Origin: Marinobacterium mangrovicola
GTDB taxonomy: Bacteria; Pseudomonadota; Gammaproteobacteria; Pseudomonadales; Balneatricaceae
Length of the DNA stretch: 64,000 bases
Direction of reading: 5' to 3'
Assembly (NCBI RefSeq): GCF_004339595.1
Contig: NZ_SMFU01000009.1
Location: 186,001-250,000 of the forward strand
In this document: positions 1-64,000 of the stretch, one piece after another
Layout: the number at the start of each line of letters is the position of its first letter
How positions within the stretch are numbered: the first letter of the stretch is position 1
Position numbers and translations under genes: made by a program
Notes under the pieces: model-generated
The model's database searches: none
Told to the model about the DNA's origin: nothing
Seen by the model: only the letters and a program-made list of their open reading frames with translations

Positions 1-573
1 GCGCTCTGGGTCAGCGAACCCAGCGTCCTGATCATGAAAGACAAGAACATAAGCTCTCCGGAAGACCTCAAGGGCCTGAAGATCCGCGTCTCCGGTGCCA
101 TGACCGGCAAGCTGATCGAAGCCTACGGCGCCACCCCGGTACAGATGAGCGCACCGGAGATCTACAACGCCCTGCAGACCGGTCTGATCGACGGTGTTGC
201 CACCGGTGCCAGCGCCATCACCGACTTCAAACTGGGTGAAGTAGCCAACTCCTATACCGTCGGTATTCCGCTTGGCCACATCATGTTCTACCTGGTGATG
301 AACCAGAAGAAGTACGACAGCCTCTCCGACGAACAGCAGGCTGCCATCGATGCCAGCAGCGGTCGTGCCCTTTCCCAAAGCGGTGAAGTGGCGTGGAACG
401 AGCGTGCCGACAAAACGCTGGATGGACTGCGGGCCGATCCGGACTCCACCGTTATCGACCTGACGCCGGAGCAGATTGCACCATTCAGCGCGATCTCTGA
501 GCCTTTCGTTGTCGAAAACCTGAAAGAGATCGACGGCGGCCAGGCGGTGCTCGACGCCATGCTCAAGCGTTAA
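1..573 (+). CDS. dctP: TRAP transporter substrate-binding protein DctP, C-terminal part (cut by window start)
   Basis: The reading frame is open from base 1 (ALWVSEPS... leading into the Met at 34), so the gene begins before the window and about 190 C-terminal residues are visible. Family features are present: the LKGLKIRVSG stretch after the inter-domain hinge, a YNALQTGLIDGV motif typical of the DctP ligand-contact region, and a helical C-terminus. It would be the periplasmic receptor that delivers an organic acid to the DctQM permease encoded directly downstream (18 bp gap to dctQ). The substrate cannot be read from sequence. The neighbouring vanAB genes make an aromatic or methoxylated acid plausible, but that is inference. 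Confidence 0.93.
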   Translation, partial: ALWVSEPSVLIMKDKNISSPEDLKGLKIRVSGAMTGKLIEAYGATPVQMSAPEIYNALQTGLIDGVATGASAITDFKLGEVANSYTVGIPLGHIMFYLVMNQKKYDSLSDEQQAAIDASSGRALSQSGEVAWNERADKTLDGLRADPDSTVIDLTPEQIAPFSAISEPFVVENLKEIDGGQAVLDAMLKR

Positions 574-591
574 CCCCTGACAGAGATTCCC

Positions 592-1116
592 ATGGCAACT
601 CTCTTGAAACCGTTAATCACTCTGACGGACAGGCTCACCAGCCTGTCCAGCATTTTCTCCACCGCGGTGCTGCTGTTTGTCCTGCTGACCATCCTCACGG
701 ATGTGATCGGGCGCTTCTTTGGCAGCCCACTGGCGGGATCCCAGGATCTGACACAGATGGCGATGGTGCTGATCGTCTTCGGCGGCATGGCCTACTGCGA
801 AAAAAACAGCGGCTTTATCGCGGTAGACCTGTTTGAAAAGATGTTCCCGCCGCTGATGAACCGCATCCTGGACGTTCTCGGCCTCCTGGCTGGTGCCCTG
901 CTGTTCGCGGCGATCGGCTACACCGTGATCGAAGCGGCGGAGATCTCCCAGATGCTGGGCCTGAGCACCAATATTCTTGGCCTCGAAAAGGCGCCTTTCC
1001 AGTACGCCCTGGCGGGCTTTTCCCTGCTGACCGCCTTCAGCCTGCTGTTGAAATGCATCAACCGCCTGCTGTCTCTGTGCGGCTCCCAGGACGCGACCGA
1101 AGAGGTGAATGAATGA
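592..1116 (+). CDS. dctQ: TRAP transporter small permease DctQ
   Basis: This 174-residue protein has four hydrophobic segments (about residues 22-42, 55-75, 96-118 and 133-155), the size and topology of the TRAP small membrane subunit. The sequence between the first two helices (DVIGRFFGSPLAGSQDLTQ) matches the conserved region of the family. It pairs with the large permease: its stop codon overlaps the dctM start (ATGA, 1113-1116), which indicates translational coupling. It sits in the inner membrane and, with DctP and DctM, forms a sodium-dependent uptake system. Confidence 0.95.
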   Translation: MATLLKPLITLTDRLTSLSSIFSTAVLLFVLLTILTDVIGRFFGSPLAGSQDLTQMAMVLIVFGGMAYCEKNSGFIAVDLFEKMFPPLMNRILDVLGLLAGALLFAAIGYTVIEAAEISQMLGLSTNILGLEKAPFQYALAGFSLLTAFSLLLKCINRLLSLCGSQDATEEVNE

Positions 1117-2417
1117 GTAGTGAAATCATTGGTACGCTGGGCATCCTGGCGCTCCTGCTGTTGATGGTACTGCGCATACCTGTGGCGTTCGCCATCGCCG
1201 TTGTCGGGCTGGTGGGCATCACTATCCTGGACAGCAGCACCTCGGCCATGAGCGTACTGGCCAGCGAAAGCTTTACCCTGGCATCGAACTCGGAACTGAT
1301 CGTGGTGCCGCTGTTTATCCTGATGGGTAACATCGCCACCGAAACCGGCATGAGCCGCAAGCTTTACGACGCTGCCTATGCTCTGATCGGCTCAATCCGT
1401 GGCGGTCTAGCATCGGCCACAGTCATCGGTTGCGCCGGCTTTGCCGCGCTCTGCGGCTCCTCCGTCGCCTCGGCGCTGACCATGGGCAAGGTGTCCCTCG
1501 CGGAGATGCGCCGCTTTAACTATTCGCCCAAGCTGTCGGCCGGCGCCGTGGCCGCTGGCGGCACCCTGGGTATTCTGATCCCGCCCTCCACCGGCTTTGT
1601 GATCTACGCGATTCTCACCGAACAGTCGATCGGCCGTCTATTCCTGGCTGGCGTGCTACCAGGGATACTGCTCTGCGTGCTGTTTATCGCCTGGATCTTC
1701 GTCCAGTCCTACCTCAAACCGGACAGTGCCCCTGCCGGCCCGAAAACCACCTGGCGCGAAAAAGGCGACGGGCTGTTGGGCGCCGTGCCGATCCTGATGA
1801 TCATTCTGCTGACCATCGGCGGTATCTACACCGGCATTTTCTCCCCGGTGGAAGCCGCAGCCGTGGGCGCGGGCCTGGCCATCGTTTTCGGCGTCGCCAT
1901 GCGCAAGCTGGGGCCTAAAGCGATCTGGCGCGCGGCACAGAGCACACTGACCACCACCTCCACGGTGATGATCATCCTGATCGCCGCCAACCTGCTGAAC
2001 CCGTTCCTGGCGCTGAGCCATATTCCGCAGAACCTGGGGCAGTTCCTTACCGGGCTGGATGTAAGTCCGATCCTGATTCTATGCCTGATTCTCGCCTGCT
2101 ACGTGGTGCTGGGCTGCTTCCTGGAAGGGTTCTCCATGCTGGTGCTGACCATGCCGATCTTCTTCCCGGTTATCTCGAGCCTAGGCTTTGACCCGATCTG
2201 GTTTGGTGTCGTCGTAGTACTGGCGCTGGAGATGGGACTGATCAGCCCACCGGTGGGTATCAACGTGTTTATCGTGAAATCGGTGGCGCCGGATATCCGG
2301 TTGCAGGATATCTTCTCCGGCATCATGCCGTTCTGGCTGGTGATGATTCTGGCCATGGTACTGCTGGTGGCCTTCCCGCAGATTGCACTGGTGCTGCCGG
2401 ACACGATGATGAACTGA
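1113..2417 (+). CDS. dctM: TRAP transporter large permease DctM
   Basis: This 434-residue, strongly hydrophobic protein has about 12 membrane segments and is of normal length for DctM, the transport subunit of TRAP systems. Family motifs include SSVASALTMGKVSLAEMRRFNY near residue 115-135, the GTLGILIPPSTGFVIY segment, and a C-terminal EMGLISPPVGINVFIV segment. The start overlaps the dctQ stop by 4 bp. A strong intrinsic terminator follows 59 bp after the stop codon, so the dctPQM unit ends here and is separate from vanAB. Confidence 0.96.
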   Translation: MSSEIIGTLGILALLLLMVLRIPVAFAIAVVGLVGITILDSSTSAMSVLASESFTLASNSELIVVPLFILMGNIATETGMSRKLYDAAYALIGSIRGGLASATVIGCAGFAALCGSSVASALTMGKVSLAEMRRFNYSPKLSAGAVAAGGTLGILIPPSTGFVIYAILTEQSIGRLFLAGVLPGILLCVLFIAWIFVQSYLKPDSAPAGPKTTWREKGDGLLGAVPILMIILLTIGGIYTGIFSPVEAAAVGAGLAIVFGVAMRKLGPKAIWRAAQSTLTTTSTVMIILIAANLLNPFLALSHIPQNLGQFLTGLDVSPILILCLILACYVVLGCFLEGFSMLVLTMPIFFPVISSLGFDPIWFGVVVVLALEMGLISPPVGINVFIVKSVAPDIRLQDIFSGIMPFWLVMILAMVLLVAFPQIALVLPDTMMN

Positions 2418-2475
2418 CCGCACAACTGAATAACCATGCCTTCCCCTGCCCCGGTAACCCGGGATGCAGCTTTCC

Positions 2476-2502
2476 AGCCGGATCTTTGGATCCGGCTTTT
2501 TT
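2476..2502 (+). terminator. Rho-independent terminator of dctPQM
   Basis: A 9-bp perfect stem (AGCCGGATC pairing with GATCCGGCT), a 4-nt loop and a run of six T follow the dctM stop. The GGATCC inside the stem resembles the VanR operator core, but here it is explained by the hairpin. Confidence 0.9.
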
Positions 2503-2553
2503 CTGCCATTTTTAAGGTTCTGGACTATCGTTACTTCAGCCAAAGAATAGGCT

Positions 2554-2565
2554 ATTGGATCCAAA
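2554..2565. promoter_or_regulatory. VanR-type operator, distal site of vanAB copy 1
   Basis: ATTGGATCCAAA matches 11 of 12 positions of ATTGGATCCAAT, the operator known for the GntR-family vanillate repressor VanR of Caulobacter. A VanR homologue is encoded at 31937-32686. The site lies 146 bp before the vanA start. Confidence 0.7.
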
Positions 2566-2616
2566 ATAACCCCCTCATACAGCAAACTAAAAAATTTATA
2601 CCTAATACTTAATTAC

Positions 2617-2628
2617 TATGGATCCATT
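2617..2628. promoter_or_regulatory. VanR-type operator, middle site of vanAB copy 1
   Basis: TATGGATCCATT keeps the GGATCC core (9 of 12 to the Caulobacter consensus). It lies 51 bp upstream of the proximal site, nearly the same spacing (52 bp) as the pair in front of the second vanAB copy. Confidence 0.6.
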
Positions 2629-2667
2629 CTGGCCTTTTCTGCGGTACATGGGGCAATATAGGTTCAA

Positions 2668-2679
2668 GTTGGATACATA
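2668..2679. promoter_or_regulatory. VanR-type operator, proximal degenerate site of vanAB copy 1
   Basis: GTTGGATACATA has one substitution in the GGATCC core. Its GG lies 41 bp before the vanA ATG; the intact site of copy 2 lies at 40 bp. The matching position suggests it is a genuine but weakened operator. Confidence 0.5.
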
Positions 2680-2711
2680 AATACAAGAAACACCAATCGA
2701 AGGAGTCTGTC

Positions 2712-3767
2712 ATGTTCACCAAGAACTGCTGGTACGTGGCCTGTACACCCGATGAATTCGCCGAGAAACCGCTCGGCAGACAGATCTGTGGCGAACGTAT
2801 CGCGTTTTTCCGCAACACCGACGGCAAGGTCGGCGCCGTTCAGGATTTCTGCCCCCACCGGGGCGCACCACTATCCCTGGGTTATGTTGAAGATGGCGGA
2901 CTGGTCTGCGGCTACCACGGCCTGAAGATGGGCGCCGACGGCAAGACACTCTCCATGCCGAAACAGCGCGTGGGCGGTTTTCCCTGCGTTAAAAGCTATC
3001 CTGTTGAAGAGCGCTACGGCTTCGTCTGGGTCTGGACCGGCGATGCGAGCCTGGCCAACACCGATGACATCCCCGTGCTGCACTGGGCCGAAGATCCAGA
3101 GTGGGCCTACGGTGGCGGCCTCTACCACATCAACTGCGATTATAAGCTGATGATCGACAACCTCATGGATCTGACCCATGAGACCTACGTCCACTCCACC
3201 AGCATCGGCCAGAAAGAGATCGACGAAGCGCCGGTTAAAACCAAGCTGGTCGATGGCGAGGTGCAGACCGTGCGCCATATGGAAAACATCAAGGCTCCGC
3301 CCTTCTGGCAGGCTGCGCTAACAGCCAATGGCCTGGATGCTAACGCCGACGTAGACCGCTGGCAGATCTGCCGCTTCAACCCGCCCAGCCATGTCATGAT
3401 CGAAGTCGGTGTCGCCATCGCCGGCAACGGCGGTTACGAGGCCGAGGCTCAGCACAAGGCCAGCAGCATCGTGGTCGACTTTATCACCCCGGAAACCGAG
3501 ACCAGCCACTGGTACTTCTGGGGTATGGCGCGCAACTTCAAGCCGGAAGACAGTGCGCTGACCGACCAGATCCGCGAAGGCCAGGGCCAGATCTTCTCCG
3601 AAGACCTGGAGATGCTGGAGCGCCAGCAGCGCAACATTCTCGAGTTCCCCGAGCGCAACCTGCTCAAGCTCGACATCGATTCTGGAGGCGTTCAGGCGCG
3701 CCGAATCATCGACAAACTGCTGGAAAAAGAGCAGCAGGACAGCAAGATCACCAGCGTCAGCGCCTGA
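2712..3767 (+). CDS. vanA: Vanillate O-demethylase oxygenase subunit VanA (copy 1)
   Basis: This 351-residue Rieske non-heme iron oxygenase oxidatively removes the methyl of the methoxy group of vanillate-type aromatic acids, giving a catechol and formaldehyde. The N-terminal Rieske [2Fe-2S] site is visible as C47-P-H49 and C66-G-Y-H69. The catalytic domain carries NLMDLTHETYVH (D153, H156, H161) for the mononuclear iron. The sequence follows Pseudomonas VanA along its whole length. The start has a clear SD (GAAGGAG). It is followed by vanB 70 bp downstream. A closely related second copy is at 33067. Actual substrate could be vanillate, veratrate, syringate or a similar methoxybenzoate. Confidence 0.93.
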   Translation: MFTKNCWYVACTPDEFAEKPLGRQICGERIAFFRNTDGKVGAVQDFCPHRGAPLSLGYVEDGGLVCGYHGLKMGADGKTLSMPKQRVGGFPCVKSYPVEERYGFVWVWTGDASLANTDDIPVLHWAEDPEWAYGGGLYHINCDYKLMIDNLMDLTHETYVHSTSIGQKEIDEAPVKTKLVDGEVQTVRHMENIKAPPFWQAALTANGLDANADVDRWQICRFNPPSHVMIEVGVAIAGNGGYEAEAQHKASSIVVDFITPETETSHWYFWGMARNFKPEDSALTDQIREGQGQIFSEDLEMLERQQRNILEFPERNLLKLDIDSGGVQARRIIDKLLEKEQQDSKITSVSA

Positions 3768-3837
3768 CGCTGGCTGCCGGGATCGGCTATATAACTAGAA
3801 AAAAGCCCGCCCGCATGTCGGGACAGGAGACAGTGCT

Positions 3838-4791
3838 GTGATAGATGTAAAGGTCGTCAGTAAACGCTACGAAACCGACGATATCTGCCTGCTTGAACTG
3901 GCCCGGCCGGACGGTTCCGCGCTACCTAGTTTCAGCGCCGGTGCACATATCGACCTGCACCTGCCGGGCGGTCTGGTGCGCCAGTATTCCCTCTGCAATC
4001 ACCCCGGCGAGAGCCATCGCTATGAGATCGGTGTACTGCGTGACCCGGAATCCCGCGGCGGTTCCAGCACCGTGCATGACCAGGTCAATGAGGGCGATAC
4101 ACTGCAGATCAGCGAGCCGCGCAACCTGTTCCCGCTGGAGCACAGCGCCGAGCATCACCTGCTGATCGCCGGCGGTATCGGCGTGACGCCGATTCTCTGC
4201 ATGGCTGAACGCCTGGCGCATCAGGGCGCCTCGTTCGAGATGCATTACTGCACCCGCAACGCCGGGCAGACCGCATTCCGCACGCGCATTGAGCAGTCGG
4301 ACTTTGCTGACCGGGTGAGCTTCCACCACAGTCGCGACGAGCCCTCCACTCGCATGGATGCTGCAGCACTGCTGGCCTCCCCGAAACCGGGCACTCACCT
4401 GTACGTTTGTGGCCCCAATCCGTTCATGGACCACGTACTGGAGACAGCCCAGGCCGCCGGCTGGGGGGATACCCAGCTGCATCGTGAGTACTTCGCCGCC
4501 GAGGCGATCAATCACGATGACGACGGCGCCTTTGAGGTACAGCTCGCCAGCAGTGGCGAAGTGATCGAAATACCGGCGGACAAGTCGGTACTCGAAGTGC
4601 TGCTCGACAAGGATATGGATGTACCTTTTTCCTGCGAAGAGGGCGTCTGCGGCACCTGTGCCGTGCGCCTGCTTGAGGGGGAACCGGATCACCGCGATGT
4701 GTTCATGACACCCGCGGAACATGCCAGCAACGAGGAGTTCGCGCCTTGCTGCTCACGTGCCAAAAGTAAAAGACTGGTGCTGGATATCTAA
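3838..4791 (+). CDS. vanB: Vanillate O-demethylase reductase subunit VanB (copy 1)
   Basis: This 317-residue class IA-type reductase passes electrons from NADH to the Rieske centre of VanA. Visible parts: a flavin-binding RQYS motif at 48-51; an NAD-binding region with AGGIGVTPIL at 111-120 and CGPNPFM at 191-197; and a C-terminal plant-type [2Fe-2S] ferredoxin with C266, C271, C274 and C304. The start is GTG, preceded by GGACAGGAGA; the paralogue at 34261 uses the same GTG start. It is probably co-transcribed with vanA. Confidence 0.93.
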   Translation: MIDVKVVSKRYETDDICLLELARPDGSALPSFSAGAHIDLHLPGGLVRQYSLCNHPGESHRYEIGVLRDPESRGGSSTVHDQVNEGDTLQISEPRNLFPLEHSAEHHLLIAGGIGVTPILCMAERLAHQGASFEMHYCTRNAGQTAFRTRIEQSDFADRVSFHHSRDEPSTRMDAAALLASPKPGTHLYVCGPNPFMDHVLETAQAAGWGDTQLHREYFAAEAINHDDDGAFEVQLASSGEVIEIPADKSVLEVLLDKDMDVPFSCEEGVCGTCAVRLLEGEPDHRDVFMTPAEHASNEEFAPCCSRAKSKRLVLDI

Positions 4792-4792
4792 G

Positions 4793-4818
4793 GGCTGCAT
4801 AAAGCTGTTCATGCAGCC
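4793..4818 (+). terminator. Hairpin after vanB copy 1, likely terminator
   Basis: GGCTGCAT pairs with ATGCAGCC (8 bp) around a 10-nt loop, immediately after the vanB stop. Only TT follows, so termination may be partial and could let some transcription run on to the DctP gene at 4947. Confidence 0.5.
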
Positions 4819-4946
4819 TTAAGCACCCATGCTTAAAGTGACTTCAACCGATAACGACAACCCACAATTACAACCCCATAACAACAACGATGCCTGATCG
4901 CTCACACCTTTGAGCAGGGCTCTATAACAATAAACAGGATCATCGA

Positions 4947-5978
4947 ATGAAACTGACACAGCTTGCTGCCGCCGTCGCCACCACCGCAACCCTGACTCTG
5001 GGCGCTGTCCAGGCCCAGGCCGCGGACGTCACCCTGCGCTTCGGCCATATCTGGCCCGCCGTGGCCGGTACCCACAAAAACATCTTCCAGCCCTGGGCCG
5101 ACCAGGTGCAGAAAGAGTCCGACGGTCGCATCGAGGTAGAGATCTACCCGTCAGGCACACTGGCCAAGCCGGCGGCCCAGTACGACTCGGTTAAAAACCG
5201 CATCATGGACGTGACCGCTACCGTCCAGGGTTACTCCGCCAACCGTTTCCCGCTGACCCAGGTTGTCGAACTGCCGGGCGTGGTCAAGACCGCCGTGCAG
5301 GGCTCCTGCGTACTGCAGAGCCTGTACGATGAAGGCCTGATCGCCTCCGAGTATGAAGATACCCACCCGCTGTTTTTCTTCACCCACGGCCAGGGACACC
5401 TGCACTCCACCGACAAACTGGTAAAAGTACCGGCTGACCTTGAAGGGATGCGCATCCGCCGCCCGACCACCGTGGTGGGCGACATGCTCTCCCGCCTGGG
5501 TGCCCAGCCGGTTGGCATGCCGGCTCCGGAAACCTACCAGTCCGCCCAGCGTGGCGTGATCAACGGCATCATGTTCCCCTGGGAAGGCCAGCTTTCCTTC
5601 CGCCTGAATGAACTGACCCCGTACCACACCGAAGTGGGCGGTCTATACTCCCTGTCGTTCATCGCCACCATGAACAAGGACGTCTACAACGGCCTGCCGG
5701 ACGACCTGAAGCAGGTCATCGACAACGCTTCAGGCCAGGCCTGGGCGAAGATCGCCGGTGTTAACTACGACAACTCCGACGATACCGGCCGCCAGCAGGC
5801 GCTGGACGCTGGCGACGAGATCTACACCGTTGAAGGCGGCGCCGAAAACCCGGCCTGGAAACCGGTGCTGGATGAAGCCACCGAAAGCTACCTGGCTTCC
5901 CTCGAAGAGAAAGGCCTGCCAGGCCGCCAGGTTTACGCCCGTGCACTGGAGCTGAGCAACAGCTGCCCGACCGAGTAA
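4947..5978 (+). CDS. Orphan TRAP transporter substrate-binding protein DctP
   Basis: This 343-residue periplasmic receptor of the TRAP family has a Sec signal peptide (MKLTQLAAAVATTATLTLGA, cleavage after AQA) followed by TLRFGHIWP. LEGMRIRRPT and TYQSAQRGVINGIMFPWEG mark the conserved hinge and ligand region. No dctQM genes follow, so it is an orphan receptor. It may share the DctQM permease encoded at 592-2417. Its position directly after vanAB suggests it binds a substrate or precursor of VanAB (inference). An intrinsic terminator follows at 5991. Confidence 0.9.
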   Translation: MKLTQLAAAVATTATLTLGAVQAQAADVTLRFGHIWPAVAGTHKNIFQPWADQVQKESDGRIEVEIYPSGTLAKPAAQYDSVKNRIMDVTATVQGYSANRFPLTQVVELPGVVKTAVQGSCVLQSLYDEGLIASEYEDTHPLFFFTHGQGHLHSTDKLVKVPADLEGMRIRRPTTVVGDMLSRLGAQPVGMPAPETYQSAQRGVINGIMFPWEGQLSFRLNELTPYHTEVGGLYSLSFIATMNKDVYNGLPDDLKQVIDNASGQAWAKIAGVNYDNSDDTGRQQALDAGDEIYTVEGGAENPAWKPVLDEATESYLASLEEKGLPGRQVYARALELSNSCPTE

Positions 5979-5990
5979 ACCAGCATCAAT

Positions 5991-6018
5991 AAAGAAGCAG
6001 CCAGTCGGCTGCTTCTTT
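5991..6018. terminator. Bidirectional terminator between convergent genes
   Basis: A perfect 12-bp stem (AAAGAAGCAGCC with GGCTGCTTCTTT) with a 4-nt loop has A/T tracts at both ends. It lies between the stop codons of dctP (+) and the LysR gene (-) and can serve both. Confidence 0.92.
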
Positions 6019-6035
6019 ATTTCATCACTGGATAA

Positions 6036-6950
6036 CTAATGTAAAAAGGGAGTCGTAAAGTCGGCGGCCCGCGAAATCTCCTCCACCAATTTATCTACAG
6101 CTTTGTTACCTCCATGGTCTCTGGTTAACAGATAGTAAGTCATATCTGGCAACTCGGGATGCGTTTTGATCTCCACCAAGTCCGTTGGTTTCGATAGGTT
6201 CATAACAAACCGCTTTGGTAACACACCTATTCCGTACCCTGCACTGATCAGACCTACCAAGGCGACCAGGTTATTAGCGATCATCGTAGGTACCAGAGTA
6301 GCCCCTTTCTCCGACAACCATTCATTAATCCCTTGTGCGTATGATGACTCTTTCCCCTGAACGAGAATATTAAATTTATCCAGGTTATGAATAGGGACCT
6401 TACTGGGACTCCGAATAAACTCGGAGCGACCTATAAAAGCAATTTCTACGCTGCGTAGAACCTCAAATTTGTGGTTTTTTTGTTTCAACAGAGCACTATC
6501 GATAGGCGCTACCACAATATCCAGATCACCATCCTCAAACATCCGATAGAGGTTACGGCTCATATCGATCGTAATCTCTAGATTGATCAGCGGATAGGCT
6601 TCCGAGCACTCACGAAAAAACTGCGGAAGCCAGGTCAAAGCACAGAGATCGGTGAACCCTGCACGGACTCGCTGTCTTCCTGCCGCCGCCTCATCTTTCA
6701 TTTGTAAAATACGATTGGCACTGCTCAGCGTGTCCCTGGCCAACTGCAGCAACCTCTCACCATCCGCCGTCAACCTGGCAGTACGCTTCGAACGATCGAA
6801 GAGCCTGAGTCCAGAAGCCTCTTCAAGTTCTGTTATTCGTTTCGATATTGTCGATTGAGTCGCATTCAGTCGCTTAGCGGCAAGCTCAAAAGTACCTAGC
6901 TCCACTATTTGGACGAATGCCTCGAGCTGTTTAAGTGTAAGCACGACCAA
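6036..6950 (-). CDS. LysR-family regulator, divergent from tctCBA
   Basis: This 304-residue protein has an N-terminal winged HTH (LKQLEAFVQIVELGTFELAAKRL, then QSTISKRITELE) and a LysR substrate-binding domain. It is transcribed divergently from tctC with a 146-bp gap, so it most likely controls the tct genes and the aminotransferase-fold gene behind them. The effector is unknown, probably the transported acid. Base composition is visibly more AT-rich than the flanking vanAB genes, consistent with the whole 6.0-10 kb segment being a later acquisition. Confidence 0.88.
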   Translation of the reverse strand: MVVLTLKQLEAFVQIVELGTFELAAKRLNATQSTISKRITELEEASGLRLFDRSKRTARLTADGERLLQLARDTLSSANRILQMKDEAAAGRQRVRAGFTDLCALTWLPQFFRECSEAYPLINLEITIDMSRNLYRMFEDGDLDIVVAPIDSALLKQKNHKFEVLRSVEIAFIGRSEFIRSPSKVPIHNLDKFNILVQGKESSYAQGINEWLSEKGATLVPTMIANNLVALVGLISAGYGIGVLPKRFVMNLSKPTDLVEIKTHPELPDMTYYLLTRDHGGNKAVDKLVEEISRAADFTTPFLH

Positions 6951-6963
6951 ACCATTCTATAAA

Positions 6964-6981
6964 TCGATTAAATACTATCGA
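6964..6981. promoter_or_regulatory. Candidate LysR operator
   Basis: The inverted repeat TCGAT-N8-ATCGA lies in the divergent gap, just upstream of the LysR start. It fits the size and dyad form of LysR recognition sites, but only one copy is seen. Confidence 0.35.
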
Positions 6982-7096
6982 AACAATTCACTTTTTTCAC
7001 CATTGCTCATCACCCTATGATTGATGACGTTCGCAACGCCCCCAAAAAAAACGATGAAATATAATAACCACTTAGACTCATTTAGAAGGTAACGCG

Positions 7097-8071
7097 ATGT
7101 TTAAAAAGGCTTTTCTTAGTGCTTCCGCAGCCATTCTGGTTGGTGCCCTGACGGCTGGAAGTGCAATGGCAGCAGGCTACCCCAACAAACCGATCAAGAT
7201 GGTTGTTGCTTTCGGTGCAGGCGGCAGTACGGACACTATGGCGCGAATTTTCGCCAAGTACGCTGAAAAACATCTCGGCGAACGGGTTATCGTGGTGAAC
7301 AAGCCCGGAGCTGGTGGCGAGCTGGGTTGGACCTTCCTGGCCAACTCCAAGGCGGACGGTTACACCATCGGCCTTATCAACTCTCCTGTCGTTGAGGTTT
7401 ACCCTTTTACCCGCGCCGAAACCGTGGGTTACAGCATGGACGACATCCGTCCGCTAGTTAACGTCGTTACCGACCCAGGCGTACTAGCGGTAAAGGCTGA
7501 CGGCCCATTCCAGACTCTTACGGACTTCATCGAGTTTGTTCAGTCACACCCCAACGAAGTTACCGTGTCACACGAGGGTATCGGCGGTGACGACCATCTG
7601 GCCATGATGTCCTTTGCCAACAAAACAAACACCGAAATGAACATGGTTTCCTTCAGCAGCAATGCTGAGGCCACCGCCGCCCTGCTCGGCGGACATATCG
7701 ATGCGTTTGAAGGCAACATGTCCGAGGTTTCCGCCCAGATCAATTCCGGCACAATCAAGGCGCTGGCCGTATGGTCTCCGGAACGTCTGGATGCCATCGC
7801 CGATGTTCCGACTGGAGCAGAGCAGAATGTTGATCTGATCGCCGCAGCCTCCCGCGGGCTCGCCGTACCTGCTGGGGTACCCGAGGACGTCTATCAGAAG
7901 CTGGTAGCAGCCTCTGAAGCAGTCATCAACGATGAAGAGTTCAAGCAAGAACTGGTTAAGTTGAACATGCCTCTGAATCCGATCTACGGCTCTGATTATG
8001 TAGATTTCCTGCAGGACAGCCATGATTCACTCAAAGCTATTTGGGACGTGAATCCTTGGGTTAAAGACTGA
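7097..8071 (+). CDS. tctC: Tripartite tricarboxylate transporter substrate-binding protein (TctC/Bug family)
   Basis: This 324-residue periplasmic receptor has a Sec signal peptide (cleavage after AMA) and then YPNKPIKMVVAFGAGGSTDTMAR, the canonical start of Bug/TctC proteins (PxRPIxxVVPFxAGGxxD). NKPGAGGELGW is the second ligand-loop motif. It binds a carboxylate and hands it to the TctAB membrane pair encoded next (gaps of 17 and 23 bp). The SD is AGAAGGTAA. The substrate cannot be inferred from sequence, because Bug proteins bind very diverse acids. Confidence 0.93.
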   Translation: MFKKAFLSASAAILVGALTAGSAMAAGYPNKPIKMVVAFGAGGSTDTMARIFAKYAEKHLGERVIVVNKPGAGGELGWTFLANSKADGYTIGLINSPVVEVYPFTRAETVGYSMDDIRPLVNVVTDPGVLAVKADGPFQTLTDFIEFVQSHPNEVTVSHEGIGGDDHLAMMSFANKTNTEMNMVSFSSNAEATAALLGGHIDAFEGNMSEVSAQINSGTIKALAVWSPERLDAIADVPTGAEQNVDLIAAASRGLAVPAGVPEDVYQKLVAASEAVINDEEFKQELVKLNMPLNPIYGSDYVDFLQDSHDSLKAIWDVNPWVKD

Positions 8072-8088
8072 TAGGGATTTTTCTTATC

Positions 8089-8535
8089 ATGAGTTTGCTA
8101 ATTGTTGATCGCATACTGGCAGTTTCGTTTTCTATCTTATGCGCTCTTTTAATTGTTGCGGGTCATGATATGCGTGGTGGCGCCGGCGTAATGCCGGTGT
8201 CCATCGCGGTATTGGGCCTGATAACCAGTTTAATACTAATAGCACAGAAAAAGCCATCTATAGCAGATGAGGAGATGCATCATCCCATTAACTGGAGAAG
8301 GTTCCTGCTCTGGTGTTCACTTTCAGTGATCACCATCGCTGCTATACAGGATATAGGATCGTTTATAGCCATACCCTCTTTTCTATTTTTTAGCTTCTAT
8401 CTATTAGGCAAGATTGAAGTTAAAAAATCGATTTTTATATCCTTAATATTTACGGCCTTTATCTACTTCACATTCGTTCAACTTCTTGAAGTTCCTTTGC
8501 CCAATGGGATCTTATCCGACTGGTTGGATATATAA
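8089..8535 (+). CDS. tctB: Tripartite tricarboxylate transporter small permease TctB
   Basis: This 148-residue membrane protein has four hydrophobic segments (about 5-22, 35-50, 70-90 and 95-135), the size and topology of TctB. The gap to tctA is 23 bp. It is poorly conserved, as usual for TctB, so the assignment rests on position and topology. The gene is conspicuously AT-rich compared with most of the window. Confidence 0.85.
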   Translation: MSLLIVDRILAVSFSILCALLIVAGHDMRGGAGVMPVSIAVLGLITSLILIAQKKPSIADEEMHHPINWRRFLLWCSLSVITIAAIQDIGSFIAIPSFLFFSFYLLGKIEVKKSIFISLIFTAFIYFTFVQLLEVPLPNGILSDWLDI

Positions 8536-8558
8536 GAATTAGGTAAGTAGAGTTTAAA

Positions 8559-10040
8559 ATGGATAATGTATTAATAGCACTCTCAAACCTGGCGTCTATA
8601 GATGCGGTTATCACGCTTCTTATAGGAACGCTGGCCGGAATGATGATCGGCATGCTACCTGGTCTTTCTTCGACCATGGGTGTAGCGCTTTGCATTCCAA
8701 TCACATTCAACATGCCACCCGAACTGGCATTGATCCTTCTCGGCGCCGTCTATGTAAGCTCAGTGTATGGCGGTTCCATAACGGCCATTCTGCTTCGAAC
8801 CCCAGGTACCGACGCATCCATCGCAACCGCCCTTGACGGCTACCCCCTGGCATCCAAGGGACGCGGTAGCGAAGCAATAGGCATGGCGACACTGAGCTCT
8901 CTGTTTGGTGGAACAGTCAGCGTCATCATTCTTATCGCTGTCGCCCCGCTGCTTTCAAAGATTGCGCTTGCGTTTGGCCCCCAGGAATACGCCTTGCTGG
9001 CGATCTTTGGCCTGGTAACCATTATCGGGGTGGTCTCCGACAACCCTGCCAAGGGACTAGTAGCCGCTCTGGCCGGCCTTGCACTGGGCCTCGTGGGTCT
9101 GGATTCATTCACTGGTGTACCACGCTTCACTTTCGGGCACAGTGAGCTCTTTGACGGCGTCCCGCTGCTACCGGTTCTAATTGGACTTTTTTCCGTGTCT
9201 CAGGCGTTCAACCTGTGCATTCCTGCAGAAGCCGGGGTGCTTAAAAAAGACAGCATCGTCAACGTCCATGGCCACCTGCCATTGATCAGCGATATCAAAC
9301 GATGCTTTCGCAGCATGGCGCGCTCATCGCTGATAGGCACATTCATCGGCGCCCTGCCGGGGGCCGGCACAAGTATCGCCGCTTTCATTTCATACAATGA
9401 AGCACGTCGAAAATCCAAAAATCCGGAGAACTTCGGTAAAGGCGAACTCGAGGGTATCGCGGCCTCGGAATCGGCCAACAATGCCGTAACCGGGGGAACC
9501 CTGATCCCCACGCTGACCCTCGGAATCCCCGGCAATGCGGTCACTGCAGTTTTTGTCGGTGGCCTGACGATTCATGGAATGATCCCAGGTCCGGACCTAT
9601 TTACAAATTTTGCAGATATCACCTATACCCTGCTCATTTCACTGCTGATTGCGAATGTTTTGTTTGCCGTGATGGGTATAGCGTTAAGTAAATACCTCGT
9701 CAATGTAACAAAAATACCCGGATCAATACTTGGACCCATTATTCTAATTTTCAGCATCGTGGGTACCTACGCGCTCAGAAACGAACTATTTGATGTCTGG
9801 CTGGCCGCAGCTTTTGGTCTTATCGGTTACTTTATGGAACGCTGGAAATATCCAACAGCCCCGTTGGTTATTGCTTTGATTCTCGGGCCGATTCTGGAAG
9901 TTAACTTTAGACGATCCATGCAGATTTCTAACTGGGACTACTCAACATTTTTCGACAGTTATTTATCCCTGGCCATCATTTCATTGGTGGTTCTCTCCGT
10001 CGCTTACCCTCTATGTAAAGCGTGGCAGAAAAACAGATAA
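8559..10040 (+). CDS. tctA: Tripartite tricarboxylate transporter large permease TctA
   Basis: This 493-residue protein has about 12 membrane segments and is of normal TctA length. Family motifs: GMLPGLSSTMGVALCIPITF near residue 30-50, VYGGSITAILLRTPGT near 70, GALPGAGTSIAAFISY near 265, and ESANNAVTGGTLIPTLTLGIPGNA near 305-330. It is the ion-coupled transport subunit in the inner membrane. It lies between tctB and the aminotransferase-fold gene, all on the same strand. Confidence 0.95.
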   Translation: MDNVLIALSNLASIDAVITLLIGTLAGMMIGMLPGLSSTMGVALCIPITFNMPPELALILLGAVYVSSVYGGSITAILLRTPGTDASIATALDGYPLASKGRGSEAIGMATLSSLFGGTVSVIILIAVAPLLSKIALAFGPQEYALLAIFGLVTIIGVVSDNPAKGLVAALAGLALGLVGLDSFTGVPRFTFGHSELFDGVPLLPVLIGLFSVSQAFNLCIPAEAGVLKKDSIVNVHGHLPLISDIKRCFRSMARSSLIGTFIGALPGAGTSIAAFISYNEARRKSKNPENFGKGELEGIAASESANNAVTGGTLIPTLTLGIPGNAVTAVFVGGLTIHGMIPGPDLFTNFADITYTLLISLLIANVLFAVMGIALSKYLVNVTKIPGSILGPIILIFSIVGTYALRNELFDVWLAAAFGLIGYFMERWKYPTAPLVIALILGPILEVNFRRSMQISNWDYSTFFDSYLSLAIISLVVLSVAYPLCKAWQKNR

Positions 10041-10117
10041 AACGGTAATCGAAATAATCCCAGAGCTAAGCACCTAATTTAAAAATACTCCATACCGGGT
10101 ATTTAAAGGCTGAATAA

Positions 10118-11419
10118 ATGACTATCGAAACTTGCACAGATGATAGCCTCACCTCCAAGGCTTCATCACCTATCTCGAAATCGCTGTTAAAAAACATTCG
10201 CGATCGTTTTTACTACGCGGATAGCTGCCCGTTTGAAGGGCCCAGAATCTATTTTGAAAACGCTGGCGGTTCCCTGACGTTAAAATCGGTCATACAGGTG
10301 ACCAGCGATATCGGCTGCATTCCCGACAACGAGCACCGCGACAACAAAGCTTCCGCCGCGCTATCCAAGGTAGTGGAACAGGGTAAACGGGACCTGGCGA
10401 GGCTGTTCGGTGCAACCAAGGGTACGGTGTTTGGCGGCGAAACCGGTACGGAGTGTCTTTTTCGCCTGATCAGAACTGCCTCACTGGAAACTCCTGAGGG
10501 AGGCTCTGTCCTGTCCTGCTCACTCGAACATCCGGCCACCTACGATTCGACTCAAATCTGGGCGAAAAAGACCGGACGCGAGTGGATTGAGGTCCCCTTC
10601 GATGTCCGTACCGGTGTGGTTACCGCAGAGCACTACGCGCAGAGCGTCCGGCCGGACACCCGAGTTGCCACTATAATTCATACCAACCCGGTCACCGGTA
10701 TGGTTATGGACGTCAAATCGATCACCGAGGCCATCCGCAGTATCGCCCCTGACTGCTACATCATAGTGGATGGCATTCAGCACGCACCTCACGGTGTGAT
10801 TGGCGTAGATGATCTGGATATAGACGCCTACGTCCTCTCGCTGTACAAGGTTTTTTCCAAGTTCAACAACGGCTACGCATGGGTCTCCGAACGCTTCACT
10901 CAGCTCCCCCACGACAAACTGCTGGGTAAGCCGGCAGACGCATGGGAACTCGGTAGCCGGGATCCTTCGGCACTGGCGGCGGTTTCCGAAGTAGTGAACT
11001 ATCTCGAGTGGCTTGGGCTGAACTTTATAACTGATGAGCAGCCGGTCCCTGCACTGGAAGCCGCGGGCAAGGCTATGTTTGCTCACGAACGCCACCTGGT
11101 CGACGCGATTCTCAATGGCACCAGTGGCCTGAACGGGCTTAAGAGCTACGACAACATCCGGGTGATTGGCGACCTGGAAAAGGGTCATCACGAAAGTGTC
11201 GTATCCTTCTCGGTAGACAATATAGAGTCCAAGGATATTGTGACCATGCTTTCGCATCACAATATTCGCATCCATGCCCGCTCGGCAGATGCCTATTCCG
11301 GGAATATCCTCCGCCCCCTCGGCCTAACATCAGTGGCACGCGTTTCGCTGGGACATTACAACAGTTTGGAAGAGGTCACTGCACTGCTCGCTGCCCTGGA
11401 GAAAATCCTGAATAAATAG
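10118..11419 (+). CDS. Class V aminotransferase-fold PLP enzyme (cysteine desulfurase/isopenicillin N epimerase-like)
   Basis: This 433-residue fold-type I PLP enzyme of the class V family shows an N-terminal YFENAGGS substrate loop, GGETGTECLFRL near 108, HTNPVTGMVMDV near 190, an IVDGIQHAPH motif (Asp that pairs with the pyridine N, near 219), and SLYKVFSKFNNGY with K244 as the likely Schiff-base lysine. It follows tctA by 77 bp and probably belongs to the same LysR-controlled unit, which suggests it acts on the transported compound. Reaction unknown: lyase, transaminase or desulfurase are all possible. No catalytic Cys loop typical of IscS/SufS is evident to me. Confidence 0.85.
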   Translation: MTIETCTDDSLTSKASSPISKSLLKNIRDRFYYADSCPFEGPRIYFENAGGSLTLKSVIQVTSDIGCIPDNEHRDNKASAALSKVVEQGKRDLARLFGATKGTVFGGETGTECLFRLIRTASLETPEGGSVLSCSLEHPATYDSTQIWAKKTGREWIEVPFDVRTGVVTAEHYAQSVRPDTRVATIIHTNPVTGMVMDVKSITEAIRSIAPDCYIIVDGIQHAPHGVIGVDDLDIDAYVLSLYKVFSKFNNGYAWVSERFTQLPHDKLLGKPADAWELGSRDPSALAAVSEVVNYLEWLGLNFITDEQPVPALEAAGKAMFAHERHLVDAILNGTSGLNGLKSYDNIRVIGDLEKGHHESVVSFSVDNIESKDIVTMLSHHNIRIHARSADAYSGNILRPLGLTSVARVSLGHYNSLEEVTALLAALEKILNK

Positions 11420-11485
11420 ATCCTCAAGCACTCAGCGAGCCAGTTGCCTGGCCAAGAATCCGCTGCGAACACGTTGATAAAACTG

Positions 11486-11513
11486 AGTGGTGCCTCCCGC
11501 GGGAGGCACCACT
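11486..11513. terminator. Bidirectional hairpin between convergent genes
   Basis: A 13-bp perfect stem (AGTGGTGCCTCCC with GGGAGGCACCACT) has only 2 nt between the arms. It lies between the aminotransferase-fold gene (+) and the EamA gene (-, stop at 11516) and probably ends both transcripts. Confidence 0.8.
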
Positions 11514-11515
11514 GT

Positions 11516-12451
11516 TTATCGTCCTGCCAGTGCAGGGTTCACACTCCCCCGCTCCGATCCAATCAGCCAGAACACGGTTACCAGCAGCAACCCGAGACTT
11601 ATCCAGGTCAGCAGGTTTAAATCCGCACTCCCCGCATAGAGCGCCAGCGCCAAGGATACCAGCGGCGTCAGGTAGCTGTAGGCCGCGACGCTACTCGGCA
11701 TCAGCACCTGCATGGCGCTCTGCAGTATCCAGAAGGTCATAAAGCTGGCGAACAGGGCAAGTAGTCCCAGCACGGCGATGTCACGCAAGCCGAGCAGCTG
11801 CCAGAAGCGGTCGCTGTCACCGCCTTCAAACTGCGCCAGCGCCATCATCAGCAGAGTGCCGATTAACAGGCTCCAGAAGGTAGCCAGCAAGGGATTGGCC
11901 GGCAGCCAGTCACGCAGCACCAACACCCGGGAAGAAACCGAATACGCCGCAGAGCAGGCGCAACCGGCGAGAAACAGCCATTCCCCCAGCCCGAAACCGT
12001 TGAAGGAGCCGGCACGACCCTGCAGGTTCAGTCCCAACGCCCCCGCAGCGCCCACCAGCAGCACCAGTAGTCGGCCAACACCCGAGCGCTCGATACCGGC
12101 TAGACGCGCCAGCAGCCAGGCGATGGCGGGCAGGGACACAAACAGGGCCGCCACCGACAGCGCCGAGGTCAGATTCAGCGCTGCAAACTGGGTACCGAAA
12201 AACGCCGCCAGGAATACGCCCAGCAGTGTGTAACCGCCCCAGGCCTTGGCGGTATTGGGCAACCAGCCCTGCTGCCGGATCACCCAGGGCAGCATCAGCG
12301 CCGCGGACATAAAGAAACGCAGCACCGTCAGCCAAAGTGGCGACAGCTCGCGGTCAAAGGTCGCGGCAAGCGGGAATGAACCGCCCACCAGCAGCGCCCA
12401 GAGCAGCATCATCAGGTGCGCCCCGAAGGTGGTTTTCATCAATCTGTCCAT
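11516..12451 (-). CDS. EamA/DMT-family inner membrane transporter
   Basis: This 311-residue protein has ten predicted hydrophobic segments in two EamA repeats. The first repeat has the typical start MLLWALLVGGSFPLAATF... LTVLRFFMSAALMLP; the second has SSRVLVLRDWLP and AYSYLTPLVSLALALY near 260. Members of this drug/metabolite superfamily usually export amino acids or metabolites. The start at 12451 is supported by an AGGAAG SD 8 bp upstream. Nothing nearby reveals the substrate. Confidence 0.9.
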   Translation of the reverse strand: MDRLMKTTFGAHLMMLLWALLVGGSFPLAATFDRELSPLWLTVLRFFMSAALMLPWVIRQQGWLPNTAKAWGGYTLLGVFLAAFFGTQFAALNLTSALSVAALFVSLPAIAWLLARLAGIERSGVGRLLVLLVGAAGALGLNLQGRAGSFNGFGLGEWLFLAGCACSAAYSVSSRVLVLRDWLPANPLLATFWSLLIGTLLMMALAQFEGGDSDRFWQLLGLRDIAVLGLLALFASFMTFWILQSAMQVLMPSSVAAYSYLTPLVSLALALYAGSADLNLLTWISLGLLLVTVFWLIGSERGSVNPALAGR

Positions 12452-12651
12452 CGTTAACTTCCTGTTCTACCAATTGTTTCGAACTCGCGCAGGCCTCGTC
12501 TGAGAACTACAGAGCTTGCTGATGGACAGGATGCGCTGCGCCGCTCCCGGCAAGGTTTAAAGATTAAAAGAGGCGTTCGGATTTTCTGACTCCGCTGGTT
12601 GGGCGGCCGCTTAGCCTGAAAGCTCATTAACGATCCAACGAGGAAAACCTG

Positions 12652-13251
12652 ATGTCTGAACTTCTTTATCTGGCCACCAGCGCCAACGCAGAACGCAGCC
12701 GCTCATCCCTGCTGTGCCAGCGCTTTATCGAGCGCTTTATCGGCAACCGCCCCAGCTGGAGCAGCTTGACCCGAGACCTGGTCAGCAATCCGCTTCCGCA
12801 TCTGGGCCCACAGCAGTGGGATGCATTGCGTCTCGACCAATATCAGTTGAATAACGAACAGCGGGAATACCGCGCCCTTTCCGACCAATTGATCCGCGAG
12901 TTCGATAAGGCCAGTGTCGTGGTCATCGCCCTGCCACTCTATAACGCTGGCATTCCGTCACAGCTAAAAGCGTATTTCGATCTTCTGGCGCGGGCCGGGA
13001 TCAGCTTTGAGTTCACTGCAGATGGCCCCCGTGGCTTGCTGCGCGACAAGGATGTGTACCTGGTATCCACCCGCGGCGGTATCCTGGCACCTGAGGATGA
13101 TCACCAGATACCGGCGGTGGAGCAATTGCTGAATCTGGTCGGTATCACCCGTGTTCACCGGATCATCGCAGAGGGCCTGGATCTGTCACCGGAAAGCGCA
13201 GACAGCGGTCTCGCCAAGGCCTGGCAGCAACTGGCGGCACTGGCCTGCTGA
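12652..13251 (+). CDS. azoR: FMN-dependent NAD(P)H azoreductase/quinone reductase (AzoR family)
   Basis: This 199-residue flavodoxin-fold protein matches AzoR: PLYNAGIPSQLKAYFDLLARAGISF around residues 94-118 (FMN-binding and dimer contact region) and GLLRDKDVYLVSTRGG near 125-142. It reduces quinones or azo compounds with two electrons from NAD(P)H, in the cytoplasm. The SD is GAGGAAAA. It is convergent with a LysR gene only 10 bp away, and divergent from the EamA gene. The N-terminal part is more divergent than in E. coli AzoR. Confidence 0.85.
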   Translation: MSELLYLATSANAERSRSSLLCQRFIERFIGNRPSWSSLTRDLVSNPLPHLGPQQWDALRLDQYQLNNEQREYRALSDQLIREFDKASVVVIALPLYNAGIPSQLKAYFDLLARAGISFEFTADGPRGLLRDKDVYLVSTRGGILAPEDDHQIPAVEQLLNLVGITRVHRIIAEGLDLSPESADSGLAKAWQQLAALAC

Positions 13252-13261
13252 GTACAGTCGA

Positions 13262-14194
13262 TCAGGCCTGAGATGTCGGCGGCAGTCCCGACTCACAGAT
13301 ACTGAGCAACTGGTGCCTTAGCCAGCGGCTGCGCGGGCTGTCATTGGAGGGCGCCCAGACCATATCGAAGGTGAAATTGGGGCAACCCAGGGGTGGCTGG
13401 TTAATCTGCACGCCAGGCGGAATCCGCAGCGTTGGTACCAGACTCTCTGGCAGCATCATCATGCAGGGCAGCTGCTCTAGCATATTCAGGCAAGCCTGGT
13501 AGTTGCTGGCCCAGGCCACAACGCTGCGGCTACGGCCCAGCTGCTCCAGCCACATATCCACCATATTGCGCGGCGATTGCCAGGGCGACGGATAAACATG
13601 CAGCGCATCGCAATACTCATCCATATCGATCTGTCGGGGCCGGTTACCCCGCGCCATACAGACAAAGCGATCTTCAAACAGCGGCTGACGCTGGAGCTGG
13701 GGATGCAGCTGAAAATAGGCGCCTGGCCCCGGCACACAGAGCAGATCCACCTTACCCGCCAACAGCTCTTCTGTGGGTAACTTTTCGCGCAGTTTCTGCA
13801 CATGCAGAATCCGGCGTGGCGAGCATTCCAGCGCCGCCTTCATCAACCTGGGTAACAGCAGCAGCTCGAACGCCTCAGGCACGCAGAGCTCCAGTGGTAG
13901 TTCCCGGTCATCCTGCTCCCCCAGTCCCTCCGCCGAGCGGTTGATCGCCTCCAGCGCGTTGCGCAGATAGGGTTCGATATATACCGCGCGCGCCGTGGGC
14001 AGCAGGCCGCTGCTTTCGCGCACGAACAGTTCATCATTAAGACTTTCCCGCAGCCGCTTCAACGAATAGCTCACCGTGGGCGGACTGACACTAAGTTCAT
14101 CGGCCGTTTTACGGGCGTTGTGCGTCTTGAACAGCAACAGGAAAATGGCGATGTCCTGAACGTCCAGTTTACGCAGCAGGTTATTGTTCAGCAT
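13262..14194 (-). CDS. LysR-family transcriptional regulator
   Basis: This roughly 310-residue protein has an HTH at the N-terminus (VQDIAIFLLLFKTHNARKTADEL, then SPPTVSYSLKRLRESL) followed by a LysR co-inducer domain. It is of the NodD/PcpR-like type, with YIEPYLRNALEAI after the HTH. An in-frame GTG at 14200 is an alternative start; I chose ATG 14194. It is divergent from the metallo-beta-lactamase-fold gene at 14382 (187-bp gap), its most likely target. The azoreductase-like gene, convergent with it, is less likely to be controlled from the same region. Confidence 0.87.
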   Translation of the reverse strand: MLNNNLLRKLDVQDIAIFLLLFKTHNARKTADELSVSPPTVSYSLKRLRESLNDELFVRESSGLLPTARAVYIEPYLRNALEAINRSAEGLGEQDDRELPLELCVPEAFELLLLPRLMKAALECSPRRILHVQKLREKLPTEELLAGKVDLLCVPGPGAYFQLHPQLQRQPLFEDRFVCMARGNRPRQIDMDEYCDALHVYPSPWQSPRNMVDMWLEQLGRSRSVVAWASNYQACLNMLEQLPCMMMLPESLVPTLRIPPGVQINQPPLGCPNFTFDMVWAPSNDSPRSRWLRHQLLSICESGLPPTSQA

Positions 14195-14381
14195 GACCAC
14201 TCACTCAGCCTGGCGTTGATGGTTGGCGTCGATAGTTGATAATTGTCTCTCGCTAGCACCCTACCCTCAGACTGGCGCGGGCCCCCGGTTGCTCGAACCA
14301 ACCCCAAGCCACACACTGAAGCCTGAAATGTTAAGCCTGATCATCGCGATAACGGCTTAGACTGCAAGGAGACCAGTTTAA

Positions 14382-15116
14382 ATGAAGCTACCCACAGATA
14401 CCGCTTGGTATGAAACGAAACGGATCGAAAACGATATCACCTGGATCTACGAACCGGCGATCAATCCGTTTTTTCGCTGCAATATCTGGCATATCAAGGG
14501 GCGCGAACGCGACCTGTTGATCGACTCCGGCAGCGGCCTCTACAGCCTGCGTGGTAGCGTCGCAAGCCTCGCCGAACGACCTGTCACGGCGGTAGCTTCC
14601 CATGCCCACTTCGACCATATCGGCTGCCATCACGAGTTTGACCACTGTCTGGCACATCCCGCGGAGCTGCCGGTGCTACTGGCTCCTGATCCCCACGAAA
14701 CCCTGGCTGACCGCTATGCCACCGCGGAGATGTTTGACCAGCTGCCGCCGGGCGGTTTTGACGCCCAGCGTTACAAAATTGAAGCCACCGACGCGGACAG
14801 GGTGAAGCCCCTGGAGGCGGGAACCCGCCTGGATACCGGTGACCGTAGCTTTGAAGTTCTGCACCTTCCCGGCCACTCCCCGGGTACCATCGCTCTCTGG
14901 GATGAGCGCAACGGCGTGCTTTTCAGCGGCGATGCTATTTACGATGGAGAACTGCTGGCAGATAACCATCACTCCGATATCGATGACTATATCGACAGCA
15001 TGCGCCGCCTGCTGGAACTGCCGGTGAATCAGGTCCATGGCGGGCATTTCGATAGCTTTGGCCGCGATGCTTACCAACGGATTATCCGCGAGTTTCTGGC
15101 CACCTACGATCGCTGA
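14382..15116 (+). CDS. Metallo-beta-lactamase-fold hydrolase
   Basis: This 244-residue MBL-fold enzyme carries the zinc motif SHAHFDHIG (HxHxDH) near residues 71-79, a third ligand in LPGHSPGTIAL near 163, an Asp in LFSGDAIYDG near 185, and a final HGGHFDSF near 220. Such stand-alone domains hydrolyse thioesters, lactones or phosphoesters. The gene lacks a signal peptide, so it is cytoplasmic. The SD is AAGGAG. It is divergent from the LysR gene at 13262. The substrate is not inferable. Confidence 0.9.
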   Translation: MKLPTDTAWYETKRIENDITWIYEPAINPFFRCNIWHIKGRERDLLIDSGSGLYSLRGSVASLAERPVTAVASHAHFDHIGCHHEFDHCLAHPAELPVLLAPDPHETLADRYATAEMFDQLPPGGFDAQRYKIEATDADRVKPLEAGTRLDTGDRSFEVLHLPGHSPGTIALWDERNGVLFSGDAIYDGELLADNHHSDIDDYIDSMRRLLELPVNQVHGGHFDSFGRDAYQRIIREFLATYDR

Positions 15117-15225
15117 GAACGCGGATCAGGTTATCTGCAGAGCAGGTGGTATCACATCCCACTCCCTGCAGGAAAGCCTGACGACACCGCATGCAGAGAT
15201 CATCCAGATCAGCATACGTTTTTAA

Positions 15226-15323
15226 GCAGGTTTCGCCTGCTGGCGAGATAAGGTACTTGTGCGGACAGGCACCTTATCAATCCCAAACCGCCCCTAAACC
15301 TTGGTCGGCTGCGCCAAAGGGGG
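15226..15323 (+). repeat. Dispersed structured intergenic repeat, degraded copy (copy 1)
   Basis: It begins with the same segment as the two full copies at 35337 and 58961 (GCAGGTTTCGCCTGC then TGGCGAG). The next hairpin is kept: AAGGT pairs with ACCTT where the other copies have AAGGA with TCCTT. The remainder diverges and is shorter. It lies between the convergent MBL-fold and dacB genes. I see nothing else in the 15117-15460 gap apart from a weak ACCTCC/GGAGGT hairpin near 15414-15431. Confidence 0.7.
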
Positions 15324-15460
15324 GGTAGATCGCTGCGCTCAGGCAGCGATGAGACATCGAACTTCTATCTCAACCAAAGCGCAAGAAACGCCTATCCCCA
15401 ATTAGATGATCACCACCTCCTCCGCTGGAGGTTTAGGAGCATCAACAATGCCGGGACCGA

Positions 15461-16900
15461 TCAACCCCGATTATGGATAGTAAGCAGCAGGTTGCGCTCA
15501 AATTCGGCCCGGGCCCTGCGCATCTCTGCCGGATCATCCCCACGGGCGATGCCCGATACCATCAGCACAAACAGATAGCGTTTTCCCGATGCCGCCTGGA
15601 GAAAGCCGGCCAGGTTGGAGGAGCCGTTCACGGTGCCGCTTTTGGCCCGGATGGTTCCGCTTAGCGGCGCTTCGCGCAGGCTGCGACGATATTTCAGAGT
15701 GCCGCTCTGTCCCGCCACCGGCAGCGCCTGGTAGGCCGCCATCTGCGGATTACGGTTCAGAAAGCTCAGCACCGCGGCCAGCTGTTGAGCACTGAGCTGA
15801 TTATCCCGCGACAGACCCGAACCATCTTTCAGGGTCGTTACCCCCAAATCCAGCCCCGCCTGCTCGCGCAGGACCTGGATAACCTCGCGGGCACCCACCT
15901 CGAATGAGCCTATGCCACTGCGCTGCGCGCCAAGGGTTTTCAGCAGGTTGTCGGCATAGAGGTTATCGGAGTGCTGCAACACCTGCTCCAGCAGGCTTGC
16001 CAGCGGCGCAGAGCTGACCTGCGCCAGCGTCTGCCACTGCTCGCCGCTGGTGGATTGCTCCAGACGGCGTGTTTTGCCGGTCAGCACAATACCGCGCTGA
16101 TGCAGCTCCTGCTGCAGGATATCGCCCAGGTAAGCGGCCGTATCATTGACCGCAAAGTTAAGCGGCCAACGTCGCTGCGCTTTGGTGACACAGCCGCTCA
16201 GCTGATAGCGGTTGCCAGGGCCGCGTTCCATCCTCAGATCGCAAAGGCTCTCTTTCTTTTCGCTGGCACTGACCATCTCTACATCAGCAGCGGCCGCCAC
16301 CGGCTGATGTGCAGGCACAAACAGACGCGCCTTATTACCGTTAACCTTGGTATCCAGGCTCGCCGCGACACAGTTGTGTTCGATGGTGAAGGCAGAAGCC
16401 GGTGCGCTGTAGCAAACACCCAGGTTATCCCAGGGCCAGCCCCGTGCCCGCTCGTAGCCGCTGAATACACGGCCATCGAGCAGCAGATCGCCATCGACCC
16501 GCGTAATTCCCCTGGCTTTCAGCTGATCCAGCAGCTCGCCCAACTGCGCCCGACTCAGGTCCGGCGCGCCGCTCAACTGCAGCTTAAGATCGCCACGCCA
16601 GTTGCCGTTCTGCGCCCGGCCCTGGCCCAGCAGCGTTGTCTTGAAGCGATAGTCAGCACCGAGCTGCAGCTCAGAAGCCAGGGCGGTAAGCAGCTTCTGG
16701 GTGCTCGCCGGCGGTAACAGCAGGTTGGTGTTGTATTCCGCCTGCAGTACGCCACCATCAAGCGGCTGCACCAGTAACGCGACCTGAGTTCCCTTGGGCG
16801 ATTGCGCCAGGGCCGCGTCCAGTTCAGGGTTAGTGGCCGCTCGCAACGGAGCGACAGCGGTAAAGAACAGCAGTGAAAAACAGAGAACGCGCAGCAACAT
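15461..16900 (-). CDS. dacB: D-alanyl-D-alanine carboxypeptidase/endopeptidase PBP4
   Basis: This 479-residue class C penicillin-binding protein (S13 peptidase) trims or cleaves peptidoglycan cross-links in the periplasm. A Sec signal peptide ends near residue 21 (LRA-AT). Catalytic motifs: S66-T-Q-K69 (SxxK), SDN around residue 312 within LQHSDNLYADNLLK, and KSGT around 427 in RAKSGTVNGSSN. Length matches DacB. The large insert domain (residues about 95-290) is present. Its upstream leader carries a 15-bp tandem repeat. Confidence 0.95.
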   Translation of the reverse strand: MLLRVLCFSLLFFTAVAPLRAATNPELDAALAQSPKGTQVALLVQPLDGGVLQAEYNTNLLLPPASTQKLLTALASELQLGADYRFKTTLLGQGRAQNGNWRGDLKLQLSGAPDLSRAQLGELLDQLKARGITRVDGDLLLDGRVFSGYERARGWPWDNLGVCYSAPASAFTIEHNCVAASLDTKVNGNKARLFVPAHQPVAAAADVEMVSASEKKESLCDLRMERGPGNRYQLSGCVTKAQRRWPLNFAVNDTAAYLGDILQQELHQRGIVLTGKTRRLEQSTSGEQWQTLAQVSSAPLASLLEQVLQHSDNLYADNLLKTLGAQRSGIGSFEVGAREVIQVLREQAGLDLGVTTLKDGSGLSRDNQLSAQQLAAVLSFLNRNPQMAAYQALPVAGQSGTLKYRRSLREAPLSGTIRAKSGTVNGSSNLAGFLQAASGKRYLFVLMVSGIARGDDPAEMRRARAEFERNLLLTIHNRG

Positions 16901-16908
16901 TATTCTTC

Positions 16909-16968
16909 CTGATTAATTGTTTCTCGATGAATGGCTTTCTGATGAATGACTTCCCGATTAATGAACAG
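16909..16968. repeat. 15-bp imperfect tandem repeat (four units)
   Basis: Four consecutive 15-bp units (starting 16909, 16924, 16939, 16954) share a GAT[T/G]AATG core. They lie directly upstream of the dacB start on its leader strand. The period is a multiple of 3, and the minus strand frame is open through them. Confidence 0.6.
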
Positions 16969-17203
16969 CAGCGAGAAATAACACCGGACCGCAACAGCAA
17001 CATGCATCCACCGGCTGCAGCCTTAAGCATAGACTCGCGACACTCTGATCTCCGCAAGCTACGCCAAGTTCCTCCCAAAACCGTCCGGCCACAACAGGTC
17101 CGGTCAAAACAGGAGACACGCTCCCTGATGATACATTTCATGAACCAGCGCGGGGCAAGAACTCTTTGTTACAACAGAACGTCTCTCCACACCCCTCAAG
17201 ATA

Positions 17204-17220
17204 CTGTGCATAGTGCACAG
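17204..17220. promoter_or_regulatory. Perfect 7-3-7 palindromic operator upstream of codB
   Basis: CTGTGCA-TAG-TGCACAG is a perfect inverted repeat. An identical half-site pair with another 3-nt spacer occurs at 21313-21329. Both start exactly 81 bp before a sigma-54-type -24 element. The position, about 90-105 bp before the predicted transcription start, is that of an enhancer-type activator site. Confidence 0.75.
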
Positions 17221-17284
17221 ATTATTGACGTCACCCTTGCCGAAATCGACAATCGCGCGCAACCTTTGCCACCGCTCCAAATAA

Positions 17285-17300
17285 TGGAACGAGCCTTGCT
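17285..17300 (+). promoter_or_regulatory. Sigma-54 (-24/-12) promoter of codB-pucR-codA
   Basis: TGGAACGAGCCTTGCT matches TGGCACG-N4-TTGCW at all defined positions except one, with correct GG-to-GC spacing. Predicted start of transcription is near 17311, about 40 nt before the codB ATG. Confidence 0.7.
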
Positions 17301-17351
17301 TCGTGCGTGGTGTAGAAAAGGACAACTCTAATCATTCATGCGGAGCACGCT

Positions 17352-18608
17352 ATGGAAAACTCAGATTACCCATTGAGCGAAGTGCCCAACAGCGAACGCA
17401 AAGGGCTGCTCTCCACCTCTGTTGTACTGCTCGGCTTTACCTTTTTCACCGCCACCATGTGGGCGGGTGGATCACTCGGCACCGCCTTCGACTTCGGCGA
17501 GCTGATGCTGGTGATCCTGATCGGCAACCTACTGCTGGGCGCCTATGCGGCGGGTCTGGCCTATATCGCCTGCAAAAGCGGGCTGAATTCGGTGCTGATG
17601 GGGCGCTTCTGCTTCGGCGAGATCGGTAGCAAGCTGTCCGACTTCGTCCTCGGTTTCACCCAGATCGGCTGGTACGCCTGGGGTACAGCGACCATCGCCG
17701 TGGTACTGGTAAAAACCACCGGCATGCCAGAATCCCTCGAAATTCCGCTGATGATTCTGTTCGGCATGGCGTTTTGCATCACCGCCATGATCGGCTTTAA
17801 AGGTCTGGATCTGCTGTCGCGCTTTGCCGTGCCGGCGATGATGCTGTTTATCCTGATCAGCCTCTACACCGGCATGGTCGATGTGGGCGGCGTCTCCGGC
17901 CTGCTCGGCAAGAGCCCGGCTGAAAGCATGAGTTTTGCCGCCGCCATCACCGTGGTGATCGGTACCTTTATCAGCGGCGGCACCCAGGCCACCAACTGGA
18001 GCCGCTTTGCGAAAACGCCCAAGATCGCCGTGATCGCTACTCTGGCTGCATTCTTCGTCGGCAACGGCCTGATGGTGCTGACCGGTGCACTGGGCGCAAT
18101 GATCTACCACCAGGCGGATATCGTCGATGTGATGCTGGCTCAGGGCTTTGTGGTTCTCGCTGTGCTGATGCTGTTCCTCAACATCTGGACCACCCAGGAC
18201 AACACCATCTACAACTTCGCTGTCGCTGGCTGTAACCTGCTGCGTACCGACAAGCGCAAGGTGGTTACCGTGGCCGGCGCCGCTATTGGCACCGTGCTGG
18301 CTGTCGGTGGCATGTACAACCTGCTGATTCCCTTCCTGGTATTACTCGGTACCTTCATTCCGCCCATCGGCGGCGTGATCATGGCGGACTTCTGGGTGAA
18401 CCATAAGGGCAAGTATCCGAAACTCGCCGATGTGAGTCTGCCGGCGTTTAACTGGATTGGTCTGGGTAGCTACGTAGTGGGTTCCGCCGCGGCTTACTTC
18501 TCGCCGGTGCTGCCGCCGCTGGTGGGCGTAGTCGTTGCCGCGCTCTGCTACAGCGTGCTAGTCAAAATGCCATTCGCCAGCCCTGCGCTGGACCCGGCGG
18601 AAGGTTGA
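17352..18608 (+). CDS. codB: Cytosine/nucleobase permease CodB (NCS1 family)
   Basis: This 418-residue NCS1-family symporter has 12 hydrophobic segments and starts like CodB (PLSEVPNSERKGLLSTSVVLLGFTFF). SGGTQATNWSRFAKTPKIA near residue 210 and VIMADFWVNHKGKYPKL near 340-357 are family segments. It imports cytosine or a related pyrimidine base with a cation. It is the first gene of codB-pucR-codA, which sits behind a sigma-54-type promoter and a 7-3-7 palindrome. The SD is GCGGAG. Substrate could extend to 5-methylcytosine, given the deaminase variant (inference). Confidence 0.93.
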   Translation: MENSDYPLSEVPNSERKGLLSTSVVLLGFTFFTATMWAGGSLGTAFDFGELMLVILIGNLLLGAYAAGLAYIACKSGLNSVLMGRFCFGEIGSKLSDFVLGFTQIGWYAWGTATIAVVLVKTTGMPESLEIPLMILFGMAFCITAMIGFKGLDLLSRFAVPAMMLFILISLYTGMVDVGGVSGLLGKSPAESMSFAAAITVVIGTFISGGTQATNWSRFAKTPKIAVIATLAAFFVGNGLMVLTGALGAMIYHQADIVDVMLAQGFVVLAVLMLFLNIWTTQDNTIYNFAVAGCNLLRTDKRKVVTVAGAAIGTVLAVGGMYNLLIPFLVLLGTFIPPIGGVIMADFWVNHKGKYPKLADVSLPAFNWIGLGSYVVGSAAAYFSPVLPPLVGVVVAALCYSVLVKMPFASPALDPAEG

Positions 18609-18629
18609 TATCGCTGATATGGCATTGAT

Positions 18630-19883
18630 ATGGGAATAAGCTGCGCCGATATACCGCGCCTGCCCGGCCTGGAAGAGATTCGCTTCCGGGCCGGTCTGCA
18701 GGGCGGCAACCGACCTGTCCGCTGGCCCTATGTGGCCGAGAACGACTGCATCGCTCCCTGGGTTCGGGGCGGCGAGCTGGTGTTCGTCACCGGTATCAAC
18801 CTGCCGCGCTCGGAAGCCAACCTGAAGCAATTGGTGCATGAGGCAGTCGAGCATCAGGTCGCGGGACTGGTGATCCTCACCGGCCCCGAATTTATCCGCG
18901 AGATTCCCGCTGGCGTGCTGGAGCTCGCCAACTCTTTGAATTTCCCGATTCTGGAACAGCCCTACTCGCTGAAGATGGTGCTGGTCACCGAGGTGATCTC
19001 CAACGCTATCGTGCAGGACAACCTGATCGGCCAGTCCACCAAGCTGTTCCTGACCCGGCTGATCAACGGCTTTGCCGATGCGCCGGAGCTTATCCACCTG
19101 CGCGCCGCAGAGTTGGGCCTTAACGATGACCGCCCCTACGCGGTGGTTTCCGTGCGCATTTCCGGCTTTCACCAGCGCCTGCTCAGTGAAGACAAGGATC
19201 AGCACTGGCAGTTGATCCATCAGCGTAACCAGCTGGAGCAGCAGTTCGGCGAGCTGCTCAAACGACGCGGCATCGACTGGCCGATCCTCGTTCTGGAGCA
19301 GGATCTGATCGCCATCTGGCCCGCCGAGAAGGACCACGCCAGTGCTCTCGCCGACGAGATAGACTCCGCGCTGAATCAGTTGCAGAACCGGATGCCGGAG
19401 CTGCACTTGTACGCCGGCGCCAGCGATCTGCAGCCGGGCCTGAGCCAACTGTCATCTGCCGTGGAACAGTCGCGCCAGGCGGTGCAGTTCGCCGTGCAGC
19501 ACGGTGGCCAGCGGCTGTTTTTCTACGATCAGCTGGGCATCGCCCGGCTGTTCGCAGCGATCCCCCAGCGCAACCTGCTGGCCCAGTTTTGCCAGCAGCA
19601 GCTCGGCAGTCTCTGCTTCGCCCGCGACGACCAGTCGCTGATGCTGAAAGAGACCCTGACCCAGTACCTGAATCTGTTCGGCAACCAGCAGCAGACCGCC
19701 GAGAGCCTGGGTATTCACCGCAACACCCTCAGACACCGACTGAAACGGATAGAGCAGTTGATCGGCCACCGCCTGGGCGATGCCTTCGTGCGGCTCAACC
19801 TGCAGAACGCCCTGCTGATCGAGCAGATCCTGTTTCAGCACCACAATATCGACAGCCAGCTCCCCACGCTGGGAGATCACTGA
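18630..19883 (+). CDS. PucR-family transcriptional regulator
   Basis: This 417-residue protein has the PucR architecture: an N-terminal PucR sensory domain (about residues 5-125, with VRWPYVAEND and GLVILTGPEF), a central GGDEF-like domain (about 140-270), and a C-terminal HTH (ESLGIHRNTLRHRLKRIEQLIG, about 362-383). Family members activate purine or amine catabolic genes in response to metabolites. Encoded between codB and codA, it most likely regulates the nucleobase genes. It lacks an AAA+ domain, so it cannot by itself remodel sigma-54 holoenzyme; its relation to the upstream sigma-54-type promoters is an open question. Confidence 0.9.
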   Translation: MGISCADIPRLPGLEEIRFRAGLQGGNRPVRWPYVAENDCIAPWVRGGELVFVTGINLPRSEANLKQLVHEAVEHQVAGLVILTGPEFIREIPAGVLELANSLNFPILEQPYSLKMVLVTEVISNAIVQDNLIGQSTKLFLTRLINGFADAPELIHLRAAELGLNDDRPYAVVSVRISGFHQRLLSEDKDQHWQLIHQRNQLEQQFGELLKRRGIDWPILVLEQDLIAIWPAEKDHASALADEIDSALNQLQNRMPELHLYAGASDLQPGLSQLSSAVEQSRQAVQFAVQHGGQRLFFYDQLGIARLFAAIPQRNLLAQFCQQQLGSLCFARDDQSLMLKETLTQYLNLFGNQQQTAESLGIHRNTLRHRLKRIEQLIGHRLGDAFVRLNLQNALLIEQILFQHHNIDSQLPTLGDH

Positions 19884-19893
19884 AGAGGTTCCC

Positions 19894-21144
19894 ATGAAAA
19901 TCGTTAACGCCCGTCTGCGACAGAAGCCCCAGCTCCACACCCTGGAGATCACCGCTGGGCTGTTCAGCCAGATCAGCGAGCAGAGCAGCAGCATCGAATG
20001 CCCGGAAGGCGCCATCGACGCCGGCGGCATGCTGCTCTGCGCACCGTTTGTCGAGCCGCATATCCACCTGGATGCGGCGCTGACCGCCGGCGAGCCCAAC
20101 TGGAATCAGAGCGGCACCCTGTTCGAGGGGATCGAGCGCTGGAGCGAGCGCAAGCCGATGCTGAACGAGGCCGATATCCGCCGCCGCGTGCTGGAGACCA
20201 TCGAGCTGCTGGTGCAGAACGGCGTGCAGCATATCCGCACCCACGCGGATATCTCCGACCCGAGCCTCGTCGGTTTGAAAACACTCTGCACCCTGCGTGA
20301 CGAGCTGAAGGACAAGATCGACCTGCAGGTGGTGGCCTTCCCCCAGGACGGGCTGCTCTCCTTCCCCAACGGACTGCAGTTGATGGAGGAGGCGCTGGAG
20401 TTCGGCGCCGATGTGGTAGGTGGTATTCCGCACTTTGAATACACCCGCGATCTGGGTGTGGAATCGATGAAAACTGTGATCGAGCTGGCGAAGAAGTATG
20501 ATCGCCTGGTCGATGTGCACTGTGATGAGATCGACGATCCCAACTCCCGCTTCCTTGAGGTGCTGGCCTGCGAGGCGCTGTTCAACGAGCTGGGTTCGCG
20601 CGTCACCGCCAGCCACACCACGGCGATGCACTCCTACGACAACGCTTACTGCTCCAAGCTATTCCGGCTGCTGAAGAACTCCGGCATCAACTTTATCTCC
20701 TGCCCCACCGAGAGCATCCACCTGCAGGGCCGTTTCGACACCTATCCGAAACGCCGCGGCCTGACCCGGGTGAAAGAGCTGCGCGAAGCCGGCATCAACG
20801 TCTGCTTCGCCGAGGATTCGATCTTCGATCCCTGGTATTCCCTGGGCAACGGCAAGCTGCTGCGCAGCCTGGATTTCGGCCTGCATATCTGCCAGATGAT
20901 GGGTTATCGCGACTTCGAGAGCGCGCTGGACCTGATCACCGACAACAGCGCCCGTACCCTGAATATCCAGGATCGCTACGGCATCGAAACCGGCAAGCCG
21001 GGCAACTTTATCCTGCTCGACGGTGAAGACGACTACAGCGTGCTGCGCAAACAGGGCGACGTGCTGCTGTCGGTGCGCCTGGGCGAAGTCATCATGCAGC
21101 GCGAACCTGCTCGAGTGACCAGCGCTCGCTATATTCAGGACTGA
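19894..21144 (+). CDS. codA: Cytosine deaminase family enzyme, Asp314-to-Ser variant (possible 5-methylcytosine deaminase)
   Basis: This 416-residue amidohydrolase aligns with E. coli CodA end to end: metal-binding H56-x-H58 in EPHIHLD, AFPQ (substrate glutamine) near 149-152, HCDEIDD near 209-215, ASHTTAMHSY near 236-245, and catalytic D308. At the residue after this Asp, E. coli has Asp314 (GHDD) but this protein has Ser309 (AEDS). From memory, changes at Asp314, including Ser, alter preference toward 5-substituted cytosines, and natural bacterial 5-methylcytosine deaminases exist in this branch. The product would be uracil or thymine plus ammonia. It starts 10 bp after pucR with SD GAGG. 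Confidence 0.92.
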   Translation: MKIVNARLRQKPQLHTLEITAGLFSQISEQSSSIECPEGAIDAGGMLLCAPFVEPHIHLDAALTAGEPNWNQSGTLFEGIERWSERKPMLNEADIRRRVLETIELLVQNGVQHIRTHADISDPSLVGLKTLCTLRDELKDKIDLQVVAFPQDGLLSFPNGLQLMEEALEFGADVVGGIPHFEYTRDLGVESMKTVIELAKKYDRLVDVHCDEIDDPNSRFLEVLACEALFNELGSRVTASHTTAMHSYDNAYCSKLFRLLKNSGINFISCPTESIHLQGRFDTYPKRRGLTRVKELREAGINVCFAEDSIFDPWYSLGNGKLLRSLDFGLHICQMMGYRDFESALDLITDNSARTLNIQDRYGIETGKPGNFILLDGEDDYSVLRKQGDVLLSVRLGEVIMQREPARVTSARYIQD

Positions 21145-21163
21145 TTAATTCCCAACTACATAA

Positions 21164-21192
21164 GCGGGCCGGAGTGCACAACGCCGGCCTGC
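21164..21192 (+). terminator. Hairpin after codA
   Basis: A GC-rich stem (GCGGGCCGG against CCGGCCTGC, one G-T pair) with an 11-nt loop follows the codA stop. It lacks a T-run, so it may be a weak or Rho-assisted terminator. The loop contains a TGCACA half-site. Confidence 0.5.
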
Positions 21193-21206
21193 TCCCGACC
21201 TTACCA

Positions 21207-21223
21207 TGCACCATCTCAGTGCA
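21207..21223. promoter_or_regulatory. Candidate NtrC-type site
   Basis: TGCACCATCTCAGTGCA fits TGCAC-N7-GTGCA, the dyad spacing of NtrC (nitrogen regulator I) sites, with one deviation from TGCACC-N5-GGTGCA. It lies about 187 bp upstream of the sigma-54-type -24 element at 21394, an acceptable enhancer distance. Confidence 0.45.
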
Positions 21224-21312
21224 ATCCCATATTTATCAACACCCGTCCCCTTTTCAGCCCTGAATAATCCTTAATCAGCCGCTCCCCGTTCTGCTGAGAA
21301 AAAACAAAAAAA

Positions 21313-21329
21313 CTGTGCAACCTGCACAG
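21313..21329. promoter_or_regulatory. Perfect 7-3-7 palindromic operator upstream of the oxygenase-bmp unit
   Basis: CTGTGCA-ACC-TGCACAG has the same half-sites and spacing as the site at 17204, again starting 81 bp before a -24/-12 promoter. A further half-site TGCACAG with a degraded left arm is at 21459-21465, downstream of the predicted start. Confidence 0.75.
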
Positions 21330-21393
21330 AATTCCATAACAAAGACTGTTCAATCCAAACCATCCTACTTTTCCCGCCACCGCCCCATTCAGT

Positions 21394-21409
21394 TGGTATG
21401 CACCTTGCT
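21394..21409 (+). promoter_or_regulatory. Sigma-54 (-24/-12) promoter of the oxygenase-bmp-ABC unit
   Basis: TGGTATGCACCTTGCT fits YTGGYACR-N4-TTGCW with one mismatch and exact spacing, and the preceding base is T as in the consensus. Predicted transcription start is near 21420, leaving a leader of about 94 nt before the ATG at 21514. Confidence 0.68.
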
Positions 21410-21513
21410 CTAAGAGCTTCAACAGCAACGCCGCTGACCGCATATATAGCGAACAAAGTGCACAGTCAGCCAGCAGAACAGCACGAACCCAGGACTAAAC
21501 CCAGGAAAGAACC

Positions 21514-22554
21514 ATGGCCACAGTGATCACCGGCAACGGCCCCCGTGCCGTCAACAGCAACGACCTGGACAGCCTGACTGTCCCCTTCTCTTCCATTCCG
21601 GTTATCGACTTTTCCGCCATGTATTCCGATGATGCCGACGCCCGCCGTGCCGTGGGCGCAGAAGTGCGCAAGGCCTGCACAGAGGTAGGTTTTTTCTACG
21701 CCAAGGGCCACGGCGTGCCGCAGCAGGTGATCGATAACACCTTCAAGGCCGCACACCAGTTTTTCGATCTGCCGCTGGAAGAAAAAGTGAAGGTCGACAT
21801 CTCCAAGTCACCGAACCTGCGCGGCTACACTGGCCTTCTTGAGGAGAACACCAACGTTGAGGGCCTCGGCGATGTGCACGAAGGTTTCGATATCGCCCTG
21901 GATCTTCCTGAAAACGATCCCGACGTGATCGCCGGCAAGTTCGGTTACGGTCCGAACCAGTGGCCGGAAAACCTGCCCGGCTTCAAGGAAGCACTGCTCG
22001 CCTACCAGAGCGAGGTACTGGACTTCGGCCAGAAGATCTTCGCCGCCTTTGCCCTGGCACTGGAGCTGGAGGAAGATTTCTTCGTACCCCTGAGCACCAA
22101 GCCAATGGCTCAGATGCGCGTGCTCTCCTACCCGAGCCAGGATGGCCCTATCGACGAGCGCCAGATCGGCATCGGCCCGCACTCAGATTACGAATGCTTC
22201 ACCGTACTCTGCACCGATGAAACACCTTCACTGCAGGTGCTGAACTGCGCCGGCGAGTGGATTCAGGCTCCGCCTATCCCCGGCGCGTTTATCGTCAACG
22301 TGGGGGATCTGATGGCCCGCTGGACCAACGGCTACTTCGCCTCGACGCTGCACCGCGCCATCAACAAATCCGGCAAGGAACGCTTCTCTATTCCGTTTTT
22401 CTACGGCACCAACTCGGACGCCCTGATCGAGGTTCTGCCCTCCTGCCAGAACGAAGACTGGCCGCCGCAGTTCGAGCCGATCAAAACCAGCGATTACATC
22501 CAATCGCGCTTTAACGAGACCTACGCCCATCGCGCTGCGGAGGAGAAGTCCTGA
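21514..22554 (+). CDS. Isopenicillin N synthase-family 2-oxoglutarate/Fe(II) oxygenase
   Basis: This 346-residue double-stranded beta-helix oxygenase has a DIOX_N domain (PVIDFSAMYSD... EVGFFYAKGHGVPQQV) and a 2OG-FeII domain. The iron triad H223-x-D225 (PHSDYE) and H280 (STLHRAI) and the 2-oxoglutarate-binding R290-x-S292 (RFSIPFF) are all present, so it should be an active dioxygenase. This family includes fungal thymine-7-hydroxylase. Its place between a cytosine deaminase variant and a nucleoside-type ABC importer suggests a nucleobase substrate, for example thymine (inference). The SD is AGGAAAG. The substrate could instead be a purine, an alkaloid or another small molecule. Confidence 0.9.
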   Translation: MATVITGNGPRAVNSNDLDSLTVPFSSIPVIDFSAMYSDDADARRAVGAEVRKACTEVGFFYAKGHGVPQQVIDNTFKAAHQFFDLPLEEKVKVDISKSPNLRGYTGLLEENTNVEGLGDVHEGFDIALDLPENDPDVIAGKFGYGPNQWPENLPGFKEALLAYQSEVLDFGQKIFAAFALALELEEDFFVPLSTKPMAQMRVLSYPSQDGPIDERQIGIGPHSDYECFTVLCTDETPSLQVLNCAGEWIQAPPIPGAFIVNVGDLMARWTNGYFASTLHRAINKSGKERFSIPFFYGTNSDALIEVLPSCQNEDWPPQFEPIKTSDYIQSRFNETYAHRAAEEKS

Positions 22555-22603
22555 AGGACCTCTTCCCGCCGAGCCCGTTACCTTGACCCGGAGAACTCAA
22601 CCG

Positions 22604-23710
22604 ATGCGTAACCCGATCACACTTTCCACATTGTCCCTGGCCGTCTCCCTGACCGCCTCCAGCGTTTTAATGGCCAACGTTGCTCAGGCGAAACCCTTCC
22701 AGCTGGAAGGCGAACCGAAGATCGCCTTTATCTACGGCGCCACTGCCCGCGATGGCGGCTGGAATGAAGCGATCGACAACGCCCGCCAGATCGTCGCCGA
22801 TGAACTGGGTTACCCGATCGCCGTGGCCGAGAGTATTCCCGAAGATGCCAGCGCACTGAAAAACGCCATCGATCTCTATGTACAGCGCGGCTTTAACATC
22901 ATCGTCGGCACAACCTACGGCTACTCCGACGGCATCGCCCAGGCGGCTGAAAAATATCCGAACGTGGCGTTCGTGAACGCTTCCGGCACCACCAACGCCG
23001 ACAACCTGGAAAGCTTCTACGCCCGCACCTACGAGGCCTGGTACCTGGCTGGCATCGCTGCAGGCGGAGTGGCCGAAGGCGATAAACTGGGCATGCTGGC
23101 CGGCTTCCCGGTGAGCGTTGTTAACTGGGATATCAATAGTTTTGCCCGCGGCGCTCAGGTCAGCAATCCGGATGCCTCCGTCTCCGTGCTCTACACCAAC
23201 TCCTGGTGGGATCCGGTGAAAGAGGGCCAGGCCGCGAAATCACTGCTTGAGCAGGGCGCCGATGTCATTGCCAACAACCTCTCCTCCGCTGCGCCGTTTA
23301 CCGAAGCGGAAAAAGCGGACAAATACAGCGTCGGCTTCCAGCTGGATATGAGCGCCAATGCGCCCAAGGGCCACCTGACCTCGGTCGCGTTCCACTGGGA
23401 CAAGTATCTGGTCCCGACCATCAAGGCGATCGCCGAAGGTACCTGGGAACCCTCTGAATACGGCGCCTTCCCGGGCCTGGCCGAAGGTGTGGTAGATATT
23501 ACCCCGCTGCCGGACAGCGTTCCTGAAGCGGTTAAGCAGACCATCGCAGAGAAACGTGCCGCCATCATCGCTGGTGAACTGACGCCGTTCGATGGCCCGG
23601 TTCTGGCTCAGGATGGCACCGAGAAACTGCCTGTTGGCGAATCTCTCAGCGATGAGCAGCTCTGGGCGATGGATTACCTGGTTCAGGGTACGGTCGGGGG
23701 CGGTCAATGA
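22604..23710 (+). CDS. BMP-family ABC transporter substrate-binding protein (nucleoside/nucleobase-type)
   Basis: This 368-residue periplasmic receptor of the basic membrane protein/PnrA family has a signal peptide ending near NVAQA. Family segments: KIAFIYGATARDGGWNEA, IIVGTTYGYSDGIAQAAEKYPNVAFVNASG, and a WWDPVKEGQAAKSLLEQGADVI block. Relatives bind purine nucleosides and related bases. I chose ATG 22604 over the in-frame TTG at 22583 because of the GGAG 10 bp upstream and the better signal peptide. The stop overlaps the ATPase start (ATGA). Confidence 0.92.
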   Translation: MRNPITLSTLSLAVSLTASSVLMANVAQAKPFQLEGEPKIAFIYGATARDGGWNEAIDNARQIVADELGYPIAVAESIPEDASALKNAIDLYVQRGFNIIVGTTYGYSDGIAQAAEKYPNVAFVNASGTTNADNLESFYARTYEAWYLAGIAAGGVAEGDKLGMLAGFPVSVVNWDINSFARGAQVSNPDASVSVLYTNSWWDPVKEGQAAKSLLEQGADVIANNLSSAAPFTEAEKADKYSVGFQLDMSANAPKGHLTSVAFHWDKYLVPTIKAIAEGTWEPSEYGAFPGLAEGVVDITPLPDSVPEAVKQTIAEKRAAIIAGELTPFDGPVLAQDGTEKLPVGESLSDEQLWAMDYLVQGTVGGGQ

Positions 23711-25242
23711 GTCAGGGTTCCCCCCTGCTGACACTGAGCGCCATCGATAAGAGCTTTGATATTCACCGGGTGCTGAACTCGGTCTCCTTCGAACTTGCCA
23801 GGGGAGAGGTGCACGCCCTCCTTGGCGAGAACGGGGCGGGCAAATCCACCCTGATGAATATCCTGATCGGCGTCTACAGTGCCGATGCCGGCAAGCTGGA
23901 GCTGGAAGGCAAACCGCTGAAGATCAGCAAGCCTTCCGACAGCGCGCGCCAGGGTATCGGCATGGTCCACCAGCATTTTCGTCTGGTGGACCGTCTGACG
24001 TTAACGGAAAACCTGCTGCTGGCTGCCGATGACCATCCACAGCTGAAAAGCCGCGCCGCTGCCCGTGAGGCTCTGCTCAGCACAGCAAAGGAGATCGGCT
24101 TTACGCTGAACCCCGATTGCCAGGTGGGCGAGCTCTCAGTGGCGGAGAAGCAGCGCGCCGAGATCTGCAAGGTTCTGGCGCTGGGCGCCCGCATCCTGAT
24201 TCTCGACGAACCCACCGCCGTACTCACCGACTCCGAAGCCAGCTCCATGCTGGCCGCTATTCGCCGCATGGCGGAATCGGGTCGCAGCATCATCCTGATT
24301 ACCCACAAGCTGCGCGAAGTGGTCGGTTTCAGCCACCGCGTGACTATTATGCGCCGCGGCGAGACCGTGGCAGCGGGTCTGGATACCAGCGATCTCTCAA
24401 TCGAGAAAATCTCCAGCCTGATGATGGGTTCCTCATCGACGAGCCTCAGCCCGGACGGTATCAACTCTAAAAAAGCCCCTGGCAACATACAGGAGCACGG
24501 CCCGGATCTGCTGGCGATCAGCCATCTGAATGCCCGGCGCGATGACGGCGCACCTGCGCTCACCGATGTCAGCCTCAGGGTTAGGGCCGGTGAGATTCTC
24601 GGCCTCGCCGGTGTTGGCGGCAACGGTCAGCATGAGCTGACGGAGCTGCTCAGCGGTATCCGTTCCGCCAGCTCCGGCAGCGTGATGATCGATGGCGCCG
24701 ATGCGCTGGGGCTCTCCCCGCGCCAGCGGCGCAAGCTGGGATTACGCGTTATTCCCGCAGACCGCATGGCCAGCGCGCTGGTGTCCGATCTCAGTATCGC
24801 CGCCAACCTGTCGCTGACCTCCGTGGTCAGCGGCCGCTTCGGACGCCTCTGGCTCAACCGCCGCCGCATACAGCGCGAAGCCCAGGCCAGTATCGAGCAA
24901 CACGAGATCGCTGGCGCCCGCCCTTCTGGCCGCATGGGGCTGCTCTCCGGCGGCAATGCCCAGAAGGTGCTGCTGGCCCGGGAGATCGACAGCGGCATGA
25001 AACTGCTGCTGGCCCATTCGCCGACCCGCGGCCTGGATATCCGCGCCAGCGCCTTGGTGCATCAGCGCCTGCGCGAGGCCGCCGCCAAAGGCGCCGCCTG
25101 CCTGCTGGTCAGCGAGGATGTGGAAGAGATCATGGCGCTGTCTGACCGCATCTGTGTCATCAGCGCCGGAAAAATCATGGGCGAGCTGCCCGGCGACGCC
25201 AGTGCCGCTGATATCGGGAGGCTTATTCTGGGCCATGAGTAG
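23707..25242 (+). CDS. ABC transporter ATP-binding protein (BMP/nucleoside class, two ATPase domains)
   Basis: This 511-residue protein has two fused nucleotide-binding domains. Domain 1: Walker A GENGAGKST near 39-47, LSVAEKQ signature near 143, Walker B ILILDEPT near 164. Domain 2 has the usual degenerate P-loop (GVGGNGQHEL near 302), LSGGNAQK near 416, and LLLAHSPTRGLD near 435. This organisation is typical of sugar/nucleoside importers such as the NupA/YufO class. It overlaps its neighbours by 4 bp (bmp gene) and 8 bp (permease), which shows tight coupling. Confidence 0.95.
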   Translation: MSQGSPLLTLSAIDKSFDIHRVLNSVSFELARGEVHALLGENGAGKSTLMNILIGVYSADAGKLELEGKPLKISKPSDSARQGIGMVHQHFRLVDRLTLTENLLLAADDHPQLKSRAAAREALLSTAKEIGFTLNPDCQVGELSVAEKQRAEICKVLALGARILILDEPTAVLTDSEASSMLAAIRRMAESGRSIILITHKLREVVGFSHRVTIMRRGETVAAGLDTSDLSIEKISSLMMGSSSTSLSPDGINSKKAPGNIQEHGPDLLAISHLNARRDDGAPALTDVSLRVRAGEILGLAGVGGNGQHELTELLSGIRSASSGSVMIDGADALGLSPRQRRKLGLRVIPADRMASALVSDLSIAANLSLTSVVSGRFGRLWLNRRRIQREAQASIEQHEIAGARPSGRMGLLSGGNAQKVLLAREIDSGMKLLLAHSPTRGLDIRASALVHQRLREAAAKGAACLLVSEDVEEIMALSDRICVISAGKIMGELPGDASAADIGRLILGHE

Positions 25243-26326
25243 TTTTAGATTGACCCTTGAGCGCCGCCAGCAAGTCAGCACGCTGCGCTCAACCACCACT
25301 TACATTCTGGGCCTGCTTCTGGGCCTCGGCTTTGGCCTGGCAGTTCTGCTCGCCGCCGGCGCACCCGCCGCCACCCTGCTGGATGACCTGGTGATACAGG
25401 TGTTTTTCAGCTCAATGGGACTGGCGCAGACACTGACCCTGGCAGTTCCGCTAATTCTGGTAGGGCTGGCCGCCACCTCGGCCATGCGACTACGATTCTG
25501 GAACGTGGGCATCGAGGGCCAGCTCTGGCTTGGTGCCATCGGCGCCACGCTGGTGGCACTCAGTGACTTCGGCAGCGAATCACTGCGCCTGCCCACCATG
25601 CTGCTCGCTTCCGCCATAGCCGGCGCCGCCTGGATCGCCGTGCCGCTGATTCTGAAACTCCGCGCCGGCGTGAATGAACTGGTGGCAACCCTGCTGCTCT
25701 CTAACGTGGCTTACCTGCTGCTGCAGCATTTGCTGTTTGGCGCCTGGAAAGATCCGGTGAACAGCTTCCCGGTATCACCACGTTTCGACGACAGCGAGCA
25801 GCTGGCGAGCCTTGGTTTTGGCAACCTGCACTCCGGCATCTATGTAGCGCTCGGCATCACCCTGTTGATGGCGATCCTGGTGCAGAAAAGCCGTACCGGT
25901 TTCTATGTGGATGTAATCGGCCGTAACCGCACCACCGCCCTGGCCACCGGTATTCCGGTGACGGCCACGATCACACTGATGATTCTGCTCTCCGGCGCCC
26001 TGGCGGGGTTGGCGGGTGGTCTGATCGTGACCGGAGTGGAACATCGCCTGACCCAGACCATCGGGATCAACACCACCTTCAGCGGCATCGTTATCGCGTT
26101 TATCGCCCGCTTCAATCCGCTGGCGGTGCTACCAACGGCCATCGTACTGGCGGGTATTTATAACGCCGGTGGCACGTTGAAGGTTTTCTACGGCATTCCC
26201 GATTCAATCGTCGTGCTGATTCAGGGCATCGTGCTGCTGACCCTGCTGATGGTGCAGTTCTTCCGCAGCTACCGCGTATCGCTGATTCGCCAAAGCGCTC
26301 CGCAGTCCAGTCAGCCGTCAACTTAA
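25235..26326 (+). CDS. ABC transporter permease (BMP/nucleoside class), first subunit
   Basis: This 363-residue membrane protein has about nine hydrophobic segments. The start is set at ATG 25235, which overlaps the ATPase stop and has a GGGAGG SD; a longer open frame upstream lies within the ATPase gene. SAMRLRFWNVGIEGQLWLGAIGA near residues 80-102 and GINTTFSGIVIAFIARFNPL near 275-294 are typical of the YufP/RbsC-like family. It forms the channel with the next gene product. Confidence 0.92.
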   Translation: MSSFRLTLERRQQVSTLRSTTTYILGLLLGLGFGLAVLLAAGAPAATLLDDLVIQVFFSSMGLAQTLTLAVPLILVGLAATSAMRLRFWNVGIEGQLWLGAIGATLVALSDFGSESLRLPTMLLASAIAGAAWIAVPLILKLRAGVNELVATLLLSNVAYLLLQHLLFGAWKDPVNSFPVSPRFDDSEQLASLGFGNLHSGIYVALGITLLMAILVQKSRTGFYVDVIGRNRTTALATGIPVTATITLMILLSGALAGLAGGLIVTGVEHRLTQTIGINTTFSGIVIAFIARFNPLAVLPTAIVLAGIYNAGGTLKVFYGIPDSIVVLIQGIVLLTLLMVQFFRSYRVSLIRQSAPQSSQPST

Positions 26327-26417
26327 GGGCATAGAGAGCCCTCAGTTGAAGAGCATAGAAAGCCTTCAGCGTAAGAGCTCAGAAAGCCCGCAGCGTAAGA
26401 GCATAGAAAGTCTATGG
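26327..26417 (+). repeat. 24-bp tandem repeat between permease genes (3.8 units)
   Basis: Units start at 26327, 26351, 26375 and 26399, each 24 bp, sharing GAGCATAGAAAGCC and CAGCGTAA. The last, partial unit runs into the ATG of the next gene (26414). The array fills the whole gap and each unit can encode an 8-residue K-S-I-E-S-L-Q-R-like repeat in one plus frame. Confidence 0.85.
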
Positions 26418-27340
26418 AACAGTTCATCACAAGTTGGCTCGGCAGCACCCCGGCCTTTGCCATCCCCCTGGCACTGGCCAGCATGGGTCTGGTGCTCTGC
26501 GAGCGCGCCGGCGTCCTCAACATGGGTGCCGAGGGCTATATGGCGCTGGGCGCCATGACCGCCGCAGTTCTGACGCTAACCCTCGGCAACCCAGCCATCG
26601 GGATAATCGCGGCCGTCATAGCCGGCGCCGCACTGGCGCTGATTTTCGGCTTTGCGGTGGTGATCATGCGCTGCGAACAGATACTGGCGGGCCTGGCCAC
26701 CATGGCGGTGGGCTTAGGGGTCGCCGGTGTGGTTGGGCGACCCTATGTGCATAAAAGCTTCGAAGGACTGCAGCCGCTGGATATTCCGCTGCTGGACCAG
26801 ATCCCGCTGCTCGGCCGCCTGCTGTTCAATCAGGACATTCTGGTTTATCTGACTGTCCTGATCGGCTTCGGTCTCTGGTTTCTGCTGGAGCGCACCCGCG
26901 CAGGCCTGAAGATCCGCGCCGTGGGTGAAGATCCCGCCAGTGCCGATGTGGCCGGCGTTCAGGTGCAACTGCAGCAGCTGATGGCGATCACCGCCAGCGG
27001 CGCCCTCTGCGGCCTGGCCGGCGCTTACCTGTCGGTGGCCAGCAGCAGCGTCTGGGTGGATAACATGATCGCCGGGCGTGGCTGGATCGCTCTCGCATTG
27101 GTGGTGTTCGCCCGCTGGGATCCCCTCAAGGCGCTGGCCGGTGCCTTTCTGTTTGGTGCTATTGAGGCCCTGCTGCCGCGTCTGCAGGCGATCGGCGTAC
27201 CCGCTCCGATCTACCTGATGAACATGCTTCCCTACCTGTTCACCATCGCGGTACTGCTGGTCGCCGCCTGGTCCGGCTCTAAGAAAGGCGTGGAACCGGC
27301 AGCGCTCGGTAAGCCCTACGTGCGCCAGGATCGGCACTAA
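26414..27340 (+). CDS. ABC transporter permease (BMP/nucleoside class), second subunit
   Basis: This 308-residue membrane protein has about eight to nine hydrophobic segments. ERAGVLNMGAEGYMALGAMTA near residue 28-50 and MIAGRGWIALALVVFARWDPLKALAGA near 217-243 match the YufQ family. It is the second half of the heterodimeric channel. Unlike the rest of the operon it is separated from the preceding gene by 87 bp of tandem repeat instead of an overlap. No obvious SD is seen except AGAAAG inside the last repeat unit. Confidence 0.93.
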   Translation: MEQFITSWLGSTPAFAIPLALASMGLVLCERAGVLNMGAEGYMALGAMTAAVLTLTLGNPAIGIIAAVIAGAALALIFGFAVVIMRCEQILAGLATMAVGLGVAGVVGRPYVHKSFEGLQPLDIPLLDQIPLLGRLLFNQDILVYLTVLIGFGLWFLLERTRAGLKIRAVGEDPASADVAGVQVQLQQLMAITASGALCGLAGAYLSVASSSVWVDNMIAGRGWIALALVVFARWDPLKALAGAFLFGAIEALLPRLQAIGVPAPIYLMNMLPYLFTIAVLLVAAWSGSKKGVEPAALGKPYVRQDRH

Positions 27341-27393
27341 TCAACGCTGACATTCACACTGAATACTCACTCTTAATATTCACAGTTATATCG

Positions 27394-27425
27394 CACCGGC
27401 CAGCCTGAAAGGGCTCGTGCCGGTG
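27394..27425 (+). terminator. Possible terminator hairpin after the BMP ABC operon
   Basis: CACCGGC pairs with GCCGGTG (7 bp) around an 18-nt loop, 54 bp after the permease stop, with no T-run. Weak. The rest of 27341-27639 holds the Fur box and otherwise nothing that I recognise. Confidence 0.3.
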
Positions 27426-27561
27426 GCTTGCCTTTACCCCCTTATCCCCCCGTTACCCACGCCGCTTTATCAACACATCATTGCGCAAACCGACCGACCA
27501 AAACTCTGTTGCGTGTTTGGCGGCTTCCTAAGCCGCCGTTAGTTGGCAGAATAAGAGAACT

Positions 27562-27580
27562 GATAGTAATTCTCATTACC
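27562..27580. promoter_or_regulatory. Fur box upstream of efeU
   Basis: GATAGTAATTCTCATTACC matches 14 of 19 positions of the Fur consensus GATAATGATAATCATTATC, keeping the dyad. It lies 60 bp before the efeU start, so iron repression of the efe genes is expected. Confidence 0.75.
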
Positions 27581-27639
27581 ATAACAATTACCCACCGTTT
27601 CGCAGGACGGGCAGCCGAGCCGAGGTTTAGAAGGTCTAG

Positions 27640-28488
27640 ATGTTTTTCGTTCCTTTTCTGATCATGCTGCGCGAGGGGCTGGAAGCGGCTCTGATCGTCA
27701 GCCTGATCGCCAGCTATCTTTCCCGCACCGGGCGCGGCCACTGGATCGGCGCCATCTGGGGTGGCGCCATAGCGGCGGCCCTGCTCTGCTTTGCCATCGG
27801 CTGGGGCATCAACGAAACCACCGGTGAATTCCCGCAGAAACAGCAGGAGCTGTTTGAGGGCATCGTCGCCCTGGTTGCCGTGGGGATGCTCAGCTACATG
27901 GTGTTCTGGATGCGCAGGGTGGCCGGCAACAGCAAAGAGCAGATGCAGCAGGCGGTAGATCGCGCACTCAGTGGCGGCAGCCAGCGGCGTCAGGCCCTTG
28001 CGCTAGTCCTGATAGTGTTTCTGGCGGTGGCACGGGAAGGGATGGAGTCGGTGTTTTTCCTGCTTGCCGCCTTTCAACAGGACGTGGGCGCGGCAGCGCC
28101 GGCCGGCGCCGTCACAGGGCTGATCACCGCGATAGTGCTCGGTTTTGCCATCTATTTCGGTGGCACCCGTCTGCCGCTGCGGGCATTTTTCCGCTGGAGC
28201 AGCCTGTTCATTATCTTCGTCTCGGCGGGTCTCGCCGCCGGAGCAATCCGAGCTTTCCATGAAGCGGGGATCTGGAATCACTTCCAGGGTATCGCCTTCA
28301 ACCTCAGTCAGGTGCTCTCCACCCACTCGCTGACCGGCACCCTGCTGGAAGGCCTGCTCGGTTACCAGGAGACACCGAGTGTCAGCGAGGTCGGTGCATA
28401 CCTGCTCTACCTGATTCCAGCCCTGCTGCTGTTTTTCCGTGAACCCCGTCAAAGCCAACCCGCGGGAGCCAAGCCGCTCTCCTCCTGA
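27640..28488 (+). CDS. efeU: Ferrous iron permease EfeU (FTR1 family)
   Basis: This 282-residue protein has seven hydrophobic segments. It carries both REGxE iron motifs of the oxidase-dependent iron transporter family: R11-E-G-L-E15 in the first helix and REGME near residue 129 in the fourth. It moves iron across the inner membrane with EfeO and EfeB, both encoded downstream on the same strand. A Fur box precedes it. Length and topology are normal for EfeU. Confidence 0.95.
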   Translation: MFFVPFLIMLREGLEAALIVSLIASYLSRTGRGHWIGAIWGGAIAAALLCFAIGWGINETTGEFPQKQQELFEGIVALVAVGMLSYMVFWMRRVAGNSKEQMQQAVDRALSGGSQRRQALALVLIVFLAVAREGMESVFFLLAAFQQDVGAAAPAGAVTGLITAIVLGFAIYFGGTRLPLRAFFRWSSLFIIFVSAGLAAGAIRAFHEAGIWNHFQGIAFNLSQVLSTHSLTGTLLEGLLGYQETPSVSEVGAYLLYLIPALLLFFREPRQSQPAGAKPLSS

Positions 28489-28546
28489 GTTCACTTAGTT
28501 AAGGGTTGCGAGCCGGCATCGCCGCGCCAACCCAGAAGGATTACGC

Positions 28547-29365
28547 ATGAACAAGACACTGATCAGCCTTTCCCTGGCCGCCGCTTTGTCTTCATCGGTA
28601 ACGGCCCAGGCCAAAACCAAGCCCGCCGATCTGGTGGCACCGATGACCGACTACAAAATCTATGTCATCGATGAAGTGGCCGCCTATGTCCGCGATACCA
28701 AGGAATTCACCGATGCGGTGAAGGCCGGCAATATCGACCGCGCCAAGGCGCTCTATTCACCGACCCGCATCCACTATGAGCGCATCGAGCCGGTGGCCGA
28801 GCTGTTCTCCGATCTGGATGCGAGCATGGACGCCCGTGAGGACGACTACGCCCAGGGCGCCGAAGACCCGGACTTCAGCGGCTTCCACCGTATCGAGAAG
28901 GCTCTGTGGGCAGATAACTCCACCGATGGCATGGGCAAGTATGCCGACCAGCTCTATAGCGATGCAGTGGAACTGGAGAAACGTCTGACGGCGCTGACCT
29001 TCCCGCCCAGCGCCGTGGTTGGCGGAGCGGCGGGCCTGATCGAAGAGGTGGCCGCGAGCAAGATCAGTGGCGAGGAAGACCGTTACGCCCGCACCGATCT
29101 GTCGGACTTCAAGGCCAACGTTGAAGGCGCCGAGAAGATCGTTGACCTGTTCCATCCTCTGCTGAAGCAGGAGGACGAAGCGCTGGTAGAGAAGATCGAC
29201 AGCAACCTGGCGCGGGTCAACAGCGTACTTGCCAAGTACCGTACCGACGACGGTTTCGAGCCCTACGACAAGCTCACCGACCGCGACCGCCTGGCGCTGA
29301 AAGGTCCGATCACGGTGCTGGCGGAAGACCTCTCGCTGCTGCGCGGCGTACTCGACCTGGACTAA
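28547..29365 (+). CDS. Imelysin-domain iron-uptake lipoprotein-like protein, cupredoxin-less EfeO (EfeM-like)
   Basis: This 272-residue periplasmic protein has a signal peptide (cleavage after VTAQA) followed directly by an EfeO-type M75/imelysin domain: [24 protein letters not shown], then [10 protein letters not shown] carrying the HxxE metal motif. It lacks the N-terminal cupredoxin domain that the next gene has. The two imelysin domains are clearly paralogous. It probably binds Fe(II)/Fe(III) in the periplasm for EfeU. The SD is AGAAGGA. Confidence 0.9.
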
Positions 29366-29434
29366 GCCCACACTTTTCTGTCACTTCAGTCCGGAGAGGC
29401 CTTGCCTCTCCCTCTGCACTCCAACGAGAGCCCT

Positions 29435-30571
29435 ATGCGAAAAATAATATTCTCAAGCGCACCCGCACTCTGCCTGCTGGGCGCAGCAATGATCAACAGC
29501 TCCGCCCAGGCCGCTTCAAATGATGAGGTGATGAAGGTTGAGGTAGCAGTCAGCGACAGCCAGTGCGAGCCGATGCAACTCAGCGTACCGGCCGGCAAGG
29601 TGCAGTTCATCATCCGCAACAAGAGCATGCGCGCACTCGAGTTCGAAATTCTCGACGGCGTCATGGTGGTGGAAGAGCGGGAGAATATCGCACCGGGCTT
29701 TATGCAGAAGATGACGGCCAACCTGGAGCCGGGCGAGTACGACATCACCTGCGGCCTGCTCACCAACCCACGCGGCAAGCTGGTGGTCAACGCCGACGCA
29801 AATGCCGGGCCCTATGAAGTCAGCGCCACCGACCTGGTCGGCCCGCTGGCGGAATACAAGTTTTATGTCAGTCAGCAGACCCGCTCGCTGCTGGAAAACA
29901 CCCAGGCGTTTACCGATGCGATCCGCGCCAAGGACCTGGCAAAGGCAAAAACACTGTACGAACAGGCCCGCGAGCCTTACGAGCGCATAGAGCCGGTGGC
30001 CGAGCTGTTTTCCGATCTGGATGCCAGCATCGATGCCCGCGAGGATGACTTCACCAAAGGTGCGGAAGACCCTGCATTTACCGGCTTCCACCGTATCGAG
30101 TATCTACTCTGGGTGCAGCAGGACGTTGCAGCGGCTGTCCCCTTCGCCGACCAGCTGGATACCGATGTGGCGGACCTGACCGAACGGATTCGCGCCCTGC
30201 CCTTCCCGCCGGAAAAGGTGGTCGGTGGCGCGGCGGCGCTGGTCGAAGAGATCGCCGCCAGCAAGCTCAGTGGTGAAGAGGATCGCTACGCCCATACCGA
30301 CCTGGCGGACTTTCAGGCCAATATCGATGGCGCCAACAAGATTCTGAGCCTGTTCCATCCCCTACTCACCAAGGTGGATGAGCCGCTGACCAAGCGCGTC
30401 GATAGCAATATGCAGCGCGTCGAGTCGACACTTGCGGCCTACCGCAAAGAGGATGGCAGTTTCGCCCCCTACAGTGACCTGTCGGATAGCGACCGTAACG
30501 CGCTGAAGGGTCCGATCACCGCACTGGCGGAAGATCTTTCCCAGCTGCGCGGCAGCCTTGGCCTTAACTAA
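29435..30571 (+). CDS. efeO: Iron uptake protein EfeO (cupredoxin plus imelysin domains)
   Basis: This 378-residue periplasmic protein has a signal peptide ending near AQA (residue 26), an EfeO-type cupredoxin domain (about 30-120, with C-E-P-M near 43 and a Cys near 107 in DITCGL), and a C-terminal M75 domain with [24 protein letters not shown] and GFHRIEYLLW. I chose ATG 29435 over the upstream in-frame TTG at 29402, because the signal peptide then begins normally. It is the standard EfeO partner of EfeU and EfeB; the single-domain paralogue lies immediately upstream. Confidence 0.93.
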   Translation: MRKIIFSSAPALCLLGAAMINSSAQAASNDEVMKVEVAVSDSQCEPMQLSVPAGKVQFIIRNKSMRALEFEILDGVMVVEERENIAPGFMQKMTANLEPGEYDITCGLLTNPRGKLVVNADANAGPYEVSATDLVGPLAEYKFYVSQQTRSLLENTQAFTDAIRAKDLAKAKTLYEQAREPYERIEPVAELFSDLDASIDAREDDFTKGAEDPAFTGFHRIEYLLWVQQDVAAAVPFADQLDTDVADLTERIRALPFPPEKVVGGAAALVEEIAASKLSGEEDRYAHTDLADFQANIDGANKILSLFHPLLTKVDEPLTKRVDSNMQRVESTLAAYRKEDGSFAPYSDLSDSDRNALKGPITALAEDLSQLRGSLGLN

Positions 30572-30598
30572 TCGGTCGCCCGATCAGGAGACAGAGAG

Positions 30599-31930
30599 AT
30601 GAGTTGCCCATTCCACGACCTATTCCGGCGCGAGCGCCGTAAAAACAGCGCTGAGAGTTCACTACCAGAGACTCAGCAGGGACGCCGATCCCTGCTCAAG
30701 GGCATAGGCGCGCTTGGCGGCGCTTTTGCTCTGGGTGGCTCCCACCCGGCCATGGCCGCCGGCAGTGCCGTATCGCAAAGCAAGGAGGATGCGGAGTACA
30801 CCAGCCGTCAGATGACGCAGCCCTTTTATGGCGAACACCAGAGCGGCATTCTCAATCCTCCACCGGCCAGCGCCGCGCTGATCGCCTTCGATGTACTGGC
30901 CTGGGATAAAAACGAGCTGACCCGCCTGTTCAAGATCCTCACCGAGCGCTGCGAGTTTCTGACCCAGGGTGGCGAGCCACCAACCACCGAAGAGAAATTT
31001 CCACCACTGGATTCCGGCATCGTCGGCACCTATGTGCATCCCGATAACCTGACCATCACACTGGCACTGGGCGATTCTCTGTTTGATGAGCGCTTTGGCC
31101 TGGCAGAGGCAAAACCACGGCATCTGCAGCCCATGACCCGCTTCCCTAACGACGCCCTGGACGCGGACTGGTGCCACGGCGATCTGCTGCTGCAGATCTG
31201 CGCCAACTCCCAGGAGACGGTGCTGCACGCCATGCGCGACATCATCAAACACACACCGTCACTGCTCAGCGTGCGCTGGCGCCGGGACGGGTTTATCTCT
31301 AACCATGTGGCCGCTACCGCGGGCAGGGAAACGCCGATCAACCTGCTGGGGTTCAAGGACGGTACGGTTAACCCGAACACCCGCGACCAAGCCGAAGCCA
31401 ACCGCGTGATTCTGGTGTCTGATCAACATGATGAACCGGCCTGGGCACAAGGCGGCAGTTATATGGCCGTGCGCCTGATCCGCTTTTTTGTTGAGCAGTG
31501 GGACCGCACCCCGCTGCAGGAGCAGGAAGCTGTTTTCGGCCGCGACCGTGAAAGCGGCGCTCCGCTGGGGATGAAAAACGAGCACGATATTCCTGACTAC
31601 AGCCAGGATCCGGAAGGCAAGCAGGTGCCGCTGGATTCCCATATGCGCCTGGCCAACCCGCGCACGCCAGGATTTGAGAAGCACCAGCTACTGCGCCGCG
31701 CCTATAACTACTCCGACGCGATCAGCGCCTCGGGGCAGCTGGATATGGGACTGCTGTTTATCTGCTATCAGGCAGATCTGGATGCGGGCTTTATAACGGT
31801 GCAGAAGCGACTCAATGGCGAGCCGCTGGAGGAGTACATCAAGCCGTTCGGCGGCGGCTATTTCTTTGCCCTGCCCGGCGTAAGCAAGCCCGGCGAATAC
31901 TTTGCCCAGGCGTTGCTGGAAAACAGCTAA
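30599..31930 (+). CDS. efeB: Tat-exported Dyp-type peroxidase EfeB
   Basis: This 443-residue heme peroxidase has a twin-arginine signal (RRSLLKG at residues 29-35, followed by a hydrophobic stretch and AMA). GFKDGTVNP near 250 contains the GxxDG distal Asp motif of Dyp peroxidases; [13 protein letters not shown] and [12 protein letters not shown] are further family segments. It acts in the periplasm with EfeUO, oxidising ferrous iron or acting on heme. It ends 6 bp before the convergent vanR stop. The SD is CAGGAGA. Confidence 0.95.
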
Positions 31931-31936
31931 ACCGGC

Positions 31937-32686
31937 CTAGGCGTTGCCGGGTTCCTGTTCATCGCCACTTGGCGCGCCCTTGCCGATCACTCTCACCTCG
32001 CTATCCAGCGGGTTCTTATCGGCAAAGATATCCGCGTACCTCAAGGTCGCGTTGGCGTGTTCACGCATAATCGCCTCGGCACGGGTGCCCTGACCGCGGT
32101 CGATCGCATCGAACACCGCATGGTGCTGCATATTGGCGAAATTGAAGCGGCGGTACTCCTGCTTCAGATTGTTCTGGTCGAAGGCGATAGAGGTCACGGA
32201 AGCAAAGGGCAGATGCTCGTTGCGCGACATGGCGGAGCCGATGGCCGGGTTCTGACTGGCCTCGATGATCAGCGCATGAAAGCGCTGGTTGATGTCGTGG
32301 TAGACCTCGATATCCTCTTCACTGACGTAGCCCTTATCGAACAGCTCATCGCCCTTGGCGATGCACTCGAGCAGCTCGCGCCGGGTCTCTTCCGACAGCC
32401 CTAGCTCAGCGGCCTGGCGTGCCGCCAGACCTTCGAGCACGCCACGCACCTCGATAGCTCCGCTGACCTCTTCCTGAGTCACCTCACGCACGCGATAACC
32501 GCGCCGCTCCAGCTTGGTCAGCAGGCCCTCCTGCTCCAACGCACGAAAGGCGATACGGATCGGCGTACGTGAAACTCCCAGCTTTTCGGCAGTGGGAATC
32601 TCGGCGATCCGCTCACCAGCCGCCAGTTCGCCGGAAATGATCATCTGCCTCAACGTGCTCAGCACCCGCTGACCAGCTCTGCTCAT
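31937..32686 (-). CDS. vanR: GntR/FadR-family repressor VanR
   Basis: This 249-residue protein has an N-terminal GntR winged helix (AEKLGVSRTPIRIAFRALEQEGLL near residues 32-55) and an FCD ligand domain with metal-type residues (D-I-N-Q-R-F-H near 140 and later H residues). Along its length it resembles the Caulobacter vanillate repressor (GERIAEIPTA, AIEVRGVLEG). It is divergent from vanAB copy 2, and GGATCC-type VanR operators occur in front of both vanAB copies. I therefore infer it represses both and is released by vanillate or a similar ligand. Confidence 0.9.
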   Translation of the reverse strand: MSRAGQRVLSTLRQMIISGELAAGERIAEIPTAEKLGVSRTPIRIAFRALEQEGLLTKLERRGYRVREVTQEEVSGAIEVRGVLEGLAARQAAELGLSEETRRELLECIAKGDELFDKGYVSEEDIEVYHDINQRFHALIIEASQNPAIGSAMSRNEHLPFASVTSIAFDQNNLKQEYRRFNFANMQHHAVFDAIDRGQGTRAEAIMREHANATLRYADIFADKNPLDSEVRVIGKGAPSGDEQEPGNA

Positions 32687-32804
32687 GGTTTGTCGCTACC
32701 TCGTATCTGTTCAGATCTGCTTATCGCACTCATTCAACTGACGCTCATCACACCAGACCGCTAGCTTAGAGCCTGAACCACTAAAAAAACAATTATGGCA
32801 CCAG

Positions 32805-32816
32805 GGTGGATCCAAT
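32805..32816. promoter_or_regulatory. VanR-type operator near vanR
   Basis: GGTGGATCCAAT keeps the right half and core of the VanR consensus. Position, about 120 bp before the vanR start, fits autoregulation or a distal vanA site. Confidence 0.5.
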
Positions 32817-32971
32817 AAATGCACAGCAATATTCAATTTATAGAACAGAGCCCTGTCATCGCATAGCGAATTATTTTCATAAAACCCTTTTAAATACATT
32901 GAATTAAAGCAAATTAACGCGCCATAAGCAGGAATCGAAGTGTGTAAATACACCTAAAGTACAACTTATTT

Positions 32972-32983
32972 TTTGGATCCATT
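32972..32983. promoter_or_regulatory. VanR-type operator, distal site of vanAB copy 2
   Basis: TTTGGATCCATT matches the core and most flanks of ATTGGATCCAAT. It lies 52 bp upstream of the proximal site, mirroring the 51-bp spacing in front of copy 1. Confidence 0.6.
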
Positions 32984-33023
32984 ACTAGCAGAACACACAC
33001 AATCTGGTGCATTATTCGCTCAA

Positions 33024-33035
33024 ATTGGATCCATA
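33024..33035. promoter_or_regulatory. VanR-type operator, proximal site of vanAB copy 2
   Basis: ATTGGATCCATA matches 10 of 12 positions of the VanR consensus and its GG lies 40 bp before the vanA ATG, probably overlapping the transcription start. A CATTAT at 33010-33015 is a possible -10 element. The 32687-33066 gap otherwise holds AT-rich sequence with no gene that I can support. Confidence 0.68.
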
Positions 33036-33066
33036 AGTAGAACAAACCCAAATTAGGAGCCCTGTC

Positions 33067-34134
33067 ATGTTCCCGAAAAACTGCTGGTATGTCGCTTGTA
33101 CCCCCGACGAATTTGCAGATAAGCCGCTGGCCCGTCAGATCTGCGGCGAACGCATGGCTTTTTACCGCGACGGCGAAGGCAAGGTTGCCGCTGTCGAAGA
33201 CTTCTGCCCGCACCGCGGCGCACCGCTCTCCCTAGGTTATGTTGAAGACGGCCAGCTGACCTGTGGTTACCACGGCCTGAAAATGGGTCGCGACGGTAAG
33301 ACCACCTCCATGCCGAAACAGCGCGTAGGCGGTTTCCCCTGCGTTAAAAGCTACCCGGTTGAGGAGCGCTACGGCTTTATCTGGGTATGGCCGGGCGACG
33401 CTGAGAAAGCGGACCCGAGCGAAATCCATCACCTGGAGTGGGCGGTCAGCGATGACTGGGCCTACGGTGGCGGCCTGTTCCACATCCAGTGCGATTACCG
33501 CCTGATGATCGACAACCTGATGGACCTGACCCACGAAACCTACGTGCACTCCACCAGCATCGGTCAGAAAGAGATCGACGAAGCGCCGGTCCGCACCAAG
33601 GTGGTTGATGGTGAAGTTCGCACCAGCCGCTACATGGAAGATATCAAGGCGCCGCCGTTCTGGCAGGCCGCCCTCGAAGCCAACGATCTGCCGGCCGATG
33701 CCGATGTGGACCGCTGGCAGGTTTGCCGCTTCACTCCGCCGAGCCATGTTCTGATCGACGTGGGCGTAGCCCTTAAAGGTGAAGGCGGCCAGGAAGCACC
33801 GGCCGACAAACGTGCCAACAGTATCGTCGTTGACTTCATCACGCCGGAAACCGAAACCAGCCACTGGTACTTCTGGGGCATGGCGCGCAACTTCAAGCCG
33901 GAAGATCAGGCACTGACCGACCAGATTCGGGAAGGCCAGGGCAAGATCTTTACCGAAGACCTGGAGATGCTGGAGCGCCAGCAGCGCAACCTGCTCGAGT
34001 TCCCTGAGCGCAACCTGCTCAAGCTGGATATAGACGCCGGTGGTGTTCAGGCACGCCGCATCATTGATCGCATGATCGAGGAAGAACAGCAGGCGGAACA
34101 GGACAGCAACCTGATCAAGACGGCTTCCGCCTGA
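33067..34134 (+). CDS. vanA: Vanillate O-demethylase oxygenase subunit VanA (copy 2)
   Basis: This 355-residue Rieske oxygenase is very similar to the product of 2712-3767. The Rieske motifs CPH (C47, H49) and CGYH (C66, H69) and the iron motif NLMDLTHETYVH are all intact. Differences cluster in the C-terminal catalytic half (for example around residues 199-245), where the substrate pocket of such enzymes lies, so the two copies may act on different methoxybenzoates (inference). This copy is adjacent to vanR and has the better-preserved operators, so it may be the ancestral locus. The SD is TTAGGAG. Confidence 0.93.
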   Translation: MFPKNCWYVACTPDEFADKPLARQICGERMAFYRDGEGKVAAVEDFCPHRGAPLSLGYVEDGQLTCGYHGLKMGRDGKTTSMPKQRVGGFPCVKSYPVEERYGFIWVWPGDAEKADPSEIHHLEWAVSDDWAYGGGLFHIQCDYRLMIDNLMDLTHETYVHSTSIGQKEIDEAPVRTKVVDGEVRTSRYMEDIKAPPFWQAALEANDLPADADVDRWQVCRFTPPSHVLIDVGVALKGEGGQEAPADKRANSIVVDFITPETETSHWYFWGMARNFKPEDQALTDQIREGQGKIFTEDLEMLERQQRNLLEFPERNLLKLDIDAGGVQARRIIDRMIEEEQQAEQDSNLIKTASA

Positions 34135-34194
34135 TCTGCTCCCATCCGTGCAGCTAAACGCTAATTAAGCACCACATATAACAATAATCCGGGA

Positions 34195-34217
34195 AGGCGA
34201 TGCCAGGTGCATCGCCT
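34195..34217 (+). other. Hairpin between vanA and vanB of copy 2
   Basis: AGGCGATG pairs with CATCGCCT (8 bp) around a 7-nt loop in the 126-bp vanA-vanB gap. Copy 1 has only a 70-bp gap and no matching hairpin. It may protect or attenuate the transcript; no T-run follows. Confidence 0.4.
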
Positions 34218-34260
34218 CTCCTGACAGTTCCGGCCATCACCTGAGGCCAGGAGAAATGCT

Positions 34261-35214
34261 GTGATCGACGCGAAAGTAACGAAAAAAAGCTGTGAAACAG
34301 CGGACATCTGCCTTATCGAGCTGGCCCGTCCCGACGGTTCCGCTCTCCCCGCCTTCAGTGCCGGGGCCCATATCGACCTGCACCTGGGCAATGGACTGAT
34401 CCGTCAGTACTCCCTGTGCAACCACCCCAACGAAGATCATCGCTACGAGATTGCGGTCCTCAACGATCCGGAATCCCGCGGTGGCTCACGCTTTGTGCAT
34501 GAAGGCCTGAACGAAGGCGACAGCCTGCAGATCAGCGAGCCGCGCAACCTGTTCCCGCTGGAAGCCAAGGCCGAGCGTCACCTGCTGATCGCCGGCGGGA
34601 TCGGTATCACCCCGATCCTCTGCATGGCGGAGCGCCTTGACCACCAGGGCGGCGAGTTCGAGATGCATTACTGCACCCGCACCCCGGAAACCACCGCCTT
34701 CGTTGAGCGTATCGGCAAGGCTAATTTTGCCAACCGCGTGGAGTTCCACCACAGCCACACCGACAACCCCAGCACCATGGATACCAAGGCGGTGATGGAA
34801 GCCCAGGCTGCCGGTACTCACCTGTATGTCTGTGGTCCGAACGGCTTTATGGATCATGTGCTCAATACCGCCCGCGAATGCGGCTGGCCGGAAGAGCGCC
34901 TGCACCGCGAGCACTTTGCCGCCGAAGCGGTCAGCCAGGAAGGCGACACCGCCTTTGAAGTGCAGCTGGCCAGCAGCGGCGATATTATCGAGATTCCCGC
35001 CGACCGCACCGTGCTGGATGTACTGATGGAAAGAGACGTGGATGTACCCTTCTCCTGCGAAGAGGGCGTCTGCGGCACCTGCGCCGTACGTCTGCTGGAA
35101 GGCGAGCCGGATCACCGTGATGTGTTCATGACCGAAGCGGAACACGCCGCCAACGAAGAGTTCGCACCCTGCTGTTCGCGCGCCAAGAGCAAACGCCTGG
35201 TGCTCGATATCTGA
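34261..35214 (+). CDS. vanB: Vanillate O-demethylase reductase subunit VanB (copy 2)
   Basis: This 317-residue protein is the same length as copy 1 and collinear with it. It keeps RQYS for flavin, AGGIGITPIL and CGPNGFM for NAD, and the C-terminal ferredoxin cysteines in FSCEEGVCGTC and APCC. It uses a GTG start preceded by CCAGGAGA. It supplies electrons to VanA copy 2; cross-talk with copy 1 is likely because the reductase domains are nearly identical at the Fe-S end. It ends in a strong terminator hairpin. Confidence 0.93.
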   Translation: MIDAKVTKKSCETADICLIELARPDGSALPAFSAGAHIDLHLGNGLIRQYSLCNHPNEDHRYEIAVLNDPESRGGSRFVHEGLNEGDSLQISEPRNLFPLEAKAERHLLIAGGIGITPILCMAERLDHQGGEFEMHYCTRTPETTAFVERIGKANFANRVEFHHSHTDNPSTMDTKAVMEAQAAGTHLYVCGPNGFMDHVLNTARECGWPEERLHREHFAAEAVSQEGDTAFEVQLASSGDIIEIPADRTVLDVLMERDVDVPFSCEEGVCGTCAVRLLEGEPDHRDVFMTEAEHAANEEFAPCCSRAKSKRLVLDI

Positions 35215-35223
35215 TATCGACTT

Positions 35224-35251
35224 TTCAGGGGCGAGGTCGCTCGCCCCTGAA
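35224..35251 (+). terminator. Hairpin terminator after vanAB copy 2
   Basis: TTCAGGGGCGA pairs perfectly with TCGCCCCTGAA (11 bp) around a 6-nt loop, 9 bp after the vanB stop. There is no long T-run. Confidence 0.7.
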
Positions 35252-35336
35252 CCCCGCTTTGCCCGTATTCCCGCCTATTGCGCCGTTGAATGTCATTTAG
35301 CATGCAACTCTGGTTAGCGCTACCGCGCTTTCTGGT

Positions 35337-35542
35337 GCAGGTTTCGCCTGCTGGCGAGTCAAGGATCTTGGACGGCCAAGATCCTTAACAATCCTAAGCC
35401 GCCCCGACAGCTTGATCGGCTACGCCGATTGCCCTGTGCTTCTCGTCTGAAAGAGCGGGAAGGGAAACTCGTGCCTATGGCACTCAGACAGCCCTTCCCT
35501 TGTTTCTCTTTCAGCCTGCGATGCTCGGCTGCGCTGAAGGGG
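35337..35542 (+). repeat. Dispersed structured intergenic repeat, full copy (copy 2)
   Basis: This 206-bp element is nearly identical to 58961-59166. It contains a series of hairpins: GCAGG/CCTGC; an 11-bp stem AAGGATCTTGG with an ACGG loop (35361-35386); GATCGGC/GCCGAT; and a long stem with arms CTGAAAGAG and CTCTTTCAG, and GGGAAGGG and CCCTTCCC, closed by GTGCC-TAT-GGCAC. It lies between convergent vanB and MFS genes. The rest of 35215-35692 has no feature that I can name. Confidence 0.88.
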
Positions 35543-35692
35543 AAGTTGGTGCGCTTAGACGGTCAGGATTGAAACCCTGGTTTTCACCATTAAGCCAGGC
35601 AAGCTAAACCTGCATCCAACAGTGCGCCAGCACTGGAATTTCAACCGTTTATAGAGCGGAAGCCCAGCGTCTGGATATATCCAGCTGGAGCA

Positions 35693-36883
35693 TCACTGCA
35701 CCGCTGCATCCGCGCGGTTTTCCAGCGCACGCCTGCGCCCACTCTCCCATACCAGCAGCATCGCAATGGCAATTGCCGGCAGCATCAGCAGGTTGAGCAT
35801 TTCCCAGCCGAACAGCGCCTGGAGCTTACCGGAGAGCATGGCGCCGAGGGCCGAAAAGCCGAATACGAGGAAGTCGTTCATCCCCTGCACCTTCGCCTTT
35901 TCCGCCGGGTAATAGGTGTGAGTCAGCAGCGTGGTGGCGCCGATAAACGCGAAGTTCCAGCCGATGCCCAGTGCGACCAGTGAGAGCCAGAAGTGCCAGT
36001 AGGTCACACCCAGCTGGTTCAGCAGTACGCAAACAATCAGCAGCAGACAGCCACTCTGGATCACGCGGGTATCTCCAAAGCGGGCGATCAGTTTGCCGGT
36101 AAAGAAAGAGGGCAGAAACATCCCCAGCACATGCCACTGGATAATGCTGGCGGAGCTGCTGAAGCCGAAACCACAGGCGCTCATGGCCAGGGGCGTTGCG
36201 GTCATCACCAGCACCATCACCCCGTAGCCGATGGCACCCGCGGTGACCGCTGCAACCAGCGCGGGCTGGCGCATCAGCTGTGCATAACTGCGGGTCTCAC
36301 CATGTTTTTCCGCCTGATTGACCGGCGGCAGCGGCAGGCTGGCGATCAGCAGAGTGGTGAGCAGATAAAGCACGATCAGGACATAAAAGGCGCCGAGATA
36401 TGCGCTCTCGGGCACTATCCCCTGCGCCCAGGTGGCAAGATTAGGCCCCAGTATAGCGGCCAGGACACCGCCGCCCATGACCAAGCCTATCGCCTTGGGA
36501 TGCTGGGCCGGTGCGCAGCTCTCTATCGCGGCAAAGCGGTATTGCTGGCCAACGCCAATGGCCATCCCCAGAAGAAAAGTACTGATACAGAACAGGGTGA
36601 AATCGGAGTGAGCCAGAGAGAAAGCGGCAAGCACCGCGCCGCCGATACCGATCAGGTTGCCCGACAGAAAGCCGATTTTACGACCAAACAGGCGCATCAA
36701 CTGGGCTGCAGGCAGAGTCGCGGCCATCAAGCCAAGAAACTGCAGGGCAGCAGGCAGTGTCGCCAGCCCCAGATCCGGGGCTATCGCCTGGCCGATCAGT
36801 GCGGTTACCGCCACCAGCAGAATATTTCCGGTCACCAGCAGCGCCTGACCCAGCGCTAGACCCCAGACATTGATCGGTAACAT
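35693..36883 (-). CDS. MFS transporter
   Basis: This 396-residue protein has 12 hydrophobic segments. The loop between helices 2 and 3 is AAQLMRLFGRKIGFLSGN, the typical MFS motif A region (G-R-K). I chose ATG 36883 (GAGGGG SD 10 bp upstream) over the in-frame GTG at 36901. It resembles multidrug or metabolite exporters of the YfkF/NreB type, but I cannot assign a substrate. It is divergent from the protease/transglutaminase/ATP-grasp triad. Confidence 0.88.
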   Translation of the reverse strand: MLPINVWGLALGQALLVTGNILLVAVTALIGQAIAPDLGLATLPAALQFLGLMAATLPAAQLMRLFGRKIGFLSGNLIGIGGAVLAAFSLAHSDFTLFCISTFLLGMAIGVGQQYRFAAIESCAPAQHPKAIGLVMGGGVLAAILGPNLATWAQGIVPESAYLGAFYVLIVLYLLTTLLIASLPLPPVNQAEKHGETRSYAQLMRQPALVAAVTAGAIGYGVMVLVMTATPLAMSACGFGFSSSASIIQWHVLGMFLPSFFTGKLIARFGDTRVIQSGCLLLIVCVLLNQLGVTYWHFWLSLVALGIGWNFAFIGATTLLTHTYYPAEKAKVQGMNDFLVFGFSALGAMLSGKLQALFGWEMLNLLMLPAIAIAMLLVWESGRRRALENRADAAVQ

Positions 36884-37085
36884 GTTATAATCGCCCCTCA
36901 CTGACAGGCGGCAAATATAACATCCTGATAATCAACTTGCCGTTCGGAAATTCTTATCCCGCCTATCAGGCCTCTGGATCGCCCGGTTGTTTTTTGCACA
37001 AAATCATCCCCGCGTGAAACTTTCCGTTTTTCCCCCTGTCTCTTTTCCCCGTCAGCTCTACACACTATCAGGAATAACACCCGAG

Positions 37086-37898
37086 ATGTTTCTCCGTACT
37101 GCTACACCGTTATCCGCTATGTTTCGCCGTTTTCGTTTTCTCACTCTGATTCCGATGGTCCTTCTGCTCTCGGCCTGTGCCCAGGACCGTTATATGTTCC
37201 TGGAGCGCGCCGATCTGGGCCCTCTCCAGCAGCAACTGGCGGATCAGCAGCTTGAGATCTTTGCCCTGAAAGAGCAGAACCAGGCTCAGTTCGATCTGCT
37301 GGAAACCCGCCAGCAGCTGCGCCAGAACGACCTGTCTGCCGAGCTCAGAGCCCAGCGCACGCTGCTGGAAAAACATGAGCAGCGTCAGCCAGAACACCGC
37401 AACGCCATCAACCCGCAGCAGCAGCCAAGCCGCGGCCGCTATCAGGGCAAACTGGTGGTCGGTGAGCTGGAAAATGTCTACATGCCGGTACCGGGCGTGA
37501 TCTATGAAGCACGCATCGACAGCGGCGCCCAAACCTCATCCCTGCACGCCACCAACATCGAGCGTTTTGAACGTGACGGCGAACGCTGGGTGCGTTTCGA
37601 GATTGAAGACCCCGCCAGTGAACAGTCGATCACCCTGGAGCGTAAGCTGTCCCGCAACGTGCGCATTATCCAGGCCTCTGCTGACGAGGCGGAACGCCGC
37701 CCTGTGGTTGAGTTGCCGTTTATGATCGGCGATCACCGCCAGACCGCCGAATTCACCCTCAACGACCGCGAGCAGCTGACCTATTCACTGCTGATCGGTC
37801 GCAATGTACTGCGTGACGTCATGCTGGTGGATGTAGGTCGCGAGCACGCCACAGAGCTGCCGGAAGGCCTGGAGCTTGTTGGGGAAGATGACGAATGA
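37086..37898 (+). CDS. Retropepsin-like (RimK-associated) protease, lipoprotein
   Basis: This roughly 270-residue protein has an N-terminal signal with lipobox LLSAC (Cys at residue 27), a coiled-coil-like Gln/Glu-rich stretch (about 35-100), and a C-terminal domain of the family annotated as ATP-dependent zinc protease. The ARIDSGAQTSSLHA motif resembles a retropepsin active site (D-S/T-G-A). LIGRNVLRDVMLVDVG is the matching C-terminal hairpin. ATG 37086 (AGGA 12 bp upstream) is preferred to a TTG at 36987; ATG 37119 is an alternative. The stop overlaps the next gene by 4 bp, so the three genes form an operon. Confidence 0.85.
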   Translation: MFLRTATPLSAMFRRFRFLTLIPMVLLLSACAQDRYMFLERADLGPLQQQLADQQLEIFALKEQNQAQFDLLETRQQLRQNDLSAELRAQRTLLEKHEQRQPEHRNAINPQQQPSRGRYQGKLVVGELENVYMPVPGVIYEARIDSGAQTSSLHATNIERFERDGERWVRFEIEDPASEQSITLERKLSRNVRIIQASADEAERRPVVELPFMIGDHRQTAEFTLNDREQLTYSLLIGRNVLRDVMLVDVGREHATELPEGLELVGEDDE

Positions 37899-39418
37899 GC
37901 CGCCATTCCAAAACGCCGTTCTATATCGCCACACTGATGCTGATTTTCCTCGGCATCGCCCTGGCGGTGCTGCGCAACCAGAGCATGGGCGTGCCCTGGC
38001 TACCCGGTGTACAGCAGCCGGTGTGGCTGGTCGATGCGCGCATAGACTTCCAGGCCTGGGGTGATCCGGTCACCGTCAGCCTTAACGTGCCGGACAACGC
38101 ACCGGGCTTTGCCACCCTGTCAGAGCAGGCGGCGTCGCCCGGCTACGGCTTCGCGATCACCAACAACAAGGGTGATCGTCGCGCCGAATGGACCATCCGC
38201 GAGGCTGAGGGACCACAGACGCTCTACTTCAAGACGCGCATGATCCCGACCAGCGCCACGGAAGCGGCTGAAACCGGTACCGATGCCGCACCGCTGCCCA
38301 CCCAGATCTTTCTTGAGGAGCCTCGGGCCACTGCAGCGCTGACGCTGATCGAACAGGCCGGCAGCCGCTCCAGTTCGCCCACCAGTCTGGCCCGCGAACT
38401 GATCAGCCAGCTGAACAGCCCCAAGCCGGACCAGAACACCCAGCTGCTGCTCAGCGACGCATCGAAGATCGACACCCTTTACCAGCTGCTCAACTACGCC
38501 AACACCCCGGCACGTATCGCCGAAGGGCTGGTTCTGGAAGACGCACGCCGCGCGCAGTCGCTACAGCCCTATCTGCAGATATTTGATGGTGAAAGCTGGG
38601 TTACTTTCAACCCGCGCACCGGCGAACAGGGCGTGCCTGAAAATACCCTGCTGTGGCGCCAGCAGAGCGGCTCACTGCTGGATGTCGTGGGTGGCAGCGA
38701 CTCCCAGATCCACTTCTCCATTCTGCGTCAGACCATTCCTGCGCTGCAGGTGGTCCGTGCCGAGGCCGACGCCAACAATCTGGGTGCACTGAGCCTGTAT
38801 CAACTGCCGGTGGAGCAGCAGAGCATGTTCCGCATGCTGCTGTTGCTACCGTTCGGCGCCCTGGTGGTCTGCCTTATGCGCATCATCGTCGGCATCAAGA
38901 CCTCCGGTACCTTTATGCCGGTACTGATCGCCGTGGCCTTCGTGCAGACCTCGCTGCTGCCGGGCCTGGCGGCTTTTATCAGCGTAGTCACCCTGGGCCT
39001 GCTGATGCGCGGCTACCTGTCGAGTCTTAACCTGTTGCTGGTATCGCGAATATCGACGCTGATCGTGCTGGTGATCTTTATCACCGTGGGTATCAGCGTG
39101 ATCGGCTATCAGATGGGCTTTGCCACCGGTATGACGGTTACCTTCTTCCCGATGATCATTCTTGCCTGGACCATCGAGCGTGTATCGATCCTCTGGGAGG
39201 AGGAAGGCGCTCACGAAGTTCTGGTACAGGGCGGCGGCAGCCTGCTGGTTGCGGTCATCGCCTACCTGGTAATGAGTTCACCACTGGCCGAGCACCTGAG
39301 TTTCAACTTCCCCGAACTGCACCTGGTGGTGCTGGGCGCGATCCTGCTGCTGGGACAGTACACTGGCTACAAGCTCACCGAGCTGCGCCGGTTTTCTCCA
39401 GTAAGGAAATACCTGTGA
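37895..39418 (+). CDS. Inactive transglutaminase-like protein with 7-TM domain
   Basis: This 507-residue protein has an N-terminal membrane anchor (residues about 7-28), a periplasmic domain of the inactive-transglutaminase type (about 40-310), and seven C-terminal membrane segments (about 315-495). No Cys-His-Asp triad is visible; the domain appears cysteine-free, in keeping with the family name. It always accompanies a retropepsin-like protease and a RimK-like ligase in gammaproteobacteria, and here it lies between them. Its biochemical role is unknown to me; it may present a substrate peptide across the membrane. Confidence 0.85.
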   Translation: MSRHSKTPFYIATLMLIFLGIALAVLRNQSMGVPWLPGVQQPVWLVDARIDFQAWGDPVTVSLNVPDNAPGFATLSEQAASPGYGFAITNNKGDRRAEWTIREAEGPQTLYFKTRMIPTSATEAAETGTDAAPLPTQIFLEEPRATAALTLIEQAGSRSSSPTSLARELISQLNSPKPDQNTQLLLSDASKIDTLYQLLNYANTPARIAEGLVLEDARRAQSLQPYLQIFDGESWVTFNPRTGEQGVPENTLLWRQQSGSLLDVVGGSDSQIHFSILRQTIPALQVVRAEADANNLGALSLYQLPVEQQSMFRMLLLLPFGALVVCLMRIIVGIKTSGTFMPVLIAVAFVQTSLLPGLAAFISVVTLGLLMRGYLSSLNLLLVSRISTLIVLVIFITVGISVIGYQMGFATGMTVTFFPMIILAWTIERVSILWEEEGAHEVLVQGGGSLLVAVIAYLVMSSPLAEHLSFNFPELHLVVLGAILLLGQYTGYKLTELRRFSPVRKYL

Positions 39419-39428
39419 GGAGGCACCT

Positions 39429-40469
39429 GTGATCAACAAGCTGAAACAGCGCCTGTTCAATGACTGGATCAAGCCGTCACAGCTGAAGCAGGCGGGCATC
39501 CTCAATATGAACAAGCGCAATGTGGATTACATCGCGCGCTACAACGACCGCAGCGCCTATCCGCTGGTGGATAACAAACTGAAAACCAAGCTGGTGCTGA
39601 AAGAATACGAGGTGAGCTCACCCAAGCTGCTCGAGGTGATCACTGAGCAACATGAGATCACCGGCTTTCGTGAGCTGGTACAGAAGCTGGACGGCTTCGC
39701 CATCAAACCGGCCAAGGGTTCCGGCGGCAAGGGCATACTGGTGATCACCGGCCGCGACGGCGACGCCTTCGTCAAACCCTCTGGCAGCAAGGTGGATCTG
39801 GCCGATATCCAGCGCCACCTTTCCAACATCCTCGCCGGACTCTACTCGCTGGGCGGCTCTCCCGACGTGGCGGTGGTGGAATCCCTGGTGCGCTGCGAGC
39901 CGATGCTGGCGAACTACTCCTACCAGGGCGTGCCGGATATCCGCATCGTTGCCTTCAAGGGCTACCCGGTGATGGCGATGCTGCGGCTTTCCACCCAGGC
40001 ATCCGACGGCAAGGCCAACCTGCACCAGGGCGCTGTGGGCGTGGGCCTGGATATCTGCACCGGTCAGGCGCTGCATGCGGTTCAGTTCGACCGTTCCATC
40101 GAGCATCACCCGGATACCGGACAGCCGCTCAACGCCATCAAAATTGATGACTGGCACAAGCTCCTGGTGATGGCCAGCCGCTGCTTCGAAGCGACCAACC
40201 TGGGCTACATGGGTGTGGATATCGTCATCGACGAAGAGCACGGCCCGCTGCTGCTAGAGCTCAACGCCCGACCGGGGCTGGCCATTCAGATGGCTAACGG
40301 CACCGGTCTGCTGCCCCGCCTGCACGCGGTGGAAGCACTGCGTCGTCCGCATTTCACTGCGGAAGAGCGTGTCGCCTGGTCCATGGCGCAACTGGGCACG
40401 GCCGATAAACAGACCGACCAGCCCGAAGCGAAGACAGAACTGACCGAGCCTGTAGCGCTAGGCGTCTGA
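39429..40469 (+). CDS. RimK-like ATP-grasp ligase (alpha-L-glutamate ligase-like)
   Basis: This 346-residue ATP-grasp enzyme shows FAIKPAKGSGGKGILVI near residue 92-108 (nucleotide-binding lysine and Gly-rich loop), PDIRIVAFKGYPVMAMLR near 173-190, and LLLELNARPGLAIQMAN near 273-289 (Mg-binding E and N). This is the RimK-related ligase family that occurs with the two preceding genes. It should add amino acids, often Glu, to a peptide or protein acceptor in the cytoplasm; the acceptor is unknown. The start is GTG with a strong GAGGAGG SD. Confidence 0.88.
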   Translation: MINKLKQRLFNDWIKPSQLKQAGILNMNKRNVDYIARYNDRSAYPLVDNKLKTKLVLKEYEVSSPKLLEVITEQHEITGFRELVQKLDGFAIKPAKGSGGKGILVITGRDGDAFVKPSGSKVDLADIQRHLSNILAGLYSLGGSPDVAVVESLVRCEPMLANYSYQGVPDIRIVAFKGYPVMAMLRLSTQASDGKANLHQGAVGVGLDICTGQALHAVQFDRSIEHHPDTGQPLNAIKIDDWHKLLVMASRCFEATNLGYMGVDIVIDEEHGPLLLELNARPGLAIQMANGTGLLPRLHAVEALRRPHFTAEERVAWSMAQLGTADKQTDQPEAKTELTEPVALGV

Positions 40470-40474
40470 TCCCG

Positions 40475-41335
40475 TTAAGCCCCCTGAATACCTGAAAACA
40501 GGGGGCTTTCCTCGATAATCCTTCCCAATCTCTGGGTCGCCTCGTTCACTTTCGGCGCCATGAACAGTGTGACTTCGGTATCCGGCAACGCCGGCATATC
40601 CTCAACCACATTCAGATCATCCTCCACCGTATGGTGCGGAATGATCGCTACGCCTATACCGGCACGCACCGCAGCCAGAACACCGGCCCTGCTTTGACTG
40701 GTAAAAGCGATACGATGTCTGATACCCGCTTCGTCCAGCGCCTTACAGGCATAGATACGGTGGTAACAGCCTTCATCGAACACCGCCAGCGGCAACACCG
40801 GCTGCTGCTCCACGCTATGCCCTTTTGAACTGACCCAGACCAGCTGATCGCGTCGCAAACGCGTACCACCCTCGGTATCTGCAAGCATCTCCACCAGCGC
40901 TATATCCAGCTTGCCCTTCTCCAGCATTTCGACCAGATGATCGGGGCGGTGATCGCAGAACACCTCCAGGTCCGCCTCCGGATAGCTGAGGATGAACTCT
41001 TCCAACAGCGGCGCCAGGGTGCGGCTGGCGTACTGATCATGGGTGCCCAGACGCACCTTGCCACCGATATCGATGTTCTGGAACGAGCCGACAATCTGAT
41101 CGTGCAGATTCAGCAGTTGCTGGGCATGGGACTTCAGCTGGGTGCCGGCGGCGGTCAAACGAACACCGTGCTGGCCCCGCTCCATCAGCGGATTGGCCAC
41201 CAGATCCTCCAGCCGGTTCAGCTGCATACTGATCGTGGAGGGCGCTTTATGCAGGCGTTTCGCGGCCTCGGTGAGGTTCAGGGTATCCGCCACCACCATA
41301 AACGTGCGCAGCAGATTGATCGGTAAATCTCGCAT
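40475..41335 (-). CDS. LysR-family transcriptional regulator
   Basis: This 286-residue protein (from ATG 41335; a TTG at 41350 is an alternative start) has an HTH with LNLTEAAKRLHKAPSTISMQLNRLEDL near 20-45 and a LysR effector domain. It is divergent from the MFS gene at 41471 (135-bp gap), its probable target. Its last codons lie inside a terminator hairpin shared with the convergent ATP-grasp gene. Confidence 0.87.
   Translation of the reverse strand: MRDLPINLLRTFMVVADTLNLTEAAKRLHKAPSTISMQLNRLEDLVANPLMERGQHGVRLTAAGTQLKSHAQQLLNLHDQIVGSFQNIDIGGKVRLGTHDQYASRTLAPLLEEFILSYPEADLEVFCDHRPDHLVEMLEKGKLDIALVEMLADTEGGTRLRRDQLVWVSSKGHSVEQQPVLPLAVFDEGCYHRIYACKALDEAGIRHRIAFTSQSRAGVLAAVRAGIGVAIIPHHTVEDDLNVVEDMPALPDTEVTLFMAPKVNEATQRLGRIIEESPLFSGIQGA
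40477..40508. terminator. Terminator hairpin overlapping the LysR 3' end
   Basis: AAGCCCCCTG pairs with CAGGGGGCTT (10 bp) around a 12-nt loop, followed by TTCC on the plus side. It starts 8 bp after the ATP-grasp stop and lies within the last codons of the convergent LysR gene. Confidence 0.75.
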
Positions 41336-41470
41336 CAGATCTATCTTCAATAAAACCGAATGTAGAATTGAATATTTATCGATTTTACGAACAAGCGCAA
41401 GCGCCTAGGATAGCTCCGCTGGCCCAGATAAGACTTTCAACAAGGGCCCTGAACCTGCGGAGCAAATCCA

Positions 41471-42694
41471 ATGCGTATGACCGCCACGCTCGGGATTAAC
41501 CAGATCATCAGCCATGGTTTCGGACTGTTTCTGTTTGCGGCACTCGTGCCCCTGATGCAGACCTCCATTGAGATCAGTCACTGGCACCTGGCCACCATCG
41601 GCGCACTGACTCAGCTGGCCTACCTGGCAGGCGCCATGCTCCTGGGCCTGATCGGCCACCATGTCAATTCCGGCCGACTGCTGCTGGTCACCGGCTCCAT
41701 TACCACGCTGCTGCTATTCAGCATGTCCATGCTCAACGACCCGATGGTGATCACCCTGGTACTGACAGTGATGGCCGCCAGTGCCGCGATCAGCTGGGGC
41801 GGTATTGTGGAACTGATCACCCGCTACGGACGCCCGGAAAACTGCGCCACTAATCTGGCCACCGCCTCCAGCGGCACGGCCTGGGGCTATGGCCTGAACG
41901 GCATGCTGATTCTGCTGGTGATTCCGCTGTTTGGCTGGCGTAGCGGCTGGATTCTGGCCGGCGCCCTGGGTGCGGCCACCCTGCTGCTTACCCTGTCGCT
42001 GCTGCGCAGCTTGAAGCAGCGCCATGAGAACCACCTGGCGGAGGAGTCCAGCGCCGCATTGAGCCCGCTGCAGCTGTTCAGCACCATCGTGCGCGAACGC
42101 ACCGCTTTCTGTGCCTGTCTGATCTGCTTCCTGGTCGGTGCATCCGCCATGCCGTTTTCAACCTGGCTGAACACCTATCTGGCGGAGCTGGCACTGCCGC
42201 CTGCGCTGGGAGGTTACACCTGGACAGTGACCGGCCTGACCGGCATGGCTGCAGGCTTTCTGATCGGAAAACTGGCCGACCGCCGAGGCCACGGCCAGGC
42301 TCTGCTGGTGGTATTTGGCGGCTTTGCCTTGAGCCTGCTGGCTCTCGCCTACTCACCGGAAAAATTCGCAGCGGTTGCAGGCTTCGGCTATGGACTGATG
42401 TATTTCCCGATGTGGGGCATCATCGCAGGCTGGGTCAGCAAGCAGTACGGCTCCAAGGCCACCATGCAGATCAACGGTATCGGCATGGTCACCTTCGGCC
42501 TGGGCGGCGCCCTGGGTAACCTGGTTGCGGGCGCGGTTCGCGAAAGCAGCGGTAGTCTTGAAGGGGTTTACGTCATGATTACCGGCCTGGCGATTATGCT
42601 GGCCTGCGCCGCAGGTTACATCTGCCTGACCGAGCGCGAACCGAAGCCACTGTTCCGGCCGACCTTTTGCTTGAATATGGGTATGTTGAGATAA
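41471..42694 (+). CDS. MFS transporter (YbfB/YjiJ-like)
   Basis: This 407-residue protein has 12 hydrophobic segments. It begins with a helix carrying HGFGLFLFAALVP and has a conserved FLIGKLADRRGHGQALLV loop (motif A in the C-terminal half, near 264-281). The first-half architecture resembles the YbfB/YjiJ group of MFS proteins. It is divergently paired with a LysR gene, which suggests inducible uptake or export of a small acid. The SD is GCGGAG. Confidence 0.85.
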   Translation: MRMTATLGINQIISHGFGLFLFAALVPLMQTSIEISHWHLATIGALTQLAYLAGAMLLGLIGHHVNSGRLLLVTGSITTLLLFSMSMLNDPMVITLVLTVMAASAAISWGGIVELITRYGRPENCATNLATASSGTAWGYGLNGMLILLVIPLFGWRSGWILAGALGAATLLLTLSLLRSLKQRHENHLAEESSAALSPLQLFSTIVRERTAFCACLICFLVGASAMPFSTWLNTYLAELALPPALGGYTWTVTGLTGMAAGFLIGKLADRRGHGQALLVVFGGFALSLLALAYSPEKFAAVAGFGYGLMYFPMWGIIAGWVSKQYGSKATMQINGIGMVTFGLGGALGNLVAGAVRESSGSLEGVYVMITGLAIMLACAAGYICLTEREPKPLFRPTFCLNMGMLR

Positions 42695-42745
42695 CCAGCC
42701 GGATCCACCCAGTAACCGGTAACAAGCGGTATCGATCACACCCAC

Positions 42746-42777
42746 ATACGCCTGGATCTCCTTGGATTCAGGCGTAT
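42746..42777. terminator. Terminator hairpin between convergent MFS and efflux operon
   Basis: ATACGCCTG pairs with CAGGCGTAT (9 bp), with partial pairing continuing into the loop. It lies between the MFS gene (+) and the outer membrane factor gene (-). Confidence 0.7.
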
Positions 42778-42840
42778 TCACTGAGTATCTGGGCCTGGTG
42801 CACTGCCAACCGCGGCGGAAAGAACTTAGGGGCTGGACTG

Positions 42841-44364
42841 CTAAATGCCGCCCCCCACCGCTTTATAAACCGCAACTCGCTGTATGTTCAGCGCAGCCTG
42901 GCCATCGGCCAGCAGACGTTCGATACCGAGTAGAGCACTCTTGGCCTCGAGCTCTGCGCTGCTATCGGTAAGACCCGCTACCCGGTTGGCGGTGATCAGC
43001 TCTAGCTGACTGCTAAGACTCTGCTGCTGCTCTTCCAGCCTTGTGTACCTTTCAAGCTCTGCGCTATAGGCAGTCAGTGCATCGTCGATCTCCTGCCAGG
43101 CAGCCAGTACCGTTTTGCGGTACTGAATCGCCGCCTGCTGCTGAGACACATCGGTCAGCTCTACCCTTTTTCGCAGCCGTCCCTGATTAAACAGCGGCAG
43201 GTAAAAGCCAGGGCCTATATTCCACTGACGGCTGCTCCATTCCCCGATAGTGCTGTCGTTGTAGGTTTCGAAACCGAACCCGGCATTCAGGGTGATGCGT
43301 GGATAAAGGTCGGCGCGGGCCACGCCGATCTGTGCAGTGGCGGCATGCAGACGCGCTTCTGCCGCCTGGATATCGGGGCGGCGCTGGGCCAGCTCCGACG
43401 GCAACCCGAGCTTAAACGGGTTTTCTGCTGGATTCTTCGGCCATTGGGTGTCTGCATTCTCCAGCAGTGAATCCAAAGCTCCGGGACGCTCACCAAGCAA
43501 TAGCGCCATTGCATTCCGCAACGCCGCTGACTGACTGCGCAGCGGTGGCAAACCCGCGTTAAGTTCTCGCAATTGGGTCAGCCGACGCTCCACCGGCAGT
43601 TCGGTGATCATCCCGGCAGCCTGCTGCGCCTGCAGCAGTTCCAGTTGGTCCTCGCCCAGATTGATCTGCTGTTCAAGCAGGCCGATCTGCTGATCGATAG
43701 ATAGAAACTGGAAGTAGGCGCGGGCCAACTCAGCGCTCAGCGCCAGCCGTATCTCATCAAGCTCAGCGGCGCTTGCCCGCATCTCGGCCCCCGCCGCTTC
43801 TACCGAGCGGCTGATCCGACCCCAGAAGTCCGGCTCCCAACTGGCATCAAAGCCCGCCTGGTAAAGGGTGTAGGGCTTGGCCAGACGCTCGATCAACTGA
43901 TCGGCGTTACCCGGCGCGGAGATCTCGGCCATGCGCATGGACGGGCTGTTCTCACTGATCCGCTGACGACCGGCAGCACCACTGGCGTTAAGCTCCACAC
44001 TCTGGGCACCGACGATCTGCTGCTGCAGCCGGGCACGAATAAAACTCAGCGCCGCCGTCTGCAGATCCGGGTTGTTCGCCGCCATGCGGGACTGCAGCTC
44101 ATCGAGCAATGGATCGTTGAACTCGCGCCACCAGAGCAGATCGGCACTAGAGTTATCCACATTGAGCTGATCAGTAGCCTGCTCCCCGCTGTGCCACTGG
44201 CTCCAGGAATCCGGCGCATCAGGCTGTGGCTTTTCAAAGTCAGGACCAAGGGCGGTGCAGCCAGCCAGTAGCGATAACAGAGCCACAGCCAATCCCGGCC
44301 GCACGACTCTGCCCTGCGGGAAGCTTTGAGGGAAACGCCTTGTTGGCAGCAACGGATCAGACAT
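42841..44364 (-). CDS. Outer membrane efflux lipoprotein (NodT/OprM-type TolC family)
   Basis: This 507-residue protein starts with a signal peptide and a lipobox (LLAGC near residues 31-35, then TALGPDFEKP), as in NodT-type outer membrane factors. Two TolC repeats are visible: the first ends with ADLLWWREFNDPLLDEL... NNPDLQTAALSF, and the second includes RRPDIQAAEARLHAATAQIGVARADLYPRI. It forms the outer membrane channel for the YbhGFSR-like ABC pump encoded upstream in the same operon. The SD is CTGGAG. E. coli lacks a dedicated channel at this locus, so the arrangement is more complete here. Confidence 0.93.
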   Translation of the reverse strand: MSDPLLPTRRFPQSFPQGRVVRPGLAVALLSLLAGCTALGPDFEKPQPDAPDSWSQWHSGEQATDQLNVDNSSADLLWWREFNDPLLDELQSRMAANNPDLQTAALSFIRARLQQQIVGAQSVELNASGAAGRQRISENSPSMRMAEISAPGNADQLIERLAKPYTLYQAGFDASWEPDFWGRISRSVEAAGAEMRASAAELDEIRLALSAELARAYFQFLSIDQQIGLLEQQINLGEDQLELLQAQQAAGMITELPVERRLTQLRELNAGLPPLRSQSAALRNAMALLLGERPGALDSLLENADTQWPKNPAENPFKLGLPSELAQRRPDIQAAEARLHAATAQIGVARADLYPRITLNAGFGFETYNDSTIGEWSSRQWNIGPGFYLPLFNQGRLRKRVELTDVSQQQAAIQYRKTVLAAWQEIDDALTAYSAELERYTRLEEQQQSLSSQLELITANRVAGLTDSSAELEAKSALLGIERLLADGQAALNIQRVAVYKAVGGGI

Positions 44365-44373
44365 TCAGCACTC

Positions 44374-44409
44374 CAGTTAAAGCGCTCTAATTAGAGCACT
44401 TCAGTTAAA
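44374..44409 (-). repeat. Palindrome flanked by direct repeats in the ybhR-channel gap
   Basis: The perfect palindrome GCTCTAATTAGAGC (44384-44397) is flanked by CAGTTAAA at 44374 and 44402. It fills the 40-bp gap between the permease and channel genes and could form a processing or stabilising hairpin. Confidence 0.5.
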
Positions 44410-45526
44410 TCAGGCGATGGCGGAACAACCAGGCCGCCAGCGGCAAAGTCACAATGGCGATCAGCATCAGCGGCACCATATCCCGCCAGACATCGCCCAG
44501 CTGCGCCCCTTCCAGGTAGACGGCCCTCACCAGATGGATCGCAAAGCGCAGCGGGTTAGCGTAGGTGAGGGTCTGCAACAGGTCCGGCATGTTGGCTACC
44601 GGCGTCGCCAATCCCGATAGCAGCATCAGCGGCATGATCAGCACAAAGGTATAGAGCATCGCCTGGTGCATATTGGCGGAGAGCGCAGAGATCGACAGCC
44701 CCACGCCCACACTGGCGATGGTGAACATCAGCAGTCCCGCGTAGAGAGTCCCCACCGATCCGGACATGGGGATATGGAACCAGTAGCGCGTCACCACCAG
44801 TACCAGCGTGGATTGCACCAGACCAATAATGATTGGCGGGATCGCCTTGCTGATCAGGATCTCGAACGGTGTGTGCGGCGTCACCAGCAGCTGATCGAAG
44901 GTGCCCTGCTCCCGCTCTCTCGCCACCGACAGCGCCGATAGCATCATCGTCTGAATCATGCTCAACCCCGCGATCATCGCCGGCATGATGATCCAGCGGG
45001 TCTCAAGATTGGGGTTAAACCAGCTGCGCGCTTCAACCTCGACAGAGACCGCTGTCTCCGGGTTCAGGCACTGATTAAAGCCAGCGACGATGGATCGTAC
45101 ATAGCCAACCGCCGAGTTACCGGTGGCGGAGTTACGCCCATCCACAATCAGCTGCAGCGGCGCAGTATCACCGGAGCTCAACCGCTCCTCGAAATCGCTG
45201 GGAAAATGCAGCGCAATCAGCGCCTCACCGTTACCGATAAAACGCTCGATCTCAGCACTGCTGTGCAGGGTCGCCACGCGATGAAACACGCCGGTACCGT
45301 CCACCCGGTCCAGCAGTGTGCGGCTCGATTCCGTACTGCTCTGATCCAGCACCACGTAGGGCACATCGGTAAGGTCGAAGTTGGCGGCGTAGCCGAACAG
45401 CAGGCTCTGCAGCAGTGGCGGCACGATCAGGATCACCCGGTTGGCCGGGTCCTTGAGCACCGCGAGCATCTCCTTGTTGCAGAGGTTGATGACTCGGTAG
45501 ATAAACGCGATCAGGCTGGTAGTCAT
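44405..45526 (-). CDS. ybhR: ABC-2 type transporter permease (YbhR-like)
   Basis: This 373-residue protein of the YhhJ/YbhR family has an N-terminal helix, a long periplasmic domain (about 50-175) and five C-terminal helices. REREQGTFDQLLVTPHTPFEILISKAIPP near residue 212-240 is the ABC-2 signature. I chose ATG 45526 because it directly follows the ybhS stop (4-bp gap); a longer frame to 45586 runs inside ybhS. It forms the second half of the membrane channel. Confidence 0.93.
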   Translation of the reverse strand: MTTSLIAFIYRVINLCNKEMLAVLKDPANRVILIVPPLLQSLLFGYAANFDLTDVPYVVLDQSSTESSRTLLDRVDGTGVFHRVATLHSSAEIERFIGNGEALIALHFPSDFEERLSSGDTAPLQLIVDGRNSATGNSAVGYVRSIVAGFNQCLNPETAVSVEVEARSWFNPNLETRWIIMPAMIAGLSMIQTMMLSALSVAREREQGTFDQLLVTPHTPFEILISKAIPPIIIGLVQSTLVLVVTRYWFHIPMSGSVGTLYAGLLMFTIASVGVGLSISALSANMHQAMLYTFVLIMPLMLLSGLATPVANMPDLLQTLTYANPLRFAIHLVRAVYLEGAQLGDVWRDMVPLMLIAIVTLPLAAWLFRHRLI

Positions 45527-45530
45527 CGGC

Positions 45531-46685
45531 TTAATCCAGACTCTTGCGGGTAACGAAACGCGCCAGACCCAGGAGCACCGCCGCATAGGCGGCCAGGATC
45601 AGGCAGTCCTTGATGATCAGCGGCCAGAAGTCCCCGGCCAGGAACAGGGTACGGATCAGCTCCATGAAATAGGTGGCCGGCAGGGCATAGCAGATCACCT
45701 GCACCGCCAGCGGCAGGTTGCGGATATCGAACACAAACCCCGACAGCATCAGCGCCGGCAGGAAACTGGCCAGCAGCGCGATCTGGCTGGCGAGAAACTG
45801 GTTGCGGGTCACCGCCGAGATCAGCAGCCCTATCCCCAGCGCCACCAGCATATACAGCGTGGATCCGATCACCACCATCAAAGGCGCACCGACGATCGGC
45901 ACATCAAACAGTACCCGCGCGGCGATGATGCAGAGGCCAAGGCCGAGCATACCGACAAAGAAATACGGCGTGACCTTCGCCAGCAACACCTCAGTAGGCC
46001 GCACCGGGGTGACAAACAACGCCTCAAGCGTGCCGCGCTCCCACTCCCGCGCCATCACCATGGCGGTGAGAAAAGTCCCCACCAGCGTCATGATCAGCAC
46101 GATCAGCCCCGGCACCAGAAACCAGCTGCTGGTGTTGGCCACGTTGAACCAGAGCCGGTCCACCACCTCAACCCTTGGGCCGGGCGGACTGGATACTCCC
46201 TGGCGGTCCGCGGCCTTGCCGGACCACTGCGCCACCTGTTCACTGAAGTAGTTGACGATGGAACCGGCCCTGGTGGCATCGGTACCGGAAACAACCAGCT
46301 GTACCTGGGCCTGACCGGCGCTCAATTCGCGGGCAAAGTTACTGCTCAGGTGCACAAAGCCCTCCACCGTTCCGGCCTGCATCATCTGTTCGGCAGCCGT
46401 TACCGAATCCGCATGCACCGGATTGAAGTAGCGCGACAGGGTCAGCCCGGAGACAAAATTCGTGGCCGCCGGCGAGCGGTCATCCAGCACCAGCGCCAGA
46501 CGGATATTGCGCACATCCAGCGAGACACCATAACCGAAGATAAAGATCAGGATGATCGGCAAGCCGATACCGATCAGCAGGTTGCTGCGATCACGCAAAA
46601 GCTGCCGCGTCTCCTTGCGGATCAACGACAGCAGGCGGGTGAGAAAACGGCTCTGGATCTGGGTCTGGTTCTGAATCTGAGTCAT
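45531..46685 (-). CDS. ybhS: ABC-2 type transporter permease (YbhS-like)
   Basis: This 384-residue protein has the same topology as the adjacent YbhR-like permease. AREWERGTLEALFVTPVRPTEVLLAKVTPYF near residue 212-242 is the ABC-2 signature; the periplasmic domain between the first two helices is about 150 residues. The start overlaps the ATPase stop by 4 bp. It works with YbhR, YbhF and YbhG in export; E. coli relatives affect cefoperazone, chloramphenicol or cation tolerance. Confidence 0.93.
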   Translation of the reverse strand: MTQIQNQTQIQSRFLTRLLSLIRKETRQLLRDRSNLLIGIGLPIILIFIFGYGVSLDVRNIRLALVLDDRSPAATNFVSGLTLSRYFNPVHADSVTAAEQMMQAGTVEGFVHLSSNFARELSAGQAQVQLVVSGTDATRAGSIVNYFSEQVAQWSGKAADRQGVSSPPGPRVEVVDRLWFNVANTSSWFLVPGLIVLIMTLVGTFLTAMVMAREWERGTLEALFVTPVRPTEVLLAKVTPYFFVGMLGLGLCIIAARVLFDVPIVGAPLMVVIGSTLYMLVALGIGLLISAVTRNQFLASQIALLASFLPALMLSGFVFDIRNLPLAVQVICYALPATYFMELIRTLFLAGDFWPLIIKDCLILAAYAAVLLGLARFVTRKSLD

Positions 46686-48442
46686 GCCGCCCCCTTCTCA
46701 GGCTGGCGGTTACGCTCGACGATACCGATAAAGGTATCCTCCATGCTCAGGTTGCCGCCCTGCTCATCCACCAGTTCCCGCACCTGTTGCGGCGTACCGA
46801 TAGCCAACCGCTTGCCGGCATCCTGAATCAGAATGCGGTCGCAGTATTCCGCCTCTTCCATAAAATGGGTGGTGATAACGATGGTGGTGCCACCCTCTGC
46901 CAGCGCGGTGATGCGCCGCCAGAACGCCCGCCGCGCCAGCGGATCGGCGCCGCTGGTGGGCTCATCGAGAAACAGGATCTCCGGTTCATGAATCAGCCCC
47001 GCCGCCATGGCCAGGCGCTGCTTGAATCCGCCCGGCAGCTGACCGCTGGGCGTTTTTTCCTGGCCGCGCAGGTCGAACTGATCCAGCATCGCGCCGATCC
47101 GCTGCTTCAGCGCTCGCCCGCGCAGACCGTAGGCGCCACCAAAAAAGCGCAGGTTTTCCAGCACCGTGAGGTTGGCGTAGAGGGAAAACTTCTGGGACAC
47201 ATAACCGATCCGTTTGCGCGCCGAGGCGCTGGCGGTGCGCAGATTGACGCCAGCCACCTGCAGAGAACCGCTGGAGGATGGCAGCAGACCGCAGAGCATC
47301 CTGAAAGTGGTGGTTTTACCCGCGCCGTTGGGGCCGAGCAGGCCAAAGATTTCGCCACGGCGAACATCGAAACTGGTGCTGGCCACAGCGGTAAAGTCGC
47401 CGAACTTGCGCACAAGATCACGGACTTCGATCACTACCTCATCGTTTCTGCCATCGCCATCGCCTTCGAACGCTTCCGGGTTCGCCTCCACCGGGCCGAG
47501 TCGGCGACGCAGCAGCACCATAAAACCATCTTCCAGATCCGACTCCAGCGGCTGACAGTGGGCACCGTCCAGCAATGCCTCCAGCGCTGACCTGTCCACA
47601 TCGCGCTGAGTGACAAAACGCACTCCCCCGCCCTGGGGCACGGCATCGACAATCTGTTCCTGCGCATCGAGCAGTCGCGCCTGGAGTTCACGGGGCGGTT
47701 TACCCTCGGCCGGCACTGCAAGAAAGGCGCAGTCATCGGCCTCGCAGCGCAGCTGATCCGGCGTGCCCTGGGCCAGCATCTCACCGCCGTGGAGCACATA
47801 GACCCGGTCGCAGCGGCTGGCTTCATCGAGGTAGGAGGTGCTGACGATCACACTGAGCTGCTCGTCATCGATCAGCTGCTGGATGATCTCCCAGAGCTCG
47901 CGGCGCGATAGCGGATCGACACCCACCGTGGGTTCATCGAGCAGCAACAGCTCCGGCGAGCGCACCAGGGTGCAGGCCAGGCCCAGCTTCTGTTTCATGC
48001 CGCCGGAGAGCTTTCCGGCAAGGCGGTCGGTAAAGCGGGCCAGATCGGTCATGTGCAGCAGACGCTGGTAGCGTTCTTGCCGCTCCGCCTGGGGCACGCC
48101 GTGCAGGTCGGCATAGAGATCCAGGTTTTCCTGCACACTGAGATCCTCATACAGGCCAAAGCGCTGCGGCATATAGCTGATCCGGTCCTGCACCGACTGA
48201 GGATCCGCCGAGACATCGAAACCCAGTACCTGCAAAGAGCCGCTACTGGCCTTCATCAGCCCCGCCATTAGGCGCAGCAGCGTGGTTTTACCGGCCCCAT
48301 CGGGGCCGACCAGCGCGGTCAGCGAGCCGGTAGGGATATTCAGTTCGATCGATTTCAGCGCATCGACCTGGGTGCGGGCCTTTTTATCCTCGAACGCTTT
48401 GCACAGCGCGGTGGCGCTGACACAGGCCGCCGCCTGGTTCAT
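46682..48442 (-). CDS. ybhF: ABC exporter ATP-binding protein with two ATPase domains (YbhF-like)
   Basis: This 586-residue protein has two fused nucleotide-binding domains. Domain 1: GPDGAGKTT near 43-51, LSGGMKQK near 145, LLLDEPTVG near 165. Domain 2: GPNGAGKTT near 370-378, LPGGFKQR near 470 (Pro in place of Ser of LSGG), LFLDEPTSG near 492. Length matches YbhF. It energises the YbhSR permeases. The start overlaps the ybhG stop by 4 bp. Confidence 0.95.
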   Translation of the reverse strand: MNQAAACVSATALCKAFEDKKARTQVDALKSIELNIPTGSLTALVGPDGAGKTTLLRLMAGLMKASSGSLQVLGFDVSADPQSVQDRISYMPQRFGLYEDLSVQENLDLYADLHGVPQAERQERYQRLLHMTDLARFTDRLAGKLSGGMKQKLGLACTLVRSPELLLLDEPTVGVDPLSRRELWEIIQQLIDDEQLSVIVSTSYLDEASRCDRVYVLHGGEMLAQGTPDQLRCEADDCAFLAVPAEGKPPRELQARLLDAQEQIVDAVPQGGGVRFVTQRDVDRSALEALLDGAHCQPLESDLEDGFMVLLRRRLGPVEANPEAFEGDGDGRNDEVVIEVRDLVRKFGDFTAVASTSFDVRRGEIFGLLGPNGAGKTTTFRMLCGLLPSSSGSLQVAGVNLRTASASARKRIGYVSQKFSLYANLTVLENLRFFGGAYGLRGRALKQRIGAMLDQFDLRGQEKTPSGQLPGGFKQRLAMAAGLIHEPEILFLDEPTSGADPLARRAFWRRITALAEGGTTIVITTHFMEEAEYCDRILIQDAGKRLAIGTPQQVRELVDEQGGNLSMEDTFIGIVERNRQPEKGAA

Positions 48443-49461
48443 TGCGCCTGTCCGTTCTGTGTATCAGCAGAGGCGTTCAGATCGATGCTTACAGTAGCCG
48501 GCATCCCCATGCGCAGACGGTTATCCGGATCATCCACCAGCACACGCACCTCATAAACCAGGGCGGTGCGCAGGGATTCGGTCTGCACGTTTTTCGGCGT
48601 GAACTCAGCCACCGAAGAGATATAACCGACAGTGCCTGCCACCGGCTGCTCGGGGAAACTGTCGGTGTAGATACTGGCCTGCATGCCGGGCTTCAGGTGG
48701 CCCATATCCGGCTCGCTGACATAGACCCGCACCCACTTGGGATCGTTCAGCGCCAGCGTAAACACCGGCCGTTGCGGTGACGCTATATCGCCGGGTTCCA
48801 GCAAACGGGCTCTGACCCGGGCATCGGTGGGGGCGATCAGGCGGGATTGATCAAGCTGGTGATTGAGCAGCGCCAGATCCGCATTAAGGGTTTCGAGCTG
48901 GGCTTCGGCGGCGGCGATATCCTCATCGCGCGGACCGGTCTGCGCCAGTTTCAGCGCCTCGGCCTGGACCGCCAACTGCGCCTTCGCGGCGCGAACGCGG
49001 GTGGCGGCACTGTCGATATCCTGTGCACTAACGCCACGGCCATCGGTGCGCCGTTTCACATCTTCCAGCCGGTTAAGCTGACTCTGCGCCAGCTCCAGCT
49101 CCGCCTCGGCAGCGCTGAACTGGGCTGCGGCCTGGGCGATCTCTTCCGGGCGACTGCCGTTATGCAGCTTTGCCACCTGCTGCTGCTGCGCCGCAATAGC
49201 AGCTTCGGTGCGTTTCACCTGCAGCGCCAGGGTGCGGGTATCCAGACTGGCCAGCAGCTGGCCCTCTTTGACCTGGTCGCCCTCTTCGGCCAGTACCTGG
49301 TCGATACGCTCGCTCTGGGTAAAGGCCAGGGACACCTGGCGGATATCCACATTGCCATAGAGCTCCAGCTCACCGACATTGCGCTCAGCCTGGCTGTAGT
49401 GCCAGCCGAAATAGCCGGCGGCCGCCAGCAGTATCAGGATCGGGAGCAGGATTTTTCGCAT
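48439..49461 (-). CDS. ybhG: HlyD/YbhG-type periplasmic adaptor
   Basis: This 340-residue membrane-fusion protein has an N-terminal hydrophobic anchor (MRKILLPILILLAAAGYFGW), a barrel-sandwich half near 35-75, a long coiled-coil hairpin (about 80-200, rich in Ala, Gln and Glu), and a C-terminal beta-barrel (VRVYVSEPDMGHLKPG). I chose ATG 49461 (CGGAG upstream) over GTG 49482. It bridges the ABC permeases and the lipoprotein channel. It is the first gene of the operon and is divergent from the TetR regulator. Confidence 0.93.
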   Translation of the reverse strand: MRKILLPILILLAAAGYFGWHYSQAERNVGELELYGNVDIRQVSLAFTQSERIDQVLAEEGDQVKEGQLLASLDTRTLALQVKRTEAAIAAQQQQVAKLHNGSRPEEIAQAAAQFSAAEAELELAQSQLNRLEDVKRRTDGRGVSAQDIDSAATRVRAAKAQLAVQAEALKLAQTGPRDEDIAAAEAQLETLNADLALLNHQLDQSRLIAPTDARVRARLLEPGDIASPQRPVFTLALNDPKWVRVYVSEPDMGHLKPGMQASIYTDSFPEQPVAGTVGYISSVAEFTPKNVQTESLRTALVYEVRVLVDDPDNRLRMGMPATVSIDLNASADTQNGQAQ

Positions 49462-49519
49462 CGGGGAACTCCGTGTTACCACCTATGAATGCCATCAGCA
49501 TAACGCGACATAACTATAA

Positions 49520-49537
49520 TTCAAATTCGAATTTAAA
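49520..49537. promoter_or_regulatory. Palindromic operator between efflux operon and TetR gene
   Basis: The perfect 12-bp palindrome AAATTCGAATTT (49523-49534), extended by a near-symmetric TTC/AAA, lies in the 116-bp divergent gap. It is the natural candidate for TetR (CecR-like) binding and control of both directions. Confidence 0.6.
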
Positions 49538-49577
49538 CTATTTGCCGCACCGAAAACTATCCGCTAGCATCGCCCTT

Positions 49578-50240
49578 ATGCTGAAACCGACCCGCAAGCC
49601 CGAATCCCAGACCCGCCGCAGCCGCACCGATGGCGAGGCCACCCGCAGCCGTATTATCGAGGCGGCGGGACTGGTGTTTGCCGAGCGCGGCTATCACGAC
49701 ACCACCAGCAAAGAGATCTGCAAGCGCGCCGGAGCCAACCTGGCCGCCGTGAACTATCACTTCGGCAGCCGTGATGGCCTCTACCTTGCGGTGATCAGCG
49801 AGGTGATGAGTCATCTGCTGGAGCTGGAATACCTGCAGCAGATCGCTTCAGGTGACGGCAGCGCAGAGGAGAAACTGGCGCTGCTGATCGATGGCCTGGT
49901 CCATAGCCTGATCGAGGAGCGCAGCTGGCACACCCGGGTCTGGGCCCGGGAGATCCTGACGCCCTCACCGGTTCTGCCGGAGATCACTGCCACCGAATCA
50001 ACGCCCAGGGTCGAGATCATCCTGCCGCTGTTGTCTGAGCTCACCGGCATCCCCAGTGACGATCCGCAGCGTTTTTACGGCCTGCTCGGGCTGATGTCTC
50101 CCTGCCTGATGCTGCTGATTATCGACCCGGAACTGCCGACCCCGATCCAGCCGATCTACTCCCGACCGGCCGAAGAGATCTCAGACCATATCAAACGCTT
50201 TGTCTTCAGCGGGCTGCGCTCGTTTGCCGAAAACCGCTGA
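49578..50240 (+). CDS. TetR-family regulator (CecR/YbiH-like)
   Basis: This 220-residue protein (from ATG 49578; a longer frame back to 49473 has no family similarity and covers the operator) has a TetR HTH (TSKEICKRAGANLAAVNYHFGSRDGLYLAV near 41-70) and a DUF1956-like ligand domain with WAREILTPSPVLPEI. E. coli CecR is likewise divergent from ybhGFSR, so it should repress the efflux operon. Its 3' end overlaps the convergent yjeH 3' end by 35 bp. Confidence 0.9.
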   Translation: MLKPTRKPESQTRRSRTDGEATRSRIIEAAGLVFAERGYHDTTSKEICKRAGANLAAVNYHFGSRDGLYLAVISEVMSHLLELEYLQQIASGDGSAEEKLALLIDGLVHSLIEERSWHTRVWAREILTPSPVLPEITATESTPRVEIILPLLSELTGIPSDDPQRFYGLLGLMSPCLMLLIIDPELPTPIQPIYSRPAEEISDHIKRFVFSGLRSFAENR

Positions 50241-51465
50241 AACGCCCGATCAGCAGGAAGAACAACAGAATACCCAGCGCATAGAGCATCTGAGCGCCCA
50301 GCATCAGCAGCACCAGCCCACAGAGCAGCGTGGCAACCAGCGCTACCATGCGGAACACGCCCGTCAGCAGCACACAACCCGCCGCCATACTAAGCAGATA
50401 AACCAAGATGAAGTTGCCGTTGGCATAACGCATCAGCTCTTCGATGCTCAGCCCCCACCACCAGCCGATCAGCGCACAGGCAGCGCAGGCCAGCACCACC
50501 AGGTTGAACGCCCGTGCCGGCACACCGTGACGATTGCGCTGCGCCAGTGCTGCAGGCAGTTTGCCCTCATCCGCCAGGCTCCAGAGCAGGCGTGCAAACC
50601 CCTGCAGGTAGATATTGATCGAGGCGAAACAGGCCAGGTAACCGATCAACGCCGCCAGCCAGAGCCACTGCTCGCCCCAGAGCTGCCCCACCAGGTTAGG
50701 CAGCGAAGCGCCATTGGCCTGCTGATCACCGAAAGTACCGAAGCTGACCACCGCCACCGAGCAAGCCCAATAGACGCCACCGGCCAGCAGCACGCCCAGC
50801 ATCAGCGCCAACGGAAAGTCACGCCGCGCATTCTTGAACTCCTCACCCAGATGGGTGAACGCCTCCAGACCGACAAAGCACCAGAACATCAGCGCCAGCG
50901 CCGGTGGCACCGCCAGCCAGTTCAGATCCGTCGTTGGCAGTACCGGCTGATCTGAAACCGGCAGGTCGCCAAACCACCAGAACGACGCCACGGTGGCGAT
51001 AATCGCCACGGCGATAGCGGTTTGGATCTGGCCCGAGGCGCGCGCCGGACGCTGACCGAGTATCAGCATCAGCCCCAGCGTCAGCAGCTGGATCGTCATA
51101 TCCTCGCCGGGGCTGAGGTCGTAAAGCGCGTGCCAGAAACCGCTGGTCATTTTCAGCGCCGCCGGCAATCCCACCGGGATCACCGCCAGGAATAGCAGTG
51201 CCACACTACGCTCCATCGACAGACCAAAAGCGCGGCCAATCAGTGCCGGCGCACCACCGGCATGGGGAAACTTCTGCCCGAGTCCGGCAAAGGTCAGCGC
51301 CACCGGCAACACCAGCAGCGTCAGCAATGGCCAGGCCCAGAGCGAGGCTTCACCTGCTATGGCAGCGGCCGCTGCCGGCACGATAAAAACACCGGTGCCG
51401 AGCAGCGAAGTCGCCAGCAGGCCAACGCCCTGCAGCAGGCTCAGCTCTTTGTTCAATCGACTCAT
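50206..51465 (-). CDS. yjeH: L-methionine/branched-chain amino acid exporter YjeH (APC family)
   Basis: This 419-residue protein has 11-12 hydrophobic segments and aligns with E. coli YjeH throughout: ELSLLQGVGLLATSLLGTGVFIVPA at the start, FLAVIPVGLPAALKMTSGF near 95, ALMFWCFVGLEAFTHLGEEFKNARRDFPLALM near 195-225, and IGYLACFASINIYLQGFARLLWS near 290. I set the start at ATG 51465; upstream open sequence to 51684 has no family similarity. It is divergent from an Lrp-family gene, a plausible amino-acid-sensing regulator. Confidence 0.93.
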   Translation of the reverse strand: MSRLNKELSLLQGVGLLATSLLGTGVFIVPAAAAAIAGEASLWAWPLLTLLVLPVALTFAGLGQKFPHAGGAPALIGRAFGLSMERSVALLFLAVIPVGLPAALKMTSGFWHALYDLSPGEDMTIQLLTLGLMLILGQRPARASGQIQTAIAVAIIATVASFWWFGDLPVSDQPVLPTTDLNWLAVPPALALMFWCFVGLEAFTHLGEEFKNARRDFPLALMLGVLLAGGVYWACSVAVVSFGTFGDQQANGASLPNLVGQLWGEQWLWLAALIGYLACFASINIYLQGFARLLWSLADEGKLPAALAQRNRHGVPARAFNLVVLACAACALIGWWWGLSIEELMRYANGNFILVYLLSMAAGCVLLTGVFRMVALVATLLCGLVLLMLGAQMLYALGILLFFLLIGRFSGFRQTSAAR

Positions 51466-51726
51466 GCGTGTGATCCAGACAGAATGCTTAACAGAGAAAT
51501 GGGGCTCCGGGCCTTTCACGGGTGTTTGCCAGAGTGGCCGATATAAGAGCTGCTGATATAGTACGTTTCGCCCTCGCTGGAGGGAGCTGGCAGGACGCAG
51601 GCATTGAGCTGCATTTCGGCGGAAAACACCTGCATAATGCAGCCGCCGGCAAAACGCCCGAGGCGCGTGTAAAGATCGCCTCAAAAGAGACGTTCAGGGA
51701 CATACAGAAAAAGGAAGAAAACGGAG

Positions 51727-52146
51727 TTGGACAAGTTCGATCAACAGATCCTGGCGCTATTGCGCAGTGATGCTCGCATGGCGGTTACGGCCATCGCCAA
51801 GGCCGTGAGCCTGTCACGCACCGCGGTCAGCGACCGGATCCGCCATCTGGAGCAGCGCGGCATCATCCGTGGCTACCATGCCGACGTCTCGATCGAGAGC
51901 ACCCCGGCGGTGCGCGCCTACCTGGAGCTGTTTTTCAAAGAGAGCCATTACGAAGAGTACATCGTTCGGCTGCGCGCCTTTCCCGAGGTAAAAAAGTGCA
52001 GTGGCATCAGCGGTGATACCGATATCCTGCTCTACGTGGAAGCGGAAAACATGGAACGGCTGATCGACCTGCGCAAGGCGATCGAGCAGTTCCCGAAGAT
52101 GGTGCGGGTAAAAACCCATATCATTATGAAAGAGTGGGAGATGTAG
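51727..52146 (+). CDS. Lrp/AsnC-family transcriptional regulator
   Basis: This 139-residue protein has an N-terminal HTH (FDQQILALLRSDARMAVTAIAKAVSLSRTAVSDRIRHLEQRG) and a C-terminal RAM domain (EYIVRLRAFPEVKKCSGISGDTDILLYVEAENME). The start is TTG with AAGGAAG upstream; I see no better ATG. It is divergent from yjeH, so amino-acid-dependent control of that exporter is likely (inference). Confidence 0.9.
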   Translation: MDKFDQQILALLRSDARMAVTAIAKAVSLSRTAVSDRIRHLEQRGIIRGYHADVSIESTPAVRAYLELFFKESHYEEYIVRLRAFPEVKKCSGISGDTDILLYVEAENMERLIDLRKAIEQFPKMVRVKTHIIMKEWEM

Positions 52147-52186
52147 CCGGAGCTACATCCCCCGTCACAACCTGAGTAGCGGTCAG

Positions 52187-53203
52187 CTAAGGTCTCCAGC
52201 TATCCAACGTTTCCAGATAGTTGGCTCGCTCAAACCCCGAAGGATCCGCCGCATTACGGTAAGACACACTGCCCTTAAGCTGCAGCAGCGAGTCGTACTC
52301 GTTCAGATCCATCCACTCCAGTATCTCGGTTTCCATCTGCCGGATGACGCCCGGCCCCTGCTGCATCAGCACGCTGGCCATCTGGGTGATATCGGCGCCG
52401 CACATCTGCGCCTTGATCACATCGGAAGCGCTATGGACACCACCGGTCACAGCGATATCGATTGCCACCTGCGCCCGCACGATGGCTATCCAGCGCAGCC
52501 GCTCACGCAGCTCATCGGCATGTGAAAGCTCCAGCATCGGGTGCAGTTTGCGCGTTACCAGCGTTAGCTCCGGCTGCAAAAAGCGGTTGAACATCACCAC
52601 CGCGTTCACGCCGATCTGCTTCAATTGGGAGATGAAATGCACCGGGCTGGTGAACTGGGAAGAGATCTTCACCGCCAACGGCAGATCGGGCACCGATGCC
52701 CGCACCGAGTGGACGATATCCAGGTAGCGCCGCTCCACATCCATGGAGGACTCCTCCGCATCGGCGGCGATGTAATACACGTCCAGCTCCAGGCCATCGG
52801 CACCGGCAGTGGCCAGCTGGCGGGCATGCTCGGCCCAGCCTTTGCGGGTCACGCCGTTAAGGCTGGCGATCACCGGAATCTCCAGCGAGGCTTTCATCCG
52901 CTCCAGGTTATCCAGGTAGCGCTCTTCGGCGGTGCGGAAAGTGTCCGGCACCGGCAGATAGCCGTCGGATTCGGAGTGACCCAGCTCCTGCTCATAAAGA
53001 AACTGGTGCAGCATGGCGTGATCTTTCTGGCACTCTTCCTCGAACAGGCTGTGCATAACTATCGCCGCTGCTCCCGCGTCTTCCAGCTCGCGAGCGCCGT
53101 TGAAGGTTGCCGTCAGCGGCGAGGCGGAGGGCACCAGCGGACTTTTCAGCGCCAGCCCCAGGTAACGCGCTTCAAGCCGGCGCGCTTCAGGTTGATTGGT
53201 CAT
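52187..53203 (-). CDS. Dihydroorotate dehydrogenase-like FMN protein
   Basis: This 338-residue TIM-barrel flavoprotein of the DHO dehydrogenase family shows LALKSPLVPSASPLT near 17, VIASLNGVTRKGWAEHARQL near 115, ELDVYYIA near 140, VKISSQFTS near 178, IAVTGGVHSASDVIKAQMCGADITQMAS near 250-278. It starts 2 bp after the nifJ stop, so the two are co-translated. This paralogue of PyrD is commonly linked to pyruvate:ferredoxin oxidoreductase genes; it is unlikely to be the pyrimidine biosynthesis enzyme. Its electron partner may be ferredoxin or flavodoxin, but that is inference. Confidence 0.88.
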   Translation of the reverse strand: MTNQPEARRLEARYLGLALKSPLVPSASPLTATFNGARELEDAGAAAIVMHSLFEEECQKDHAMLHQFLYEQELGHSESDGYLPVPDTFRTAEERYLDNLERMKASLEIPVIASLNGVTRKGWAEHARQLATAGADGLELDVYYIAADAEESSMDVERRYLDIVHSVRASVPDLPLAVKISSQFTSPVHFISQLKQIGVNAVVMFNRFLQPELTLVTRKLHPMLELSHADELRERLRWIAIVRAQVAIDIAVTGGVHSASDVIKAQMCGADITQMASVLMQQGPGVIRQMETEILEWMDLNEYDSLLQLKGSVSYRNAADPSGFERANYLETLDSWRP

Positions 53204-53205
53204 TA

Positions 53206-56826
<3,621 letters not shown>

Positions 56827-56923
56827 GCCGACGTCTCCTTCTATCCTGCGACGACCTTTGCCGTGCGACTCAGACCGAGTATCTCAGCTGAGCGCGGGCA
56901 AGGTACTGACACAGACCAAAGAG

Positions 56924-56948
56924 CTCTCTATAAGTGGAACTCTCTATA
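56924..56948. repeat. Short direct repeat upstream of nifJ
   Basis: CTCTCTATA occurs at 56924-56932 and 56940-56948, 16 bp apart, about 100 bp before the nifJ start. It may be an activator site. A hairpin (ACCCGAAT with ATTCGGGT, near 56957-56985) beside it could end the CBS transcript. Confidence 0.35.
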
Positions 56949-57026
56949 GATCGAGAACCCGAATATTCCATCAATGATTCGGGTTAGCGGCCTGCGTCAG
57001 ATTCAGGATAGACAAGCGGCGGCGTA

Positions 57027-57611
57027 TCAGCCCACGTCGCGGCCGGAGGAGATCACCTCAACCAGTTCGCGGAAGCTGGTGGCACGGTGGTTGATTTCCA
57101 CCGAAACATGCAGACGACGGGCGATATCACTGGCGGAAATGATACCGCGGATACGATGATTCTCCGGATCCACCACCAGCATATGCTGCTGGCCTTCGTT
57201 CTTCAGCGTCTGCAACAGTTCACCGATGCTGGCATTTTCGATCACGTTGACCGGAACACCACGCAGCTTGGATTTCGGGATCATCAGGTCACTGATCGCA
57301 AGATCGCTACGCGCCTGACCGGAGCTGGCGGCAAGGCTCAATACCTTGCGGCTTTCCAGATCAGCCACGGTAACAATACCGCGGAACTCACCGTTCGCGA
57401 CCAATACGGAACGAACATGGGCACGACGCATGGCAGCGATCGCCTCGTCCACCCCCACATCGGGATTCAGTTTCAGCGGCTTATGATAGAGAAAGTCGGT
57501 AACAACCAGACGCGCCGGGGTATCCAGGTCAAAGTTTTCAACATCTTCGGATTCAACAACAGACTGGAAATCGCTCAGGCTGACGGTTTTGAGTTCGGAA
57601 TAACGTTCCAT
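57027..57611 (-). CDS. CBS-domain pair protein
   Basis: This 194-residue protein has two CBS domains (about 50-115 and 125-185), each with the usual VRSVLVANGEFRGIVTVADLE- or HMLVVDPENHRIRGIISASDIA-type segments. It lacks any catalytic domain and would act as an adenine nucleotide sensor. It is on the same strand as nifJ and 200 bp upstream; related CBS proteins occur beside PFOR genes, so a regulatory link is possible. The SD is AAGGAGTG. Confidence 0.88.
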   Translation of the reverse strand: MERYSELKTVSLSDFQSVVESEDVENFDLDTPARLVVTDFLYHKPLKLNPDVGVDEAIAAMRRAHVRSVLVANGEFRGIVTVADLESRKVLSLAASSGQARSDLAISDLMIPKSKLRGVPVNVIENASIGELLQTLKNEGQQHMLVVDPENHRIRGIISASDIARRLHVSVEINHRATSFRELVEVISSGRDVG

Positions 57612-57681
57612 TTTGACACTCCTTCCACGCCCCAGAAGGCGCAGCAGTTTTCAGATTCAATACGAGAAAAGTACGCTCAAA

Positions 57682-57999
57682 TCAGAAAACAACAGGGGGT
57701 GCCCGAGAGGGCGGAAGCGCGCGAATTTCTGTGTATGGAACCCTTTCCCAGGCCGGAGATTCGACCCTGTAGCCATCAGGGATAGTGGGCAGGGGTGAGG
57801 ATGGCAGTACCGCCGAGTGATCACCATCACCGGACTCTCCCAGTGACAGATCGGTAATGCAGCTATCGACGATAATCGCCGGAGGAACCAGTCCGGTATC
57901 GCCCTTGGTGCCAGCCTCCACCGACACCGAGGCGAACAGCGCCAGCAGCGCACAAAGCGCCAGTGCGAGCATCGGTGTTAAGTGAGTTTTGCGCGTCAT
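57682..57999 (-). CDS. Small secreted protein of unknown function
   Basis: This 105-residue reading frame has a clear Sec signal peptide (MTRKTHLTP then a Leu/Ala-rich core to VSVEA near residue 28) and a short Pro- and Asp-rich mature part with a single Cys. I do not recognise it. CAGGTG lies 8 bp before the ATG. An FNR-type box lies about 62 bp upstream. Because the mature part is short and low in complexity, a false gene call is possible. Confidence 0.5.
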   Translation of the reverse strand: MTRKTHLTPMLALALCALLALFASVSVEAGTKGDTGLVPPAIIVDSCITDLSLGESGDGDHSAVLPSSPLPTIPDGYRVESPAWERVPYTEIRALPPSRAPPVVF

Positions 58000-58060
58000 A
58001 AATGTGCACCTGAGTGTGAGGCTGCGAGTTGGCTCCTACACTATTCAATTTAGAGAATTA

Positions 58061-58074
58061 TTGATCTTAGTCAA
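58061..58074. promoter_or_regulatory. FNR/Anr-type box
   Basis: TTGATCTTAGTCAA fits TTGAT-N4-ATCAA at 9 of 10 positions. It lies between the divergent small secreted protein gene (-) and the esterase gene (+). Oxygen control of the minus-strand genes (secreted protein, CBS, nifJ) is plausible. Confidence 0.6.
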
Positions 58075-58122
58075 ATAGTGTTTCGCTATTCAGTCAATAG
58101 ATTTAGAAAGCTGATGAATTAG

Positions 58123-58153
58123 AACAGGCTGGTGCCCTGTTTATTCTTTTTTT
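58123..58153 (+). terminator. Orphan plus-strand intrinsic terminator in a divergent gap
   Basis: AACAGG pairs with CCTGTT around a 7-nt loop and is followed by TATTC and seven T (58147-58153). No plus-strand gene lies upstream within the gap, so it may end a short leader or small RNA. Confidence 0.5.
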
Positions 58154-58247
58154 AAGGTATAAATTCAGAGAATTATCCTCGGAAAAGGCAGTATTCCACC
58201 CCGCCCTGCCACTATCCCCTGACCCGGCTGATGGAGAAGTTTGCCGC

Positions 58248-58886
58248 ATGACCTTACCCGCAATGATTGAGATACCCGCCCAGGGTGAAGCGCATTACCT
58301 GTTTATCCTCGCCCACGGCGTAGGCGCCAACAAAGAGAACCTGGAACCACTGGGACAGGCACTGAATGCGGCATTCCCCGGCGCTGTCTGTGCCGTGATG
58401 GACGGCTTTGAACCCTTCGATGGTGGTTTTGGCGGTCGCCAGTGGTTCTCCCTCGCCAACATGAGCGCAGACGAGCGTCCGGCGAGGGTGGCCAAGGTAC
58501 TCCCTGCTTTTATAGAGATGGTGGAAACCCTGCAGCAGCGCTACGGCATCGACAGCGCCCACACCGTGCTGGTGGGTTTCTCCCAGGGCACCATCATGTC
58601 GTTGGAAGCGATCAAGGCGAAAGATGGCCTGGTCGGCCAGGTACTCGGCTTTTCCGGCCGCTACGCCAGCCTGCCGGACCAGGCACCGCAGAAAACCGTC
58701 ATTCACCTGCTGCACGGTGAAGCGGACCAGGTGATTCCCGTAGACTTTGCCCACGAAGCCTGCGAAACCCTGGAAAACCTCGGCGCCACCGTGACGCTGG
58801 ATACCCAGAGAGGCGTTGGCCATGAGATCAGCCAACTGCTGCTGGAAACCGCTGTTCAGCGGCTGGGGGAGACACTGGAGGCCTGA
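58248..58886 (+). CDS. Phospholipase/carboxylesterase-type alpha/beta hydrolase
   Basis: This 212-residue serine hydrolase has the nucleophile in VGFSQGTIMS (Ser near residue 109), the acid in LLHGEADQVIP (Asp near 160), and the base in RGVGHEIS (His near 192). FILAHGVGANKENLEPLG at the N-terminus provides the oxyanion region. It is cytoplasmic, of the YpfH/carboxylesterase type, and of normal length. The SD is GGAGAAG. Confidence 0.92.
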   Translation: MTLPAMIEIPAQGEAHYLFILAHGVGANKENLEPLGQALNAAFPGAVCAVMDGFEPFDGGFGGRQWFSLANMSADERPARVAKVLPAFIEMVETLQQRYGIDSAHTVLVGFSQGTIMSLEAIKAKDGLVGQVLGFSGRYASLPDQAPQKTVIHLLHGEADQVIPVDFAHEACETLENLGATVTLDTQRGVGHEISQLLLETAVQRLGETLEA

Positions 58887-58960
58887 GATTAGCTCTCCAT
58901 GCCTGAGTCCAGGCGAGCCTGAAAAACGCTCGAATTAAACTTGTTAATACTCTTTTGGAT

Positions 58961-59166
58961 GCAGGTTTCGCCTGCTGGCGAATCAAGGATCTTGGACGGC
59001 CAAGATCCTTGATAATCCTAAGCCGCCCCGACAGCTTGATCGGCTTCGCCGATTTCCCTGTGCTTCTCGCCTGAAAGAGCGGGAAGGGAAACTCACCGCT
59101 TCGCGGCTCAAACAGCCCTTCCCTCGTTTCTCTTTCAGGCTGCGATGCTCGGCTGCGCTGAAGGGG
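58961..59166 (+). repeat. Dispersed structured intergenic repeat, full copy (copy 3)
   Basis: This 206-bp element has the same length and order of hairpins as 35337-35542. The apical stem reads CCGC-TTC-GCGG where copy 2 has GTGCC-TAT-GGCAC, so pairing is kept although three consecutive pairs differ. It lies between the convergent esterase and secreted protein genes. The rest of 58887-59246 shows nothing else that I recognise. Confidence 0.88.
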
Positions 59167-59246
59167 TTCCTGCTGCGCTCAGAAATTACTTCTGCAACGC
59201 GCCCTGTCGATGCTTACATCCACAGGACCAACCCGAGAAACATAGA

Positions 59247-59831
59247 CTATTGCAGCCCCTCTTCGGTAAACACCGTATCCAGCGTCCCGATATAGGGTTT
59301 GACCGCCGCTCGGTCAGCCTCAGGCACCGCTGCCAACGCCTTGGCGATCAGCAACGCCTGCTTCAGCTGGGCGCGCTGTTTTTCCGGCAGAGCCATCAGC
59401 AGCATCTCCTGGTCGGGGCCGCTCTGCGCCGCCATAGCCAGGATCTGCGGGCTTTCTGCCGCTACCTTGACCGCGCCATAGGCGAGCACTACCTGATCAC
59501 CGGTCTGTGCCCAGGATTCGGGGCTGGTAAAGCCGTTCTTCACAACGCTGCTTTCAAGCTTGCTGTAATAAGCGGGTTCATCGCGCTTCAGCGCCGACAC
59601 TGCACGCTGATGCGGATCGAAACTCTGGCCTTCCCGCGGCATGATCTGGCCAGTCAGAAACGCCTCTTTGCCCTCAGCCTTTAGCTGCTTGCCCAGCACG
59701 CGCACCTCATCAAGGCTCTCGATATAGGCCTGGATACGTACAGGCTCAAGCTCCGCCATCGCCAGGCTGGATGCCAGCATCAGCAGCAGCGCGCTCAGGG
59801 TCTGATTCAGTGTTTTGCTTAATCTCTGCAT
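59247..59831 (-). CDS. Secreted protein of unknown function
   Basis: This 194-residue protein has a Sec signal peptide ending at LAMA (about residue 26), then a soluble, mostly helical mature part rich in Glu, Lys and Gln without Cys. I do not recognise the family. The gene has normal codon use, and it lies beside the cyo operon on the same strand but behind the cyoE terminator, so it is probably independent. Confidence 0.75.
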   Translation of the reverse strand: MQRLSKTLNQTLSALLLMLASSLAMAELEPVRIQAYIESLDEVRVLGKQLKAEGKEAFLTGQIMPREGQSFDPHQRAVSALKRDEPAYYSKLESSVVKNGFTSPESWAQTGDQVVLAYGAVKVAAESPQILAMAAQSGPDQEMLLMALPEKQRAQLKQALLIAKALAAVPEADRAAVKPYIGTLDTVFTEEGLQ

Positions 59832-59919
59832 GGGTAATCCTTGGCTGTCCAGCGAACCTGGAGTGTATACACGGCATTGAGGTTAGGACAGCAGCATCTG
59901 AATTCCATTCCTCCAGACG

Positions 59920-59943
59920 CAAAAAACCGGCCCGAGGGCCGGT
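59920..59943 (-). terminator. Terminator of the cyo operon
   Basis: ACCGGCCC pairs with GGGCCGGT (8 bp) with 2 nt between the arms. Read on the minus strand it is followed by a run of T (59921-59926), as expected for a terminator about 85 bp after cyoE. Confidence 0.85.
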
Positions 59944-60025
59944 GAAAAAAAGGGTTTCGGAAAAGCTGAAAGCCGGTCTAAGAGCCTGACATGAACTTGC
60001 CTGCCAACGCTTTTCCGAATCCCCG

Positions 60026-60913
60026 TCACAGCATGGCGAGCGACGTAACCGGCTGGTGCACGTCCACGGCCATGGCAATACTTAACGCGGTGATGGTCAC
60101 GATGGAAAACGCAAACACCTGCCGCGCCCAGCGTGTCTCATCGATGCCGACGCGATAGCCCCGCAGCGCCAGCACCAGCCACCAGATACTGGTGACCGCT
60201 GCAACCGCCAGGTAGGCAACGCCGACATGACCGCCAATCACCAGCGCCAGCGCCGCCGGCAGGAAAGCCAGGATATACAGCGCGATATGGCGTTTGGTCT
60301 TCATCACACCGCTGACCACCGGCAGTACCGGAATACCGGCCGCTTCGTAGTCACGGTAGCGATAGATGGCGATCGCATAGGAGTGCGGCATCTGCCAGAG
60401 GCAGAACATCAGCAGCAGAATCGCGGCCTGGGCATCGAACTGTCCGCTGACAGCGCAGTAACCCACCACCGGCGGTACCGCACCGGACAGACTGCCGACC
60501 AGCGTTCCGTAGACCGACTTGCGCTTCATCCACAGGCTGTAAACGCCGACGTAGATGACATAGCCAAAGGCGGCAAAGAACACGGTGATGGCATTGGTCT
60601 GCCAGGCCAGCAGCGAGAAGCCCGCCACACCGAGCACAAAACCATGCGCCAGCGCCGCCTTCACCGAGATCTCCCCGGTGACGGTAACGCGGTTGCGGGT
60701 GCGCTCCATGCGGCGATCGATATCCCTGTCGATGCAGTTGTTCACCGCACAGCCGGAGGCAACCACCAGCGATATCCCGAGTACGGTTATCGCCAACAGC
60801 AGCCAGTCGACCTGGCCCTGGGACGCCAGCAGGAATCCCCCGCCGGTCGCCACCAGGTTGCCGAAGATAATCCCCGGCTTGGCCACGAGTAGGTAACGTT
60901 TAAGCTTCAGCAT
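60026..60913 (-). CDS. cyoE: Protoheme IX farnesyltransferase CyoE
   Basis: This 295-residue prenyltransferase with nine membrane segments makes heme O for the bo3 oxidase. The first Asp-rich motif [18 protein letters not shown] (near 58-75) and the second region [16 protein letters not shown] (near 186-201) are present. It follows cyoD with a 7-bp gap as the last gene of cyoABCDE. Confidence 0.96.
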
Positions 60914-60920
60914 AAAATGC

Positions 60921-61244
60921 TCACATCATCATCGCGTTGGATTCGTAGATGATCCACAGCGAGAGTCCAACCACCAGCACGATAATCAGCGCACTGAACA
61001 GGAACGCCAGGGTGTTCGGCTTGCCTTCGTGCGTGAAGTCCAGGTGCAGGAAGTACTTCAGGTGGACGATGATCTGAACCACAGCCAGGATGCTGATGGT
61101 CCAGAATTTCACGCTGGTCGAAAAATCACCTTCCATCACCATCCAGAACGGGATCGCCGTCAGGATGATCGACAGAACGAAGCCTGTCAGGTAGCCCTTC
61201 ACCGTACCGTGATACGTGCTGTGAGAGTCATGTGAATGTGCCAT
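60921..61244 (-). CDS. cyoD: Cytochrome bo3 oxidase subunit IV CyoD
   Basis: This 107-residue protein has three membrane segments and matches CyoD in size and in the [18 protein letters not shown] and [10 protein letters not shown] segments. It supports assembly of the bo3 quinol oxidase. It overlaps the cyoC stop by one base. The N-terminus is His-rich ([10 protein letters not shown]). Confidence 0.95.
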
Positions 61245-61861
61245 TACAGAGCCCCCATCAGGTAAACGGTGGTGAATACGCAGATCCAGACTACGTCCAG
61301 GAAGTGCCAGAACATGCTCAGGCAGCCCAGGCGGGTCAGGGTTTTACCACCCAGACCACGCTTGGAGACTTCGATCATCATCACGATCATCCACAGCAGA
61401 CCTGCAGTGACGTGCAGACCGTGCATGCCGACCAGCGAGAAGAACGCGGTCAGGAATGCGCTGCGCTGCGGGCCTGCGCCTTCAGCGATCAGGTGATGGA
61501 ACTCGTTGATTTCCATACCGATGAACACGAGACCACAGACGAAGGTCACCGCCAGCCAGAACAGGGCGCCGCCCTTACGACCGGCGTGCGCCGAGATCAT
61601 CGCGAAACCGTAGGTGATACTGGAAACCAGCAGCGCGGCGGTTTCGATCGCCACGTAGTCGAGCTCAAACAGTTCCTTCGGCCCCGGACCACCGTCGGTG
61701 GCGAAGTAGAGCACGCCCCAGGTAGCGAAGACGGATGCGAACAGCAGGCAGTCCGTCATCAGGTAGAGCCAGAACCCGAACAGAGTATTCTCGCCCGGAT
61801 CGTGGTGCTCCTCTTCGGGCACCGGATACGCGTTTGCGGGATAAGTTACTTGTGTCGTCAT
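61244..61861 (-). CDS. cyoC: Cytochrome bo3 oxidase subunit III CyoC
   Basis: This 205-residue protein has five membrane segments, as usual for quinol oxidase subunit III. GFWLYLMTDCLLFASVFATWGVL near 30-52 and GMHGLHVTAGLLWMIVMM near 142-160 are family segments. It lies 3 bp after cyoB. Confidence 0.96.
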   Translation of the reverse strand: MTTQVTYPANAYPVPEEEHHDPGENTLFGFWLYLMTDCLLFASVFATWGVLYFATDGGPGPKELFELDYVAIETAALLVSSITYGFAMISAHAGRKGGALFWLAVTFVCGLVFIGMEINEFHHLIAEGAGPQRSAFLTAFFSLVGMHGLHVTAGLLWMIVMMIEVSKRGLGGKTLTRLGCLSMFWHFLDVVWICVFTTVYLMGAL

Positions 61862-61864
61862 GAT

Positions 61865-63841
61865 TTATACCTGCTCCGCCACTTTAGCGCCGGCCGCACT
61901 GCCTTCGATCCGTTCGATCTCGTCCGGCTGGACGTAGTAGTCGACGTCATCATCGTAAGCACGTACCAGCAGAGTGACGATGGTTGCCACGAAGCTCGCA
62001 CCTGCCAGCCACCAGATATGCCAGATCAGTGCAAAGCCCATCACGGTCAGGAAGCCCGCCATCAGAATGCCTGCAGAGGTGTTACGCGGCATGTGGATCG
62101 GCGCAAACTTCTCAGGACGCCAGCCGGCATAACCCTTCTCTTTCGCCGTGGTGTAGGCATCGATGCCTTCAACGATCGGCGTAGAAGCGAAGTTGTAGAA
62201 CGGCGGCGGTGAAGTGGTGGACCACTCCAGGGTGTGACCATTCCAGGGGTCGCCTTCAGCCTTGTTCTGCTCGCGATCGCGGATGCTGACGAACAGCTGT
62301 ACCAGCTGGCAGACAACACCGATCAGGATCAGGCCGGCACCGAAGGCAGCCAGGTAGAGCCAGGGCTCCCACAGCGGGTTGTCGGTGTGGTTCAGACGAC
62401 GGGTCATACCCATGAAGCCGAGCACGTACAGCGGCATGAAGGCCACGTAGAAACCGATCTGCCAGAACCAGAACGCTGCTTTACCCAGACGCTCGTTCAT
62501 GTGGAAACCGGTCGCTTTCGGGAACCAGAACGCAATACCGGCCAGGTAACCGAACACCGCACCACCGATGATGGTGTTGTGGAAGTGCGCGATCAGGAAC
62601 AGGCTGTTATGCAGCACAAAGTCCGCGCCCGGTACCGCCAGCAGAACGCCGGTCATACCACCAATGGTGAAGGTCACCATGAAGCCCAGGGTCCAGAGCA
62701 CCGGCACGGCGAAACGCAGACGGCCGCGGTAGATGGTGAACAGCCAGTTGAACAGCTTCACACCGGTCGGTATGGAGATGATCATGGTCGCCACACCAAA
62801 GAAGGCGTTGACGTTAGCGCTGGAACCCATGGTGAAGAAGTGGTGCAGCCAGACAATGAAGCCCAGGATAGAGATTGCACCGCTCGCCCATACCATGGAC
62901 TTGTAGCCGAACAGACGCTTGCCAGTGAAGGTGGAGATCACCTCGGAGAAGATACCGAACGCCGGCAGAATCAGGATGTATACCTCGGGGTGACCCCAGG
63001 CCCAGAACAGGTTGATATACATCATCGCGTTACCACCACCTTCATTAGTGAAGAAGTGGAAGTCGAGGTAACGGTCCAGGGTGAGCATACCCAGTACAGC
63101 GGTCAGGATCGGGAAAGATGCAACGATCAGGATGTTGGCCCAGGTGCAGGTCCAGGTGAAGATCGGCATATCCATCAGTTTCATGCCCGGTGCGCGCATC
63201 TTGAACACGGTCACCAGGAAGTTGACGCCGGTTAACAGCGTCCCGAGCCCCGATATCTGTAGTGCCCAGATGTAGTAATCCACACCGACGCCGGGACTGT
63301 ACGAGAGCCCGGACAGCGGCGGGTAAGCCACCCAGCCGGTCTTGGCGAACTCGCCCACACCCAGAGAGATGTTGATCAGCACGGCACCGCCAACCGCCAG
63401 CCAGAAGCTGAGGTTGTTAAGGAACGGGAAAGCCACGTCGCGAGCACCGATCTGCAGCGGCAGAACGATGTTCATCAGACCGATCATCATCGGCATCGCC
63501 ATGAAGATGATCATGATCACACCGTGCGCGGTGAAGATCTGGTCATAGTGTTCCGGCGGCAGATAGCCTTCGGAGCCACCGGTGGCGACAGCCAGCTGCG
63601 TACGCATCATCACGGCATCGGCGAAGCCACGGATCAGCATCACCAGCGCCAGGATGATGTACATGATACCCAGACGTTTGTGGTCGACAGAGGTCAGCCA
63701 TTCGCGCCAGAGGTAACCCCATTTACCCATTTTGGTAACGGACGCCGCCACAAACAGGCCAACAAGGCCGACTACCGCGAGCGTGATAACGATAATCGGC
63801 TCGTGGTAGGGAATGGCGTCCAGAGTGAGTTTTCCGAACAT
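61865..63841 (-). CDS. cyoB: Cytochrome bo3 oxidase subunit I CyoB
   Basis: This 658-residue heme-copper oxidase catalytic subunit reduces oxygen to water and pumps protons. Heme and copper ligands are visible: H in [11 protein letters not shown] near 106, [17 protein letters not shown] near 278-294 (His plus the cross-linked Tyr), HHFFTMG near 327, and [12 protein letters not shown] near 413-424. Length matches CyoB. The start is ATG 63841, 6 bp after the cyoA stop. Confidence 0.97.
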
Positions 63842-63847
63842 ATTTGC

Positions 63848-64000
63848 TTACTCCTGCGCCAGATGCTGTTTGTCAGCGTCTGCGCTTTCCTGGCCATGCG
63901 TGCTGGCCTCTTCATGCATTTCCATGCCGTGCATGCCCTCTTCTCCCTCGGAAGGCATCGTCATGTACTGCTGCAGAATGCTGGTAAAGAGGCCCGGCTC
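63848..64000 (-). CDS. cyoA: Cytochrome bo3 oxidase subunit II CyoA, C-terminal end (cut by window end)
   Basis: The minus-strand frame ending at TAA (63848-63850) is open to the window edge and gives about 50 residues: EPGLFTSILQQYM, then a Met-, His-, Glu-rich tail with HGMEMHEE. E. coli CyoA also ends in a Met/His-rich tail, and the position just before cyoB confirms it. Most of the gene lies beyond the window. Confidence 0.9.
   Translation of the reverse strand, partial: EPGLFTSILQQYMTMPSEGEEGMHGMEMHEEASTHGQESADADKQHLAQE

Follow-up and report, generated by a model that had tools for sequence, protein, structure and literature searches.

Accessory regulators at NtrC/sigma-54 promoters are already known, and a PucR-family member in that role appears to be new. 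In Escherichia coli, the rut operon is controlled by NtrC plus RutR, and the sigma-54/NtrC promoter of astC, described in 2002 by Kiupakis and Reitzer, reportedly has ArgR as an accessory local regulator. The locus analyzed here resembles astC in that an NtrC-driven sigma-54 promoter appears to be tuned by a pathway regulator without an AAA+ domain, although both the regulator family and the pathway are different. It likewise resembles rut in seemingly placing pyrimidine use under nitrogen control together with a second, substrate-linked regulator, whereas RutR is TetR-like.

Two further bodies of work are close to this arrangement. The regulators PutR, AdeR, PucR, GabR, and CdaR share their domain set with the regulator found here, as well as palindromic operators and control of the use of nitrogenous compounds; the operators of PutR (17 bp) and AdeR (24 bp) are inverted repeats, and the GabR target carries -10/-35 boxes, according to the available part of PMC7652997. 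In contrast to the present case, none of the five is placed at a sigma-54 promoter in that part of the source. The accessible portion of PMC4740811 describes natural sigma-54 enhancers as containing sites for other factors, and a protein in an enhancer loop as altering expression with a 10- to 11-bp period. It also describes Vibrio qrr and synthetic NtrC enhancers, in which, as seems to be the case here, the sigma-54 loop tolerates changes of 10 to 11 bp; unlike here, no PucR-family protein is involved there, and the phased element in our locus is a conserved operator. Among the literature matches listed, which comprise titles and the beginnings of abstracts and leave subscription journals mostly uncovered, none places a PucR-family protein at a sigma-54/NtrC promoter.

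The stretch of DNA analyzed, referred to as the window, is 64 kb long and comes from a genome of 4,979,947 bases in 15 contigs. It contains two units, codB-pucR-codA (unit 1) and a 2OG oxygenase with a binding protein, an ATPase, and two permeases (unit 2), and each is preceded by a palindrome and a sigma-54-type element.

17204-17220, no strand: palindrome 1, CTGTGCATAGTGCACAG, proposed PucR operator
17285-17300, + strand: sigma-54-type -24/-12 element of codB, TGGAACGAGCCTTGCT
17352..18608, + strand: codB, NCS1 cytosine permease (NF008241, 596.6 bits, cut-off 326)
18630..19883, + strand: PucR-family regulator (domains PucR, GGDEF_2, and HTH_30; no AAA+ domain)
19894..21144, + strand: codA, cytosine deaminase (NF006685, 602 bits, cut-off 483)
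21313-21329, no strand: palindrome 2, CTGTGCAACCTGCACAG, proposed PucR operator
21394-21409, + strand: sigma-54-type -24/-12 element of unit 2, TGGTATGCACCTTGCT
21458..21465: GTGCACAG half site in the unit 2 leader, a possible auxiliary operator, kept in the 2OG-operon promoters examined
21514..22554, + strand: 2OG-Fe(II) oxygenase (DIOX_N / 2OG-FeII_Oxy)
22583..23710, + strand: Bmp/PnrA-like ABC substrate-binding protein
23707..25242, + strand: ABC transporter ATPase with two ABC domains
25118..26326, + strand: ABC permease 1 (start taken mechanically from the ORF; the real one probably lies further inside)
26414..27340, + strand: ABC permease 2

The regulator gene thus sits in or beside the units in question, and its product is the one PucR-domain protein of the whole genome. 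It is 100% identical to PucR of Marinobacterium lutimaris DSM 22012, a strain in which the whole locus is almost the same, and a search for solved relatives of the regulator gave a single weak match, 9f80_A (E 0.0043). Among solved structures, the oxygenase comes closest to an ethylene-forming-type enzyme and to further 2OG enzymes; thymine dioxygenase ranks lower. Nucleobase handling by unit 2, with its 2OG oxygenase and Bmp-type ABC transporter, is plausible.

When coordinates were rechecked in the window, the palindromes at 17204 and 21313 proved perfect, as the initial annotation had reported, and the distance from palindrome to element, start to start, is indeed 81 bp in both promoters. 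The elements themselves show the GG-N10-GC arrangement of sigma-54 promoters, which is conserved in relatives; the motif had been written as TGG-N9-TTGC, one base too long, and is in fact TGG-N8-TTGC. A scan of the entire genome, as the annotation had proposed, located the exact palindrome at two places only, both in the window (reversed control, 0), and the shorter TGTGCANNNTGCACA is likewise confined to these two (reversed control, 1).

The arrangement was then compared among relatives, meaning loci that encode the PucR-family regulator. Before codB, the palindrome TTGTGCA-N3-TGCACAA is present at 11 to 14 of 14 positions in all 24 rows, its outer C/G pair being variable, and the best -24/-12 match follows at 81 to 83 bp in 23 rows and at 93 bp in one; these rows include near-identical genomes, and L108 (83 bp) is without a good -24/-12 match. 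Six of eight 2OG-unit rows have the 81-bp spacing, with the other two (L110 and L111) at 69 bp, and L136 (G406) has 72 bp. Across the order, the PucR domain scores over cut-off in 24 among 390 genomes. Sixteen of 19 further loci have codB-pucR-codA, and in 13 of the 16 codB is closely preceded by a palindrome of at least 11/14 together with a -24/-12-like element scoring at least 6/8, the spacing being 58 to 63 bp in 10 and 81 to 82 bp in 3. Weaker sites occur in L254 (10/14 at 81 bp), L263 (9/14 at 80 bp), and L265 (9/14 at 69 bp). The operator has also drifted in some groups; examples are TTGTGAACA...TTCACAA, the form of family f21, and TTGTGTA-N3-TGCCTAA, that of f27.

These spacings fall into classes of about 60, 70, 82, and 93 bp, roughly one helical turn apart, so that 81 bp belongs to an 81- to 83-bp class from which the others lie one or two turns away. 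This comparison collapsed near-identical genomes and omitted L108, L254, L255, L258, L263, and L265; its null stands at 0.4%, a value resting on four class centers chosen by the analyst.

Loss of pucR separates the palindrome from the sigma-54 element. In one family, all 14 genomes with an open pucR (401 to 417 codons) and an available codB promoter have a palindrome of at least 11/14 before codB, compared to none of four codB-codA operons without pucR (G035, G079, G080, and G082; best 8 or 9 of 14), which were drawn from CodA orthologues of the same family. Three of these four nevertheless retain an 8/8 sigma-54 element. The association has a Fisher p of 0.0003, and of 0.029 within genus g12 (4/4 versus 0/3), with kinship ignored; as the promoters share descent, all p-like figures given here are optimistic. 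No palindrome precedes codA in five codA genes lacking codB and pucR. In G079 and G082, which have no codB-linked pucR, a separate PucR paralogue (36% and 32 to 58% identity, respectively, in pieces) is encoded at the end of the 2OG/ABC operon, and the only TGTGCANNNTGCACA of the genome stands before that operon. Order-wide, palindrome plus element occurs in 5 of 390 genomes, and all five encode a PucR-domain protein, compared to 24/390 overall (p 6e-7). Exceptions to the co-occurrence are L263, L265, L254, and L210; in the last (G031), a perfect palindrome accompanies a fragmented pucR, which recent decay of the gene would explain.

Because the palindrome follows the pucR gene rather than the sigma-54 element, we infer that it most likely serves the PucR-family protein as its operator. 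A comparison of recognition helices decides nothing here, since these positions differ among PucR proteins whose palindrome is identical, HRNT being general in the family. Among E. coli CdaR targets, a check for a PucR-type site gave no match at 3-bp spacing. As a curiosity, one 12/14 match at 2-bp spacing stands before garP/garD.

The frequency of the -24/-12 motif has to be weighed separately, as TGG-N8-TTGC alone occurs 10 times in the 64-kb window, and the elements therefore count only through position and conservation. Such abundance would suit a reading in which the elements are accidents or relics and codB is transcribed from a conventional, PucR-activated promoter. We regard this as highly improbable, given that GG-N10-GC with TTGC is kept despite diverged flanks, separated from the palindrome by whole turns, and persists even where codB operons have lost pucR (3 of 4).

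With two genome places and conservation in relatives, the annotation's proposal of two promoters with a shared site forming one local regulon is supported, and chance is excluded as the source of the match. The accompanying idea of an undescribed sigma-54 activator at the palindrome is probably incorrect, as the site tracks pucR, and PucR, having no AAA+ activation domain, would be unable to drive a sigma-54 promoter as far as its domains tell. A wider regulon was also considered and rejected: palindrome plus element occurs in 5 of 369 genomes of the class, our own and four others, and in those four the palindrome lies inside open frames of at least 311 codons.

A dedicated, unlinked sigma-54 activator could still use the palindrome as its enhancer, with PucR acting elsewhere. 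In its favor, the center near -98 lies where enhancers are commonly placed, 22 strong matches to sigma-54 activators occur in the genome, and the sigma-54 activator LuxO uses a similarly built site, TTGCA-N3-TGCAA. However, the palindrome disappears with pucR as the sigma-54 element remains, and the extra palindromes of PucR-less genomes fall in open frames. Of three additional TGTGCANNNTGCACA places (G044, G030, and G103), two are within long open frames and one, judged from the sequence by eye, within a short MinE-like frame. Nor did a tblastn search with 22 activator queries (E 1e-15) find a linked sigma-54 activator gene in any of 29 codB or 2OG loci, where a target-linked gene might have been expected for such a protein. 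Overall, we judge a dedicated activator improbable.

A better candidate for the activator is NtrC, which is encoded in the genome (TIGR01818, 769.6 bits, cut-off 558.6) and whose consensus is TGCACCA-N3-TGGTGCA. Binding of NtrC to the palindrome itself was rejected, as the half sites of this consensus face the opposite way. With up to 2 mismatches the consensus is found at 30 genome places versus 5 for the control, and one of these sites is followed 99 bp later by a -24/-12 element, in front of a gene read as ntrB that neighbors ntrC. In the window, NtrC-like sites lie upstream of both palindromes.

17119..17135: weak second NtrC-like site of unit 1 (9/14)
17141..17157: NtrC-like site of unit 1 (11/14 consensus positions), 63 bp ahead of the palindrome
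21207..21223: NtrC-like site of unit 2 (12/14), 106 bp ahead of the palindrome

We then compared the promoters with 249 permuted consensuses. For the first set of promoters, near-identical ones were collapsed and L109 (too little upstream sequence) was omitted; L104 is also absent from the 160-bp segment where that segment is set against others. Summed over 24 promoters, the best NtrC scores in the 160 bp preceding the palindrome reach 237 versus 193.2 +- 5.5, with 0/249 permutations as high; three other segments, further up and from the palindrome to -24, do not rise above background (matched or exceeded by 54, 68, and 120 of 249 permutations). The result was repeated on 14 new promoters (130 versus 112.4 +- 4.2; 0/249), where the signal is carried by seven short-spacing promoters (0/249) and is nonsignificant in subgroups f21 (44/249 as high) and f27 (24/249). 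NtrC-type sites are thus present upstream, though weak in these two subgroups, and 3 of the 24 promoters have no match of at least 9.

Upstream of the palindrome, matches of at least 9 cluster at distances of about 54, 63, 84, 95, 105, and 116 bp, in a 10.5-bp register with it (R 0.81, n=36), and equally strong phasing is seen in 1 of 97 control consensuses. In the three pucR-less codB operons that keep the element, a 12/14 NtrC-like site stands 113 to 114 bp before it; because this site is inside the preceding coding frame, it may be partly coincidence. Taken as a pattern of sites, the enrichment makes NtrC the likely sigma-54 activator at these promoters.

We consider it probable, on the basis of sequence comparison, that the two units share a three-part enhancer in which NtrC drives the sigma-54 promoters and PucR at the palindrome adds substrate control, one PucR serving both. 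Each promoter would comprise, in order, one or more NtrC-like sites, the TTGTGCA-N3-TGCACAA palindrome, with its center some 98 bp upstream of the start predicted near 17310 or 21420, and the -24/-12 element. NtrC, the ATP-driven activator signaling nitrogen shortage, would bind at about -160 in unit 1 and -205 in unit 2; PucR would bind near -98, and sigma-54 polymerase would occupy -24/-12. As NtrC loops to the polymerase, PucR would sit inside the loop, always on one face of the helix, and make output depend also on a nucleobase-type signal, for which cytosine or one of its breakdown products is our guess. In this way, the single PucR of the window might serve codB-pucR-codA and unit 2 alike.

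As to the sign of PucR action, we infer that the protein is most likely a loop-shaping co-activator, at modest odds over an anti-activator. In the latter case, PucR without inducer would stiffen or block the NtrC-polymerase loop until substrate releases the block. Quenching of expression by proteins inside synthetic NtrC enhancer loops, again with a 10- to 11-bp period (PMC4740811, available part), is consistent with this, and the GTGCACAG half site of unit 2, downstream of the start, could provide a second contact. However, the PucR-family members studied are activators, with B. subtilis PucR acting in both senses, according to the accessible part of PMC7652997, and for this reason we favor the co-activator and think an anti-activator rather unlikely.

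A stricter version of the co-activator reading can be put forward only tentatively. Here PucR would be an obligate, helix-phased part of the enhancer, on one face of the loop and a whole number of turns away from NtrC as well as from the polymerase, creating a gate that requires nitrogen shortage AND nucleobase supply.

These findings would connect the PucR family, described mostly from Gram-positive bacteria, with sigma-54 regulation in Gammaproteobacteria, and provide a likely operator sequence for a PucR of a cytosine operon. They also suggest a functional link between cytosine use and an uncharacterized 2OG oxygenase/Bmp transporter unit. The set of naturally occurring enhancers with spacings of about 60, 70, 82, and 93 bp offers a testbed for models of DNA looping and helical phase. 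If the phased PucR gate is true, these promoters would represent a conserved class of natural enhancers in which loop geometry carries a second signal.

The leader of the 2OG unit, which comprises the 2OG-Fe(II) oxygenase and Bmp/PnrA-like transporter genes, contains a further half site, and an EfeU/EfeO/EfeB-like iron uptake cluster directly follows the unit.

21458-21465: GTGCACAG half site in the 2OG-unit leader
27640-31930: consecutive genes for FTR1 permease, imelysin, cupredoxin-imelysin and Dyp-type peroxidase

The half site is kept 3' of the -24/-12 element in all eight 2OG-unit promoters examined (8/8; the window and loci L086-L089, L110, L111 and L113). At L110, it grows into a second palindrome matching 11 of 14 arm positions.

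At codB-pucR-codA, the palindrome and -24/-12 element are again present in locus L136 (genome G406), 72 bp apart; there the genes adjoin others that, judged from their first residues, resemble those of reductive pyrimidine breakdown. In L210 (G031), the pucR flanked by codB and codA is fragmented, and its presumed operator is a perfect palindrome (14/14).

The E. coli K-12 garP-garD intergenic region (L218) holds TTGAGCA-N2-TGCACAT, which matches the operator arms at 12 of 14 positions with a 2-bp spacing; garP and garD are targets of the PucR-related regulator CdaR.

Two families of relatives have variant operators at an unchanged position: TTGTGAACA...TTCACAA in f21 (L255, L256 and L258) and TTGTGTA-N3-TGCCTAA in f27 (L254, L257, L259 and L261). 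Together, these variants possibly represent a series in which operator and PucR helix have co-evolved.
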